Origin: Ligilactobacillus agilis DSM 20509
Lineage (GTDB): Bacteria; Bacillota; Bacilli; Lactobacillales; Lactobacillaceae
DNA length: 51,424 nucleotides
Direction of reading: 5' to 3'
Assembly: GCF_001436215.1 (NCBI RefSeq)
Contig: NZ_AYYP01000063.1
Location: 47,215 to 98,638 of the forward strand
Part shown: positions 1-51,424 of the stretch, piece after piece
How the letters are laid out: every line of letters begins with the position of its first letter
Position numbering within the stretch: the stretch's first letter is position 1
Made by a program: the position numbers and the translations under genes
Notes under the pieces: generated by a model
What the model saw: the letters and a program-made list of their open reading frames with translations, nothing else
Told to the model about the DNA's origin: nothing
Databases searched by the model: none

Positions 1-276
1 TTTGCGTTTCATTTGAGTTTTAACGGTTTTATAACGAGCAATCACGGTTCTAATTACAGATTGAGCCATTTGTGATTTAAGCATAAACAAACTACGTAAA
101 TTAGTATACAAAACTTTGTTTAATCGACTTTGTTTCATATCAAAATCATGATTAAAAATGTATCCAGAAACGTAATTACAAGCTAAGCGATATTGTTCCA
201 TCGTATTAGTAAAACTCGAAGCAATATCTGCGTTAACAAGATTTAATTTCACTTTAACAGCAACTTGCATTTCCAT
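1..276 (-). CDS. tnpB: TnpB-family RNA-guided nuclease, N-terminal part
   Basis: Ninety-two codons are open to the window edge, so the C-terminal RuvC-like catalytic part is not visible. The N-terminus has the pattern of IS200/IS605 OrfB/TnpB proteins: a beta strand (MQVAVKVKL), then NTMEQYRLACNYVS, and later LRSLFMLKSQMAQSVIRTV followed by a basic run. In this family the protein is a nuclease guided by an RNA made from the transposon's right end, which here would lie outside the window. The start ATG is preceded by GAGGTGA at five bases, and an extended -10 lies just upstream. No TnpA transposase is seen on this side. Whether the element sits in the prophage or beyond its end cannot be decided here. 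Confidence 0.8.
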   Translation of the reverse strand, partial: MEMQVAVKVKLNLVNADIASSFTNTMEQYRLACNYVSGYIFNHDFDMKQSRLNKVLYTNLRSLFMLKSQMAQSVIRTVIARYKTVKTQMKRK

Positions 277-304
277 TAGGTTCACCTCACTTTCTTCACG
301 GATA

Positions 305-313
305 ATTATAGCA
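305..313 (-). promoter_or_regulatory. extended -10 promoter for tnpB
   Basis: On the minus strand the sequence TGCTATAAT fits the extended -10 consensus TGnTATAAT exactly. It lies about 30 bases upstream of the tnpB start. No convincing -35 is seen, which is common for extended -10 promoters. Confidence 0.55.
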
Positions 314-360
314 CTTTTGTTCGGCAAATACACATAATAAGGAGGCGAAAGGGTAAAAAG

Positions 361-415
361 TAGATTCTTACGAATCTAAAGTGAGGGCTATCCCTCCAGT
401 GGTTAAAACCACTGG
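361..415. repeat. hairpin cluster, candidate transposon left end
   Basis: Three perfect inverted repeats follow each other: TAGATTC/GAATCTA (361-378), GAGGG/CCCTC (383-396) and CCAGTGGTT/AACCACTGG (396-415). They lie upstream of tnpB and outside the endolysin terminator. IS200/IS605 elements carry subterminal hairpins recognised as single strands, so this is a plausible left end. The exact boundary is not visible because these elements make no target duplication. Confidence 0.5.
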
Positions 416-443
416 TATCCCGCCCTAAATTAATGAATTTTTT

Positions 444-479
444 GTAAAAAAATAAGCCCACCTCCCGCAGGAAGTGAGC
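444..479 (-). terminator. terminator after endolysin gene
   Basis: On the minus strand, just past the endolysin stop, CTCACTTCC pairs with GGAGGTGGG (nine pairs including G-U) and is followed by a T-rich run. It closes the phage late operon. Confidence 0.75.
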
Positions 480-490
480 AGTAAACATAT

Positions 491-1753
491 TTAATAATGC
501 AATGTTTGACCTACAAAGATTAAGTTAGCATTACGAATGCTGTTCTTACTTTGCAGATTATAAACGCTCGTACCTAACTTAGCAGCAATACCGCTTAAAG
601 TATCACCGTAGCGCACGATGTAAGTTCGTTGAGCGTACACATTTCCAGTTACCTTTAACCGTTGTCCCGGATAAATTCTGTTAGGGTTGCTTAGACCATT
701 CAACGCTTGTAATCTTTGCCAAGTTGTTCCATAATGACTAGCAATCCCACCTAAAGTGTCCCCGTATTTAACGTTATAGTAGCTTGAGTTGTTAGATTGA
801 ACTGGAGTTGTTGTTTGTAGAATTTCTACATCAGATTTGCTAATCCATGACATAACACCGTCTAGCAACACTTTATTACCAGATACTTGGATAACTTTAT
901 AAGAATTACCCTTGATAAAATTAGGAACATATTGACCTGTAGCCCAGCGAGTAGCAGAATAGTTCACTTTAACAGTATATCCTACTGTAATATCACGCTT
1001 AGGTGTGTTATCAGCTTTAATACCTGCATCAATCGCTTGAGTGTGTGTCTTAGGTTTCTCTGGATTACCATTCTTGTAGCCATTGTCAGTAATCCCAGTT
1101 AAGTCAATATCTCCGTCCAATCCACCAGCGATGTAAGTTGAAGTGAATTGAAAAACACCGATGTTCTCAAAGCTCGGGAAATAATTGTAGTTAGGCTCTG
1201 GCGTTACGGCATAGTTTGGATATTCCGCTAACCACAACTGACACAAAGTGGATAATAATTTTAAATCAGTGTTATTAACTAAGTAATCCTTATATCCATA
1301 AACCATCGGTGTATATCCCGCTTCTTTAATACGTTTAATTGCGTGAACAATTGCCTGCGTGTTCTGATAACCAGATTCAACGTCTAAAGCCACAATCGAA
1401 CCTTTTGGAGTTTGAACCTTTGGTAAAAAATAATTCAATACATAATCTGCTTGACTATTTGAAGTCACATTCTGCCACCAAATATACGTATGTGCCCTCT
1501 TATTTTGCGCAATAGTTGAGCTTACTTGTGTTGGGTAAGTCCATTGGTCATATAAATCCCAACCAGTAGTGGTCCCACCAATCTGGCTGATTGAAAACTT
1601 GTCATGCGCGTATCCCCAAACACCATTTGTGCCTTGATACTTAGACCAATCGACACCATGGTCTCCTTTAGCAGCATAAACATTTACAGGCACTAAAAAA
1701 AGCCCAACCAAAATGGTTAGACCTAAAAGCCGTTTCTTATTTAATTTAATCAT
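491..1753 (-). CDS. lys: endolysin: secreted GH25 muramidase with SH3-like and two LysM domains
   Basis: Cuts the glycan backbone of peptidoglycan at the end of the lytic cycle. The chosen ATG (420 aa) follows AAAGGTGG at five bases; an upstream in-frame GTG lies inside that ribosome site. Residues 1-28 form a signal peptide (KLNKKR, a hydrophobic core, then NVYAA), so the enzyme is probably exported by Sec and released by the holin. A GH25 fold follows: GVDWSKYQG near residue 35 and the catalytic-type LDVES near 125. Residues 258-312 look like an SH3 wall-binding domain. Two LysM repeats ([13 protein letters not shown] and [13 protein letters not shown]) end the protein. The gene overlaps the holin gene by eight bases. 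It is one of three wall-degrading activities in this phage. Confidence 0.92.
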
Positions 1754-2051
1754 GCTTACCACCTTTTTCTTGGTGCTGAGACGCGAGTTTTAAAGCCTCG
1801 TTCGCAGTCTTGTCAATAGACTTTACTGTTTCCGTGTCGACAGTAACTCCATCGACCAAACCTAAGATACCGCCAATCGTCAAAATCGTATTAACCAGGT
1901 CCATGATTTGGCCGACGTCACCTGTGAATTTCAGGTTAAAAATCGCACACAGCTGCTGCGCTAGAACAATCAATAGTAGTACTAAAGAAGTAACTGTTTT
2001 GCGATTCAGCTTGCCATCTTTATCAAGAAATGCCTTAAATACTTTTTTCAT
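1746..2051 (-). CDS. phage holin
   Basis: A 101-residue protein placed directly before the endolysin. It has a charged N-terminus, a hydrophobic segment (about residues 22-42, [18 protein letters not shown]), a second hydrophobic stretch (about 50-68, [16 protein letters not shown]) and a charged C-terminal tail ending in KGGKHD. Two membrane spans with this layout and position fit Gram-positive phage holins. The holin should depolarise or perforate the membrane and so trigger lysis. Because the lysin has its own signal peptide, the holin may act as an activator of already exported enzyme rather than as the export channel; that is inference. The start overlaps the upstream gene by four bases (ATGA-type coupling). 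Confidence 0.8.
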
Positions 2052-2359
2052 TTTATCCCCTCCAATCGTTTAATTTTTTCATCGTGAAGTAGAATCGCCT
2101 TATCATGTTCTTCTACTTCATCTTCCAACTTTTTTAAGCTTCTGCGTTGTTCCTCAAAGTTATTATTAAGTTGCTTAATCGTACTAGTTAATTCTTTAAA
2201 TTGCTGTTGCAGTGGATAAGTTCCAACACCAATAGCATTATTCAGTACTTTAGCGCCATGCCGAATTAACCAGTACACCGAACTAAAAAGGACGGAAATA
2301 ACCGCCAAGATTGACGCTATCTCCGCCCAGGAATATCCTAGTAATGTATGCACATGCAT
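2048..2359 (-). CDS. membrane-anchored coiled-coil protein of lysis cassette
   Basis: A 103-residue protein with one N-terminal transmembrane segment (about residues 12-33, IASILAVISVLFSSVYWLI) and then a long heptad-rich coiled coil (about 50-100, with LTSTIKQLNNNFEEQRRSLKKLEDEVEEHDKAI). This layout and the place before the holin recall XhlA-like haemolysin or holin accessory proteins. No enzyme motif is present. The function is inferred from position only. Confidence 0.65.
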   Translation of the reverse strand: MHVHTLLGYSWAEIASILAVISVLFSSVYWLIRHGAKVLNNAIGVGTYPLQQQFKELTSTIKQLNNNFEEQRRSLKKLEDEVEEHDKAILLHDEKIKRLEGIK

Positions 2360-2402
2360 TCACTTCCTTAAATTTAAACTACCTCCCACCCACCACTAAT
2401 AA

Positions 2403-2546
2403 CTAAGCTGTCAAAGTATTATCTTCTGGGAACATTTTATTGTAATCGTCCTGACTGAATTGTTTAACCTCTAGTAACAACTTAACATCATCCTTAGTGA
2501 AAAGCCCCATTTTATAAAAACTATTAACAAAACTATAAGTGTACAT
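2403..2546 (-). CDS. XkdX family protein
   Basis: A 47-residue protein whose ATG directly abuts the stop of the preceding gene. The pattern FVNSFYKMGLFTKDDVKLLLEVKQFSQDDYNKM is that of the short XkdX family (PBSX-like phages), which nearly always lies between tail-fibre genes and the lysis cassette. The role is unknown; a baseplate or fibre function is assumed from location. Confidence 0.75.
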   Translation of the reverse strand: MYTYSFVNSFYKMGLFTKDDVKLLLEVKQFSQDDYNKMFPEDNTLTA

Positions 2547-2903
2547 CTATTTTTCCTCCTTATTTACTGCATTTTGTAAAACTAATGTCTTAACTGCCCC
2601 TTGTAGGTCTTGCACCTGCTTAGTTAAATTGGCAATCATTACTACCTGCTGCGCCTGTAACTGCTCGGCTTCTGTTGGTTCTGGTTTAACTTCTGGAACT
2701 ATATATTTTTTCTTCCATTCTTCTTCTGTCAAACTATCCCAAGAATTTGTACTTTCATTCCACGTTGGATTATATAAACCCGCCCCGTTACTATCTACCG
2801 GTTCAACCGTTGTTGCGTTTTCTGGTAAAGCGTAATTATCTGGATAATCGCTTACTGGATACATGTATCTTTTTGTTTCTTTATCGTAAATAAAAATTAA
2901 CAT
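2547..2903 (-). CDS. tail-associated protein of unknown function
   Basis: A 118-residue protein. Its N-terminal half resembles short phage tail proteins that precede XkdX: a FIYDKETKRYMYPV start, then ALPENATTVEPVDSNGAGLYNPTW, a segment common in tail-fibre neighbours of Lactobacillus phages. The C-terminal half is a glutamine-rich coiled coil (QLQAQQVVMIANLTKQVQDLQGA, given here in part). It probably belongs to the baseplate or host-range region. No function can be assigned. Confidence 0.6.
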   Translation of the reverse strand: MLIFIYDKETKRYMYPVSDYPDNYALPENATTVEPVDSNGAGLYNPTWNESTNSWDSLTEEEWKKKYIVPEVKPEPTEAEQLQAQQVVMIANLTKQVQDLQGAVKTLVLQNAVNKEEK

Positions 2904-2914
2904 ATGATAACCTC

Positions 2915-3328
2915 CTACTTATCTTCTACTGATTGTACTCTAGCCCAAGGTCCCCATACGTTATTTGTTCTAATTCTGTAAAGCATCCCTACTCCAACTA
3001 ATATCATTATCTGTGTGCAAATTTCAGTACTTGCTCCTATTTGTAACAGTGTTCCCCAAGCATTGATTTTTGAACCTTGTTGAGATTTTGGCCACGAGGA
3101 GTTTGTAGCTTCTCCCCACAAACCTACTGTATGAACACCTTGCGTTAAGTTGTTCAAATCCGTACTTGCTCCAGCGCCAATAAATTTGCCAATCTTAAAA
3201 TTAGCTGTATCTTTTTGGTTTAAAGCCGTTACTCCATCATCAATAGTTTTAACCTCTTTAAAATTAGCGTTAATCTTATCCAAACCATTTTCATCCCCAC
3301 GGGGAATACTTGTAATATTTACCGTCAT
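2915..3328 (-). CDS. tail fibre protein with pyocin-knob-like domain
   Basis: A 137-residue protein. The first 40 residues resemble the N-terminus of phage fibre proteins (NITSIPRGDENGLDKINANF). The rest matches the small knob fold of R-pyocin and siphophage fibres: IGASTDLNN, then GLWGEATNSSWP, and an ending in YRIRTNNVWGPWARVQ with the tryptophan-spaced WGPWARV signature. Such knobs are thought to contact surface sugars, so this is a host-recognition candidate. The start is preceded by GGAGTGG. Confidence 0.7.
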   Translation of the reverse strand: MTVNITSIPRGDENGLDKINANFKEVKTIDDGVTALNQKDTANFKIGKFIGAGASTDLNNLTQGVHTVGLWGEATNSSWPKSQQGSKINAWGTLLQIGASTEICTQIMILVGVGMLYRIRTNNVWGPWARVQSVEDK

Positions 3329-3341
3329 TTTATGACCACTC

Positions 3342-3788
3342 CTATCTTAAATAAATTGCCTTATAGCCCACAAAGGCACAATAGACACCGTTTTGTAAAA
3401 CTAACTTAGTATTTTCTGCTAGTTTATTGAAGCTAGATTGAAGTTCAATCGTGCTCTGACCGTTAGTACTTGCTATCACTTTGGCCGTTAAAGCTTCCCT
3501 GTTGCCTCCACCAAACATCCCTTTAGGTTCCGTTCCAATTGGAACTAAACCTAAGCTGTACTCTTGGTACATCAGGTTGACTGTGCTATCAACTGTTAAA
3601 CTCTTAGCAACTACCAAACGGACTCCTCTCGTTCTAACCGTTATCGTCGCCTTCGTTCCTTCACGTTTCCCATTGTAGGCTGCAACACTAAACTGGTAAC
3701 TTGTATTAGGCTGTAAGCTACTGAAACTATAACTTTTAGAACTGATAGTTGTTACTAAACTAGAGCCATTATAAATTCGATAATTCAT
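3342..3788 (-). CDS. baseplate protein: C-terminal half of an FN3 domain plus duplicated tail domain
   Basis: A 148-residue protein. It starts in the middle of a fibronectin type III fold: MNYRIYNG, then SFSSLQPNTSYQFSVAAYNGKREG. The missing first strands (SGVTLSWT) are the last residues of the gene upstream. Residues about 70-148 form a second domain (YSLGLVPIGTEPKGMFGGGN ... GYKAIYLR) that is a diverged copy of one in the protein encoded at 4312-5166. Two in-frame TGA codons and one AAA codon separate this gene from its upstream neighbour. A weak ribosome site (GGACGTGAT) overlaps the junction. Confidence 0.6.
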   Translation of the reverse strand: MNYRIYNGSSLVTTISSKSYSFSSLQPNTSYQFSVAAYNGKREGTKATITVRTRGVRLVVAKSLTVDSTVNLMYQEYSLGLVPIGTEPKGMFGGGNREALTAKVIASTNGQSTIELQSSFNKLAENTKLVLQNGVYCAFVGYKAIYLR

Positions 3789-3794
3789 TTTTCA

Positions 3795-4304
3795 TCACGT
3801 CCAACTTAAAGTCACGCCACTAGATGTAACATTACTTGATGATAGATTACTTACATTAACTAAGGCTTCATAAACAGTTATTGTAAGCATATTAGAGGTT
3901 TTCCCGGCTAAACTAGCAGTAATCGTGGTAGTACCTACTCCCACCGCACGGACATTTCCGCTATTATCTACAGTTGCTACCTCAGTATTAGTACTTGCTA
4001 AAGTTGGGGTTCCGCTAGTCTGGTTAGGTGGCGTTACTGTCACCGTAATTTTAGCCGTACCACCAACCTCTAAACTAGTTTTGTCGATTGCTAAGGTGAT
4101 AGTTGCAATTAGAATTTCTGCTGTTGTTACCGTGATAATATTAGACTTAGCGCTTTCTCGCAAACCATTGTAGGCTGAAACAGCGTAGCGATAAATTGTC
4201 TTAGGCTGTAACCCTGTATCCGTATAGGTTTTTGCATCCGTCACTTCTGCAATTTTGGTTAATTCACCAGAAGAGCCTACCCCTCTGTAAATATAAAACT
4301 TCAT
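3795..4304 (-). CDS. baseplate protein: FN3 C-half, Big2 Ig-like domain, FN3 N-half
   Basis: A 169-residue protein. Residues 1-60 are the last strands of an FN3 domain (MKFYIYRG ... YRYAVSAYNGLRESAKSN). Residues about 65-145 are a Big2-type immunoglobulin-like domain (IDKTSLEVGGTAKITVTVTP ... NTEVATVDNSGNVRAVGVGT). Residues 146-169 are the first strands of a second FN3 domain ending LSWT. Neither FN3 domain is whole within this gene; both would be completed by the neighbours. The upstream stop TGA and this ATG are seven bases apart, and GGGAGTGA within that junction can serve as ribosome site. Such domains decorate baseplates and bind sugars weakly. Confidence 0.65.
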   Translation of the reverse strand: MKFYIYRGVGSSGELTKIAEVTDAKTYTDTGLQPKTIYRYAVSAYNGLRESAKSNIITVTTAEILIATITLAIDKTSLEVGGTAKITVTVTPPNQTSGTPTLASTNTEVATVDNSGNVRAVGVGTTTITASLAGKTSNMLTITVYEALVNVSNLSSSNVTSSGVTLSWT

Positions 4305-4311
4305 TTTAAAA

Positions 4312-5166
4312 TCACTCCCAAATCAATTTCTCTGTAGTATCATTAATAGCCGTTGCATGTAAATTTTGTGGTGCTGTAATAACATTATTATCTTGGGAAG
4401 TGCTGTTACCACTATTTCCCTTAATAGCTGCAGTTGTATCAACAGTTCCTAAATCAAAACTTAGCGCCTTATAACCATCAATCAAGCGCCATTTATCTTG
4501 CTCAAAGATAGGCGCCCCTGTTAACCGATAATTGGTTGGTAAATGTACTAACACAGTATTAGCATCTTTGTACTCCACCGTAGCTGGCACATCAACGTTA
4601 TTAGTTCCACCAAACGAACCCTTAGGTCCTGTCCCAATTCCATCCGGTTCCGTTCCTAAAGCATATTCGTAGTAGCGGACTTTTACATCTGGGTTCCTAT
4701 TTTGATTATGCTTGATAGTGACCGTAAACCCACTAGGAACATAGGAACCGATTAATTGCTCTAAATATTCTATTCGATCATCTAGCGTTAAATAAGCACC
4801 ATACCTTGAACTACTTCTTGCTAAAATAACTTCACTATCCTTAGTAGCGTTAGATATCACCGACTTAAATGCATTTTCTAAATCGGTCTGCCTGCTCTCA
4901 ACTTGTGTTTGTCTTGCTACCAGGTCATTTTTAGTTCTAAGCACATCTAATTTAAAGGCAGCTTCGTCATTAACTAAATATTCCGCTATTTTTGCAGTAA
5001 ATATCGTCCATTGTGCTAAAGCTTCGCGAACATCCTTACCATACATCTTTTCTCTCAACCACTTGGCTACTGTTTGCGCCACACGATCGACATCGCCAAC
5101 CGATACATTACCATTCAATTTTCTAATGTCTTCATCTGTAATCGGCGTTTTATCTCTATACGTCAC
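4312..5166 (-). CDS. BppU-like baseplate protein ending in an FN3 N-half
   Basis: A 284-residue protein. The N-terminal 60 residues (PITDEDIRKLNG ... KMYGKDVREALAQ) resemble upper baseplate proteins that join the receptor-binding parts to the tail tip. A coiled coil follows (about 75-105, LRTKNDLVARQTQVESRQ). Residues about 150-240 hold the domain with TEPDGIGTGPKGSFGG, duplicated in the protein at 3342-3788. The last 20 residues (APQNLHATAINDTTEKLIWE) are the first two strands of an FN3 fold whose remainder is encoded by the next gene. GATC sites become rare from here leftward, suggesting a module boundary near 5170. Confidence 0.65.
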   Translation of the reverse strand: MTYRDKTPITDEDIRKLNGNVSVGDVDRVAQTVAKWLREKMYGKDVREALAQWTIFTAKIAEYLVNDEAAFKLDVLRTKNDLVARQTQVESRQTDLENAFKSVISNATKDSEVILARSSSRYGAYLTLDDRIEYLEQLIGSYVPSGFTVTIKHNQNRNPDVKVRYYEYALGTEPDGIGTGPKGSFGGTNNVDVPATVEYKDANTVLVHLPTNYRLTGAPIFEQDKWRLIDGYKALSFDLGTVDTTAAIKGNSGNSTSQDNNVITAPQNLHATAINDTTEKLIWE

Positions 5167-5180
5167 TTTCTCACTTCCTT

Positions 5181-7136
5181 TCAGTTAAGATAAGCCTTGA
5201 ATTTGTCACTCGGTTCCGTATTCATATCAACGTTGCCAGTGATTCCAGACACACGGCCTTTGCTTGTATATTGCCAGAGATCATAAGGATGTGTAGGCTT
5301 AGTACTATTGACGATAGATCCATCATTTTGTCCATAGCTTGGGATCCAGATTGCACCAGCTCGAGCTGTGTTCAGATTAAAGCTATCATATAGATGATTA
5401 GCGATATACAAGACTATCCTGTTGTCTGGAACACCTAAAGCATTCAACTGTGACATAAACGCTTCGATCCCGGCTCGCATTTGCGACACATTGCCACCCA
5501 TTTCTGTACTCTCGACATCGATCGCATAAAAAACAGGCTGTTGCTTACCTGCAACAACCCGTTGTGTACGTTCGTAAAAATCTTTAGCTTCTTGCTGTGC
5601 ATCTGCTGTTGATGTGCCACGGAAGTACGCATATACTGCATACTTTCCACCAGCAGAGATACATTTCTGCAGATTTTCCATGTATTTGAGATCTTGATGC
5701 GACGATCCGTCTTGTATTCTGATAATGCTTAGCGTGACATCATCGCTAACAACAGCATTCCAATCGATCACGCCTTGCCACTCGCTAACATCGATAATCT
5801 TACCGATATGCAGAGGCTGAGGTTTATCTGGTGTCTGTGCGTTTACTTTATTTTCGAGATCTTTTAACGCAGCGCTTAGATCTTTAATTTCTTGTTGGGA
5901 GCTATTAAGTTTTTTTAGCAGATCTAACGTGCTCATTTTTTGATCACGGATCAAGCTGTAAAAAGCATTTCGTTCAGCTTCATAAGCGTCTTTAGCATTA
6001 CCTAAATACTCATTAAGGGCTAACGGATCGTTGCTAAGAGTTACTGTCGTGTTCTGCACTTGGAGCAGATCAATCGTCATTGCGATCACCCTCTCGCTGA
6101 TCTCGATACCTTGCAACTGATTAACAACTGCGATTGTATCGCCACAAGCTAACATATCAGCATTGTCATTAATATAAGACAGATCAACGTAACTTAATTG
6201 CAATTCGTATTTGATCGCTTTTTGTGACGCTAGGTAATTTCTGCCTTTTTGTAACAACATATCAGCCGTTGTGACATCATCCCACGTTTGCGCTTTTGTT
6301 CTGATTCCAAACTCTTTGATCAACTCTTCATCACGCAGATATACATCGCCGTCATTTACGCTTGCAATCGTTAATCTTGGACTCGATACCTCTGTCTTAT
6401 TTTCATCCTCGTTGTGTCGCTCCTGCGTTGCTCCTAGTGGCTTTAACACTGTGATCACTTCGGTAGGATCAATATTTCTTGAGGATGATAGCATGTTATG
6501 TGCCAACTGGATCTTCTGCTTTGCTGCATTTCCAATCATCGGTTTATAGTCCAAGTACAAGATCCCTGCTTCATTTCTAAGTTTTATTTCACCACCTAGA
6601 CGACTAACAAGCTTGTCCTGAATGTTTTCATAGGTGTCTTTAGTATCATCAACGAAACGATAAACGTTATCGGTAGAATTTGTTACGGTGACATCACCCA
6701 GTCTGATCTGCTTATAACTTTCGACTTGTTTGTTATGCTCATTTATAAGCGCCTGTAAGAAGTCTCTAGGCGTTGTATTATGATACTCGGCCCAAGGTTG
6801 CGCACTATCATGTAAAAAGCCCTCTAGTCCCTCACAGACAGCTGTTTTTTGAATGATTCCACTTGTGTCCATACTATCGGAGTAAGTCAAGACACGCCCT
6901 TCAAAAAGTACTCTATTCAGATCTGGTCGAACCACTTTAACAAAAAAATTGTACGGCTTAATGACTGAGTATAATTTGTGTGATGGATCCAGCGTAAAAG
7001 TAAAGCTATCATAAGCACTCACGCTTTTTGAAATGCTTGCTGATACTAATCTGATGCTCTGATAAGCGTCAGAATTAAGTAACATCTCTGTACCGTTCCA
7101 ACCTTGTCGGATCGTAACACGGTAACCTTTACTCAT
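5181..7136 (-). CDS. tal: tail-tip protein (Tal) with C-terminal GH25 muramidase domain
   Basis: A 651-residue protein. The N-terminal about 370 residues fit the prophage tail/endopeptidase family that plugs the tail tip below Dit (VTIRQGWNGTEMLL start; KPLGATQERHNEDENKTEV; then a helical linker near residues 390-430 with LDLLKKLNSSQQEIKDLS). Residues about 445-650 form a GH25 lysozyme: IDVSEWQGVIDW, then YAIDVESTEMGG with the catalytic Asp/Glu, and DLWQYTSKGRV near the end. This is a virion-associated wall hydrolase that should open the cell wall during DNA injection. It is separate from the endolysin, which has signal peptide and LysM parts instead. Confidence 0.88.
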   Translation of the reverse strand: MSKGYRVTIRQGWNGTEMLLNSDAYQSIRLVSASISKSVSAYDSFTFTLDPSHKLYSVIKPYNFFVKVVRPDLNRVLFEGRVLTYSDSMDTSGIIQKTAVCEGLEGFLHDSAQPWAEYHNTTPRDFLQALINEHNKQVESYKQIRLGDVTVTNSTDNVYRFVDDTKDTYENIQDKLVSRLGGEIKLRNEAGILYLDYKPMIGNAAKQKIQLAHNMLSSSRNIDPTEVITVLKPLGATQERHNEDENKTEVSSPRLTIASVNDGDVYLRDEELIKEFGIRTKAQTWDDVTTADMLLQKGRNYLASQKAIKYELQLSYVDLSYINDNADMLACGDTIAVVNQLQGIEISERVIAMTIDLLQVQNTTVTLSNDPLALNEYLGNAKDAYEAERNAFYSLIRDQKMSTLDLLKKLNSSQQEIKDLSAALKDLENKVNAQTPDKPQPLHIGKIIDVSEWQGVIDWNAVVSDDVTLSIIRIQDGSSHQDLKYMENLQKCISAGGKYAVYAYFRGTSTADAQQEAKDFYERTQRVVAGKQQPVFYAIDVESTEMGGNVSQMRAGIEAFMSQLNALGVPDNRIVLYIANHLYDSFNLNTARAGAIWIPSYGQNDGSIVNSTKPTHPYDLWQYTSKGRVSGITGNVDMNTEPSDKFKAYLN

Positions 7137-7138
7137 TA

Positions 7139-7855
7139 CTAAATCACCTCTTCAGTCCAATCAAATGATACTTTGCCATTTCCCACGATCGTGAGTAAAT
7201 TTTCACCTTTAGCCAAGATCATATCTTCACTTGAATTACCTCCAGCACGCAGATGATATCTTTGATCACCTAACACTAGATCAACCGGCTTCTCGCATGT
7301 CACTTCTAATGTAGCTTCTTTATCGCCTGTGTTGATAAGTAAGATGTTTTCATACTCGTGCACATCAAACTCAGTCTCTTGTGCAGCATCAAGATCAAAG
7401 CAAAACGGATCCCACACATCATCAAATCGCTTTTTAAGTCGGTATGCGTCACACTGAAAGACAATCGTCAACTTTGAAAAGTTGTAATTTTCTTCTAACG
7501 TTGGCGCCGCTTGTACTTCACCCACAAAAGCATAGTTAGGCATTGCATCATCACGTAAAATCACCTTGCCGATCGGCTGATACAGCCAATTAGTGATCTG
7601 TGTCACTTTGCTATATAACTCATACGGATCTTCGCGTCCATATGGTAATTTGCACGGAAACGTAATCGTACGTTCATCATAGATGTTTTGCCCGTAAACA
7701 TTGCTTAAATCGATGACTTTTGAACTATACGGCAAAGTTACTAAACTCTTGCGCTTAGCCGGTAATGTGATCTGTTTTGTATCTAAGACACGCAAACCAA
7801 AATCGCTTGAATGATGTCCGTTAAACGTAAAACCATACGGCTTAGAATTTGACAT
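7139..7855 (-). CDS. dit: distal tail protein (Dit)
   Basis: A 238-residue protein of the siphovirus tail component family. The signature start is FTFNGHHSSDFGLRVL and RKSLVTLPYSSKVIDLSN, followed by the family-typical DERTITFPCKLPY. Dit forms the hexameric hub between tail tube and Tal. The gene overlaps the end of the tape-measure gene by 14 bases and is followed two bases later by tal, so translation of the three is probably coupled. Confidence 0.88.
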   Translation of the reverse strand: MSNSKPYGFTFNGHHSSDFGLRVLDTKQITLPAKRKSLVTLPYSSKVIDLSNVYGQNIYDERTITFPCKLPYGREDPYELYSKVTQITNWLYQPIGKVILRDDAMPNYAFVGEVQAAPTLEENYNFSKLTIVFQCDAYRLKKRFDDVWDPFCFDLDAAQETEFDVHEYENILLINTGDKEATLEVTCEKPVDLVLGDQRYHLRAGGNSSEDMILAKGENLLTIVGNGKVSFDWTEEVI

Positions 7856-10800
7856 TTACCGCTAGCCCCCTTCTTCCTAAGTTATCTCTTTGCGATCGCT
7901 CTCGTGCGCCGTATTGCTCATAAGCTGTAGCAAAGCTACGTCCATCCACTTTGATTTGTTTGTCTGCGATTGCATCTAATTTTCGGTTGATCTCGGCAAT
8001 TTGGCCACTGTAATCAATCGCGGCTGAATTTGAACCACCATTCGAGGTTACAACTGGTTGTGATGTGCTAGGCATCGTAGCATAGCCGTTGACTCCACTC
8101 GTCCGAGCACCGTCAATAATATGTGCAATCTTAGCACTAAAGCTATTAGGGTTGATCTCAGCGCGTTGCTTGATTGCGCTTGCTAATAAGCTATCAGCGT
8201 TCGGCTTGCGATTGTTGATCACAAACTCATCGCCGTCCTCTGCGATCCAAGCTAATTGTTTATTATAGACGTGTCCACCGTTGGCATAACCGTGACCGTG
8301 TCCGATCACAGCAAGCATGTCAGATCCGTAGCGAGCTTTAGCATAATGGATCGCTGCTAACATGTTATCGTACCCGTTAAAAATATCTTTATGACCCGGA
8401 AACGCGTGCGCGTTGAACGTCCTTGAAATAGTTTGTAATAACCCTTTAGCCAAATCACCACTGATTGTGTTTTGATCAACGTACCCATTTTGCACTGCTT
8501 TCGGATTGCCTCCAGATTCGCTTTGGATTTGACGCAACCAAGCTTGTACATAAGCATCTGATGTTGGCAAACCGTTAGCGGCTAACGCCTTTTTAACATA
8601 TGGTTCCCAGCGTTTTGCACCTTCGCCCGGTGGGTTACCGCCAGATTCGTCAAACTTCTTCTTAAATCCGTCTAAAATACCTTTAAACCAGTCAACTGCT
8701 TGTTCAGGCACATATTTACCAGCACCCTCTCCGATGTCATGCCAAATAGCTTCAGCGCTATTCTTGCTCTTTTTGAAAAGTCCAGTTAATACACCTAACG
8801 GATCCTTGAGTGCATCTTCTAACTGATCAATCTTATCAGCTAGCCATTCACCAACATCACCACTGACATCACCGATCCAGTCTGCTGCTTTTCCTAACCA
8901 GTCGCCAAACCCGCCCTTATATTGTGGCAAGCCAAGCAACATAGCGGTTTGTTTAGCCGGCATAACAGCATCACCTGCTTCGAGATGTGTTAAGACGTTG
9001 CGCTCTTTCGGAACTTCAATAGATCCATCGCGTCTGAAAATAGCTTCTCGATAAGTTGGGCTTTCTTCGTCATTGACCAGAGCTAATGTTGATCGTGACA
9101 TTCGACCACCCTTAGCAAGTTTAGGTATTGGTGAAATCGTTTGTTTCTTACCGCCGAAAAAGTGAACGACGTTGTTGATTCCACCAATACCGCCATTAAG
9201 GAAATCAATGACAGCGTTTAAGCCATTTCTAGCATTTTTCTTGATGCTATCCCAAATACCAGAGAAATAATCTGAGATACTACTCCAAACACGCTTCCAA
9301 GTTTGACTAATAGAATCGAGAATGCTAGACATGGTATCTTTCAAAGCGTTAAAGTTTTTTGATGCTTTATTTTTAGCGTTTGCGCTGTGTTCGCCGACAT
9401 AATCGCTGACACTCCCCCACGCTTTACCAGTCACGCTTTTTACAGCATCCCACTTCTCACTAACTGACGATTTCAAAGCTTCGGTATTCCTTTTGGCAAC
9501 TCTGTGCGCTTTATCGGTCATGTTACCGATCGTATCTTTGATGTTATTCCATTTATCGGACGTAAATTTTTTGATATTATCCCATTTGTCTCCGATCCAG
9601 TTACCGACTTTAGTGAAAGCTTTATGCACTGGCTTATAAACAGCTTCTGTTGCATCCACCACTGCATCTTTAATGCCGTTCCAGATTTTAGATGCTGTCT
9701 TTTTCAGTCCGTTCCAAAGATCTGTAACAACTTGGACTACCTTATCCCACGCTTTTTTGATAGGCTTATAAATTGCCAGCGAAACATCAATCACGGTGTC
9801 TTTGATACCATTCCAGACTTTTTCAGTTGTCTTTTTGATACTGTTCCAGACGCTTGAAGCGGTTTTAGATATTGCTTTCCAAGCCGCTTCAAGTGGTTTA
9901 TGCACAGCTTTCCAGATGGCGACGATCGTAGCTGACACTAGGACGATAGGCGCTAAGATCACGGCACCAATCGCCTTAAATGTGATCTCAGCAACTTTCT
10001 TGATAGCATCCCAAGTAACAGACAGTGCCTTGCTCAACGGCTTCCAGACTTTTACTATGCCATCAATAATCGATTCCCAAACTTTCACTAAAGCTTTCGT
10101 TGCACTTTTCCAAGCGTTCTTGATCGTATCAATAACGCTATCAGCCCACTTCTTAAAGCCTTTATTGTTGTCATACAATAGCTTAATAGCTCCTGCGATC
10201 GGGTTAACGAGTAATAGACCTAGACCTTTCCAGTTCTTCTTGATCCAACTGATCACGTCTGATATACCATCAACGATACCGTGATAGATCTGTTTGCCGA
10301 CTTTAGCGACTCCAGACCCGAAACTCTTAAGTGAGTCCCAAGTCTTATTTACCCAATCTCTAAATGGCTTGAAGTGTTTGTAAGCCTCGTAAACTGCGAC
10401 TCCTAAAGCGATGACTGCACCGATAATCAAAACAACCGGATCTATCGCCATAACAGCATTAAACGCCGCCTGAACACCAGTAGCAATTTTAGTCGCATTG
10501 GACAAGGCTGTAACGCCTGCGCTAACACCATCAAAAATCACTTTGGCACCTTTAAGCGCTACAATAGCTGTACCAATACTTCCGATCGCAACACCTACCG
10601 CTTTTAATTTACCTTCATGCTTAGTGATCGCCGAAGCGCCTTTACCAGTATCGTTAAGTGCAGGAATAAGAGGTGATATTTTATCAAATGCAGCACCTAA
10701 CGCTTTACCAACAGCATTGAGCACATCCGCGAATGTAGCGAATGCTGACTTAGCAATGACGCCCGCCATTTCTCCTAATGCTCGAACTACTGGCTTAATA

Positions 10801-12491
10801 AAATTCAAGACAATGTTTAAAGATTGTGAAACAGTTGAAAATACGCGTGCAACACCGCTAAAGTCCATTTTACCCTTAGCTTTATCAGCTTCATCGCCTG
10901 TTAGTCCTAACCCCTTAGCTAAACTCCTTACAATATCCACAGCTAGCGAAAATGCGCCACCTGCGATCACGCCTAAAAGCCCACCGATTGCTTGTTCGAT
11001 AGGCTTGATTGCTTCCATCACTCGATCAAAGCTCTTCTTAAAACTTTCGACATTTTGAGTGACTTCTTTATTATTCAACACACCCGCCACGTTCGCCTTG
11101 AAACTCATCGCAAACATTGATAAAGTGTTACCGATTGCTCCAAATACACCGGAAAATACACCACCAAGCGCATCAATGACTTTTTTGTTATTTTCGATTG
11201 TCTTTGTAATCTTGCTAAACGTATCTTGAACAATGTTACCCAGACCATTGATAGGGCCCGTAAACTTATCTTTACCAAATGCGTCAATGATGTTCTTCAT
11301 ACCGTCGACAACTGCCGCTTGCAGGTTACCGATCGCACCTTCAAACGTTTTAGTTGATTCAGCCGCCTTTTTAGCGCCATCTGTTTGACCTAATTTAGTG
11401 ATCGCGTCAGCAAATTCGTCAGCTGTGATCTGCCCATCAGCCATCGCATCCCTAAAGTTACCCGTATATGCTCCAGCATCTTTCATTGCTTTTTGAAGTA
11501 CACCAGACGCCCCGGGGATCGCATCGGCTAATTGGTTCCAGTTTTCGGTAGTCAGTTTACCAGCTCCGGCGGTTTGAGTAAGCATCATTGCGACAGATTT
11601 AAACGTTTCAGCATTACCACCGGCTTGAGCATTTAAGTTCCCCGCGGCTTCCGTTAAGCCCATATAGTTCTTGATGCCGTTAGCGGCTAACTGAGCTGTT
11701 GTGTTTGAAATGTCATCAAGATCATAGACCGTCTTATTGGCGTATTCCATAACCTCATCAGATGTCTTCTTGATTTCCTCTTCACCGAAACCGCCAAGTT
11801 GCATCGTGGATCTAAACTTATCCATTGCATCCGAAGCATTTGCCCCTTCAACTGCAATATCCTTTAAACCATCTACAACGGTAGTAACACCGCTCGAAAC
11901 AGCGCCACCAAGAAACGAGCCAGCAACGATCGTCTTTAGACGTGCAAAGCCTGTTTCTGTACTCTCGACCTCACTTCGGATAGCCTTGAGTTTATCACTA
12001 GCATTATCGTTTAACTGGACATCTGTCAGTAGCTTAGGCGGTATTCTTTTGAGCAAAGATTCATAATCGATCACTTCATCTTTTTGTGCTTGTGCTAGGA
12101 TCTCTGTACGTAGTTTTTTAGGTACTCGCTTTAAAAGGCTTGTAAAATCATCTATGCCGGCTTTTCTAGCATCAGCGTCTAACTTTACCTTTTGCTCTTT
12201 TGGAAGCTTACGGAGGCTAGTGATGACTTTTTGCGTACCTTTTTGAGCTTCGCTATCATCAACTTTAGGTGTGATCGTAGCTGTTGGCTTCTTTAGTTCG
12301 TTGTCAACATCTTTTTTGACAGCTTTAGCTTCGCTGACAACATTATCAGCTGACTTTTTAAATTCATCATCCATCTTGTCACCGGTATTTTCACCGATTG
12401 CTGACAAGATCTTATTAATTTGTTCTTTGTCTGACTCCAGTTGTTGCGTCTTGACATCAAAATCAATAACAACACTTGCATCTGCTGCCAT
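7842..12491 (-). CDS. tmp: tape measure protein with lytic transglycosylase domain
   Basis: A 1549-residue protein that sets tail length and is ejected ahead of DNA. The N-terminus is the tape-measure domain (SFLGGAVSSGVTTVVDGLKD; LAANGIKNYMGLTEAAGNLN). Several hydrophobic stretches lie between residues 440 and 700. Residues about 780-1070 carry an eleven-residue tryptophan repeat (VWNSIKKTTEK, VWNGIKDTVID, IWNGIKDAVVD). Near residue 1320 is a soluble lytic transglycosylase-like segment with ESGGNP, GLLQTISRTFNAHAFPG and HYAKARYG, which should cleave peptidoglycan at entry. The start follows a ribosome site inside the end of the preceding gene. Confidence 0.92.
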   Translation of the reverse strand: MAADASVVIDFDVKTQQLESDKEQINKILSAIGENTGDKMDDEFKKSADNVVSEAKAVKKDVDNELKKPTATITPKVDDSEAQKGTQKVITSLRKLPKEQKVKLDADARKAGIDDFTSLLKRVPKKLRTEILAQAQKDEVIDYESLLKRIPPKLLTDVQLNDNASDKLKAIRSEVESTETGFARLKTIVAGSFLGGAVSSGVTTVVDGLKDIAVEGANASDAMDKFRSTMQLGGFGEEEIKKTSDEVMEYANKTVYDLDDISNTTAQLAANGIKNYMGLTEAAGNLNAQAGGNAETFKSVAMMLTQTAGAGKLTTENWNQLADAIPGASGVLQKAMKDAGAYTGNFRDAMADGQITADEFADAITKLGQTDGAKKAAESTKTFEGAIGNLQAAVVDGMKNIIDAFGKDKFTGPINGLGNIVQDTFSKITKTIENNKKVIDALGGVFSGVFGAIGNTLSMFAMSFKANVAGVLNNKEVTQNVESFKKSFDRVMEAIKPIEQAIGGLLGVIAGGAFSLAVDIVRSLAKGLGLTGDEADKAKGKMDFSGVARVFSTVSQSLNIVLNFIKPVVRALGEMAGVIAKSAFATFADVLNAVGKALGAAFDKISPLIPALNDTGKGASAITKHEGKLKAVGVAIGSIGTAIVALKGAKVIFDGVSAGVTALSNATKIATGVQAAFNAVMAIDPVVLIIGAVIALGVAVYEAYKHFKPFRDWVNKTWDSLKSFGSGVAKVGKQIYHGIVDGISDVISWIKKNWKGLGLLLVNPIAGAIKLLYDNNKGFKKWADSVIDTIKNAWKSATKALVKVWESIIDGIVKVWKPLSKALSVTWDAIKKVAEITFKAIGAVILAPIVLVSATIVAIWKAVHKPLEAAWKAISKTASSVWNSIKKTTEKVWNGIKDTVIDVSLAIYKPIKKAWDKVVQVVTDLWNGLKKTASKIWNGIKDAVVDATEAVYKPVHKAFTKVGNWIGDKWDNIKKFTSDKWNNIKDTIGNMTDKAHRVAKRNTEALKSSVSEKWDAVKSVTGKAWGSVSDYVGEHSANAKNKASKNFNALKDTMSSILDSISQTWKRVWSSISDYFSGIWDSIKKNARNGLNAVIDFLNGGIGGINNVVHFFGGKKQTISPIPKLAKGGRMSRSTLALVNDEESPTYREAIFRRDGSIEVPKERNVLTHLEAGDAVMPAKQTAMLLGLPQYKGGFGDWLGKAADWIGDVSGDVGEWLADKIDQLEDALKDPLGVLTGLFKKSKNSAEAIWHDIGEGAGKYVPEQAVDWFKGILDGFKKKFDESGGNPPGEGAKRWEPYVKKALAANGLPTSDAYVQAWLRQIQSESGGNPKAVQNGYVDQNTISGDLAKGLLQTISRTFNAHAFPGHKDIFNGYDNMLAAIHYAKARYGSDMLAVIGHGHGYANGGHVYNKQLAWIAEDGDEFVINNRKPNADSLLASAIKQRAEINPNSFSAKIAHIIDGARTSGVNGYATMPSTSQPVVTSNGGSNSAAIDYSGQIAEINRKLDAIADKQIKVDGRSFATAYEQYGARERSQRDNLGRRGLAVNVKF

Positions 12492-12494
12492 TCA

Positions 12495-13133
12495 CTAGCC
12501 CCCTTTCCTAACTTGACCTTGCATAGCTTTAAACATAGCTGACAGTGCTGACGTTTGTTCAACTTGATCCTGTTTTTCTTCTGTAACGCTTGAATCATCT
12601 AACATATAGTAGTTCTTTGCTTCGTTCAACTGCTGTTGCGCTTTACTATCATCGATCTCGCTTAAATCTCGCTGTCTAATGGTGATTATGCGTTGCATAT
12701 AAGATCTATCGCTCAAACCGTCAAATAATGCTTTGAACGTTCGCCAGTGCATTTTCCCGCGCTGTTCAAGTAAATTAATATGATACTCACTCATAAAGCT
12801 CGCAAAAATCGCTTCTGCGTCTTGTACGTAATCAAAATACTTAATTGGCGCTAGCCCAAAAGGATTTCCACCCTGTGCATTATTTCCGTAAGGTTCTGAG
12901 GTTATTTCTTCGCTTATCGCATCAAATACTAACTCGTAAAAATTTGGATCACTGGGAAGATCTTGATCATCTAAAAAAAGTTTGATCGCACAATCGGTCT
13001 TTTCAGCATCCGATAGATCTGCATCAGAAGATAACTGCAAGTATTGGATAACAGTATCAAAAGCTAAGTCTAGGTGGTATGTTTTACCCTCGAAAATCAC
13101 TTTATTTAACGGATCTCGCGTTAAACTTAGCAT
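12495..13133 (-). CDS. tail assembly chaperone, Gp15 family
   Basis: A 212-residue protein matching the phage Gp15 family: FDTVIQYLQLSSDADLSDAEK near the start, then DYVQDAEAIFASFMSEYHINL, then GKMHWRTFKALFDGL and YMQRIITIRQRDL, the family core. It lies between the short chaperone gene and the tape-measure gene, the place of the GT-type chaperone that coats the tape measure during tail assembly. It is in the same frame as its upstream neighbour but separated by stop codons, so no frameshift fusion is needed. Confidence 0.82.
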   Translation of the reverse strand: MLSLTRDPLNKVIFEGKTYHLDLAFDTVIQYLQLSSDADLSDAEKTDCAIKLFLDDQDLPSDPNFYELVFDAISEEITSEPYGNNAQGGNPFGLAPIKYFDYVQDAEAIFASFMSEYHINLLEQRGKMHWRTFKALFDGLSDRSYMQRIITIRQRDLSEIDDSKAQQQLNEAKNYYMLDDSSVTEEKQDQVEQTSALSAMFKAMQGQVRKGG

Positions 13134-13145
13134 ATTACGTCACCT

Positions 13146-13580
13146 CTAGTGGTTTTTCTTGTACTTAGCTCGACGTTCTGCACGGTTTTTAGCTTTATTT
13201 TCACGCACAGCATCATTTGCAGCATTATTCAATAAGGCAACCAAGGCAGTCAATGCTTGAGTTGATTCATTGTAGTACTTATACAAGCGTTCGCCCTCAC
13301 CTTCGCCTAACAGTTGATCTAAGGCGTCAACAACTACTACCTTGCCTTTATCGAAGGCTGCCATTAATTGTTCTTTTTGTTCGGCATATTCTTTCTTGGC
13401 AAATTGCTCTAGTTTAGCATCGTCATCAAAGTCTTTTGTTGCTTCTGCTACCTTAAGTTGCATATCAGCTACAAGCTTGGCAAATTTGTCGTTAAAGATA
13501 AGTTCATATTCTTCGCCACCGATTTGTACGATCTTTTTGTTATCGACTGTTAATTTTTGATCTAAGTTAAGTACTGACAT
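13146..13580 (-). CDS. tail assembly chaperone, G-type
   Basis: A 144-residue acidic helical protein: a short N-terminal beta part (KKIVQIGGEEYELIFNDKF) then long charged helices and a strongly basic C-terminus (NRAERRAKYKKNH). Length and place, between tail tube and Gp15, fit the G-type tail chaperones of Lj965-like phages. No slippery heptamer giving a productive -1 fusion was found at its end. Confidence 0.7.
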   Translation of the reverse strand: MSVLNLDQKLTVDNKKIVQIGGEEYELIFNDKFAKLVADMQLKVAEATKDFDDDAKLEQFAKKEYAEQKEQLMAAFDKGKVVVVDALDQLLGEGEGERLYKYYNESTQALTALVALLNNAANDAVRENKAKNRAERRAKYKKNH

Positions 13581-13641
13581 TTAAATTACCCTTTCTTATT
13601 TCGTCTCACTTTTCTCGTCTCTGTTTTTAAATTTTATGTTT

Positions 13642-14220
13642 CTAGTTTTGGCTTGGTGTGATCACAGTTGTAGCTGGTGCAACTGTTGCTGTGTACGTTC
13701 CGTCACTATCTGGGCGATCGCTCATAGTCAACTTGCCATCGATAGCAACCGGTGCACCGTTAAATACGATCGTAACTTGGAAAGTTTGATTAGCATTAGC
13801 GTTCCCACCAGTTGGAACGATGTTAGAGAGTGTTACTTCTGCTAAAATGGCTTCACCGTTATCAATCCAAAGAGCACGCGTATGCAATGCGTTACCGATC
13901 GCAAATTGTTTAGATGCAACATAATCTTGTGCAGCATCCCCAATATGACGCTTACCAGTAACCGCTAATTGATAACGTTTTGATGTGACCTCAGTAGATC
14001 CAAAACCATTACCAGCATAGTCAGCATCAGATTGTGATGTTTCGTTGGCACTTGGTGTGATCTGCGTAATATCTAACGCTAACCACGCCCATTTACCTGT
14101 AGTAACATCATCTAAGTCTGTTGCATCTGTTGTATCAAGATATAATTTATTAACAACGTTTAGCGCTGCGCCATTTGTAGTTAATTCTGTACCCGCAATG
14201 GGTTTTGTATTTTTCGCCAT
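13642..14220 (-). CDS. major tail (tube) protein
   Basis: A 192-residue protein of the TP901-1-like major tail protein type. It starts GTELTTNGAALNVVNKLYLDT, has an internal TSKRYQLAVTGKRHIGD strand pair, and ends with an alanine/threonine-rich tail (TVAPATTVITPSQN). It follows the minor capsid/tail terminator genes, as in related phages. It polymerises into the tail tube around the tape measure. Confidence 0.85.
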   Translation of the reverse strand: MAKNTKPIAGTELTTNGAALNVVNKLYLDTTDATDLDDVTTGKWAWLALDITQITPSANETSQSDADYAGNGFGSTEVTSKRYQLAVTGKRHIGDAAQDYVASKQFAIGNALHTRALWIDNGEAILAEVTLSNIVPTGGNANANQTFQVTIVFNGAPVAIDGKLTMSDRPDSDGTYTATVAPATTVITPSQN

Positions 14221-14232
14221 TTATACGGCCTC

Positions 14233-14622
14233 CTATCGTTTTGTGTATACAAAAACGGCGATGTCTAATTCATACATCACCGTTCCTGCTGTATCTTCTA
14301 ATAATTCACTTGGCGCACTCGATACTTCTAAATTGTTGAACCGGAAACTACCATTATCGCTTAATAGTTCATCTAAACCGTTCAAGTAGTTACTGATCGC
14401 AAATAATTTTTCTTTAGCCTCTCGTGCGCTTTTTGTTTTGATCGTGATCGCATAGTTGTATTGCCAAAGCTGATTACCTGAGTAGTCAGCTTCAACAACG
14501 TGTGATCCTTGCACAGGTACTAAGCCAATATCGCTATCAGGTGATAGATAAGCCACTTTGAGCTTTTGCCCTGTACCTTTTATGATCGACTTTGCTAATG
14601 ACTCTTGAAGATCAAGGTCCAT
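14233..14622 (-). CDS. minor capsid/tail terminator protein
   Basis: A 129-residue protein of the Minor_capsid_3 type, thought to be the tail terminator that caps the tail tube (LAKSIIKGTGQKLKVAYLSP; LWQYNYAITIKTKSAREAKE; final VMYELDIAVFVYTKR). It overlaps the preceding connector gene by 11 bases. Confidence 0.75.
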   Translation of the reverse strand: MDLDLQESLAKSIIKGTGQKLKVAYLSPDSDIGLVPVQGSHVVEADYSGNQLWQYNYAITIKTKSAREAKEKLFAISNYLNGLDELLSDNGSFRFNNLEVSSAPSELLEDTAGTVMYELDIAVFVYTKR

Positions 14623-14992
14623 TCCACTGAGCCCCCTTTACAAAAGCTTCTTTGACTAATGCCATATCATGCTTATTACCTTTTAGCCGTAGATCCCAAC
14701 GCCTTGAAGTACCCGGGGTCGTGTAATTATGCACGCGATACCCGGGAGCAGGGCCTACAAACCCGTAAAATTGAGCTCTAGCATAAACAGCACTGTAATT
14801 GATACTAGTCCCATCGCCGTTCACAAACGACATGCTCCGTAAATTTGTAGAAGCATCTGTGTGAAGCATAGGCACATACTTTTCCATTGCTTGATGCGCG
14901 TCATTAGCCGCTGCCTTTCGCCCACGAACTAAACTAGCATGACTAAATTTTCTCCTTAGTCCATCGCTATGGATATCAACTCTGATCCCCAC
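14612..14992 (-). CDS. minor capsid protein, Minor_capsid_2 type
   Basis: A 126-residue basic protein: GRKAAANDAHQAMEKYVPM, then LRSMSFVNGDGTSINYS, AQFYGFV, then TTPGTSRRWDLRLKG. It is the tail-completion partner found in the minor capsid 1-2-3 block of A118-like phages. The start lies directly next to the stop of the upstream gene. Confidence 0.75.
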   Translation of the reverse strand: MGIRVDIHSDGLRRKFSHASLVRGRKAAANDAHQAMEKYVPMLHTDASTNLRSMSFVNGDGTSINYSAVYARAQFYGFVGPAPGYRVHNYTTPGTSRRWDLRLKGNKHDMALVKEAFVKGAQWNGP

Positions 14993-15343
14993 TCAAATCA
15001 CTCCCAATTTATATTGATAAAGTTCATTGCTAAAAGGATCTCTGGACTCACTGACGTTTGTCAAAGTGTATTCAACACCGTTATACTCGATCTTTGATCC
15101 AAGATGATTTTTGGTCAACTCAATAAACGGCGTAGTGATTCCAGCATATAACATGATTGTCGCATTAGATACGATCTGCCGATTGTTATTAGATCCTTCA
15201 TAAACAGTTCGAGCATGGACCACGCAATTATCTAATTTGATCTCGTCGAAATTAGTAGACTCGCCGTAAATGTCGTCAGGATCTTCAACTTTAAGTTTCA
15301 AGATAATACTTTGATTGCACATGCTCTTTGGTGGTTTCAACAT
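14993..15343 (-). CDS. head-tail stopper, Minor_capsid_1 type
   Basis: A 116-residue protein with the pattern of head closure proteins: MCNQSIILKLKVEDPDDIYGE start, CVVHARTVYEGSNN, a central hydrophobic strand and KIEYNGVEYTLTNV near the end. It should seal the portal after DNA packaging. It overlaps the connector gene upstream by seven bases. Confidence 0.75.
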   Translation of the reverse strand: MLKPPKSMCNQSIILKLKVEDPDDIYGESTNFDEIKLDNCVVHARTVYEGSNNNRQIVSNATIMLYAGITTPFIELTKNHLGSKIEYNGVEYTLTNVSESRDPFSNELYQYKLGVI

Positions 15344-15723
15344 ACGTCCACACCCCCAAATAACAGGTCCGTCTGATAGAGATAGTCTAAAGCGACATTA
15401 TAGATACCTTTTGTACTGCTATCCTTGAACGTTCCCTCTGTTGTAACAGTGGTTCCATCAATGGAGACGCTTTTCACTGCTTTTTGAGCCATATCATATT
15501 CAGTTGATGCACCAACATCATTTGTGTAATCGATCTGAGCGACTAAAGCCAATTTGAACATCTTAACACGCCATTGATCTGGATCTTCATCAATGTTGTT
15601 TCTGATGTAAAACATTTGTGTAGCTGTATTCAAAAGCTTTGTCGCATCCCGTTCCAGCTTGATATATACCTCTTCATCTCTTACTTGTCCACCAAGTTCT
15701 TGGTACTCCGAAAAGCTCAGCAT
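15337..15723 (-). CDS. head-tail connector (adaptor) protein
   Basis: A 128-residue helical protein beginning FSEYQELGGQVRDEEVYIKLERDA, which is typical of gp6/gp15-like head-tail adaptors that dock beneath the portal. It follows the major capsid gene and is followed by the stopper gene. Confidence 0.78.
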   Translation of the reverse strand: MLSFSEYQELGGQVRDEEVYIKLERDATKLLNTATQMFYIRNNIDEDPDQWRVKMFKLALVAQIDYTNDVGASTEYDMAQKAVKSVSIDGTTVTTEGTFKDSSTKGIYNVALDYLYQTDLLFGGVDVC

Positions 15724-15739
15724 TTAGCTCAGTCCTCTC

Positions 15740-16774
15740 TTAAGCTCCTGTGCCACTTGTTGCAACTTCTGCACCCGGAACTAATGCAGGATCTAATTCA
15801 GCTTTGTATGCCACAACACCGATCGTACGTGGATCAATGCCATCTACAACTTCCCAAGTACTGGACTTACCAAATTCGTCCATGGTTGGGAATGTGCCTT
15901 TGGCTGGTGCAAATGATGATTTTACAGATGTACCAGCAACGTGGATCGTGCCTACACGTTTTTGAACGATCACATCAGTACCACCGTCTTTGATCGGATC
16001 ATATTTAGTTTCAGTACTTGCTAAAATGCTGGAATAGCGAACTGCACCCGGAGCAAAAATATAAGATGTTGTTGTTGGCTTTTGCTTGTTGCTCAAGTCA
16101 ACTGGAATATCGTCATCAAGTACGATCCGCAAGCCGTTATACGCTTCGAATGGCAAAGCACCATTTTGTGGCTGGATCGTTTCGATAAGATTTTGCATCT
16201 TCATCATCGAGTAAGTAGCAGAGTTGACCGCAATCGCACCAAAAGAAGTATCTTGCAAGTCGCCCATCAAACCGATAGCGGCGATAAATCCTTTAGCGCT
16301 AAATGCTGCATCTGTTGGCGTTTTAACAGTAGCGTCATAGAATTTTGCATTTTTTACTTTGCTGACTCCCATCACACCATTTAAAACAGCAAGCAACATC
16401 TTTTCATCTGCTCGTGTCCAGAAATTAGCAAAGCGATTGCCGATCGTTGTTTGAATAGGTGCGCCAGAGATCATTTGTGACAACGAAGTGTACCCAAAAG
16501 CTTTAGTTTGGTAAAACTTCAAGCCTAATTGCTTCCCGGATGTGAGTTGATTTACTTGAATATCATCCGTATCAGTCCAGTTGTCCGGATCTCCGTCTAA
16601 ATCATTAATGAACGGTACTGTGATCTTTGTGCCAGCCTCTAATAAACGTGGTCCAAGATCTGGATCGGGTGTCAAAATACCACTTAGCACAAAGCGGTTA
16701 GTTTTAAGTGCTGTATTCAATACATAGTTCCCAAAGACCTCAGGAACAATCATATCTGATAAATGTGTTGTCAT
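15740..16774 (-). CDS. major capsid protein
   Basis: A 344-residue protein with features of the HK97-fold coat proteins of Lj965/A118-like phages: an N-terminal MIVPEVFGNYVLNTALKTNRF, the SGKQLGLKFYQTKAFGYTSL strand region, and a C-terminal VQKRVGTIHVAG. It follows a Gp20 scaffold gene, so prohead assembly should be scaffold-assisted. It is preceded by a good ribosome site (GAAAGGCGG). Confidence 0.9.
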   Translation of the reverse strand: MTTHLSDMIVPEVFGNYVLNTALKTNRFVLSGILTPDPDLGPRLLEAGTKITVPFINDLDGDPDNWTDTDDIQVNQLTSGKQLGLKFYQTKAFGYTSLSQMISGAPIQTTIGNRFANFWTRADEKMLLAVLNGVMGVSKVKNAKFYDATVKTPTDAAFSAKGFIAAIGLMGDLQDTSFGAIAVNSATYSMMKMQNLIETIQPQNGALPFEAYNGLRIVLDDDIPVDLSNKQKPTTTSYIFAPGAVRYSSILASTETKYDPIKDGGTDVIVQKRVGTIHVAGTSVKSSFAPAKGTFPTMDEFGKSSTWEVVDGIDPRTIGVVAYKAELDPALVPGAEVATSGTGA

Positions 16775-16789
16775 TAAAATTCCGCCTTT

Positions 16790-17410
16790 CTATTTATTGT
16801 TATTGCCGAACAAACTTTGCCATTGCGAAGGATCTTTTCGATATAGATCGGTCTGTTCGTCTAATGACATATTCTTAGGATCCTTAGCCACGTTAGAACT
16901 AGGATTACCACCGGCAAACAGGTTGACAGGGCCCTTTTTCTCTAGTTCTATTTGTTTTGGTGTAAACAAATAGGCATCCGTCTTTTGAAGTTCTTCTAAC
17001 TGTTCGGCAATTCCGAATAGCTGACCATCTTCATCAACAGATACCTTGTCTAAATCTAACAGAGCAAGAACCGCTTTGGTATTTTTAGCCCCTGCATCTT
17101 TCAAAGCATTAGTGATTGCAAAATCTTTAGCTTGCTTCGTGATCTTACTTTGATAATCTTTGGCAGTTTGCTCATTTTCTTTTCGCAACTTATCAATTTC
17201 TTGGGCTAACTCTTGATTATCACCAACAGTCTTCTCAAGTTTCTTCAGTTGTTTGTCACGATCACCGATTTGATTTTGCAAATCTGCTACCTGTTCTTCT
17301 GCTCGTGCAAGTTTTCCCTTGATCTCATTTGTCGACTTACCATGTTGAGCCAAAACGGCTTGCACTTGATCGTCACTAAGTCCTAAATTCTGCAAAAATT
17401 CTCGTTGCAT
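16790..17410 (-). CDS. scaffold protein, GP20 family
   Basis: A 206-residue protein that is almost wholly coiled coil: LARAEEQVADLQNQIGDRDK and DNQELAQEIDKLRKEN, followed by the family-typical FAITNALKDAGAKN and a C-terminal capsid-binding-like tail. GP20 scaffolds guide prohead assembly and are then lost. It is the first gene after the hairpin-rich gap that follows the toxin/immunity cassette. Its ribosome site is AGGAGG. Confidence 0.88.
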   Translation of the reverse strand: MQREFLQNLGLSDDQVQAVLAQHGKSTNEIKGKLARAEEQVADLQNQIGDRDKQLKKLEKTVGDNQELAQEIDKLRKENEQTAKDYQSKITKQAKDFAITNALKDAGAKNTKAVLALLDLDKVSVDEDGQLFGIAEQLEELQKTDAYLFTPKQIELEKKGPVNLFAGGNPSSNVAKDPKNMSLDEQTDLYRKDPSQWQSLFGNNNK

Positions 17411-17549
17411 TATGCGATACCTCCTAACGTATTTATTTTACGTGGAACGCCCCACGCTGATCTGATTGCATAAAAAATAAGCCTTTTTACGACTTGCTTA
17501 GGTCAAATATTAGAGTTTTTTGTAACAAAAAACACCGGTTTCCCGATGT
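17411..17549 (-). other. intergenic gap with hairpins between immunity gene and scaffold
   Basis: Besides the terminator annotated separately, this 139-base gap holds a short AAGC/GCTT hairpin followed by six T (about 17462-17485) and a CGTGG/CCACG hairpin (about 17441-17456) upstream of the scaffold ribosome site. No clear promoter was found. Head and tail genes beyond must be reached by read-through or an unrecognised promoter. Confidence 0.4.
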
Positions 17550-17550
17550 T
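17524..17550 (-). terminator. terminator after immunity gene
   Basis: Directly after the stop of the 91-residue gene, AACATCGG pairs with CCGGTGTT across a GAAA tetraloop, followed by a T-run. It lies in the middle of the late operon. Confidence 0.75.
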
Positions 17551-17825
17551 TAAGCTTTATCCCAAATCGTTTCTAACTTAACTGCGTTATCAGTTGGATT
17601 ACCATCAGGTGTATAAGCAGCACTTTCTGTAATGGCCAACAAAACTTTATTATCAAGATAATCACAACTTTTATCAGTAACAGCCAATCTTATTTCATTT
17701 GATCGCCTATCTACATATTGTTCAAACAGATTATATAATTCAGGAAACTTTTTCTGAATAAATAAATAATCCTTAGCATCAAAATATAAGTATCCGATTT
17801 CCATATTATCCAACTTTTGACTCAT
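17550..17825 (-). CDS. candidate immunity protein for MuF-linked toxin
   Basis: A 91-residue protein with no recognised family. It is predominantly acidic (for example GYLYFDAKDYLFIQKKFPELYN and a DNAVKLETIWDKA end). Its start overlaps the end of the minor capsid/toxin gene by 20 bases, and a strong terminator follows its stop. Small acidic proteins encoded directly after a polymorphic toxin are usually its antidote. This is therefore inferred to protect the lysogen or producing cell from the toxin domain; nothing in the sequence proves it. Confidence 0.55.
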   Translation of the reverse strand: MSQKLDNMEIGYLYFDAKDYLFIQKKFPELYNLFEQYVDRRSNEIRLAVTDKSCDYLDNKVLLAITESAAYTPDGNPTDNAVKLETIWDKA

Positions 17826-19482
17826 TTTTTATCTTCTTCCTTTTGGATGGTTCAATAGTAATTACAAGCCCTGTAATTTTGCTAACAAAAACTTTCCAAC
17901 CATCGTATGCATATCCTTCCGCTTTATCGCTATCTTCTATCTGGTTACCATTTTTCAATACCTTATTAATAGTATCAATATCCGTTCCGATTCTTCTAAG
18001 AGGATTTTCCTTTGAATCCCTATGCGAATGGTCAAATCTTGCACCAAATATCCGTGGAATAGCGTGGTCAGATAACCCTTTTATTAGCAAACCGTTTTGG
18101 GTATAAGAACCACTTATCTTTTTATTAAATTCTCGATCTATATTGATAAAGTCTTGATAAGTTACGACAGGTTCTACCATTCCTTGTCTTCGCGCCTTTA
18201 CATAGGCATTGACAATTCCTCCCGTATCTTTATTATACAACAGTTTCTTATACTCTTGCACATCTTTAGGAAATCCGTGTGGACCATATTCTTTATGCAA
18301 CGCAGCTAACTCTTTTTTCAATACTTCATGGCTTCTAATCCTTGGATTACCAATTTGCTCACGATCATACTGCCGTGTCAAAAAGTCGTTATTCTTCACT
18401 ATCTCTCGTAACTTAGACTGATACCCTCTAATGGCTTGATTAAACTTTCTCTCGCTTGATACGTCATTTTGCCGCCTGGCAAGATCCAAGTCGTACTTTA
18501 GACGTCTGATATTACGCTCGTAGTACCGTTGTTTTTGCTGAATCTTTTGCTTTTCGACTGCTTCTTTAGGATCGTATTGCTTTTGGAAATTATGCGACAC
18601 ACCTTTGATATACGGATATAATTTGTGTCCACAATTTATTCCAAAGCATCCACTTGGTTTACCATAACCGTAATCATAGATGCTAGGATATTCAGGATCA
18701 TATCTTGAACTTTCTCTTGGGACGATATTGACTATCTTTCCTTGAATAGGGGCGCATGCAGGTCTTGATGCTGGATGACTAGACATAGTTGCTAGCACAC
18801 TATCAAAATCTTTCATGCTTTGAATACGAAGATCGTTATAAGTTCTAGCTGTAGTAGTACGGATTACAGTGCGAGTATAGCCTTCTAAGCTCCAGTTGTG
18901 TCCGGCTTTGTCTACTAAATTAGTTTTGATACCATTATCACGCCATTTATAGATATTGTCCTTTAAGGCTCTGTCAGGCGTTTTGAGACCTGTTTGCACT
19001 TCTAAGACTGTTTGATTGATAATATCTTGATAAACTCTCACAGCCCCATTTCTCGCACGATTAGTGGATAATAGCGACTGATTAACATTATTATCAATAT
19101 CTCTAAACGTTTGTGCAGCATAACTATTAACGATGCTGTTCACTTCTGGACTGATCGGCTTATTTTGTTTCAGCGCATCTGATAGTTCAGCATTGATGTC
19201 CTTTGCGACTTCTAGCCCATCATCTTTGATCAAATCATAGATATAGCTCTCAGCTTTCCCAGAAGTATTTGCGACAACTCGGATCGTATCCTTAGTAAGA
19301 GCGCCAATTTTAGCTAAAGCTCTTAGACGCCATTCTAAAATACTATCTGGATCATCTTGATTTATTAATTCAGGTCTCGTTGCCTTGAAGTTATCTATCA
19401 GCAAATAAAAGATCTTTTGTTGTAGCTTAACGTAATAATCAGCTATCTTGTCCGCTTTCGCCAACATCTGTTCTAGTTCCAT
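17806..19482 (-). CDS. minor capsid (MuF-like) protein with C-terminal toxin-like domain
   Basis: A 558-residue protein. Residues about 1-300 match phage minor capsid protein 2 / MuF-type proteins, which sit on the portal and can be ejected with DNA: TARTYNDLRIQSMKDFDSVLATMSSHPASRPACAPIQG (core parts) and GCFGINCGHKLYPYIKG. A coiled-coil region (about 310-370) follows. Residues about 455-558 are extra: GLSDHAIPRIFGARFDHSHR, then a predicted beta-rich end with GWKVFVSKITGLVITI. This resembles BECR-fold (Barnase/EndoU/ColicinE5-D/RelE) RNase toxins fused to MuF in temperate phages. The ATG is preceded by GGAGG; the gene overlaps the portal gene by 44 bases. GATC sites thin out in the toxin part, hinting at cassette exchange. 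Confidence 0.75.
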   Translation of the reverse strand: MELEQMLAKADKIADYYVKLQQKIFYLLIDNFKATRPELINQDDPDSILEWRLRALAKIGALTKDTIRVVANTSGKAESYIYDLIKDDGLEVAKDINAELSDALKQNKPISPEVNSIVNSYAAQTFRDIDNNVNQSLLSTNRARNGAVRVYQDIINQTVLEVQTGLKTPDRALKDNIYKWRDNGIKTNLVDKAGHNWSLEGYTRTVIRTTTARTYNDLRIQSMKDFDSVLATMSSHPASRPACAPIQGKIVNIVPRESSRYDPEYPSIYDYGYGKPSGCFGINCGHKLYPYIKGVSHNFQKQYDPKEAVEKQKIQQKQRYYERNIRRLKYDLDLARRQNDVSSERKFNQAIRGYQSKLREIVKNNDFLTRQYDREQIGNPRIRSHEVLKKELAALHKEYGPHGFPKDVQEYKKLLYNKDTGGIVNAYVKARRQGMVEPVVTYQDFINIDREFNKKISGSYTQNGLLIKGLSDHAIPRIFGARFDHSHRDSKENPLRRIGTDIDTINKVLKNGNQIEDSDKAEGYAYDGWKVFVSKITGLVITIEPSKRKKIKNESKVG

Positions 19483-21019
19483 CGTCAGCACCTCCGAACA
19501 AGCCTACCTCACCACTTGGATCAGGATCATTACCAACCTTTTCACTGTTGAGTTGTTGCATCCATTCATCAGCAGTCGCCTCATCCAAGCTATAATTGCG
19601 CATCCAAAACTGTTTTAGAGGTAAAGCATTAGCAGATAAAGCTTGCAGATCGTTTTTCAGTTGCGCATCTTGATCAATAAATACACCATCGTTGAAATCG
19701 ATGTTAATATTGACCTTTTGCACATCACCAGTCCAGCGAGCTTTACCATCGCTAAAGAGTTCGCCACATTGAGCAAGCTCTAAAATAGCGTCTACTAACT
19801 GAGTGATCGTCTTTTCGACCATGGTCAGATAACTTGATCTAGTTTGATACGTCATTGAATTGTTTGAAACTACTTCTGTCGCAGTTTGTATACCGCTGGC
19901 ACTTTGGGTAAACGTTCCTTGCGAGAGTCCGATCTCGTTTTCAAACTCATGCAAGAAAAATTCCATTGTGCTTGAATACTGATCCACACGGATTGCAACA
20001 GACATATCATGAAAGCCAATAGCGTCATCATCACCGTACATAGCTTGGTAAACTGTTTCATCTGGATCAAACATTGGTGGATGAGTATCATTATCTCTCC
20101 GCCTTGAATTAGCATTTGGACGTTTTAACCACGACTTAGGAACTACCATACGTCTTTTGCCTGATCTAACGTCCCAAATAAATTCATCATGGGTGCGATT
20201 GATCGCATCTACTGTCGATCTAGCGTTATCGATCAAACCTAACCCCAACGGGCTTTCTAACATTTTGTTGTTAGCCCCGGGAGTCTTGAAGAAAGCGAAC
20301 AAAGGTTTAACTAGACCCGTTAGCGTCGCCGTTTCTTGCGTATCAGCATATTCTTCAATTGAACTTAACGGGACTTGCACCCCAACACTATCAGCGCTAT
20401 CCGATCGGTAAAGCTCATTTGTGATCACATAGTTGTCGCCTTGCCATTCGTGGAACTCAAGGAGCGTATAGTAAACATTCTTGTCATCTTCAACGACTGT
20501 TGTCTTACTTGCGATTGCAGCCTCTTTGACATCGTTTGTGTTAACATGCAACGGATAAAATTGGTCTGCCGTGATCCAAGCAAGTTTTATCTTGTCATCT
20601 TGCACATAAGGTCTGATAGCTCCACTACCTAAGGCGATCCATTTTTCAAGGTATTCTTCAAAAGTTAAGTAGAACTCATTATCTAAAAAGACACTTTCAA
20701 GCAACTCATTTGCCTTCTTGTCATCTCCGATCTCGACCTTGCATCCCTCGTTAAAGATGATCGAGGCTAATCGTCTTGCAGCTAACTTAGTTACGTTGAC
20801 AGTTTCATACTTACGCGTACGCTTATCGCCATAGCTATTAATAAATTCAATAGGCTTAAAATCGTTAGAATAATACTTCTTAGCTACGTTTATGCGTGTA
20901 TATTCACTTGGGTCCATTGCAATCCGTCTATCATCAGTAACTAACGTCAAACTCTTTATCATGCCTAAACTTGCACCACCTTTCCTAAACCAATTTTTTA
21001 CCGTTGAAAGCACGCTCAT
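19439..21019 (-). CDS. portal protein
   Basis: A 526-residue portal of the SPP1/A118-like type. Signs are the N-terminal RRIAMDPSEYTRINVAKKYY, the crown/wing region with LYRSDSADSVG, the conserved GLGLIDNARSTVDAINRTHDEF helix and SQGTFTQSASGIQTATEVVS near residue 370, then a long C-terminal helix and acidic tail. It forms the dodecameric DNA gate and docks the terminase. It follows the large terminase gene. Confidence 0.9.
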   Translation of the reverse strand: MSVLSTVKNWFRKGGASLGMIKSLTLVTDDRRIAMDPSEYTRINVAKKYYSNDFKPIEFINSYGDKRTRKYETVNVTKLAARRLASIIFNEGCKVEIGDDKKANELLESVFLDNEFYLTFEEYLEKWIALGSGAIRPYVQDDKIKLAWITADQFYPLHVNTNDVKEAAIASKTTVVEDDKNVYYTLLEFHEWQGDNYVITNELYRSDSADSVGVQVPLSSIEEYADTQETATLTGLVKPLFAFFKTPGANNKMLESPLGLGLIDNARSTVDAINRTHDEFIWDVRSGKRRMVVPKSWLKRPNANSRRRDNDTHPPMFDPDETVYQAMYGDDDAIGFHDMSVAIRVDQYSSTMEFFLHEFENEIGLSQGTFTQSASGIQTATEVVSNNSMTYQTRSSYLTMVEKTITQLVDAILELAQCGELFSDGKARWTGDVQKVNINIDFNDGVFIDQDAQLKNDLQALSANALPLKQFWMRNYSLDEATADEWMQQLNSEKVGNDPDPSGEVGLFGGADDGTRTDVGESGQDS

Positions 21020-21032
21020 GTTGTCGCCTCCT

Positions 21033-22340
21033 TTACCACTTCAAGTCAAAGTCACGTTCGTTATCCAAGCACAGATACATGAACTGATCGCAAGTATGAT
21101 CTTTTTCCTTGATAACTTTAGGATCATCGCTATTCAATGTTTTCTCGTCCCACCGATAGTCACGATGTTCGGATAAAAAGACTTGATTATTTTCAATATC
21201 CAGCACAAAAATACGACCTTGCGCAAGCATATCCTGCGCCCGGTCGATCATCTCAACTTTTTTCTTTTTAGCCACTTTGTGCCAGTGCACACCAAACATC
21301 GAATAATATTGATTATCTAACGCACCATCTGCACTATCTGCTGTCATGTTGGCTGGATCCATATTATAGCGATCGCATATTCCTTCAACAAAGTCATGCA
21401 CATCTTGTGCCAGTTCTGTCGGTGGCTTTTTGCGCACCTTACCCGCTGGGCTGTAATAATACGTATCTAACACATAAAGATTACCGTTCACTGACAGACC
21501 ATAAGCGCCACAGGTAGTTGCAGATACATCGTGACCAATATCCATTGAAAAATAAAGATCAGTCAGATAATCATTATCAGGTATCTGGTCCACCTTTTTG
21601 AATAAATCGAAGTTATAGACGTTAGTACCAAGTCCTACGACTTCACCTAAGTAAAGCCACCGATAATAGTCTGGATCATTTTCTTTGTACTTTTCGATGA
21701 GCTTTAGTTGTTGATCAGTGGTAAAGCCTAGCTCATCATCTAGGTAAGTGCTCGTATCGATAAAATAGTCTGGATCGTTTTCTTTATCAGTCACCCACTC
21801 ATTTACCCAATCATAAGGGTTTCTTGGTGGGTTATAACTAAAGAATACTTGCACCGTATCAATATACCTCGCTTTTTGCCGGATAAATGTCGGGATCGCT
21901 TGATCAAATACATCTGGGCCCTTCATGTTCGCAGCCTCCTCAAACCATACCGAAACAATGTCACGTACCGTATTTGACTTAAGTTTGAAAGGATCATCAG
22001 CACCATAAAAATAAAACGTGCTTCCGGTCCGTCTATGCACAATCCTGAGCGGTGATGAGTATGCTCTGAACTCATCGGATACATGCAATAGGTCCATAGC
22101 CCACAAAATTTGATTATAGACACTATCGCGCAAGTATGTTGCATTCTCACGCACACAGATCACGTTAGCCTTACGATTTTTTTGGGTCTGTTGCAACACA
22201 TTGACAACTAGACGTAAGCTGATCACAGATGACTTGAATGACCCACGACCGCCCTTAGCGATGATATACGGCTTTTTAGTGTTCCACATACCGTAGAAAT
22301 GTGGGTTTATCTGCTCAGATAGCTTTACAATATTAGTCAT
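21033..22340 (-). CDS. terL: terminase large subunit
   Basis: A 435-residue packaging motor. The N-terminal ATPase has a Walker A-like GGRGSFKSS near residue 30, [13 protein letters not shown], and the Walker B region [13 protein letters not shown]. The C-terminal nuclease part begins at [20 protein letters not shown] (first acidic residue) and continues through [16 protein letters not shown]. The ATG chosen overlaps the end of terS by eight bases and has GGAGG upstream; a longer in-frame start lacks a ribosome site. This type normally packages by the headful mechanism. Confidence 0.92.
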
Positions 22341-23172
22341 CTTGTTTAGCCTCCTCAATGTCATTTAAAACAACTGTCTTAGGTTTGTCGCTTGTATCAT
22401 CAGCACTTGGCAGACGCTCAAGCAATTCTTTCATCGCTCTTTGTTTGTCATACATCTCGACAACAGCTTCGCCATCGTTGATGCGAATACTCTTGACGTT
22501 CGATGTGTCGATCGTATCGCTATCTTTAAGCAAGACTAGATTTTCATAGTAGAATGCTTGTTCTCCTGTTTCTGGGTCGATTTTAGGATCTAAACGATAG
22601 TGTCCATTAGCATCTTCATACTCACCCGTGTCGTCAGGTACTTTATTCCACTTAAGGCGCTTAACTGTCTTAAATTCTAAAACGTCTGTAACGTCGCTGT
22701 GAGCTTGTTTAAGATAGCTGAGCATAATATCATTAGCCGTTGCATAAAGTTCAGCAGACTGCTGTTTTTTTAGCTCTGTGAGTTGCTTTTTTACCTGAGC
22801 ATTTCTGAGCAATCTAGGTCCGTTTGTCATTGCTGTTGGATAGTCAGCGCCATAAGCTTGCTGATACGCCCAAGTAGCGTTGTATCGTTGCAAGTAATAC
22901 AAACAAAAGGCTTTTTGACGGTCTTTTAGCTCATCGTTTTCGACTAGCTCATCGATTACATCCGGGCTTCTTGCCTGTGCAACTTTGCTCTTTTTTGTGT
23001 GCACCCTTTTTGCCTTTTTGTGTGCACCCTTTTTTGTGGTTGCATCTCTTTGCCAACCATTGCGACTTTTCCAAGATTTGACAGTATTAAGTGACACGCC
23101 ATACTTTTCGGCGATGTCCTTATACTTCATTCCGGCTAAATAGTCCTTTTCAGCATCTTCAATGCGACTCAC
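22333..23172 (-). CDS. terS: terminase small subunit
   Basis: A 279-residue protein. Residues 1-40 form a helix-turn-helix ([20 protein letters not shown]), followed by a repeated lysine-rich stretch ([17 protein letters not shown]). The Terminase_2 core is residues about 75-145 ([20 protein letters not shown], then [20 protein letters not shown]). The C-terminal part is acidic and should form the oligomer and TerL contact. It recognises the packaging site, often located within or just upstream of this gene. An AGGAGGTGG ribosome site precedes it. Confidence 0.88.
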
Positions 23173-23210
23173 TTTATATCACCCACCTCCTAATTTGTAA
23201 TTTAGTTCAA

Positions 23211-23312
23211 TTACTTCTTGCCGTCTTTCTTGCTAGTCTCACGATCAAGCTTATTGATCAAATATTCTTCTAAGCCACAGCTCACAAGAGCAACGTCTTT
23301 TGTCTGTTTCAT
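23211..23312 (-). CDS. short LVSCG-motif protein
   Basis: A 33-residue reading frame with ATG preceded by GGGAG. Its sequence KDVALVSCGLEEYLINKLDRET lines up with a 53-residue protein at 25689-25850 (KDYGLVSCGYELKIIAELNRKT), so two diverged copies of one small family lie in this prophage. The single conserved cysteine in VSCG and the charged helix are all that can be seen. Function unknown. Confidence 0.55.
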   Translation of the reverse strand: MKQTKDVALVSCGLEEYLINKLDRETSKKDGKK

Positions 23313-23329
23313 ATTGCTCCCTTTCTGCA

Positions 23330-23350
23330 AAATAAAAAGCCAGCCTGGCT
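23330..23350 (-). terminator. terminator closing the hairpin-rich unit
   Basis: On the minus strand AGCCA/TGGCT forms a short stem followed by TTTTTATTTT. It lies between the 72-residue frame and the next small gene and marks a plausible 3' end for the structured transcript. Confidence 0.5.
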
Positions 23351-23858
23351 AGACTGACTATTCTCTACATTATTTAGGTTTAATTTATCTAATATTCTTT
23401 TTTCCTTCAAAACTTCGCTTTCTAAAACTATTCTTTTCTTCTCTTTTATACCAAACTTTTCTATAATCCAATCCATATACCTTCAACTTCTCTCCAGCGT
23501 GTTGTTCTAATGCTTTTAATTGTCCGGAATAGTTAGTATCAAACATATTATCTTTTTTATATAAATATTGTCTGTCTTTTCCTAAAACATCACGAACTGT
23601 CAATAATGACTAGACTTTATATTGAGATGAAATTCAAACAAAAGCAAGCCGGTGGATTTGCACCACACGAGTTTTCTAACCCAGCCACCCGATCGCGCTT
23701 GGTTTTAAGCTGGAGCTTGCATAATACCACTATAAGGGCAGTGGCCACCCGCATACATCATGGCATGCTCACATGCTCCTTCATTCTCAAAGGAGAGACA
23801 TCATTCATGGCGGAATGATTTCATTACGAAAAACCAACATTTTTCGTGCCATCGGCAC
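23335..23858 (-). ncRNA. candidate ornate structured RNA upstream of terS
   Basis: From 23858 down to about 23640 there are consecutive perfect hairpins: GTGCC/GGCAC (23846-23858), CGAAAAA/TTTTTCG (23827-23846), ATCATTC/GAATGAT (23800-23819), CTCCTT/AAGGAG (23777-23796), GCATG/CATGC (23763-23776), CCACT/AGTGG (23727-23744) and GTGG/CCAC (23652-23666). A closing stem GCAAGC/GCTTGC spans 23644-23720; its seventh pair is G-U only if the minus strand is transcribed. No good coding frame exists in this part. The second half is A-rich and has a distant AACTATTC/GAATAGTT pairing. The unit runs about 520 nt from a putative late promoter to a terminator. Large ornate RNAs such as GOLLD and ROOL lie in Lactobacillales prophages, so this may be one of them or a new class; I cannot verify it. 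Confidence 0.5.
23385..23603 (-). CDS. uncertain small hypothetical frame
   Basis: A 72-codon frame rich in lysine and tyrosine (TNYSGQLKALEQHAGEKLK; LDYRKVWYKREEKN). The only start at full length is TTG without a ribosome site, and the first in-frame ATG is 20 codons in, also without one. It may be the 3' half of the structured RNA rather than a gene. It resembles no family I recognise. Confidence 0.3.
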   Translation of the reverse strand: MTVRDVLGKDRQYLYKKDNMFDTNYSGQLKALEQHAGEKLKVYGLDYRKVWYKREEKNSFRKRSFEGKKNIR

Positions 23859-23882
23859 ATTAACATAATATTACATAAAGTA

Positions 23883-23920
23883 TCCGCTTGTCGTCCGCTC
23901 TTTTTCCGCCAATTTTCCGG
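23883..23920 (-). promoter_or_regulatory. four phased GCGGA boxes, candidate late-activator site
   Basis: On the minus strand the pentamer GCGGA occurs three times and CCGGA once, each exactly 11 bases after the last (plus-strand TCCGC at 23883, 23894, 23905 and TCCGG at 23916). One helical turn of spacing places all four on one DNA face. AT-rich -10-like hexamers (TAATAT, TATTAT at 23865-23873) follow at the right distance for the boxes to cover the -35 position. This is the layout of an activator-dependent promoter, and the ArpU-type late regulator is encoded just upstream. A terminase binding site is the alternative. Confidence 0.5.
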
Positions 23921-23961
23921 TAAAATTCCATTTTTTATAAAATAGCCACATTTACAAGAGC

Positions 23962-24005
23962 ATAAAAAAACGATATACTGAAGTTGTATCTATCAGCATA
24001 TCGTT
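23962..24005 (-). terminator. terminator after mazF
   Basis: On the minus strand AACGATATGCTGA pairs with TCAGTATATCGTT (one G-U) and runs into seven T. It insulates mazEF from the downstream unit. Confidence 0.85.
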
Positions 24006-24034
24006 TCGTTCCTAGTCGTTCCCTAGGAACTTTT

Positions 24035-24385
24035 TTATTTATATCCAAACATCGCTTGGATAATCGTATCCACTTCGACGGGAACTTCAACCTTTTCGAC
24101 AAAAGACCAGTCCCTGCTGTTGACATCTAAAGCCGTAAGCTGATTACACAGCAATGTACCTCCCGTCTTAGAATTATGTTGTTGTTTATCCCAGCTATAT
24201 ACTAGCGGATAATTTCTAACAGTAGTAGTAAACGGAATGGCAATTACGAATGGGCTTGTCCTATTTACAAGTTGTTCACTCACCACCAACCAGGGACGTC
24301 TCCCTCTTTGTTCACTATTACCGCTAGGTTTAGGACCACTTGAAATCGAAATGATATCCCCTCGCCCTAATACTTTTTTGGCCAT
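24035..24385 (-). CDS. mazF: MazF-type endoribonuclease toxin
   Basis: A 116-residue PemK/MazF toxin. Visible signs are the start KVLGRGDIISISSGPKPSG, the conserved GRRPWLVVSEQLVN, the SPFVIAIPFTTT strand with the catalytic-type threonines, then GGTLLCNQLTALDV and the final VEVDTIIQAMFGYK. It should cleave single-stranded mRNA at a short motif when its antitoxin decays. ATG is chosen because GGTGG lies eight bases upstream. It follows mazE by 67 bases and is closed by a strong terminator. In a prophage it may stabilise lysogeny or block other phages. Confidence 0.88.
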   Translation of the reverse strand: MAKKVLGRGDIISISSGPKPSGNSEQRGRRPWLVVSEQLVNRTSPFVIAIPFTTTVRNYPLVYSWDKQQHNSKTGGTLLCNQLTALDVNSRDWSFVEKVEVPVEVDTIIQAMFGYK

Positions 24386-24452
24386 GTTGCCTGCCACCTT
24401 TATAAAAATATTTCCGTGTTAAACGTTACTAGCTTCACTCGCACGGATAATA

Positions 24453-24713
24453 TTAATATAGCTCTTCGCCAACTGCTCCACCCTTATTAACAACTTCAAA
24501 TGGATAGTCAGCATCTAAATCATAACCTTCAAATAATTTTTCTAACATCTTTTTTTCTCGCTTAGGTTTAAGAATAATTTGATTATCTTCAACTTTATAA
24601 AATAGTTCATCTTTGTCACCTAAGTCTAGTTCTTCTAGTACCTTTTTGGGAACTCTAATAGATAGACTGTTCCCCCACTTTGCCAATGTCAATGTCCCGG
24701 TTCTTTCGTTCAT
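24453..24713 (-). CDS. mazE: MazE-type antitoxin, AbrB fold
   Basis: An 86-residue protein with the swapped-hairpin DNA-binding domain at residues 7-50 (LTLAKWGNSLSIRVPKKVLEEL and DNQIILKP are typical) and a disordered acidic C-terminus (FEGYDLDADYPFEVV) that should wrap the toxin. It precedes mazF and has an AGGAGG ribosome site. A palindrome overlapping its promoter is the likely site of autoregulation by MazE or the MazEF complex. Confidence 0.88.
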   Translation of the reverse strand: MNERTGTLTLAKWGNSLSIRVPKKVLEELDLGDKDELFYKVEDNQIILKPKREKKMLEKLFEGYDLDADYPFEVVNKGGAVGEELY

Positions 24714-24731
24714 ATCATTTTGCCTCCTAGT

Positions 24732-24749
24732 GTTGATTATTGTATCAAC
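24732..24749 (-). promoter_or_regulatory. mazEF promoter/operator palindrome
   Basis: The minus strand reads GTTGATACAATAATCAAC, with six-base arms GTTGAT/ATCAAC. It contains an extended -10 (TGATACAAT) and lies just upstream of the mazE ribosome site. The core TGATACAATAATCA recurs at 31991-32004. Confidence 0.6.
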
Positions 24750-24819
24750 ATAATTATAATATCATATTTGTATCTATTTGTATATACTTATGTATCGCAT
24801 TTATTTTTGTCTAATAACA

Positions 24820-24871
24820 CAAAAAACCTTCCGTCTTCAGAACGTATCTGCCACTAACGTGGAACGGAAGG
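24820..24871 (-). terminator. terminator downstream of arpU
   Basis: On the minus strand CCTTCCGT pairs with ACGGAAGG, with an inner CCAC/GTGG hairpin, and six T follow. It lies about 35 bases after the arpU stop codon. Confidence 0.8.
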
Positions 24872-24890
24872 GATTGATATCTATATACGT

Positions 24891-24919
24891 ATTATAAACA
24901 GCAGTTCAATCAATGTAAA
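24891..24919 (-). promoter_or_regulatory. promoter at the end of arpU
   Basis: On the minus strand TTTACA (last codons of arpU) and TATAAT are separated by 17 bases. Transcription would start near 24884 and meet the terminator at 24820, giving a short RNA of about 65 nt, or read through into mazEF. Confidence 0.5.
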
Positions 24920-25355
24920 CATGCAAATCCGGGCAATAATAGCCTTGCACTTCAAAAATATCCGCAAACTCATTTAAAGCCCGCTTCTTAACTTCGTAAT
25001 ATCGTGATTTTTCAAAGTGCAACTGCTCCATTGCACGAACAGAAGATATCTTACCTAAGACATCATCACAGACAATCTTCATCTCAATTGAACCTTTGCT
25101 AAGTGTAGCTGCAACTGCATCAACAATTACTTTAGCTGCTAGATACCGGCTCATCTTTCTGTCTACACTATTACCAAAGCTGCCTGATGACATTCCAGAT
25201 AAGCTAGGTGATTGCAAATTTTTAGGATCCGCAGTTAAACAAATCCGCTTTAATTTCGGATAGCAATCCTTATTTGTTAAGAATTCTAGCACGCTTTCTG
25301 CTGTTTTATCATAGTCAACCCGAGGTATATCTAGGGTTATTTGCTCGCTTGTCAT
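24906..25355 (-). CDS. arpU: ArpU-family late transcription regulator
   Basis: A 149-residue protein matching the ArpU family: the central SPSLSGMSSGSFGNSVDRKM is the family signature, followed by the helix AAKVIVDAVAATLSKGS and a C-terminal helix-turn-helix-like FEKSRYYEVKKRALNEFADIF, recalling sigma region 4. ArpU proteins end the early/middle operon of Gram-positive phages and switch on packaging and structural genes. The phased GCGGA array 1 kb downstream is a candidate target. The ribosome site is AAAGGGAG. Confidence 0.82.
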   Translation of the reverse strand: MTSEQITLDIPRVDYDKTAESVLEFLTNKDCYPKLKRICLTADPKNLQSPSLSGMSSGSFGNSVDRKMSRYLAAKVIVDAVAATLSKGSIEMKIVCDDVLGKISSVRAMEQLHFEKSRYYEVKKRALNEFADIFEVQGYYCPDLHVYID

Positions 25356-25373
25356 CTCAGCACGCTCCCTTTA

Positions 25374-25437
25374 TGATATAATAAATTGTTGATATTGAGA
25401 ACATGCTGAGGCTGCTAGTCGTTGCCTTGGCTTTTTT
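25374..25437 (+). ncRNA. candidate short plus-strand transcript against the operon
   Basis: An exact extended -10 (TGATATAAT, 25374-25382) is followed about 30 bases later by GCTGAGGC/GCCTTGGC (eight pairs with G-U) and a six-T run, all on the plus strand, inside an otherwise minus-strand operon. The predicted RNA is about 50 nt. The same stretch could encode a 22-residue hydrophobic peptide from the ATG at 25403, but it has only a weak ribosome site. Confidence 0.35.
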
Positions 25438-25438
25438 G

Positions 25439-25567
25439 TTAGGCTTCTACACTTACTTTTCTAACTTCTAACTCTGCTAACTGCTCAGCCTCTTCCCAAT
25501 TCGTAGCTTTAATTAGCAGATTAGTCCAAATTCCGTTAAGCTCAACGTAAACTAAATAATCTTTCAC
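25439..25567 (-). CDS. small hypothetical protein
   Basis: A 42-residue frame from a GTG start (KDYLVYVELNGIWTNLLIKA, ending AELEVRKVSVEA). It overlaps the upstream 42-residue gene by four bases, and AGAGGAAAG precedes it. It looks like one of the small phage proteins of beta-strand plus helix form found in early operons. No function known. Confidence 0.55.
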   Translation of the reverse strand: MKDYLVYVELNGIWTNLLIKATNWEEAEQLAELEVRKVSVEA

Positions 25568-25692
25568 TTTCTCTTTCCTCTCCAAAACTTGTAATAAATC
25601 CAGCAACCCAAGCCAACCACCGCAGCTATAAACGCTAAAACGTCTTTAAACATTTCAAACATGATCTGTAACGTCACATATTCATCAATCAT
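25564..25692 (-). CDS. small membrane protein
   Basis: A 42-residue frame with one predicted transmembrane segment (FKDVLAFIAAVVGLGCWIYY) and a basic C-terminus (KFWRGKRK), so the tail should face the cytoplasm. It overlaps its upstream neighbour by four bases and its downstream one by four, showing translational coupling in the early operon. Function unknown. Confidence 0.55.
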   Translation of the reverse strand: MIDEYVTLQIMFEMFKDVLAFIAAVVGLGCWIYYKFWRGKRK

Positions 25693-25850
25693 CTCTTACA
25701 CCCCAATTCGATTTCTCTTGTGTACTTTCTTTTATGCGTTCTTTTCAGACTCTTGGAACGCTTTTTGCGGCCAGTCTTACGATTCAACTCGGCTATGATT
25801 TTAAGCTCGTAGCCACAGCTTACTAGGCCGTAATCTTTATCAATCTTCAT
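25689..25850 (-). CDS. small basic LVSCG-motif protein
   Basis: A 53-residue protein. Its first half (KDYGLVSCGYELKIIAELN) matches the 33-residue protein at 23211-23312. The second half is very basic (RKTGRKKRSKSLKRTHKRKY) and may bind nucleic acid. Upstream, ATGAAGATTAATGAAGAT appears duplicated just before the start. Function unknown. Confidence 0.55.
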   Translation of the reverse strand: MKIDKDYGLVSCGYELKIIAELNRKTGRKKRSKSLKRTHKRKYTREIELGCKR

Positions 25851-25856
25851 TAATCT

Positions 25857-26315
25857 TCATCCAATCAACTCGCTATAGTCATAGTCAATGTTGGTTTTTA
25901 CTTGAGTTTTAATTTTCTTAGTGGTTCCTAGCACGCCTACTCTGAAATCGTGCTTACGGAGCACTACAACTTCAACTGGCACATGATATCTCTGAGCAAA
26001 TAACTTAAACTTAAGTTGACTCTTATCATCTATCGCATACCCGTTAAAGCCATTCTTAACGTCATAGACGTGTTTTATTAGGCCACCGTCTAGAACTACG
26101 AAGTCAGCTTTATAACTCACAGAGCGCACGTTATGCGAGCCCAGCGGGAATTTATCGACTAGCACTAGGTTCTTTTGTACTTCAAACTCATAACCGCTGT
26201 TTTTGATATAACGCAGGTAGAAGTCTAGTTCCTTTTGTGAGTCAAACTTGTAACCATCCACGGTTGATTTTTTGCCGAAGTGGCTAGCGCTCGTCACCTT
26301 ACGCCTTGTTATCAT
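25857..26315 (-). CDS. DUF1064 phage nuclease-like protein
   Basis: A 152-residue protein of the DUF1064 family, which has a PD-(D/E)XK-like fold and is found in replication regions of phages. Seen here: STVDGYKFDSQKELDFYLRY (family start), YKADFVVLDGGLIKHVYDVKN with the acidic-x-K catalytic arrangement (DVKN), then KFKLFAQRYHVPVEVV. It may resolve branched DNA, like RusA, but that is inference. The ATG with AAGGAGG at six bases is preferred to a longer frame. Confidence 0.75.
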   Translation of the reverse strand: MITRRKVTSASHFGKKSTVDGYKFDSQKELDFYLRYIKNSGYEFEVQKNLVLVDKFPLGSHNVRSVSYKADFVVLDGGLIKHVYDVKNGFNGYAIDDKSQLKFKLFAQRYHVPVEVVVLRKHDFRVGVLGTTKKIKTQVKTNIDYDYSELIG

Positions 26316-26532
26316 CACTTGCCTCCTTGTATTCTTTTTCAACTAATATAACCGCCTTTTGTGCTTTGACACTTGTCCTTGCTATCCAATCTAATAAATC
26401 ATCAAAGGCATTGCGCTTGTCGACGCCTTCTTTTTGGACCATGTAGGATAAGTTTAAAGCCTTATCTTGCATTCGTACTATAGCTAGTGTTGTAATTTGC
26501 AGCTGTTTCTTTAGCTTCTCTTCGTTAGTCAT
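26299..26532 (-). CDS. small helical hypothetical protein
   Basis: A 77-residue, probably all-helical protein (EEKLKKQLQITTLAIVRMQDK; NAFDDLLDWIARTSVKAQKA). The third codon ATG is chosen since AGGAGG lies eight bases before it and too near the first ATG. It overlaps the DUF1064 gene. Function unknown. Confidence 0.6.
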   Translation of the reverse strand: MTNEEKLKKQLQITTLAIVRMQDKALNLSYMVQKEGVDKRNAFDDLLDWIARTSVKAQKAVILVEKEYKEASDDNKA

Positions 26533-26551
26533 TTCCATTTCCTCCTGTAAT

Positions 26552-26728
26552 CTACTTGTCTAACTCGTAATTAATACAAGCGGTAATGTCGTCATATACA
26601 CCAAAAAGATAAAAATCAACCGCATTGACCTTTTTCACCTTGTTTTTCGGATCTTCTATGAAATCGTTAACCAAATCTTCGATATCAGCTTCATAGCCTG
26701 ATATAAGCTTAATCCTCGTTCTTGCCAT
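26552..26728 (-). CDS. small hypothetical protein
   Basis: A 58-residue frame (MARTRIKLISGYEADIEDLV; VKKVNAVDFYLFGVYDDI). Its ATG overlaps the upstream stop by one base (TAATG), so it is translationally coupled. The beta-strand start and acidic helix are like other small early phage proteins. Function unknown. Confidence 0.6.
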   Translation of the reverse strand: MARTRIKLISGYEADIEDLVNDFIEDPKNKVKKVNAVDFYLFGVYDDITACINYELDK

Positions 26729-26940
26729 TAGTAGTCGTCCTCCTCTTCTAAATCTTCTACTCGATAAAACTTAATCCTAGGCTCTTTAATATCGCCCTTT
26801 TTAAAGTGCGTTGCTAAACTACATACGTTATTCGGTGTTATATCAAACCACTTCGCTAGCTGCTCGATAGTACCTAGAGTTATAACCTCGTCATCTTGCG
26901 TATAAGCAATGTATAACTTAGCCGGCCTCATATCATCCAT
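26728..26940 (-). CDS. small hypothetical protein with HTH-like segment
   Basis: A 70-residue protein. The part LGTIEQLAKWFDITPNNVCSLATHF resembles a short helix-turn-helix that senses codes such as phage small regulators. The C-terminus is acidic (VEDLEEEDDY). The start used has GGAGG at seven bases; a longer frame places GGAGG inside the gene. Function unknown. Confidence 0.6.
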   Translation of the reverse strand: MDDMRPAKLYIAYTQDDEVITLGTIEQLAKWFDITPNNVCSLATHFKKGDIKEPRIKFYRVEDLEEEDDY

Positions 26941-26954
26941 AGTTGCTCCTCCAT

Positions 26955-27152
26955 TCATAATCGCTCATTTATCTTCAAAAAATTTCTAATATATCTAACT
27001 TGTTGCCAAAGATATGGATCATTATCATTCCTATAACTTATTGATGACCTCCAATCCTCGACTCGCTGTTTGACATCTAAAATAACTATAGTTGGCACTT
27101 TATGCTGACTTATTAAACGTGATAGCTCATCTATAGCCGTTACTTCTTGCAT
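26955..27152 (-). CDS. DUF6877-like phage protein
   Basis: A 65-residue protein that resembles a family common in Lactobacillus and Enterococcus phages: IDELSRLISQHKVPTIVILDV, then RVEDWRSSISYRNDNDPYLWQQVRYIRNFL. It overlaps the methyltransferase gene by 13 bases. The start with GGAG upstream is preferred, though a longer frame is possible. Function unknown. Confidence 0.6.
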   Translation of the reverse strand: MQEVTAIDELSRLISQHKVPTIVILDVKQRVEDWRSSISYRNDNDPYLWQQVRYIRNFLKINERL

Positions 27153-27610
27153 TTTATGAACACACTCCATTTAGTTTTAGATTTTTTATCGCCTAGAATC
27201 GGCTGACATTGAATAGCTTTTATTACATCTCGAAACGGAATTTGCTCCTCGTTCCACTTAAAAAGCAATATCCCATTATCTTTCAGCACTCTTTGACATT
27301 CCCAGAAGCCTTTGTATAAGTCGTTTTGCCAAGACATCAAATCTAAGGTCCCATATTTTTTCGCTAACCAGGATTCTTTTCCAGCCTTAATTAGATGAGG
27401 CGGGTCAAAAATAACAAGGTCAAAGGTTACATCCGGAAAAGGCATATTTCTAAAGTCTCCAATTACATCAGGATCAATTTCAGCAATTCTCTCTAGCTGT
27501 CTATCTTTGTAGCGGAGAACCTCACGTCTGATATCCATGTACGTGGTGTGTGGTTCGTTTCGTTCATACCAGAACATCCGCGAACCGCAGCATGCGTCAA
27601 GTATTTTCAC
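27140..27610 (-). CDS. SAM-dependent methyltransferase
   Basis: A 156-residue compact class I methyltransferase. LDACCGSRMFWYE is the SAM-binding motif I, TTYMDIRREV carries the acidic motif II, DVIGDFRNMPF motif III, and FDLVIFDPPH a catalytic DPPH motif of amino-methyltransferases acting on adenine or cytosine in DNA. No target-recognition domain is present, so it is an orphan phage enzyme that probably protects phage DNA or alters expression. The start is GTG with GGAGG upstream. Confidence 0.8.
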   Translation of the reverse strand: MKILDACCGSRMFWYERNEPHTTYMDIRREVLRYKDRQLERIAEIDPDVIGDFRNMPFPDVTFDLVIFDPPHLIKAGKESWLAKKYGTLDLMSWQNDLYKGFWECQRVLKDNGILLFKWNEEQIPFRDVIKAIQCQPILGDKKSKTKWSVFIKCKK

Positions 27611-27613
27611 CCT

Positions 27614-27772
27614 CTATTTCCTCCATTCATCAAACATACACATCGGCAGCATGTAGGCAAAGTAATCAGGCGGACAACCCTCAATAATCATTTCCGCTTG
27701 ATTTTCAGTTAGGTTCAAATGCTCCCAACCTTGCCCTTCACCGCGCACAATCACTTTCCACCGGTATCGCAT
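27614..27772 (-). CDS. small hypothetical protein
   Basis: A 52-residue frame (RYRWKVIVRGEGQGWEHLNL; FAYMLPMCMFDEWRK). The ATG overlaps the upstream stop by one base, and the gene runs right up to the methyltransferase gene. Function unknown. Confidence 0.6.
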   Translation of the reverse strand: MRYRWKVIVRGEGQGWEHLNLTENQAEMIIEGCPPDYFAYMLPMCMFDEWRK

Positions 27773-27990
27773 TATGACACCTCCAGACCTGCCTCTAGGT
27801 CATCTAGCACTGAAACAGCCTCCTCAAGCGCCGTTTGCGCTTTGTTTAAATACTCATCTACGACTTTCAAATCGCTAGCGGATAAGCTTGAGCGCAATTC
27901 ATCAGACATTTTAAACTTAAAGCGTTTGTCGTCATAAACGCCTAGCAGCATTTCCAAATCAAGGCTAAAATTATCTAAATTCGTATACAT
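27772..27990 (-). CDS. small acidic hypothetical protein
   Basis: A 72-residue protein (YTNLDNFSLDLEMLLGVYDD; SASDLKVVDEYLNKAQTALE), helical and acidic. AGGAGG lies seven bases before the chosen ATG; an ATG two codons upstream sits too close to it. Function unknown. Confidence 0.6.
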   Translation of the reverse strand: MYTNLDNFSLDLEMLLGVYDDKRFKFKMSDELRSSLSASDLKVVDEYLNKAQTALEEAVSVLDDLEAGLEVS

Positions 27991-28001
27991 AGCCATCCCT
28001 C

Positions 28002-28142
28002 CTAAAATCGTTCTTGGATAACATGAATGATTTCTCTAATTACAATCGTTAAAAACAGCGTGGCCGTCAGCGTTAAAGCAACTGCGATTGCTAGTAGAAA
28101 TACTAGTAGCAGGTACTGGCTCACTGCTATAATCCAAGCCAT
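28002..28142 (-). CDS. small membrane protein
   Basis: A 46-residue frame with a long hydrophobic span (YLLLVFLLAIAVALTLTATL) and a charged end (REIIHVIQERF). Its ATG overlaps the upstream stop (TGATG). It belongs to the tiny coupled genes of the early operon. Function unknown. Confidence 0.55.
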   Translation of the reverse strand: MAWIIAVSQYLLLVFLLAIAVALTLTATLFLTIVIREIIHVIQERF

Positions 28143-28285
28143 CACCAGTTCTTAACTCCTCTCCGTGCTTGCTCTGCTCTCAAGTAAGCAAGCGTTTCTT
28201 TGACCCACCTTTTGGAAGCCTCTATTTGTTCCTTAGAACGTTTTTGAGGTTTAAACACATAAATTCCTTTGCTTTCATTTTCCAC
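28142..28285 (-). CDS. small basic hypothetical protein
   Basis: A 47-residue frame from GTG with GAGGGGG eight bases upstream (MENESKGIYVFKPQKRSKEQ; KRWVKETLAYLRAEQARRGV). Basic and helical. It directly follows the DnaC-like gene. Function unknown. Confidence 0.55.
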   Translation of the reverse strand: MENESKGIYVFKPQKRSKEQIEASKRWVKETLAYLRAEQARRGVKNW

Positions 28286-28317
28286 GTCACTAACCCCCTC
28301 AAATTTAAATCTGATAG

Positions 28318-29127
28318 CTAAAGTAAGCCTGAGTATGCACGCTTACTCTTCAAATCTTTGAAATCAAGAATCCGTTCGCTGGTTTGGCTGTTGATTCCCT
28401 TCATAATTCGGTCAACCACCTTCGGGTTGTAAGTTTCTTGTAACTGCTCCAGAGTCAAGTTCGTTGTTACAATCGTGTGATTGCGCTGATTAAAGATTTC
28501 ATACAGCATCTTCTGCGCCATGATGCTACCTTCCCGGCCGTCTGAGTTCATCACACTTTCGGTTCCTAAATCATCAATTACCACCACATCGGCAGAGATG
28601 ATATTGTCTAAACTAATCTTTAGCCAACGGCCCCCATTAAACTTGAACTCTTTGAACGCTTCATAATACTCGTTAATGTTGATGAACAAGCACTCTTTGT
28701 CGCTTTTATCTAGAATGAAATGTAACATTGCTGCAGCTAACAAAGACTTGCCTCGGCCACTGCCGCCGGTCATGATAACATTTAAAACTTTGGTGCCAGG
28801 TTCAATAAATTCTTTAGCTAACTCGTAGCCTTTGCGTCTAAATTCAAGTTCTGGACTATCTGCCCGGCCCTTGAAGTCGTTGAAGGTCTTAAGCGCAAGC
28901 TCGCTATCTCCCCAGTAGCTTCTGTTGAAATAAATGTCCCGGCGAATTAGCGATCTGAAATTATTGACTAACCCTTTGTCTTTAGTCGTAACTTGTTCTT
29001 TTTGACATTCAGGACAAATTGCCGGCCGATTAGGATTAATACTCGCAAAGAGCTTACAGCCATGCTTAGGGCATGTTTCTTCAACTTCTTTGACGCTGGC
29101 CAAGCTAGAAAGTGACATCATACTCAT
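28318..29127 (-). CDS. DnaC-like helicase loader ATPase
   Basis: A 269-residue AAA+ protein that should load the host replicative helicase onto the phage origin. The N-terminus has a four-cysteine zinc-like site (CPKHGCK and CPECQKE). The ATPase core has Walker A GGSGRGKS near residue 121, Walker B VVVIDDLG near 183, and sensor 1 IVTTNLT near 221; the C-terminal SERILDFKDLKSKR fits the family. It overlaps the initiator gene by 23 bases, giving the usual initiator-loader pair. Confidence 0.9.
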   Translation of the reverse strand: MSMMSLSSLASVKEVEETCPKHGCKLFASINPNRPAICPECQKEQVTTKDKGLVNNFRSLIRRDIYFNRSYWGDSELALKTFNDFKGRADSPELEFRRKGYELAKEFIEPGTKVLNVIMTGGSGRGKSLLAAAMLHFILDKSDKECLFININEYYEAFKEFKFNGGRWLKISLDNIISADVVVIDDLGTESVMNSDGREGSIMAQKMLYEIFNQRNHTIVTTNLTLEQLQETYNPKVVDRIMKGINSQTSERILDFKDLKSKRAYSGLL

Positions 29128-29896
29128 TTAACTGACCTCCCCACTTAGATTTACCTGAAGTTGGCTTCTTGTTGTAGCTTCTATTTCGTTTTTGCTTATT
29201 TGCTTCAAATTTAGCTTCTAGTTCCTTAGCCTCTTCAACTGACTCAAGCCCAAGCTGGATATACCTTTCTAGAATTGCTTTGAAGTAGTTGAAATTAGGA
29301 TGCTTAGCACTGACTGAAGTTTGTTGGGCAGCATAAACTATTAACTCTGAATTTAACTTCTGAATATAGTCAACTAACAATTGCTGGTTAAACGGAGTAA
29401 TCTGAATTCCGCATGCCTGTACTTCACCAAATATGTCTGTTTCATCTAATTTTCCCTGCTCCCCTACTGCTGCTACTTTATTTATACTTGTAATATTTAA
29501 ACTTGTAGTATTCTCTTCGGCTTTTTTGCCTATAGGGGTAGCGACTTTTTTATCAATACCCTCCCGTTCTTTTGAACTATACCTATCGGCTTTTTTATCT
29601 ATAGGGGGTGTGGCAACAGGATATAGCCGTCGTTCAATGACTTCTTTTGTCTGCTCACTTCTAATTTCTTCTCGTTTCACATACCCAAGCTTTACTAAGT
29701 CACTCACCCATGTTGATACTGTATCTTTCGAGACTTCGTACAGATTAGCAAAGTATCTATTACTAGCCGTGCAGTATCCGTACTTGTTAGATAAGGCCGT
29801 AATTTCGCTAAAGAAAACTTTCTCACTGGCTCTAAGTCGTTTGTCATACCTGACATTAGCAGTCAGAATTGAATAATAACTTGGTTGTTCATGCAT
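29105..29896 (-). CDS. replication initiator with helix-turn-helix domain
   Basis: A 263-residue protein. Residues about 5-95 form a winged helix (LRASEKVFFSEITALSNKYG; VSKDTVSTWVSDLVKLGYVK), as in phage DnaD/O-type initiators. A low-complexity linker follows (about 96-140, with two near-copies of a KKAD/KKVA segment), then a helical C-terminal part (NQQLLVDYIQKLNSELIVYA) resembling DnaD-like domains. It should bind the phage origin, often located inside its own gene, and recruit the loader encoded next. Confidence 0.82.
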   Translation of the reverse strand: MHEQPSYYSILTANVRYDKRLRASEKVFFSEITALSNKYGYCTASNRYFANLYEVSKDTVSTWVSDLVKLGYVKREEIRSEQTKEVIERRLYPVATPPIDKKADRYSSKEREGIDKKVATPIGKKAEENTTSLNITSINKVAAVGEQGKLDETDIFGEVQACGIQITPFNQQLLVDYIQKLNSELIVYAAQQTSVSAKHPNFNYFKAILERYIQLGLESVEEAKELEAKFEANKQKRNRSYNKKPTSGKSKWGGQLNEYDVTF

Positions 29897-29959
29897 GATC
29901 TTGCCTCCTCTCTAGGGCCTCCCACCCATCCGGCATTGTAAGCATACTGGCTGTTTATT

Positions 29960-30811
29960 CTATCCCAAGCTAATCTGTGTAGCACCTACTAGGTTATTGC
30001 TAATCGTTGATTTACCGCGGCAATATTCGCACTTACCACAACCAACTGGCTCTTCTTTACTGTCAACAACGGCTTTGATATGAGTTTGCTTTTCTTCGAT
30101 TCGTTCTAAAGCTGTATCTAAAAGTGCTTGCTCATCATCACCGTCAAAAGTAATCCCCATCAGTTCACATGGTGTCTGTTTGCTGACTGCGAAAATCAGC
30201 GGCTGACAAGTAACACCAAATGTTTGTCTAATTAGTTCTCTATAAACTGCCATTTGCAAGTCATAGCTAAAAGCTTGAACAAACGGAACTTTGATATTGC
30301 GTCCCTCTTGAGTCTTAACCCAGGCTCCTTCATGTAAATCTCTAGAGGTTTTAATGTCATAAAAGAACTCATTTTCAAGATCTAAACTGTCAATCTTTCC
30401 CATCCATGGGACACCGTGAATTTCACCAGTGACAATAACTTCCTTTTGACCCGGAATGTATAATTGATTAAAAGCTTCATCTGCTTTAAGCCGGTCAATC
30501 ATCGCATTAGCAACTTGGAAATCAGCCTTTAATTTTCCTTTGTTCTTGCCAGTCTTGGCAATCATCTTGTCTGCATTCGTACCGTCGCCTTTATCTTCGT
30601 CCAAGAATGCCTGGTGGGCTTCTGGACTCTCAAAATATGAATGTAGGTAATTACCTACTAAGAGTGCTTTTTCGTCTCTCTGTGGCTCCCAGTCGCCATT
30701 CAGCTTAGCTAAGGCAGCAGCTTCACATCTCTCGAAGTCAGTAAAAATACTCTTGCTTAAATAGTGACGGTTAGCTTCGTTGCTATAATAATTTTCTACT
30801 GTCAATTTCAT
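29960..30811 (-). CDS. RecE-like PD-(D/E)XK exonuclease (DUF3799)
   Basis: A 283-residue protein. The nuclease core shows KALLVGNYLHSYFE (helix with invariant H), then WMGKIDSLDLENEFFYDIKT with the D-x(n)-D-x-K catalytic set, and FSYDLQMAVYRELIR after it. Three cysteines close together near the C-terminus (CGKCEYC) recall the metal or Fe-S cluster of related AddB/Cas4-like enzymes. It should chew double-stranded ends to give single strands for the RecT protein encoded just before it, with three bases between them. Confidence 0.85.
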   Translation of the reverse strand: MKLTVENYYSNEANRHYLSKSIFTDFERCEAAALAKLNGDWEPQRDEKALLVGNYLHSYFESPEAHQAFLDEDKGDGTNADKMIAKTGKNKGKLKADFQVANAMIDRLKADEAFNQLYIPGQKEVIVTGEIHGVPWMGKIDSLDLENEFFYDIKTSRDLHEGAWVKTQEGRNIKVPFVQAFSYDLQMAVYRELIRQTFGVTCQPLIFAVSKQTPCELMGITFDGDDEQALLDTALERIEEKQTHIKAVVDSKEEPVGCGKCEYCRGKSTISNNLVGATQISLG

Positions 30812-30814
30812 CGT

Positions 30815-31702
30815 TTATTCTGCCTCCTTGGCTGCCTTTTGGCGTTCGATTTGGTCTTTAAAAATGTCAATTTGTTCTTCTTCAGGATCCCTTGGGTCAC
30901 GCTTTTCTGGCATTTCGGTAACGGGCACGGCCCCTTTAGCCTCAATATGCTTTGCAGGTTCTTTTTTAGTTTGAGACTTGCTCAAAGCTTTGCTAATTAA
31001 AGAACTAGCTGCACTTTCCTTCTGAGCTTGCTTGCGTTCTGCTTGATTAGGCACTACACTTGCTGTTTCTGACTTGTCATCTTCTGTATAGAGCGAACCG
31101 AGAGAATCTGGAAATGCCTCACGCAAAGCATTGACAAGAGCTGTCTTACGAATCATATTTGCAGGCATATCTTTCCAAGTTGCCTGTTTCTTATTGAATT
31201 CGTCAAATGAGATTTCGATATGGATTGGCTCTTCACGGTCATCCCGTTTAACTTCGGCCCACCCGCCTACGATAGTGTCAGAAGGCAGAGCAAAAGCACC
31301 TTGTGAGTAGATAATTTCGTTATTACGAACAACAATCACTCCAGCTTTGCTTCCGCGGAAGTGTTCATTAGCTTCGGCCCGTTTCATGAACGCTTCTTTA
31401 GAAGTGATTAGTTGTGCAGGTTGAGATCCAAACTTAACGATATAGGCCTCGTTTAGGAACGGATTCAAGTGCTGATACTTGCACAAGTTAATGAACATCA
31501 CTACCTCTTGATCTGTAACCTTGCCATTCCCGGACACGAGGTAATTCCTTACTGTGCTTGGTGCAAGCTTAACGTCCTCACCATTGGCTTGAAATGTGAC
31601 TGAGTGTTCTTGATTAACTGCTGGTGTATTTGCTACCTGTGCTCCTTGTTGTGTATATTGTGCTTGTGTAGCGTAGTTTGGGCTTTCATATCTAGTATTC
31701 AT
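30815..31702 (-). CDS. recT: RecT/Bet single-strand annealing protein
   Basis: A 295-residue protein of the phage Bet/RecT superfamily. Residues about 45-215 hold the core: VRNYLVSGNGKVTDQEVVMF, LCKYQHLNPFLNEAYIVKFG, ITSKEAFMKRAEANEHFRG and TWKDMPANMIRKTALVNALR. The C-terminus is charged and disordered (DPRDPEEEQIDIFKD). It anneals complementary single strands in phage recombination and pairs with the exonuclease at 29960-30811. Confidence 0.88.
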   Translation of the reverse strand: MNTRYESPNYATQAQYTQQGAQVANTPAVNQEHSVTFQANGEDVKLAPSTVRNYLVSGNGKVTDQEVVMFINLCKYQHLNPFLNEAYIVKFGSQPAQLITSKEAFMKRAEANEHFRGSKAGVIVVRNNEIIYSQGAFALPSDTIVGGWAEVKRDDREEPIHIEISFDEFNKKQATWKDMPANMIRKTALVNALREAFPDSLGSLYTEDDKSETASVVPNQAERKQAQKESAASSLISKALSKSQTKKEPAKHIEAKGAVPVTEMPEKRDPRDPEEEQIDIFKDQIERQKAAKEAE

Positions 31703-31717
31703 GTTATTTCTCTCCTT

Positions 31718-31975
31718 TTATTTGCTTCTGACTTCTTCGATTTTTCTGAACCAGCTAACTGCATCCGTTAAATGCAAGCTTTCAGCTTCGGCCATGTCTC
31801 TAGGGAACATAATTTGTTCCCAAATGTTGCCTCGTTCATGTCTTTTACCGTCTGCTTCCGTCACGCAGAAGTTAAACATTCTATCGAAATTTCCAATTAG
31901 TTGTTCTTCTTTAACTGCTAGTCGTTCTTTGCCAAAACCGACATTAGTTTTAACAAACACTCTTTTTTCTTTCAT
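31718..31975 (-). CDS. hypothetical protein of recombination operon
   Basis: An 85-residue protein (EKRVFVKTNVGFGKERLAVK; RGNIWEQIMFPRDMAEAES). AAAAGGAG lies before the chosen ATG. Upstream is an 18-bp palindrome, so expression may be controlled there. It precedes recT. No family recognised. Confidence 0.6.
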   Translation of the reverse strand: MKEKRVFVKTNVGFGKERLAVKEEQLIGNFDRMFNFCVTEADGKRHERGNIWEQIMFPRDMAEAESLHLTDAVSWFRKIEEVRSK

Positions 31976-31988
31976 AACTGCTCCTTTT

Positions 31989-32006
31989 CGTGATACAATA
32001 ATCACG
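31989..32006 (+). promoter_or_regulatory. palindromic operator with extended -10
   Basis: CGTGATACAATAATCACG has six-base arms CGTGAT/ATCACG. On the plus strand it contains TGATACAAT, an extended -10, with TTCATA 17 bases upstream. Its 14-base core is identical to the mazEF operator core on the opposite strand. It also lies just before the ribosome site of the minus-strand gene ending at 31718. Confidence 0.5.
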
Positions 32007-32069
32007 AATTTTAATGTTTTTTAATTTGTTTTTTGGCGCTCAGATTGCCGTCTGGGCGCTTTTTTATTT
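32007..32069 (+). ncRNA. candidate short plus-strand antisense RNA
   Basis: The promoter-like palindrome is followed 30 bases later by a plus-strand terminator: GCGCTCAGA/TCTGGGCGC (nine pairs, 32036-32059) and six T. The RNA of about 60 nt would be antisense to the 3' end of the 45-residue gene. On the minus strand the same hairpin lacks a T-run, so it does not end the operon. A 24-residue hydrophobic frame also runs through it. Confidence 0.35.
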
Positions 32070-32158
32070 TCAAAGTGATTTCCCTTAGGCCGCTCAAAAA
32101 ATAAGCTGTAGAGCGTGCCAACGAATATCATGGCAACGATACTATTTGGAATCAACAT
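32021..32158 (-). CDS. small membrane protein
   Basis: A 45-residue frame (MLIPNSIVAMIFVGTLYSLFF, then a basic end KKAPRRQSERQKTN), with one membrane span. GGAGGAGG upstream gives a strong ribosome site. It overlaps the previous gene by 17 bases. Its 3' part contains a plus-strand terminator hairpin. Function unknown. Confidence 0.5.
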   Translation of the reverse strand: MLIPNSIVAMIFVGTLYSLFFERPKGNHFENKKAPRRQSERQKTN

Positions 32159-32312
32159 CACTTTCCTCCTCCCAATAAGGTGGCTCAACCACCATGATGC
32201 GATATAGGACTAAGCCTAGCCCAACTATCAGCAAAAAGTGAGCTATATACCAATTACTTTGGCAGACGGCCACGCCGATTAAAAATGACGCGACTACGTA
32301 TTCCCATTTCAT
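32142..32312 (-). CDS. small membrane protein
   Basis: A 56-residue frame with two hydrophobic stretches (YVVASFLIGVAVC and YIAHFLLIVGLGLVLY) and an acidic end (YWEEESDVDSK). An AGGAGGG ribosome site precedes it. It sits next to the DUF771-like gene in the early operon. Function unknown. Confidence 0.55.
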   Translation of the reverse strand: MKWEYVVASFLIGVAVCQSNWYIAHFLLIVGLGLVLYRIMVVEPPYWEEESDVDSK

Positions 32313-32315
32313 CTT

Positions 32316-32591
32316 TTAAACCCTCCTGTTCTTCCTAATCCATTCAATTACCTCAGGATAATAGAACCACTTAGACTTTCGTGACTTCTCATAAATTGGA
32401 AGCCCCTCAGCTAAGAGTTCCTGGAGCTTTTCATCACCAATTGACAATTCCATTTTTAAGTCTTTAGCTGTCATCAACTTTTTGTCTGTCTGTATTTGGT
32501 TAGAAACCACATTAATCGTGATTCCTTCCTTCTTCCCTTCTCTAAGTAGTTGAGAAAGAAAGTCTTCTGATGCACTAAGTGTTAATTCCAT
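32316..32591 (-). CDS. DUF771-like small DNA-binding protein
   Basis: A 91-residue protein. The C-terminal half MTAKDLKMELSIGDEKLQEL ... SRKSKWFYYPEVIEWIRKNRR resembles excisionase-like winged helices of the DUF771 family, found after antirepressor genes in Gram-positive phages. It may be the excisionase or an early regulator. It follows the antirepressor gene with five bases between. Confidence 0.65.
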   Translation of the reverse strand: MELTLSASEDFLSQLLREGKKEGITINVVSNQIQTDKKLMTAKDLKMELSIGDEKLQELLAEGLPIYEKSRKSKWFYYPEVIEWIRKNRRV

Positions 32592-32596
32592 TTAAA

Positions 32597-33592
32597 TCAC
32601 CCCACATTCTTACTTAATTCTTCGTTGATGGCGGCCTCAATCTTGCGGGCCCCATACTTGGTGTATTCCCACCGAAGCCGGCCGTATTCGTCGAAGGTCT
32701 TACGACAGAAGATATTTTGATCGTTGAAAATTGGCTTTAAGTGTTCCCGGTTAGCAAGCTCGCCAATAATCTTGACCCATTCGTTAGGCAGGCGTAGCTG
32801 CCAGGCGATTTCACTAGCTGAGAAGTAAGGCCCGTCATACTCGATTTCAGGTTCACTCAAAGCGACTTCCTCGGCCAGCTGTGTATTTGTCTTAATTCCT
32901 TCTTCCGCCAAGAGGTCACGAATAAAGCGCTCACCTTTGGCCGTCCATTTGAGCGTCTTACGAATTGTCCGCTCGTTTGGAGCGTATTCCTCGTAATCTG
33001 CTAACCCTAGCCCGGCATAGTTAGCATAGAGCACCCACGCTTTCTTCTTGCCAGACTCTTTATAAATCACCCCCTTAGCATGGAGAAACTTGTTTAATTC
33101 AACCGCCGACATGCCATATTGCTTAGCAATCAAGGTGGTTGTGATAAGCCCCTTGTTGCTAAGGAACTCATCGTAATAATCCACCTTGGGTTGATTAGCT
33201 TCGTTAATTTCAACCTGCTCTGCTAGCTGCAACAGAGCTTCATGGTAATTCTGCGGCAGCTTGAACGGTGTAGCTTGCTGTTCTTTATAAGCTTTTTCAA
33301 CTTCGATGAAGTACTGACGAGCCTGCTTTCCCTTTTCTGTTCTCTGAATCATCGAAATCTCTTTAGCCATGTCTAACGTCAAGGCGTGGTCTGTTCTTGG
33401 ACGGCCACCTAGTTTTTCCGTTTTTTCGGAAAAACTTATAAAATCAACGTTTTCGGTAAATCCGTATTCCACCATTCGATTAAACCATTGTGTATATTTT
33501 TCATTGACTTCTAAGAACTCATGTAAATCCCTACCGCTCACAACTGATTTACCATCGTTATCTTTAGTAACTCTGATTAATTCGTTCATCAT
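32597..33592 (-). CDS. AntA-type antirepressor with C-terminal KilAC-like domain
   Basis: A 331-residue protein. Residues about 12-85 match AntA/AntB antirepressors (GRDLHEFLEVNEKYTQWFNR; TDHALTLDMAKEISMIQRTE). Residues about 120-185 and 250-325 hold winged-helix segments of the KilAC type (TTTLIAKQYGMSAVELNKFL; WEYTKYGARKIEAAINEEL). Such proteins disable the prophage repressor during induction. It follows two XRE genes on the same strand, so they probably form the early control operon. Confidence 0.85.
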   Translation of the reverse strand: MMNELIRVTKDNDGKSVVSGRDLHEFLEVNEKYTQWFNRMVEYGFTENVDFISFSEKTEKLGGRPRTDHALTLDMAKEISMIQRTEKGKQARQYFIEVEKAYKEQQATPFKLPQNYHEALLQLAEQVEINEANQPKVDYYDEFLSNKGLITTTLIAKQYGMSAVELNKFLHAKGVIYKESGKKKAWVLYANYAGLGLADYEEYAPNERTIRKTLKWTAKGERFIRDLLAEEGIKTNTQLAEEVALSEPEIEYDGPYFSASEIAWQLRLPNEWVKIIGELANREHLKPIFNDQNIFCRKTFDEYGRLRWEYTKYGARKIEAAINEELSKNVG

Positions 33593-33653
33593 CTTTATTC
33601 CTTTCTTTAAACAACTTAAAAACGTTAATAATATACAAAATCAACTAGTTTAA

Positions 33654-33860
33654 CTATTTTATGTAGTTAAAAGCTGTAAAAAAAATCTCTTCCTTAGGAA
33701 CGTGGAAGAAATCCTCTACCTTCTGCATCATTGCAGGTCTAGGGTTAACCCGACCTGTTTCCCATGCTGAAATGACCTTCTGTGTTGTCCCCAGAGCCTC
33801 AGCTAATTCTGCTTGTGTTAAATCATGTTCGGCTCTCAGAACTTTTAACCTCGTTGTCAT
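33654..33860 (-). CDS. XRE-family regulator (Cro-like)
   Basis: A 68-residue helix-turn-helix protein (LTQAELAEALGTTQKVISAWETGR). It has no C-terminal dimer or protease domain, so it looks like Cro. Its ATG directly follows the stop of the second XRE gene. Confidence 0.8.
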   Translation of the reverse strand: MTTRLKVLRAEHDLTQAELAEALGTTQKVISAWETGRVNPRPAMMQKVEDFFHVPKEEIFFTAFNYIK

Positions 33861-34052
33861 CTAATCATCTCTCTTTCTAAAGTAATCCAAGCTGACGTCC
33901 AAGGCGTCCGCTATTTTAATCATGTTTTTAAATGAAGGCTCAGCGCCATCCTTATAACTTTGTAACGTTGTTTGTCTAATTCCTGTTAATTTGCTCAATT
34001 TGTATCTTGACATCTTTTTAGCTTTAAGTAGCTCTTCAAGTTGATTCCACAT
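33861..34052 (-). CDS. XRE-family regulator
   Basis: A 63-residue helix-turn-helix protein (MSRYKLSKLTGIRQTTLQSY; MIKIADALDVSLDYF). It is diverged from the CI-like protein at 35677 and may belong to a second switch. A plus-strand promoter lies upstream, back to back with it, so it may control the accessory gene at 34180 as well. Confidence 0.78.
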   Translation of the reverse strand: MWNQLEELLKAKKMSRYKLSKLTGIRQTTLQSYKDGAEPSFKNMIKIADALDVSLDYFRKRDD

Positions 34053-34085
34053 AAGTACACCCCACTATATATAGCATTTCAAACA

Positions 34086-34114
34086 TTGATTACTACAATA
34101 TATCGTAATATAAT
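34086..34114 (+). promoter_or_regulatory. promoter of accessory gene
   Basis: TTGATT and TATAAT are separated by 17 bases on the plus strand. The leader after it contains GCAAATAA/TTATTTGC arms around 34122-34155. The gene therefore has its own promoter, opposite to the early operon, as expected of a gene expressed in the lysogen. Confidence 0.65.
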
Positions 34115-34179
34115 AATGCTAGCAAATAAGCAGCCTCCTAAAAATGTTTATTTGCCAATATTTTGAAAGAAGGTATATT

Positions 34180-34845
34180 ATGAACTCCCAAAAAGAGGTT
34201 AGTGTTAGTTTCGTTCGTCCAATTGACCCTAAAGATGGTTATAACCCTGAACATTTCGAATATATAGAGAAAAAACTATCTAAAGAAATAGAAGATATTG
34301 AGAATAGTTCTTATTCTTTCGTGTGCAACGGACTAGTGAGTGATTCAACTGGTGTATCTAGCATCACAAGAACAATTATTAAAAAAATATTCAACGCTGA
34401 TATTGTAATTGTTGACATTTCTACACTAAATCCTAATGTTATGTTTGAACTAGGATTAAGGCTTAGCCTTCCTAAAATGACAATTATTATTAAAGACGAT
34501 GAAACAACTCTTCCTTTCGATATTAAAGATTTCTATATTCTTAGCTATCCACATTCTTTATCTGGAATCGATTTAGACAAATTTGTAAGTGATTTTAAAG
34601 TTCGTTTTGTTAAAACTTGGACAGATTTTAATACTACCGATGGAGAAAACACATTTATTCATTCTTTTTACGGTAGTAATCTTATAAGTCCTGAAATTAA
34701 TACCCAAAATTTAAATGAAGCTATCGATAAACTAGGAAATATGATTGACCTCATGCAACATAAATATATTGCTTATGATCCACGAGACAGATGGGATAGT
34801 TTCGACTTTGAACATGACGTTTCTTCTCCGGTTCCTCTAGATTGA
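34180..34845 (+). CDS. accessory protein with nucleoside-deoxyribosyltransferase/TIR-like fold
   Basis: A 221-residue protein on the strand opposite to its neighbours, with its own promoter and terminator. Residues about 55-100 show NADIVIVDISTLNPNVMFELGLRLSLPKMTIII, given as DIVIVDIS, NPNVMFELG and SLPKMTIII: the Rossmann-like core of nucleoside 2-deoxyribosyltransferase-like and TIR-like domains, where the glutamate in FELG is usually catalytic. In bacteria such domains often act in anti-phage defence or degrade nucleotides. The C-terminal part matches nothing I know. ATG is chosen because GAAGG is six bases upstream. Likely a lysogenic conversion gene. Confidence 0.6.
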   Translation: MNSQKEVSVSFVRPIDPKDGYNPEHFEYIEKKLSKEIEDIENSSYSFVCNGLVSDSTGVSSITRTIIKKIFNADIVIVDISTLNPNVMFELGLRLSLPKMTIIIKDDETTLPFDIKDFYILSYPHSLSGIDLDKFVSDFKVRFVKTWTDFNTTDGENTFIHSFYGSNLISPEINTQNLNEAIDKLGNMIDLMQHKYIAYDPRDRWDSFDFEHDVSSPVPLD

Positions 34846-34851
34846 TAACTT

Positions 34852-35082
34852 TTAAGAAGTACTATTTTTCAGTACTTCTTTTATTTCTTCAGCTAACTCA
34901 AATATTTTTTTCTCATTTTCAGCTATTTTTGCTTTTTCAAGCGCAATCTTAGTTTCAAAATTATAAGTAGCCCATTCCCAAATAACTTTATTTTCGGGAT
35001 GTTTAATTAAATCCTCATCACGTTTATCCTCTATCTGCTTTAAAACATGCTCTAAATTATCAAGCAACACATACGTTTTCAT
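34852..35082 (-). CDS. hypothetical coiled-coil protein
   Basis: A 76-residue acidic helical protein (LLDNLEHVLKQIEDKRDEDL; ALEKAKIAENEKKIFELAEE). It is transcribed leftward after the small hydrophobic peptides and converges on the accessory gene. Ribosome site AAAGGA. Function unknown. Confidence 0.6.
   Translation of the reverse strand: MKTYVLLDNLEHVLKQIEDKRDEDLIKHPENKVIWEWATYNFETKIALEKAKIAENEKKIFELAEEIKEVLKNSTS
34854..34886 (+). terminator. terminator of accessory gene
   Basis: AAGAAGTACT and AGTACTTCTT form a ten-base-pair stem followed by TTATTT on the plus strand. It overlaps the 3' end of the convergent minus-strand gene. Confidence 0.8.
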
Positions 35083-35192
35083 TTTGTATTATCCTTTCTA
35101 TTTAATCAGTTCCAATCCTCCTAATATATACTCATTGATGGCCAATGACCGCTTCAGATATTTATCTATCTCCACTCAAGGAGACGGAAAAT

Positions 35193-35279
35193 TTATATAC
35201 CCAGGAAATCCAATAAAACTAAGATGAAAATTCCGATTGTTACCCAGAAACTTATCTTCTCTCTCGTTTCTTTTTTCAT
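35193..35279 (-). CDS. tiny single-TM peptide
   Basis: A 28-residue frame: a charged start (KKETREK) and one membrane span (WVTIGIFILVLLDFLGI). It resembles the peptide at 35350-35469 (ETIKFYIGVGTFIILIIDKI), so the two look like paralogues. Size and form recall membrane toxins of type I systems or holin-like toxins, but no family match can be claimed. The ribosome site (AAAGGAA) is twelve bases away and weak. Confidence 0.4.
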   Translation of the reverse strand: MKKETREKISFWVTIGIFILVLLDFLGI

Positions 35280-35280
35280 G

Positions 35281-35349
35281 TTGTTTGTCAGTTCCTTTCA
35301 AGGTATACTAAAGCCTAGGGGATTGCTCCCCTGACTTCAGTATTTTTGG
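35281..35349 (+). promoter_or_regulatory. plus-strand promoter-like site and terminator hairpin between tiny peptide genes
   Basis: TTGTTT and TATACT are 17 bases apart (35281-35309) on the plus strand. AGGGGA/TCCCCT with a four-base loop (35317-35332) is nested in ATACTAAAG/CTTCAGTAT (35305-35343) and followed by five T. The T-run is only on the plus strand, so the signal ends rightward transcripts running against the peptide genes. Confidence 0.4.
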
Positions 35350-35469
35350 TTAGAACCAAGATAAGATTTTATCAATGATTAGAATGATAAATGTTCCGAC
35401 TCCAATATAGAACTTTATCGTTTCTCTTCTTTGTTCCTTATCTTGGTTCTTTTTTTCTGACCTTTTCAA
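35350..35469 (-). CDS. tiny single-TM peptide, type I toxin-like
   Basis: A 39-residue frame from TTG with AAGGAG eight bases upstream and a good minus-strand promoter (TTGAAA-17-TATTAT). It has a charged N-terminal half (KRSEKKNQDKEQRRE) and a membrane span (FYIGVGTFIILIIDKIL) ending SWF. Its mRNA carries a perfect 14-base inverted repeat (35352-35365 with 35437-35450) bracketing the membrane-span codons. It is the first gene leftward from the immunity operator. A toxin role is inference. Confidence 0.5.
   Translation of the reverse strand: MKRSEKKNQDKEQRRETIKFYIGVGTFIILIIDKILSWF
35352..35450. repeat. 14-base inverted repeat spanning the tiny gene
   Basis: AGAACCAAGATAAG (35352-35365) is the exact reverse complement of CTTATCTTGGTTCT (35437-35450). 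The plus-strand copy on the right is followed by seven T. It lets either transcript fold back over about 70 bases. Confidence 0.7.
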
Positions 35470-35520
35470 GAACCGTTCTCCTTTCCTCATTTGTTAAGGC
35501 CTCATCAACCTTATGTGTAT

Positions 35521-35549
35521 ATAATATACTATTTTTTGTTGTATTTCAA
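35521..35549 (-). promoter_or_regulatory. leftward promoter of the immunity region
   Basis: On the minus strand TTGAAA and TATTAT are 17 bases apart; transcription would begin near 35513 toward the tiny peptide genes. Confidence 0.6.
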
Positions 35550-35593
35550 TACTTTTTTAATTTTTTGTTGTTCAAATATCTACATTTTGTTGT
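35534..35593. promoter_or_regulatory. three TTTTGTTGT direct repeats, candidate operators
   Basis: TTTTGTTGT occurs at 35534, 35563 and 35585, between the leftward promoter and the rightward promoter of the repressor gene. Position and repetition suggest repressor binding sites. Confidence 0.5.
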
Positions 35594-35614
35594 TAGCTCT
35601 ATTAAAAGTGGTAT

Positions 35615-35643
35615 TTGACCCCAAAAAAGTAATATAATATAAC
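35615..35643 (+). promoter_or_regulatory. promoter of CI-like repressor gene
   Basis: TTGACC and TATAAC are 17 bases apart on the plus strand, about 30 bases before the repressor's ribosome site. A perfect TATAAT overlaps at 35633 but lacks a well placed -35. Confidence 0.5.
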
Positions 35644-35676
35644 TATAAAATCAATTCAATTAGGATGGTGATACTT

Positions 35677-36012
35677 ATGCCTACAAAAGATGCTGGATTA
35701 TTAGGATTAAGAATTAAGGAACTAAGAAAAGAAAAAGGGTTACGACAATCTGAACTAGCAACTACTCTTCATGTTTCACAGCAAGCTGTGGGTTCTTGGG
35801 AAACGGGAAGAACTGTTCCTGGAGCTGATACATTAAATGTTCTCGCCGACTACTTCAACGTCACGACTGACTACCTGCTGGGGCGGCCGGAGAAGAAGAA
35901 GGAAAAGCAGAATGTCGAATTAACGGACGATGATATTATCATGACCTACCAAGGTAAGGAACTCTCGGACGAAGATAGAGAAATTATTAAACGCTTGATG
36001 AACGGGAAATAG
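35677..36012 (+). CDS. CI-like XRE repressor
   Basis: A 111-residue repressor. Residues about 8-65 are a helix-turn-helix domain (LRQSELATTLHVSQQAVGSWETG) with a typical YLLGRP end; the C-terminal part (about 68-111) is charged and short, with no LexA-type protease domain. Cleavage by the ImmA protease encoded next is the likely inactivation route. The ATG with GGATGGTGAT upstream is used rather than an ATG inside that site. Confidence 0.82.
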   Translation: MPTKDAGLLGLRIKELRKEKGLRQSELATTLHVSQQAVGSWETGRTVPGADTLNVLADYFNVTTDYLLGRPEKKKEKQNVELTDDDIIMTYQGKELSDEDREIIKRLMNGK

Positions 36013-36429
36013 GTGATTTGTTTGGACGAACTAATTAGATGGTTACTTAATTATGCCTTTGACAAGGGTATTAACTACATAATTACGGACCAGCTCGATG
36101 AGGATATCCCTTCTTGCGCAATTCCAAATAAAAGCACAATCATCATAAACAGCAAATATGGTAAGCCTACCGAACTCCCCTTCACAATCGCACACGAAAT
36201 AGGCCACGTCTTGAACGGTGAAGCTGACGTACTTTATTTTTCAGGTTTTAACAACCATTCAAAAATTGAGATGCGCGCTAATCGTCGGGCCGTGAAATTG
36301 CTGCTTGAATATTGTAACTGTCATGATCTATCGCTTGAACCGGCTAAATTTGCGGAAACCTTTGGCATCCCTAGTAGCTTTGAGGATATGGTTAAGGAAG
36401 AAAGCGCCAGGTATTATCTGGGACGATAA
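36013..36429 (+). CDS. immA: ImmA/IrrE-family metallopeptidase
   Basis: A 138-residue zinc protease with HEIGH (residues about 58-62) inside PFTIAHEIGHVLNGE, and a downstream EMRANRRAVKLLL helix that supplies the third ligand. It should cut the CI-like repressor after DNA damage, as in ICEBs1. The start is GTG right after the repressor stop; a TTG nine bases later is also possible. The remnant of a second such gene lies at 36966-37148. Confidence 0.82.
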   Translation: MICLDELIRWLLNYAFDKGINYIITDQLDEDIPSCAIPNKSTIIINSKYGKPTELPFTIAHEIGHVLNGEADVLYFSGFNNHSKIEMRANRRAVKLLLEYCNCHDLSLEPAKFAETFGIPSSFEDMVKEESARYYLGR

Positions 36430-36489
36430 TTTTAAGGTCGTTGGTGTGGTCGTGATTTAACATTATTTTTATAGAAAGAAGATGTAATT

Positions 36490-36966
36490 ATGGCTAAGTA
36501 CTGCCTAGAATGTAATACTAAGTTAAATTTATTTAAGTTTCCAGTAAAGTTCAAAGATGGTTCAGTATGTAATTCATGTGCTAAGAAGTACGACTTCCCA
36601 GGGGTAAGTGAAATAACTATTGAAATGCAAATAAACGCTAAATCTGTAACTTGGGAGCATTACAAGAGCCATCCAGAACTTATTAAAGAATGGAAGCAAG
36701 AGGCACAAGAAAGAAAGGCTGAAATTGAAGCTAGAAAGGAAGAAGCTAGACTAGCTAAAGAAGAAAAAAATCGTTTAAGATGTCCTAAATGCGGTTCAAC
36801 TAACATTCAGGTCCTAGGCAAGCAAAAGAAAGGTTTCTCCGCATCAAAAGCTGTCGGTGGTGCACTTTTAACTGGTGGTGTTGGCACTCTAGCAGGATTT
36901 GCAGGCAAAGACGGAAAGAAAGTAGAATTTGTTTGCATGAGTTGTGGCAGAAAATTTAAGAAATAG
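36490..36966 (+). CDS. double zinc-ribbon protein (DUF4428-like)
   Basis: A 158-residue protein. Residues 1-30 are a zinc ribbon (CLECNTKLNLFKFPVKFKDG, then CNSC). The middle is a charged helix. The C-terminus has a second ribbon (CPKCGSTNIQVLG ... CMSCGRKF) interrupted by a glycine-rich hydrophobic segment (KAVGGALLTGGVGTLAGFAG). It lies between the intact immA and an immA remnant, so it was probably inserted there. Function unknown. Confidence 0.6.
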   Translation: MAKYCLECNTKLNLFKFPVKFKDGSVCNSCAKKYDFPGVSEITIEMQINAKSVTWEHYKSHPELIKEWKQEAQERKAEIEARKEEARLAKEEKNRLRCPKCGSTNIQVLGKQKKGFSASKAVGGALLTGGVGTLAGFAGKDGKKVEFVCMSCGRKFKK

Positions 36967-37148
36967 AAAAATATGCTTTACACGCCCAAATGGAGGCGGA
37001 TGCAAACAAATTTATGCTCAAAGAAGAAGTTGAGTCATACTTAGCCGAACACGGCAAAGACGGATTTAGTGCGGTTAAATTTCTAGAAAGATACAATCTG
37101 CCCTTGAACTATGAACGGCTTGTCTTGGATGTTGTTGCTGGGATGTAA
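36966..37148 (+). pseudogene. remnant of a second ImmA-type gene (C-terminal end)
   Basis: A 60-codon open stretch without a start: EKYALHAQMEADANKFMLKE, then FSAVKFLERYNLPLNYERLV, ending VVAGM and stop. It has the composition of the C-terminal part of phage ImmA-like proteins (the EADANKFML helix, then a short HTH-like end). No N-terminal HExxH part precedes it. The upstream 158-residue gene directly abuts it. Confidence 0.6.
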
Positions 37149-37192
37149 GAAAATTATTTATTTTAGTCAAAAATTAATGTGGGGTAATATAT

Positions 37193-37651
37193 TTGAATAA
37201 ATACGACTTAACTAATTTAAGCAAATCGGAAGTTATGGAGCTTATAGAATATGAAAAAAATCCAGAAAATTTAATGCAGTATCACGAAATACATGAACAA
37301 ATAATTTCTACTCTAGTATTTAAGGCAAATACATACCGTTGTAAAGTCAAAGACGCTTATAACGATATACTATATATTTTAAATATTCATACAACCCCTA
37401 TAAGTACTAGATTTTCTATTGGACTACGGTTTACAGGGATCAATAAACACCTACTCCGTTTAGATTTTGGAGATACATTAAGGCATACTAATAATCGAGG
37501 GGAAGCTGATGAATATATTGTTTATGGTTCTCATGCACATTTCAATTCGTCAGATGATAAATATTCAAATAAAAATGTTATCCCTATAGATAAATTATCT
37601 GAGTTTAAAAATTTAAAGTTACTTTATGATGTACTTTGGGAATATATATAA
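37193..37651 (+). CDS. DUF6978-like protein
   Basis: A 152-residue protein from a TTG start with GGGG upstream. It has a helical N-terminus (LSKSEVMELIEYEKNPENL) and a beta-rich core (FSIGLRFTGINKHLLRLDFG; EYIVYGSHAHFN). It resembles proteins that precede DUF1828/1829 genes in lactobacilli and other Firmicutes. It is AT-rich relative to the structural genes and is probably accessory. Function unknown; see the paired gene. Confidence 0.5.
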   Translation: MNKYDLTNLSKSEVMELIEYEKNPENLMQYHEIHEQIISTLVFKANTYRCKVKDAYNDILYILNIHTTPISTRFSIGLRFTGINKHLLRLDFGDTLRHTNNRGEADEYIVYGSHAHFNSSDDKYSNKNVIPIDKLSEFKNLKLLYDVLWEYI

Positions 37652-37682
37652 TATACTAATATAAAAGAAGGGACTGATATAG

Positions 37683-38468
37683 ATGGCACAGGCTGAATTT
37701 CTGAAAAATAATTACATCAACTGGTTAAAAGAAAAATTAGTCTTTACGGATGTTGAAAACGGATATGTTTCTATCAGCACTCCTTTTATAGATAGTAATT
37801 ACGATAATATAGAGTTATTTGCACGTTTTATTTCTAAAGACAAAATTGAAATTACTGATTTTGGAGAAACTTTATTCAATCTCGAAGAATCAGGTTTAAA
37901 AATAAATAAACGTTCCAAAACTATATACCGGTTATTTGAAGGTATATTAAATGACTTTGGCATTATGTACAATAAAGAAAATCAATCTCTTAGTATAACA
38001 ACAGATGTACAGCGTTTTCCAACTGCTAAAAATAGATTATTACAAGCTGTCATGCGTGTTAATGATTTGCTCTATCTTAATAAGGAAAATGTTAGTTCAA
38101 CATTTAACGATATTATGACTGACTTTCTTATTAAAAGCAAAATATTATTCTCACCTAACATTGAAATTGTCGGTCAGAATGGCATATCTTCTCATTTTGA
38201 CTTCTCTATTCCACTACCAGAGGGTAAAGAACGTCTAATCAAAACTGCTGCTCGGCCTAATGATATTAACCAAGCAAAAATATTTAACTTTGATGTTAGG
38301 GAAACTGCAAATAGTAGGGACGCTAAATATGTACTATTACTCAATGATTCTAATAATCCTATTGGAGGTAATATGAACACAAATGCTTTGGTAGGACTAG
38401 ACAAACATCTAGCAGAAGTTAAAGGATTCGAAGAAATTCAAAAAAAGCCTAATTTATTAGCTTCTTAA
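37683..38468 (+). CDS. DUF1828/DUF1829 protein
   Basis: A 261-residue protein. The N-terminal half matches DUF1828: VENGYVSISTPFIDSNYDNI, KIEITDFGETLFNLEESGLK and LFEGILNDFGI. The C-terminal half (about 130-255) matches DUF1829: FSPNIEIVGQNGISSHFDF and ALVGLDKHLAEVKGFEEI. It follows the DUF6978-like gene by 31 bases, so they likely form a two-gene cassette between immunity region and integrase, a usual place for defence or conversion genes. Role unknown. Confidence 0.68.
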   Translation: MAQAEFLKNNYINWLKEKLVFTDVENGYVSISTPFIDSNYDNIELFARFISKDKIEITDFGETLFNLEESGLKINKRSKTIYRLFEGILNDFGIMYNKENQSLSITTDVQRFPTAKNRLLQAVMRVNDLLYLNKENVSSTFNDIMTDFLIKSKILFSPNIEIVGQNGISSHFDFSIPLPEGKERLIKTAARPNDINQAKIFNFDVRETANSRDAKYVLLLNDSNNPIGGNMNTNALVGLDKHLAEVKGFEEIQKKPNLLAS

Positions 38469-38611
38469 ATAAAAAACGCAAGCATAAGCATTTTAGCTTA
38501 TCTTAGTTGGACTTACTATCCATACCCGCTACTTTTGTTATAAACATTAGCATTAATATTTTCAATACACAATTATCATAACAATGTTATATAAAACGAA
38601 TATACAAACTT

Positions 38612-38634
38612 AAGCCCGTCAAATGGCGGGTTTA
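38612..38634 (+). terminator. weak terminator before integrase
   Basis: AAGCCCG and CGGGTTT arms around TCAAATGG form a short stem followed by TTT and A. It lies in the 218-base gap between the DUF1829 gene and the integrase, which otherwise shows only AT-rich sequence. Confidence 0.4.
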
Positions 38635-38686
38635 AAAATGCGCCCTAAAGAACATCAGTTTTTATTTATGAAGAAGGAGAATCATC

Positions 38687-39814
38687 ATGGCATCTATAAC
38701 TAAATTAAACGGTAAATGGAGAGTTCGTGTGTCTTGGTATGATGATCAAGGTCAACGACACTTCAAAACTAAGGCAGGTTTTTCAACTAAAATTGAGGCA
38801 AACCAATGGGCAAGAGCGATTGAAGTGCAAAAAAATGACGGCAGCATATCAGATAAAAATATCTCATTAGCGGACTACTACAAAGAATGGTTTCAAACTT
38901 ACAAAGAAAATAAGGTAAGTGATGTCACTGCTAATCGATATAAAATTATCTATAGAGAATTAGTTAAGCATTTTGGAAATACAAAACTCGAAAAAATTAC
39001 TAGACGTAGATATCAGTTATTTATTAACGAATTTGGTTCAACTCATGCACCAGACACTGTTAAAAAAACAAACTCCATTATTCGAGCTTGTGTTAAGTCT
39101 GCTATTATCGATAATCTTATTTCTAAAGATTTTACGCAGAATATCGAACTAATATGGAACGAGGACAAAATGCGTAAGGTTGATTATTTAAACGTAAGCG
39201 AACTACAACGACTAACGCAATACATCCGTGATCATCTTGACCCAAGATACACAAGTTACTATATGATTTATACCGCCATCATGACTGGAGCAAGACTTCA
39301 GGAGATAGCCGGGCTTACATGGGACGATATTAATTTAAACTTTAAAACGATTGATATCAATAAAGCGTGGGACTTTCACAATAAAAAATTCTCACCAACT
39401 AAGAACAAGTCTTCAGTCAGAATTATTCGCATTAACTCTGATTTAGTTGAAGTGTTAAAACAATTAAAGGTTAATCATAATAGAATGGTATTCGCAAATA
39501 GTTTGGATAAGATACCAACTTCTAACGGCTGCAATAAATCGCTGAGGTATGCTCTAAAGCAGCTGAATATAAATAAACCTAGTTACCATTTCCACGCCTT
39601 ACGACACTCTCACGTTGCGCTGTTGTTATATAAGAATATTGATATATTTGCAATTTCTAAAAGATTGGGCCATGCTGATTTAAACACAACAACCAGAGTA
39701 TACGCTTATTTAATTGACGAGTTGAAACAACGTTCTGATCAAGATATCGAAAATGTTTTGAATGATTTAAGCTACGAAAATAATACTACCCATTATAAAG
39801 CCAATGTTGAATAA
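38687..39814 (+). CDS. int: tyrosine-family phage integrase
   Basis: A 375-residue recombinase. Residues 1-60 are an arm-binding domain (NGKWRVRVSWYDDQGQRHFK), about 65-155 the core-binding SAM-like domain, and 170-360 the catalytic domain: GARLQEIAGLTWDDI (first Arg), HALRHSHVALLL (His-x-x-Arg), LGHADLNTTTRVYAYL (His and the nucleophilic Tyr). It inserts and excises the prophage. It is the last phage gene on the right, so attR should lie within the next 460 bases. AGAAGGAG precedes the ATG. Confidence 0.93.
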   Translation: MASITKLNGKWRVRVSWYDDQGQRHFKTKAGFSTKIEANQWARAIEVQKNDGSISDKNISLADYYKEWFQTYKENKVSDVTANRYKIIYRELVKHFGNTKLEKITRRRYQLFINEFGSTHAPDTVKKTNSIIRACVKSAIIDNLISKDFTQNIELIWNEDKMRKVDYLNVSELQRLTQYIRDHLDPRYTSYYMIYTAIMTGARLQEIAGLTWDDINLNFKTIDINKAWDFHNKKFSPTKNKSSVRIIRINSDLVEVLKQLKVNHNRMVFANSLDKIPTSNGCNKSLRYALKQLNINKPSYHFHALRHSHVALLLYKNIDIFAISKRLGHADLNTTTRVYAYLIDELKQRSDQDIENVLNDLSYENNTTHYKANVE

Positions 39815-39966
39815 CGTCATTGTGTGTCACTGAAAATGTCACCAAGTTTAACAAATGCTAGTAATCATTAACAACTAAAATATTTATAAATCAATGTTCA
39901 AGAACTACCAACAACTACCCAAAATCTATAATTACGCCTGCCAGTGGCATAATTTAGTTTTTTTTA

Positions 39967-40013
39967 CCGGTACTAACGGCGATAATCCCCGCTAGTACCG
40001 GCTTTTTATTTTT
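39967..40013 (+). terminator. integrase terminator
   Basis: CCGGTACTA and TAGTACCGG form a nine-base-pair stem; CTTTTTATTTTT follows. Confidence 0.8.
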
Positions 40014-40235
40014 GCTTTGGCACTCAAAAACAATAATTTTAAAAATTCCGCGACGAAATGGCGACGAAATTAAAGTAAGCCACTTATCTCTGTGAGACAT
40101 TAAGGACTAAATATAATTTGTAGGTATCATGTATATTATTTTTCACTACTTCAATCCTAACTTTATGCGAGCCAATTTTGTCTTCAAAATCTAAATGTTG
40201 TCTCGTTGTTGTCCTCATGATGCAATGTCATTTTA

Positions 40236-40275
40236 GGTAAAAAAAAAACGCGCCCCCGCAAGGACGTTGAGTGCC
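40236..40275 (-). terminator. terminator after small hypothetical gene
   Basis: On the minus strand, just past the stop at 40278, a GC-rich imperfect hairpin (AACGTCC with GGGCGCGTT) runs into ten T. Confidence 0.6.
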
Positions 40276-40277
40276 AA

Positions 40278-40532
40278 TTATAAAAAAATCCGGTAATTTT
40301 TCAAGGTGATATTAACTATCTCTTTTTGCGTTGACTTAGACCGTTTTCTAATTAAAGTCCGCACCATCTTTTCCAAATGGTTAGTTGCTAATAACTTTTC
40401 GGTTACACGATTATCAATCTTCAATGCCAACTGCTCCCTTTTACTAGGAACCGCATATGTCTTACTTAACTCGTCACTAGCAATCACATTATCTAATAAT
40501 TTCTTGATAAAAGTACTCTTACTTTCAGCCAT
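40278..40532 (-). CDS. small basic hypothetical protein
   Basis: An 84-residue protein (MAESKSTFIKKLLDNVIASD; LATNHLEKMVRTLIRKRSKS). AAAGGGG upstream supports this ATG; a longer frame upstream has no ribosome site. It is basic and helical and lies between prophage and pepV. It could be host or the last phage-side gene. No family recognised. Confidence 0.55.
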   Translation of the reverse strand: MAESKSTFIKKLLDNVIASDELSKTYAVPSKREQLALKIDNRVTEKLLATNHLEKMVRTLIRKRSKSTQKEIVNITLKNYRIFL

Positions 40533-40589
40533 AATTGCAACCCCTTTCTTAGCTTTCATCTTCATGATACAACTTTCAATTCCTTTTTT

Positions 40590-40627
40590 CAAAAAAAGAA
40601 GCCTCACTCGACTAGAGTTTGGCTTCT
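40590..40627 (-). terminator. pepV terminator
   Basis: On the minus strand AGAAGCC pairs with GGCTTCT, with an inner ACTC/GAGT, followed by seven T. Confidence 0.85.
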
Positions 40628-40633
40628 AAAAAA

Positions 40634-42034
40634 TTATTTAACTAATTCTGCAATGGCTTCGGCATAAATTGCTGCTGCACGCAAAACATCATCAACAGGG
40701 ATAAATTCGTTAGCTTGGTGCATTGTATCAGGAACCCCAGGGAACATTGCCCCAAAGGCTACCCCACGCTTCATCAAGCGGCCATATGTCCCGCCACCAA
40801 CGACCATTCCATGTGCTTCTTGACCAGTTTGGCGTTCATAAACACCCAACAAGGTCTTAACCAATGGATCTTCAGGGGAAACATAGTGTGGCACTTGTAC
40901 ACGCCCTTGATCAATCGTTACATTCATCGCAGCCGTAGCCTTAGTTAGGCTAGCCTTGATATCATTTTCATCCATACCCTTAGGGAAGCGGAAGTTCAAA
41001 GTGATTTTACCGCCCTTGTTTTCATCAAATGCAAAAATCCCAGAGTTCATTGTCAAATCGCCCATGATTTCATCACTAAAGGTAGCACCTAGAGCGTTCA
41101 TCCGTGAATCTTTGTGTAAGTACTTAGCGGTAAATTCAATGAAGTTTTTAGCATCGCCGGCTAAGTTATAGTTAGCTAGGAAAGTTGCTAAGTAAGTCCC
41201 GGCATTTTCACCATTTCTTGGTTCTTGGGCGTGTGCAGCCTTACCAATTAATTCTAAGACAACGTTACCAGCTTCTTCGTAAGCTTGGCCACTAACTGGA
41301 TTAGCAGCTACAAAGTCAGCAAATGCAGCTTCAACATCTTCTAACTTGATTCCAGCTAAGACAGCCTTAGCATCACGGGGAACCATGTTTTCACGTAAGC
41401 CTGCTTCAAAGTGGACAAGTTTAACTTCCGCATCACCATTAGAACCAGCAAAATTAATGAAGAAGGATACATTCCCCTTTTCCCCATTAATAATTGGGAA
41501 GAAAGCATCTGGTGAAAAACCAAAGTCAGGAGCCGGCATCTTTTCAAAGTAATGGCTCATTCCCCGCCATTGACTTTCTTCATCAGTTCCAAGAATAAAG
41601 CGAACCTTCTTATTAACTGGTAGTCCTAATTCCTTAACAATCTTTAAGCCATAATAAGCTGCCATACTTGGCCCCTTATCATCGGAAGCACCCCGGGCAT
41701 AGAGACGTCCATCCCTAATAACTGGTTTAAATGGGTCAGTATCCCAGCCCTTACCTGCAGGCATTACGTCAACGTGACCTAAAATAGCCAAAGTTTCGTC
41801 CCCTTGACCATAAGCGATGTGACCTGCAAGTCCATCTAATTCCATTGTTTCGAAGCCGTCGCGCTTCCCAATTTCTAAAAATTTGTCTAATGCAGCTTTA
41901 GGTCCTGGACCTAACGGAGCATCTGCAGTCGCAATACTTTCATCACGAACACTTTCAATTTCTAACATTGTTTTTAAGTCGTTCAATAAATCGTCTTTAC
42001 GTTTTGCGACTTCAGCTTGCCAATCAATAGCCAT
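40634..42034 (-). CDS. pepV: dipeptidase PepV
   Basis: A 466-residue M20-family zinc dipeptidase that releases amino acids from dipeptides in the cytoplasm, part of lactic acid bacterial peptide use. Motifs: LGHVDVMPAGKGWDTDPF (first ligand His, followed by the catalytic Asp), ARGASDDKGPSMAAYY (bridging Asp), LGTDEESQWRGMSHYF (Glu base and ligand), and PDTMHQANEFIPVDD near the end (last ligand His). It has its own promoter-like region (TGGTAAAAT extended -10) and a terminator. Length matches the family. Confidence 0.95.
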   Translation of the reverse strand: MAIDWQAEVAKRKDDLLNDLKTMLEIESVRDESIATADAPLGPGPKAALDKFLEIGKRDGFETMELDGLAGHIAYGQGDETLAILGHVDVMPAGKGWDTDPFKPVIRDGRLYARGASDDKGPSMAAYYGLKIVKELGLPVNKKVRFILGTDEESQWRGMSHYFEKMPAPDFGFSPDAFFPIINGEKGNVSFFINFAGSNGDAEVKLVHFEAGLRENMVPRDAKAVLAGIKLEDVEAAFADFVAANPVSGQAYEEAGNVVLELIGKAAHAQEPRNGENAGTYLATFLANYNLAGDAKNFIEFTAKYLHKDSRMNALGATFSDEIMGDLTMNSGIFAFDENKGGKITLNFRFPKGMDENDIKASLTKATAAMNVTIDQGRVQVPHYVSPEDPLVKTLLGVYERQTGQEAHGMVVGGGTYGRLMKRGVAFGAMFPGVPDTMHQANEFIPVDDVLRAAAIYAEAIAELVK

Positions 42035-42134
42035 CTAATCACTCCTTTAAAAGTCTACAGAACATATTTTACCACATTTTCCAAGACTTGCGCCTAAAAC
42101 TAGACTATACTTATCTTGAAACGGAGGATTTTTT

Positions 42135-42983
42135 ATGGAACAAATTAAACAAACTATCTTAAATAAAGTTATTCGCCCCCGCCCCCTGCACAGCTATAAG
42201 GGCAATTACGGCCGCATTATCACAATTGGTGGTAACTATAACTTAGGTGGAGCAATTATCATGTCAGCTAGTGCCTGTGTTTATGCTGGGGCTGGGTTGG
42301 TAACATGCGCCACGGATAAACACAACCTAAATGCCCTGCATACTCGCCTCCCCGAAGCCATGTTTGTTGATTATAGTGATTTTTCAGACCTCTTAGAGAA
42401 CCTAACCAAAGCCGATGTTATCGTTCTTGGCCCTGGTTTAGGCTTAGATAAACTTGCCCAAAATATTTGTCAGTTAGTCTTAAGTAACCTCTCACTAGAC
42501 CAGTTGATAATTATTGATGGTTCAGCTATTACTCTGTTGGCAGCTAATCCTGGCCTACTAACCTATTTAAAAAAGGGCCAAGCCATCTTTACTCCACATG
42601 AAATGGAATGGCAGCGACTGAGTCAAATCAAAATTGCTGACCAGATTCCCTTAAAAAATAAGCAGGCTCAACTTAAATTAGGCCAAACCGTAATTCTAAA
42701 AAAATACCATACTGAAATTTATCATCCCGAGTGCGATACTCCCCACCAATTAACGATAGGTGGCCCATATATGGCTACTGGCGGAATGGGGGATACTTTA
42801 ACCGGGGTTTTAGCCGCTTTTTTAGGACAATTTAGCAGTGCCCCCTTAACAGACGTTATCGATGCAGCTGTGTACACCCATAGCGCTGTCGCTAGCAAGT
42901 TAGGCGTAAATAACTACGTAACCTTACCTAGCGCCATTATAGCGGAACTACCCCACTTTATGAATTGCACAATCAAGGAATAA
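42135..42983 (+). CDS. nnrD: ADP-dependent NAD(P)H-hydrate dehydratase
   Basis: A 282-residue ribokinase-fold repair enzyme (YjeF C-terminal domain), which converts the damaged S-form of NAD(P)H hydrate back to NAD(P)H using ADP. Motifs are KGNYGRIITIGGNYNLGGAI at the start, VIVLGPGLGLD, and the nucleotide site GGPYMATGGMGDTLTGVLAA. The epimerase domain is absent, as is usual in lactobacilli. It is divergent from pepV; CGGAGG precedes the ATG. The stop lies inside a hairpin shared with rsuA. Confidence 0.92.
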   Translation: MEQIKQTILNKVIRPRPLHSYKGNYGRIITIGGNYNLGGAIIMSASACVYAGAGLVTCATDKHNLNALHTRLPEAMFVDYSDFSDLLENLTKADVIVLGPGLGLDKLAQNICQLVLSNLSLDQLIIIDGSAITLLAANPGLLTYLKKGQAIFTPHEMEWQRLSQIKIADQIPLKNKQAQLKLGQTVILKKYHTEIYHPECDTPHQLTIGGPYMATGGMGDTLTGVLAAFLGQFSSAPLTDVIDAAVYTHSAVASKLGVNNYVTLPSAIIAELPHFMNCTIKE

Positions 42984-43037
42984 GTAAAATGGTGCTAGAA
43001 GTAACCGTTGGTTGTTACTTCTAGCACCATTTTACTT
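42982..43037. terminator. bidirectional terminator with 24-bp perfect stem
   Basis: The arms 42982-43005 and 43014-43037 are perfect reverse complements of 24 bases around the loop CGTTGGTT. They contain the stop codons of both nnrD and rsuA. The outer pairs (AAGTAAAA/TTTTACTT) supply the U-rich end on either strand. Confidence 0.85.
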
Positions 43038-43745
43038 AGTCAGTGAGGCTAACTCTTCTTTTGTCAGGGGTCGATACTGGCCAGGCTTTAAGTCTGCTGG
43101 TAATTCTAGTTGTCCCATCTTTAAACGGTGTAACTCCAAAACATGCATCCCCACCGCTGCAAACATCCGCTTTACTTGGTGATACTTTCCTTCCGTAATT
43201 TCAATTATTACCCGGGAAATATTTGCGTCTTTTTGACTGCTAATCACCTCTAACTTAGCTGGCTTAGTAACCTCTCCATTTTTTAGGGTTAATGGCTTAG
43301 CAAACCTAGCAACCGTTTGATCAGTCACTATCCCTTCAATCTTAGCTTGATACACCTTACTTACGTGCTTTTTGGGTGCTAACAGCCTATGGGCTAACTC
43401 CCCATCAGTTGTTAATAATAACAATCCCGTTGTATCTTTATCTAATCGTCCCACTGGAAAAAGGCCTAATTTTTGTTCCCCCGCTCCTAATAAATCTATA
43501 ACCGTCCTTTGGCTCTTATCAGTAGTGGCGGTGATTACCCCCTTGGGTTTGTTAATAAGCAAGTAGTAATTTGTTTGATAGTTAACTGGTTGATGGTCTA
43601 ATTCAACCTGACTATCTGCTTCGACTTGGATTTTGGGACTTGTTACTACTTTGCCAGCCACGGTTATCCGCTTTTGCTTTAAAAGCTGCTTTACTTCTGA
43701 CCTTGACCCAACTCCACTAGCTGCTAAAAACTTATCTAACCTCAT
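43032..43745 (-). CDS. rsuA: 16S rRNA pseudouridine synthase, RsuA family
   Basis: A 237-residue enzyme: an S4 RNA-binding domain at residues 1-45 (MRLDKFLAASGVGSRSEVKQ) and a catalytic domain with GRLDKDTTGLLLLTTDGELA, holding the nucleophilic Asp, then GKYHQVKRMFAAVG. It makes pseudouridine in small-subunit rRNA (position 516 in E. coli). It follows the flippase gene by seven bases, an old Firmicutes gene pair. Confidence 0.9.
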   Translation of the reverse strand: MRLDKFLAASGVGSRSEVKQLLKQKRITVAGKVVTSPKIQVEADSQVELDHQPVNYQTNYYLLINKPKGVITATTDKSQRTVIDLLGAGEQKLGLFPVGRLDKDTTGLLLLTTDGELAHRLLAPKKHVSKVYQAKIEGIVTDQTVARFAKPLTLKNGEVTKPAKLEVISSQKDANISRVIIEITEGKYHQVKRMFAAVGMHVLELHRLKMGQLELPADLKPGQYRPLTKEELASLTK

Positions 43746-43752
43746 ATCACAC

Positions 43753-45375
43753 CTACCTAATTCTTAAAAGCTGTCTTAGTCTCGCTACCCGTGGACCTAA
43801 AATTTTGTCGGCCATATGTGTTTTCAATGTAAGGTATACGTAGATATAACCACCACTGCCTGCAGTTACTATTAGTTCTAATATAGCTACTATCCGACTT
43901 TCACTATCAAACAGGGTCGTCCATAAAAAGTTTAAACTAACTACTACTACAAACATAGCCAAACTTAAAATCATCAAAGCGTTGAAAGTATGCTGAACCC
44001 GTTTAAAATTCATGCCATAGCCACGCCGTAAATAGCGTAACATTAAGTAAATAGAACAACTCATTCCAATTCCACTAGCAACTAAGGGCCCAAACGCTTC
44101 CAGTTTGGCGGTCAAAGGGAATTGAACTACTAGCTTAACAATTAAGCCACAAATAGCGTAGCCCACGGCCCGTTTATTTTCATATAAACCTTGTAACAGG
44201 CTAGCAAGCACAATTAACAGTCCCTGTGTAATTGCCGTATACGCAGCAACCTTTAAGACTGCAATTCCATATGCACTATAACCATAAAAAACAATGTACA
44301 GTGGCCTTGCTACGGCCGCCATCCCCAGAGCGCTCGGTAGCATTATGAAAAAGAATAATTCTAACGAGTCGCCCAACTGTTTTTTAGCATCCCGCTTTTG
44401 GCCCTTGGTCACAAATTCTATTAGTAAGGGGATTGCCGTTGCAGCTAAGGCTGTTGCTAGGGAAACAACAATCATTATTAACTTATTAGCGTTAGCAGCA
44501 AATAATGCATACATTTCATCAATGTAATTACTGCTATAGGTGCTAACCTTAGACATTACCCAAGGAAAAGTATATTGATCAATTAAATTATATAAATTAG
44601 TAGCAATCCCAATAAAAATAAAGGGCAGCGACTGGGCTAGTAATTCCTTTATTAACTGCCCATCAGAAACCTCTAGTGAATTACTACTATTAGCACGTAA
44701 ATAGTCAAACTCCCCCTTCTTTTTTAAATAGCAGTAAGCCAATGTTAAAATACCACCAACGGCCCCAACAAAGGCCGCAAAGGTGGATTGAACTACCCCC
44801 GTTTGGTAGGAACCATTTATAACCTTCATAATAATAAAGGCAGTTACCAGCATATAAAAGACTCTGATAACCTGTTCAACCAACTGGGAAAGAGCCGAGG
44901 GGGCCATATCTTGATAACCTTGAAAGAAGCCACGTGTTAAACTCATCAGTGGGATAATTGCCAGCGCCGTCGCTAATGAGCGAAAAACTGGTACAGTCCT
45001 CATATCCCCGGCCGCTAACACCGGAGCCGCTCCCCATAGAATTCCTCCCATAATTATTCCCAGCAAAAGCATTATTACAAAAGATTTTCTATATAAGCGC
45101 CGCCCAATCTCATATTCATTCAACGAATTATAGTGTGCAACTTGCTTAGCAACCGCAGAGGGAATCCCCGCTGTCGAAAGCATTAAAAAAACAGCGTAGA
45201 CCGTGTAGCCCTTTGCGTATAAAGCATTAGCTTGCAGGCGGTGTTCACCAAACCATGCATACCAAGGAATAATATATATTGCGCCTAATATTCGTGAAAA
45301 AATACTCGCGGCTGTCATCCAGGCAGAGCCACGTAACATCTTCTCTTTGGCACTCAGTGTTTGTTTATTTTTCAT
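43753..45375 (-). CDS. polysaccharide/lipid II flippase, YtgP (MurJ-like) family
   Basis: A 540-residue membrane protein of the MOP superfamily with about 14 spans. Visible segments include GSAWMTAASIFSRILGAIYI at the start, LMLSTAGIPSAVAKQVAHYN, SLTRGFFQGYQDMAPSALSQ and FIFIGIATNLYNLIDQYTFP. YtgP/SpoVB-type proteins flip lipid-linked cell-wall precursors; B. subtilis YtgP is a MurJ. It precedes rsuA and in relatives usually neighbours leuS, as it roughly does here. Confidence 0.88.
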   Translation of the reverse strand: MKNKQTLSAKEKMLRGSAWMTAASIFSRILGAIYIIPWYAWFGEHRLQANALYAKGYTVYAVFLMLSTAGIPSAVAKQVAHYNSLNEYEIGRRLYRKSFVIMLLLGIIMGGILWGAAPVLAAGDMRTVPVFRSLATALAIIPLMSLTRGFFQGYQDMAPSALSQLVEQVIRVFYMLVTAFIIMKVINGSYQTGVVQSTFAAFVGAVGGILTLAYCYLKKKGEFDYLRANSSNSLEVSDGQLIKELLAQSLPFIFIGIATNLYNLIDQYTFPWVMSKVSTYSSNYIDEMYALFAANANKLIMIVVSLATALAATAIPLLIEFVTKGQKRDAKKQLGDSLELFFFIMLPSALGMAAVARPLYIVFYGYSAYGIAVLKVAAYTAITQGLLIVLASLLQGLYENKRAVGYAICGLIVKLVVQFPLTAKLEAFGPLVASGIGMSCSIYLMLRYLRRGYGMNFKRVQHTFNALMILSLAMFVVVVSLNFLWTTLFDSESRIVAILELIVTAGSGGYIYVYLTLKTHMADKILGPRVARLRQLLRIR

Positions 45376-45465
45376 AAAAAAGCCGAGCCTACTTTCTTAG
45401 ATATATACTAGTCAATTTTACACTCTTTTATTTTAGCTAGCAATAAGCGCTTCACTAGCCCTAAA

Positions 45466-45499
45466 TAAAAAACATGGCGGGATTTCTCCCAACCATGCT
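45466..45499 (-). terminator. permease terminator
   Basis: On the minus strand CATGG/CCATG with inner GGGA/TCCC and a GAAA loop, followed by six T. Confidence 0.85.
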
Positions 45500-45508
45500 T
45501 AATTCTAG

Positions 45509-46849
45509 TTAATTTAATTTTTTCTTTAAGATGCTATATGCCACTGCTAGCGCTAAAAACCATACTAGAGAAAACAGCAGCGAAATCAACGTACTCGTAT
45601 TAAATGCCAATAGCACTAAGACTCCGATAAAGAAGATAATTGTCAATACGTTAGTTATTGGGAAAAGCGGCATAGGAAAGACCGTTTTTTTCTTTGGATT
45701 AGCTTTACGATACTTATAATGACACCATACTAGGGCAATCCAAACAAAAACAAAGCTAACCGTTGCCACACCGGAAATAATCTCAAAAACTGTCGCAGGC
45801 AAAACGTAATTTAGAATAACAATCAAAAATAGTACGCTAGATGAAAATAGTAACGCTTTAACTGGCACACTCCGATTATTAGTAACTCCTAGCGCTTTAG
45901 GCGCCTTTTTACCGTTGGCAAGCACAAATAAAGTCCGACTGGTACTAAAAATGGCACTATTACATGCAGAAAGTGCCGCCGTCAAAACGACCACGTTAAT
46001 AATTGCTGCCGCAAACTTAATTCCTATCCCCTCAAAAACTTGAACAAACGGACTTGAACTAGTTACAATTTCGTTCCAAGGATAGATGCACATTAGAACA
46101 AACATTGACCCAATGTAAAAAAGACCAATTCTAATTGGTAAATTATTAATTGCCCGTGGTAAATCATACTCTGGATTAGCCGTTTCCCCAGAAGTTAAGC
46201 CAACCATTTCGATACCGGTAAAAGCAAAGATAACCATTGGAAATGCTGCCAGCAAGCCCAAGGTTCCTTTAGGGAAGAAGCCGCCATGATTAACCAAATT
46301 CATAATTGTCACATGGTGCCCGCCAATATCAGCAGAAGTGAATAATAAAATTAGCCCAGTTACAATCAAGGCCATAATAGCTAACACTTTGATGCTAGAA
46401 AACCAAGTCTCTAATTCCCCAAACAATCCAACGCTAAAGAGGTTAAAGGCTAACAAGACCAGGATAATAATTAAAGCCGTTAACCACTGGGGCACTTGGG
46501 GAAACCAATAACGAATATAGATTCCACTAGCCGTTAAATCAGCCATCGCTAAACTAATCCAACATAGCCAGTAGGTCCAGCCAATAATAAATTCAAATCG
46601 ACTTCCTAAATATTGCCTGACAAATTCGATAAAAGATGTTTTGGTTGTATCTGATAAGACCAACTCACCAATTGCGCGCATCATAAAAAAGCAAAAAATA
46701 CCAGCAATTAGGTAAGCTAAAATTAAAGCTGGACCGGCCTTTTGAATCGCCGATCCTGACCCTAAGAATAACCCTGTTCCAATTGCACCACCAATTGCTA
46801 TCATTTGCACATGCCGGTGGGTTAGAGCTCGTGATAATTCATTTTTCAT
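45509..46849 (-). CDS. APC-family amino acid permease
   Basis: A 446-residue transporter with 12 predicted spans. IGGAIGTGLFLGSGSAIQKAG is the substrate/cation-binding first helix of the amino acid transporter subfamily, followed by SFIEFVRQYLGSRFEFIIGW and later FAFTGIEMVGLTSGETANP. It belongs to the GABA/proline/D-serine-like permease group; the exact substrate cannot be told. It lies between the flippase and a tetR gene on the other strand. Confidence 0.88.
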   Translation of the reverse strand: MKNELSRALTHRHVQMIAIGGAIGTGLFLGSGSAIQKAGPALILAYLIAGIFCFFMMRAIGELVLSDTTKTSFIEFVRQYLGSRFEFIIGWTYWLCWISLAMADLTASGIYIRYWFPQVPQWLTALIIILVLLAFNLFSVGLFGELETWFSSIKVLAIMALIVTGLILLFTSADIGGHHVTIMNLVNHGGFFPKGTLGLLAAFPMVIFAFTGIEMVGLTSGETANPEYDLPRAINNLPIRIGLFYIGSMFVLMCIYPWNEIVTSSSPFVQVFEGIGIKFAAAIINVVVLTAALSACNSAIFSTSRTLFVLANGKKAPKALGVTNNRSVPVKALLFSSSVLFLIVILNYVLPATVFEIISGVATVSFVFVWIALVWCHYKYRKANPKKKTVFPMPLFPITNVLTIIFFIGVLVLLAFNTSTLISLLFSLVWFLALAVAYSILKKKLN

Positions 46850-46998
46850 GGAAAAGCTCCTTTATAATTTGGGATTTTCAGAAAATTTTTGTATTGTACC
46901 TACCATTTTATAAAAAAATAGTCCCAGTGGCAAGCATATTTCCGAATAAATATTTTTTTAGGCATAACAATATTCACTTTTTGTTGCACAACTTATTT

Positions 46999-47038
46999 TT
47001 GACTAATTAGTCAATTTAATACTTGACTAATTAGTCAA
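46999..47038 (+). promoter_or_regulatory. twin TetR operators
   Basis: The 16-base palindrome TTGACTAATTAGTCAA occurs twice exactly, at 46999 and 47023, 24 bases apart. Each includes a TTGACT -35; the second is 17 bases before TAACAT. It lies just upstream of the tetR gene and 150 bases from the permease start. Confidence 0.75.
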
Positions 47039-47057
47039 AAATAATTAACATAAGGGT

Positions 47058-47432
47058 ATGGGAAGAAAAAAGAAATTTAATCAACAAGATGTCCTAACCG
47101 CTATTGGTGAGACTTTTATAACTTATGGCTACGAAGGTACTTCACTTGACGACTTAGTTAAAGCAACCGGGCTTTTAAGAGGTAGCCTCTATTCTACGTT
47201 TGGTAGTAAACGGGGAATGTTCGTAGCTGTACTCAAGCAAAATATCGAGGTGAAAGCAAATTTCAATACCACTCTTAATCTCATCATTATTGCGTTAATG
47301 GAATTAACTGCACATGACTTAGAAATTAATCAACTTGTAAGTGAATGGCTAACTACTCAAACTTCAACTAACCTCCCAACTTTAATTGGTGAAGCCGTTC
47401 TTACGAAAGGATGTGTCCCTCATGGAAAATAA
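47058..47432 (+). CDS. short TetR-family regulator
   Basis: A 124-residue protein. Residues 1-55 are a full TetR DNA-binding domain (DVLTAIGETFITYGYEGTSL; GLLRGSLYSTFGSKRGMF). The ligand-binding part is much shorter than the usual 130 or more residues, so the gene is truncated or a reduced form. The start ATG is only about seven bases from the likely transcription start. Its end overlaps the next gene by eleven bases. Twin palindromes upstream suggest autoregulation. Confidence 0.75.
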   Translation: MGRKKKFNQQDVLTAIGETFITYGYEGTSLDDLVKATGLLRGSLYSTFGSKRGMFVAVLKQNIEVKANFNTTLNLIIIALMELTAHDLEINQLVSEWLTTQTSTNLPTLIGEAVLTKGCVPHGK

Positions 47433-47781
47433 TCTCACTTTTCAAAATCAGACTTTAACCATCTCCCCCCGTGGAATTAGTAAATTGTTAGCCCTTAAAA
47501 GCAAGCTAGCCATTCCTTTTAACCATATCGTTGGTGCAACCATCGACCCAGGAATTTTAAAAGACTTTAAAGGTATTAGATCTCCCGGGACTGCCGTTCC
47601 TGGCCTTTATTACGCCGGAACTTTCTATAATCAACAAGAAAAATTATTTTTTAACATTAGGACCTCAAGTACGCCAGTCGTTATTCAACTAAGAAATGAG
47701 GAGTATGATCGGATTGTTATTGGGGTTGAAAATCCCCGCAAATTGGTCGAATACTTAAACAATCTTATTTACTCTAACTAA
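47422..47781 (+). CDS. PH-domain-like protein
   Basis: A 119-residue protein matching bacterial PH-like proteins: LTISPRGISKLLALKSKLAI, then HIVGATIDPGILKDFKGIRS, then PGLYYAGTFYNQQEKLFFNI, ending EYDRIVIGVENPRKLVEYLN. The first ATG with AAAGGATG upstream is used. It is co-transcribed with tetR. The role is unknown; the fold usually binds proteins or lipids. Confidence 0.65.
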   Translation: MENNLTFQNQTLTISPRGISKLLALKSKLAIPFNHIVGATIDPGILKDFKGIRSPGTAVPGLYYAGTFYNQQEKLFFNIRTSSTPVVIQLRNEEYDRIVIGVENPRKLVEYLNNLIYSN

Positions 47782-47782
47782 A

Positions 47783-47826
47783 AAATCACCGCAGATTACG
47801 GTTACCCCGTTTCTCTGCGGTGATTT
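47783..47826. terminator. bidirectional terminator between PH-domain gene and leuS
   Basis: AAATCACCGCAG and CTGCGGTGATTT make a 12-base-pair stem between convergent genes; T-runs lie on both sides, stronger on the minus strand. Confidence 0.82.
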
Positions 47827-47842
47827 GTATTAGTAATTCTTG

Positions 47843-50260
47843 TTATTTAGCGACTACGATTGAAACTAGCTTGCCAGGAACAGCAATTACTTTCTTAACT
47901 TCTTTTCCAGCAAGTTCTTGCTTAATCTTGTCGTCATTTAGTGCTAAAGTCTGTAATTCTTCCCGGCTAGCATCCTTAGCCACTTGTAAGTGTTGTCTTA
48001 CCTTACCGTTTACTTGAACCACAATTTCGACTACATTTTCAACTAATTTGCTTTCATCATAAGTTGGCCACTTAGCATAAGCAATGCTTCCAACGTGGCC
48101 TAACTTCGTCCACAATTCTTCAGCAATGTGTGGCACGATTGGCGCAATTAATTTAACGAATCCTTCTACATATTCCAATGGTAAGGAATCTGCCTTATAA
48201 CAATCATTTACGAAGACCATTAATTGGGAGATAGCTGTATTAAAGTGAAGGGCTTGGTAATCTTCAGTTACCTTCTTAACCGTTTGGTTATAGACCTTAT
48301 CTAACTTACCATTATTAATGGTTGTGATGCGGTCACGTAATTTATCCTCATCATCAATAATCAAATTCCAAATTCTATTAACAAATTTGTAAGCTCCGTT
48401 TAAGCCGTCTTCACTCCAAGCAATTGAAGCATCTAATGGGCCCATGAACATTTCGTATAACCGAAGAGTATCTGCACCATATTGTTCTACAATATCGTCT
48501 GGATTGACTACGTTTCCTTTTGACTTGGACATTTTTTCGTGGTTATTTCCTAAAATCATTCCTTGGTTAACCAACTTTTGGAATGGTTCTTTAGTAGGAA
48601 CAACCCCTAAATCATAAAGGAATTTATGCCAGAAGCGAGCATACAACAAGTGCAAGACCGCATGTTCAGCGCCACCGACATATAAATCAACTGGAAGCCA
48701 TTTTTCTAATTTAGCCTTATCAGCGATTGCTTCGTGGTTGTGAGGATCAACGTAACGTAAGAAGTACCAGGAACTACCAGCCCACTGTGGCATGGTATTA
48801 GTTTCACGTTTACCCTTACGTCCGTTTTCATCTACCACATTAACCCAATCTTCAAGGTTAGCTAGTGGGCTTTCACCTGTTCCAGATGGTTTAATGTCAT
48901 TAGTTGCAGGTAAGTACAATGGTAATTCTTCTTCAGGGACTAGTGTTGTTTCGCCATCTTCCCAGTGAATGACAGGGATTGGTTCACCCCAATAACGTTG
49001 GCGTGAGAATGTCCAGTCACGTAGTCGATAGTTAACCTTCTTGGCACCGATACCTTTTTCTTCCAACCATGCTATTGCCTTGGCAATCGCATCTTCTTTA
49101 TTTAAGCCATTTAAGAAATCGGAATTAATATGCTTACCTTCACCAGTGTAAGCTTCTTGTTCGATGTTGCCTCCTTCAATAACAGGGATAATTGGCAAGT
49201 CAAATTTCTTAGCAAATTCATAGTCGCGTTCGTCATGAGCAGGAACCACCATGATTGCCCCTGTACCATAAGAGGCCAAGACATAATCAGCAATCCAAAC
49301 AGGAACTTTTTGGCCGTTAACCGGATTAATTACGTAACTACCAGTAAAGACCCCTGTCTTGTCTTTAGCTAAGTCGGTTCTTTCCAAATCAGATTTGTGA
49401 GCTACTTCATCGATGTAAGCATCTACCGCTGCTTTTTGTTCACTAGTTGTTAGCTTAGCTACTAAATCATGTTCGGGAGCTAAAACTAAACATGAAGCCC
49501 CAAAAATAGTATCTGGTCTAGTTGAGAAAACTTCAATCTTGGTTTCGGCGTCATTTTCTAAAGCAAACTTAATACTTGCACCAACTGAACGCCCAATCCA
49601 ATTTCTTTGTTGCTCCTTGATTGCTTCCGGCCAATCCAAGTCATCCAAATCGTCAATCAACCGGTCTGCATAGGCTGTAATTTTCAAAACCCATTGCCGC
49701 ATAGGCTTTCTGATAACAGGAAAACCACCACGTTCTGTCTTACCATCAATAACTTCTTCGTTAGCAACAACTGTTCCTAAATCTGGACTCCAGTTAACAG
49801 GAATTTCTGCTTCGTAAGCTAAGCCACGCTTGTACAATTGTTCAAAAATCCATTGAGTCCATTTATAGTAGGCAGGGTCGGTGGTGTTAACTTCACGATC
49901 CCAGTCATAAGACAACCCCAAGGACTTAATTTGGCGCCGGAAATTATTAATATTTTTCTTAGTAAATTCCCGCGGAGAATTACCAGTATTTAAAGCATAT
50001 TGTTCAGCTGGCAGCCCAAAGGCATCCCAACCCATTGGGTGCAAGACATTATATCCTTGCATCCGCTTCATTCTTGAAATAATATCCGTTGCTGTATACC
50101 CTTCTGGGTGACCTACGTGTAAGCCTTGGCCTGATGGATATGGGAACATATCTAACGCGTAGTAATTTGGCTTGGCTTCTTCTTCGGTCGTTTTGAAAGT
50201 CTTATGTTCTTCCCAATAACGTTGCCACTTTTTCTCAATCTCTTTATGATTGTAAGACAT
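47843..50260 (-). CDS. leuS: leucyl-tRNA synthetase
   Basis: An 805-residue class I synthetase that charges tRNA-Leu. The HIGH motif appears as HVGH in [17 protein letters not shown] near residue 45; the KMSKS loop is EKMSKSKGN near 577. The editing domain (about 220-410) has [20 protein letters not shown] and [12 protein letters not shown]. The C-terminal [16 protein letters not shown] is typical. The ATG is used because AAAGGAAGAG lies five bases upstream. Expression is controlled by a T-box leader. Confidence 0.97.
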
Positions 50261-50299
50261 TTGTACTCTTCCTTTCACTTTCTAAATTCCTAAACGCAG

Positions 50300-50545
50300 C
50301 TAAAAACAAAAAAGTCCCATACGGGCCTAAAACCCATATAGGACGAAATTCCGCGGTACCACCTATATTCCAGTCTCTCACAACTGGCACTCAATTTCAT
50401 AACGGGAAATACCGTCTAAACTTACTTAGGTTCAGTTTAGAAACTCTAAGGTGAGTTCGTTAAATAACTAATGTGTGTTCTCAGCTACCACACACTCTCT
50501 TGGATTAGTCCATTTAACTACTAGTCCTTATCTACGTTTAGTGTT
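50300..50545 (-). promoter_or_regulatory. T-box leader of leuS, leucine specifier
   Basis: The T-box AGGTGGTACCGCGG lies at 50351-50364 (minus strand). Downstream is the terminator GTCCTATATGGG/CCCGTATGGGAC with six T (about 50310-50344). Upstream is stem I with AGTGTGTGG/CACACATT-type arms and the AG-bulge region; GAACTCACC carries CTC, a leucine codon, at 50453-50455. Uncharged tRNA-Leu should stabilise the antiterminator and allow leuS expression. A promoter TTGCAA-17-TAAGAT lies near 50550-50580. Confidence 0.9.
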
Positions 50546-50581
50546 GTCATTATCTTAGCAAAATCAAGTTGCAATTGCAAG

Positions 50582-51424
50582 TTAATTTAGCCGTAGATGT
50601 TGGCCAACATAAATCAAATCTGAATTCAATTTATTCAAGGCTTTTAGCCGGTTAACTGTTGTGCCGTGTGCAGAAGCAATTTGCCATAGGGAGTCACCGG
50701 CTTTAACCGTGTAACTCTGAGTTGGGGCTTTAGTAGTTGGGGTGACATCATTTACAGATTTTTTCATAGTGACAGTCAACTTTTGATTTACATAAATCGT
50801 GTTAGAGGTCAAATTATTCAATGACTTCAGTTGAGCAATCGTTAACCCGTGCTCATTGGCAATCTTCCACAAGGAATCGCCAGCCTTAACCGTATAGCTA
50901 CCGCCTTGGTTACCGCTGTTTGTACTCTGGGATGCACTTGGTTTGCTTACCGTATTACTTTGATTGCTACTTTGGCCTACCTTTAGCACTTGGCCTGGGT
51001 AGATGAAGTTTGAGCTTAGGTTATTTAAACTCTTTAGACTATCTATACTCATCCCATACTTATGCGAAATCCCCCACAAGGAATCACCAGCCTTAACCGT
51101 GTAGCTACCACTTTGGCTACTGCTGTTTGTACTTTGGGATGCGCTTGGCTTGCTGGTCGTGTTACTTTGATTATTACTTTGACCTACCTTTAGCACTTGA
51201 CCTGGGTAGATGAAGTTTGAGCTTAGGTTGTTTAAACTCTTTAGACCATCTATACTCATCCCGTACTTATGCGAAATCCCCCACAAGGAATCGCCAGCCT
51301 TAACCGTGTAGCTACCGCTTTGGTTACCGCTGTTTGTACTCTGGGATGCGCTTGGCTTGCTTACCGTGTTACTTTGACCTACCTTTAGCACTTGACCTGG
51401 GTAGATGAAGTTTGAGCTTAGGTT
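50582..51424 (-). CDS. multi-LysM cell-wall protein, 5' end missing
   Basis: 281 codons are open to the window edge. It shows four full LysM repeats, each with YTVKAGDSLW and LKSLNNL..N.IY..Q.L, plus the end of a fifth, separated by Ser/Thr/Asn/Gln-rich linkers (SKPSASQSTNS). LysM binds peptidoglycan N-acetylglucosamine. The catalytic or anchor part, if any, is outside the window. The last two repeats are more diverged than those near the edge. Confidence 0.85.
   Translation of the reverse strand, partial: NLSSNFIYPGQVLKVGQSNTVSKPSASQSTNSGNQSGSYTVKAGDSLWGISHKYGMSIDGLKSLNNLSSNFIYPGQVLKVGQSNNQSNTTSKPSASQSTNSSSQSGSYTVKAGDSLWGISHKYGMSIDSLKSLNNLSSNFIYPGQVLKVGQSSNQSNTVSKPSASQSTNSGNQGGSYTVKAGDSLWKIANEHGLTIAQLKSLNNLTSNTIYVNQKLTVTMKKSVNDVTPTTKAPTQSYTVKAGDSLWQIASAHGTTVNRLKALNKLNSDLIYVGQHLRLN
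50900..51424. repeat. tandem DNA repeats of about 200 bp in LysM gene
   Basis: Near-identical units (about 65-69 codons) of LysM plus linker begin at the GATGAAGTTTGAGCTTAGGTT landmark near 51003, 51209 and 51404. High identity at DNA level points to recent duplication and likely variation in copy number. Confidence 0.75.

Follow-up and report, generated by a model that had tools for sequence, protein, structure and literature searches.

In tmRNA, the acceptor stem and T arm of a tRNA are kept and the anticodon arm is replaced by a longer helix. The human MALAT1 transcript is a long RNA followed by a tRNA-like domain, mascRNA, through which RNase P generates the 3′ end. The late leader (6S) RNA of phage lambda is a short transcript of the late promoter that ends at a terminator before the late genes. 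GOLLD and ROOL are described in one report (PMC12286853) as structured RNAs of phages or prophages that are often close to tRNA islands, and the GOLLD linker as sometimes containing phage tRNAs.

An unannotated feature on the minus strand of the window (the whole stretch of DNA analysed, 51,424 nt of Ligilactobacillus agilis DSM 20509) very probably works as an RNA, judging from its sequence, and shares something with each of these systems. Compared across its relatives, it is an RNA in which two hairpins (A and B), an acceptor stem, a T arm and a hairpin at the position of the anticodon arm are conserved. The main point, missed in the preliminary description of this DNA, is that its 3′ part is a tRNA-like domain. 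Like tmRNA, this domain keeps the acceptor stem and T arm and has its anticodon arm replaced, but its T-loop begins with UGC rather than UUC, and ARAGORN reports neither a tmRNA nor a tRNA in the window. As in MALAT1/mascRNA, an RNA is followed by a tRNA-like domain, although there is no homology between the two and processing of the window RNA is putative. It differs from lambda 6S RNA in being tRNA-like and in its presumed activation at initiation. With GOLLD and ROOL it has in common that it is structured and carried by a phage or prophage, but it is much shorter, has no Rfam match and, where the GOLLD linker sometimes holds phage tRNAs, ends in an apparently non-decoding tRNA-like tail.

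The preliminary description had proposed GOLLD or ROOL as possible identities. At the gathering score, Rfam reports only a T-box in the whole window (50336–50543, 150.7 bits). A search of 23180–24100 at E up to 10 gave no GOLLD (RF02032) and no ROOL (RF03087) but seven matches to other families, all far below their cut-offs (best E 0.33), and 23630–23740 gave no match to tRNA (RF00005) or any other Rfam family at E up to 10. Of 26 genomes examined in the genus, five match ROOL, this genome not among them; for the four of these five whose flanks were read, no 11-bp array lies above the ROOL match. A GOLLD search of 121 genomes returned no matches, and its controls were silent too, so it permits no conclusion on hosts. 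Given the lack of an Rfam match, neither identity is supported. Searches of open-access literature on the RNA, its setting and Lj965 listed no title or abstract with a description of this RNA.

The features of the locus, in 5′ to 3′ order of the minus strand, are as follows (L numbers denote related loci).

24906..25355, minus strand: late transcription activator, phrog_248 (E 1.4e-21)
23880..23920, minus strand: direct repeats phased at 11 bp (CGGA four times), found by lag-11 self-match; presumed operator of an ArpU-type late activator
23865..23870, minus strand: −10-like TATTAT, with a putative transcription start at about 23856–23859
23846..23858, minus strand: 5′ hairpin H1, 4 bp; by eye kept with small changes in L033, L167 and L009
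23826..23847, minus strand: hairpin H2, from the stem count; conservation seen by eye in L033 and L167 but less clear in L009
23800..23819, minus strand: hairpin H3, from the stem count; by eye kept in L033 and L167
23776..23795, minus strand: hairpin H4 with CUCCUUU, anti-Shine-Dalgarno-like, from the stem count; any role is a guess
23751..23768, minus strand: hairpin A, 6 bp, loop CRUGAU (covariation, eight sequences)
23727..23744, minus strand: hairpin B, directly 5′ of the tRNA-like domain (covariation, eight sequences)
23644..23720, minus strand: tRNA-like domain, acceptor stem formed by 23714–23720 with 23644–23650 (14 distinct sequences)
23681..23713, minus strand: hairpin CCAGC/GCUGG at the place of the anticodon arm; its loop has 23 nt, in contrast to the 7 nt of an anticodon loop (14 sequences)
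23668..23680, minus strand: conserved linker GUUAGAAAnnUCG at the position that the variable arm has in class II tRNAs (pattern scans)
23652..23666, minus strand: T arm, 4 bp, loop UGCAAAU instead of UUCRANY (reading and relatives)
23329..23359, minus strand: intrinsic terminator, 9-bp stem 23338–23359 and T run, 284 nt below the tRNA-like domain
22333..23172, minus strand: terminase small subunit (terS), the first recognised late gene below (Pfam Terminase_2, E 7.9e-25)

On the minus strand from about 23644 to 23858, the window holds a chain of hairpins that stands above chance in paired bases and not in folding energy. With G-U pairs allowed, seven non-overlapping stems of at least 5 bp, totalling 48 bp, can be placed in 23641–23858; 175 of 1000 dinucleotide shuffles reach seven stems and 15 of 1000 reach 48 bp. 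With Watson-Crick pairs only, there are four stems and 26 bp, reached by 18/1000 and 1/1000 dinucleotide shuffles, respectively. The seven perfect hairpins reported earlier thus stand if G-U pairs count and shrink to four if they do not; H1, at 4 bp, falls under the cut-off. Two of the seven stems are not among the conserved ones: TGGGTTAGAAAACTCG (23668–23683) competes with the conserved stem at 23681–23713, and 23650–23665 is another register of the T arm. Folding energy for the whole region is ordinary (z of −0.72 for the minus strand, −1.92 for the plus strand and −0.61 for 496 nt), so energy alone would have missed the chain and slightly favours the wrong strand. The conservation of H1 to H4 was judged by eye and lies outside the covariation scoring. 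By a loose pattern, a CUCCU string lies 104–134 nt upstream of the linker in all eight full-length members described below.

Relatives were collected by several routes. With terS as the starting point, 78 viral and 80 genome loci were retrieved, and reading of the DNA revealed the same RNA above terS in L009 and L033; pattern scans added L166, L167 and L185. A covariance model built from these five and the window (R1) was run against 350 genomes of the family, nine of which had a match at E up to 1; it found L194 and L201 in one genome of the same genus (E 4e-10 and 1e-8), and its matches L195, L197, L198 and L200 (E 0.0095–0.88) were dropped as no domain was seen on reading. The full-length set therefore comprises eight distinct sequences (the window, L009, L033, L166, L167, L185, L194 and L201), with the repeats L007/L165, L163, L170 and L164 of the window, L009, L033 and L167, respectively, not counted. 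A model of all eight (R2) matches 2 of 395 genomes of the order, this genome and one tail-only relative. The RNA family is rare. DNA similarity searches gave no match in phage records; the one hit among plasmid records was short (4% of the query), fell at the beginning of a different gene and was rejected. Among 301 genomes of the family, three had a DNA match: this genome, L004, which is real, and L003, which lies inside a protein gene and was taken as chance. One of the pattern scans, with a loosely defined pattern, picked out 26 stretches. Six of these hold the RNA (L163, L165, L166, L167, L170 and L185), with only L185 a new sequence; on inspection by eye, 16 of the other 20 were taken as chance and four hold a different tRNA-like stretch. 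These four (L171:13273, L177, L181 and L182) share one core, with ends GTGAATG/CATTCAC and T-loop TGCAAGC, and a tRNA-like stretch with the same ends also occurs downstream of the tail in L196 and L213.

Aligned to the model, the eight sequences have 97.8% of cells paired versus 79.7% in shuffles, 15 of 24 pairs changed on both sides versus 8.1, and a covariation score of 0.567 versus 0.222 (0/500 shuffles in each case), in an alignment that, being fitted to the model, leans towards structure. Sliding the partner by 1–3 columns lowers pairing to 25–43%. An unfitted MAFFT alignment of six sequences also gives 93.8% paired and nine pairs changed on both sides (0/500 each), with further pair types not above shuffles (439/500). 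In hairpin A, all scored cells are paired, five of six pairs have changed on both sides and the loop CRUGAU is kept; in hairpin B, all scored cells are paired and all seven pairs have changed on both sides (n = 8 for both). Within these eight, no variation is seen at four of the seven acceptor pairs, and three sequences lack the outer T-stem pair, so support for the acceptor stem and T arm rests on more distant relatives. The covariation in homologues that the preliminary description had proposed looking for is thus present.

Two further properties of the set bear on strand and coding. G-U cells number 17 and A-C cells 0, which identifies the minus strand as the RNA, as a G-U pair in the closing stem had suggested earlier, and counts against a feature of the DNA only. 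The idea of a DNA-level site by terS, a packaging site or replication element palindromic by chance, draws on the adjacency to terS, where cos or pac sites often occur; given that the counts follow the pairing rule of one RNA strand and that some tail relatives are not beside terS, we give it hardly any credence. The matched stretches are 133, 133, 134, 136, 136, 145, 146 and 146 nt long, and differences that are not all multiples of three argue against coding. A 72-codon frame with a TTG start (23385–23603) lies outside the structured part, between tail and terminator; the stretch holding it is absent there in L009, L033, L166, L167 and L185, and the frame has no match in the phage collection.

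The tail runs from 23720 to 23644 as a 7-bp acceptor stem, the CCAGC/GCUGG hairpin, the linker GUUAGAAAACUCG, the T arm and the 3′ acceptor strand. The acceptor stem is the closing stem first noticed from the window (GCAAGCT/GGCTTGC, 7 bp, one G-U pair). The linker with a UGC-type T arm occurs in 19 stretches of viral contigs and with a GGC-type T arm in one; a wider linker/T-arm pattern has seven sites in 6 of 397 family genomes, and a reversed-pattern control has none. Reading of these stretches identified 13 new viral ones and L215 as tRNA-like, one of the viral ones (L202) being a real tRNA. Fourteen of 22 parsed sequences were scored; excluded were L202, a tRNA, and seven sequences almost identical to L196/L204 (L203, L205, L206, L208, L209, L211 and L213). 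For L009, L033, L199 and L004 the acceptor register was assigned manually, the automatic pick being shifted or elsewhere. In the 14, the acceptor stem has 93 of 98 cells paired (0/10000 shuffles as high) and the T stem 61 of 70 (1/10000). The stem at the anticodon-arm position has all 70 cells paired (0/10000), a figure that leans upward because its 5′ strand was picked as the best-pairing 5-mer. Other acceptor stems among these relatives are UGACAGG/CCUGUCA, GAACAA/UUGUUC, AAUAAU/AUUAUU and GAUACG/CGUAUC. Energy-only folds of 13 domains give a cloverleaf in L167, L185, L196, L199 and L215, nearly one in L212, and a cloverleaf without a D arm in the window and L033; those of L009, L166 and, in part, L194, L201 and L004 differ from the proposed fold. 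The first and fifth bases of a T-loop touch. T-loop positions 1, 5 and 7 switch together, between UGCAANU (10/14) and GGCAGNA (4/14), even between the close relatives L199 (UGCAANU) and L215 (GGCAGNA), with L033 departing from L009 likewise, and this joint switch fits a T-loop with such a contact. Taken together, a real RNA family with a tRNA-like tail is highly likely.

Against the features of a working tRNA, the window has a 7-bp acceptor stem beside a T arm with a 7-nt loop, on a T stem of only 4 bp. It has neither a 7-nt anticodon loop on a 5-bp stem (here 5 bp and 23 nt) nor the T-loop UUCRANY. With a large-looped hairpin for an anticodon arm and the D arm gone, the domain should not decode. 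The window lacks an encoded CCA, and conservation does not extend to the base that follows the acceptor stem, which makes charging with a particular amino acid unlikely. The loop at the anticodon position keeps GAUC or GAUU in all eight full members; in the speculative reading given further below, the RNA may pair there with a second copy of itself.

The likely source of the domain is a phage tRNA. All four of the tRNA-Tyr(gta) genes that ARAGORN calls with a long variable arm in the phage loci have UGC in the T-loop, against none among 46 distinct tRNAs of hosts, taken from 30 loci. Two shorter phage genes assigned to Tyr carry UUC, and UGC was also read in one phage tRNA-Trp. By our reading, L202, which lies in an array of phage tRNAs, contains a tRNA-Tyr-like gene that ARAGORN does not list, with anticodon GTA, an encoded CCA and the T-loop UGCAACU; a linker of the same pattern occupies its variable-arm position, and R2 matches it at E 0.002. 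Because linker and UGC T-loop occur together in this gene, we read the domain as probably descended from a phage tRNA-Tyr that lost decoding. With this class II tRNA it would share the 7-bp acceptor stem beside a T arm with a 7-nt loop, the variable-arm linker as in L202 and the UGC T-loop; it differs in that the anticodon arm has become a hairpin with an 11–28-nt loop in the window and its relatives, in the D arm missing from the window type, in the lack of an encoded CCA and in the 5′ hairpins fused to it. The loss of D arm and anticodon, at a site where the relative Lj965 carries tRNAs, could also be taken as the decay of a tRNA gene without function. That reading is very improbable, being already largely refuted by the covariation, since compensatory changes occur in stems that are new relative to a tRNA and the linker is conserved in distant phages.

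Several further observations concern tRNAs and tRNA-like stretches at or near this position. Lj965 (L192) has annotated ordinary tRNA genes between activator and terS, preceded at 1000–1730 by a long, apparently structured stretch in which Rfam reports tRNAs only; R2 weakly touches the end of this stretch and the first tRNA (E 0.026). Diverged tRNA-like versions were seen by eye between activator and terS in Ligilactobacillus murinus (L083), its phage phiEF-1.1 (L191) and contig L008; the models give weak support to L008 (E 0.05 and 0.16) and none to L083 or L191. Below the tRNA-like domain, L199 and L004 (in L004 at about 1600–1980) have a further stretch in common that resembles a second structured RNA; this stretch has no Rfam match at the gathering score, and L199 900–1800 gives two chance-like ones (E 0.2 and 0.33). 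A GCTCTGT hairpin ends 4–5 nt before several different phage tRNAs (L012, L019, L026 and L034), in a position like that of hairpin B. A leader hairpin with a CCUUA loop before phage tRNAs, which we also considered, is unsupported by count (1/49 phage, 0/55 host).

The RNA lies in a late-promoter-like setting. As first reported, the chain starts below a phased activator-like array, here CGGA four times at 11-bp steps with TATTAT between array and chain, and the self-match of this array is reached by 1 of 2000 mononucleotide shuffles. Arrays phased at 11 bp occur in 8/8 full members, each reached by at most 5 of 2000 such shuffles and with a repeat unit that varies between phages, which together with the covariation bears out the proposed structured minus-strand RNA below a late-promoter-like array; the array is absent from all six tail-only loci tested. 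TATTAT or a similar hexamer is seen by eye in several relatives, and promoter-like consensus matches in 23180–24060 are at chance level (3 found, 2.8 expected). Of 21 loci, 19 (all but L206 and L212) were examined for a late activator gene upstream, and 14 have one (phrog_36, 248 or 2198); in L009, L033 and L167 other cargo genes come next instead, and in L203 and L211 the upstream gene gave no family. As in an ArpU-dependent late transcript, the window RNA is below both a phased array and an ArpU-type activator gene, the latter behind MazEF. Downstream, terS or terL follows in 8/8 full members, in some after one more gene.

Terminator-like sites in 23180–24060 exceed chance (5 found, 0.4 expected), and the terminator about 520 nt below the putative start is where it was first placed. 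A clear terminator follows the tail in seven of eight full members, at 12–38 nt in L009, L033, L166, L167 and L185, 81 nt in L201 and 284 nt in the window, with none in L194 by the same criteria. Since these terminators stand between the RNA and terS or terL, polymerase needs some means of getting past them. RNAs that modify RNA polymerase for terminator read-through include the put RNAs of phage HK022 and the EAR RNA of Bacillus, and the leading rival explanation is a cis-acting late-operon leader that does the same at the terminator before terS and at later ones. Its position at the head of the late genes would suit such a role, as would the ending at a terminator that it shares with the lambda late leader. 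However, antitermination has no need of a tRNA-like fold, tail-only relatives precede unlike genes (an exonuclease in L203 and L206, a methyltransferase in L212), and ArpU-type proteins are thought to act at initiation. We consider this explanation unlikely, although it comes before those of a decoy and a relic.

The phages differ in what they carry in the slot that separates the late activator gene from the late promoter: MazEF in the window (24035–24713), a HicB-like protein and toxin in L167 (2619–3269) and other genes in L009 (679–2484) and L033 (402–2195). In the window, L033 and L167, the terminators that close this slot resemble one another in sequence.

Toxin-antitoxin genes just upstream in the window and L167 would fit a tRNA decoy, an abundant late RNA that occupies host enzymes or toxins binding the elbow and acceptor of tRNAs and so shields phage translation, and so would the keeping of acceptor, T arm and variable region with the decoding parts lost. 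Many known tRNA nucleases, however, cut the anticodon loop, which is absent here, and the neighbouring genes change from phage to phage; we regard a decoy as improbable.

We favour, with a probability of about 0.5, a discrete late noncoding RNA of a temperate phage whose tail is handled by tRNA enzymes, and we infer that the phage has its host in Lactobacillaceae. The mechanism we propose, which has close to an even chance of being right, is as follows: (i) The late activator would start the transcript at the late promoter. (ii) Enzymes that need no more of a tRNA than its acceptor/T-arm half, namely RNase P, RNase Z and perhaps the CCA-adding enzyme, would recognise the tail. (iii) Cuts at the ends of the tail would separate and stabilise the leader RNA. 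(iv) Some polymerases would read through the terminator towards terS. More speculatively, and as an idea we think unlikely to hold in full, this may be a new phage RNA family in which a tRNA-Tyr was turned into a non-decoding structural module and fused to a late leader, giving a small RNA directed at the ribosome or at tRNA enzymes and made only at phage takeover. In this reading, the upstream CUCCU strings might bind the start sites of messengers or compete for these sites with 16S rRNA.

Such RNAs escape both Rfam and an ordinary tRNA finder. The purpose of the tRNA genes that are common in phages is debated, and the relatives of this one late-promoter stretch span ordinary tRNAs, as in Lj965, to a seemingly non-decoding tRNA. 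Because an apparently non-decoding tRNA has been kept by selection on its base pairs, it would offer a direct test of which part of a phage tRNA is of use without translation.
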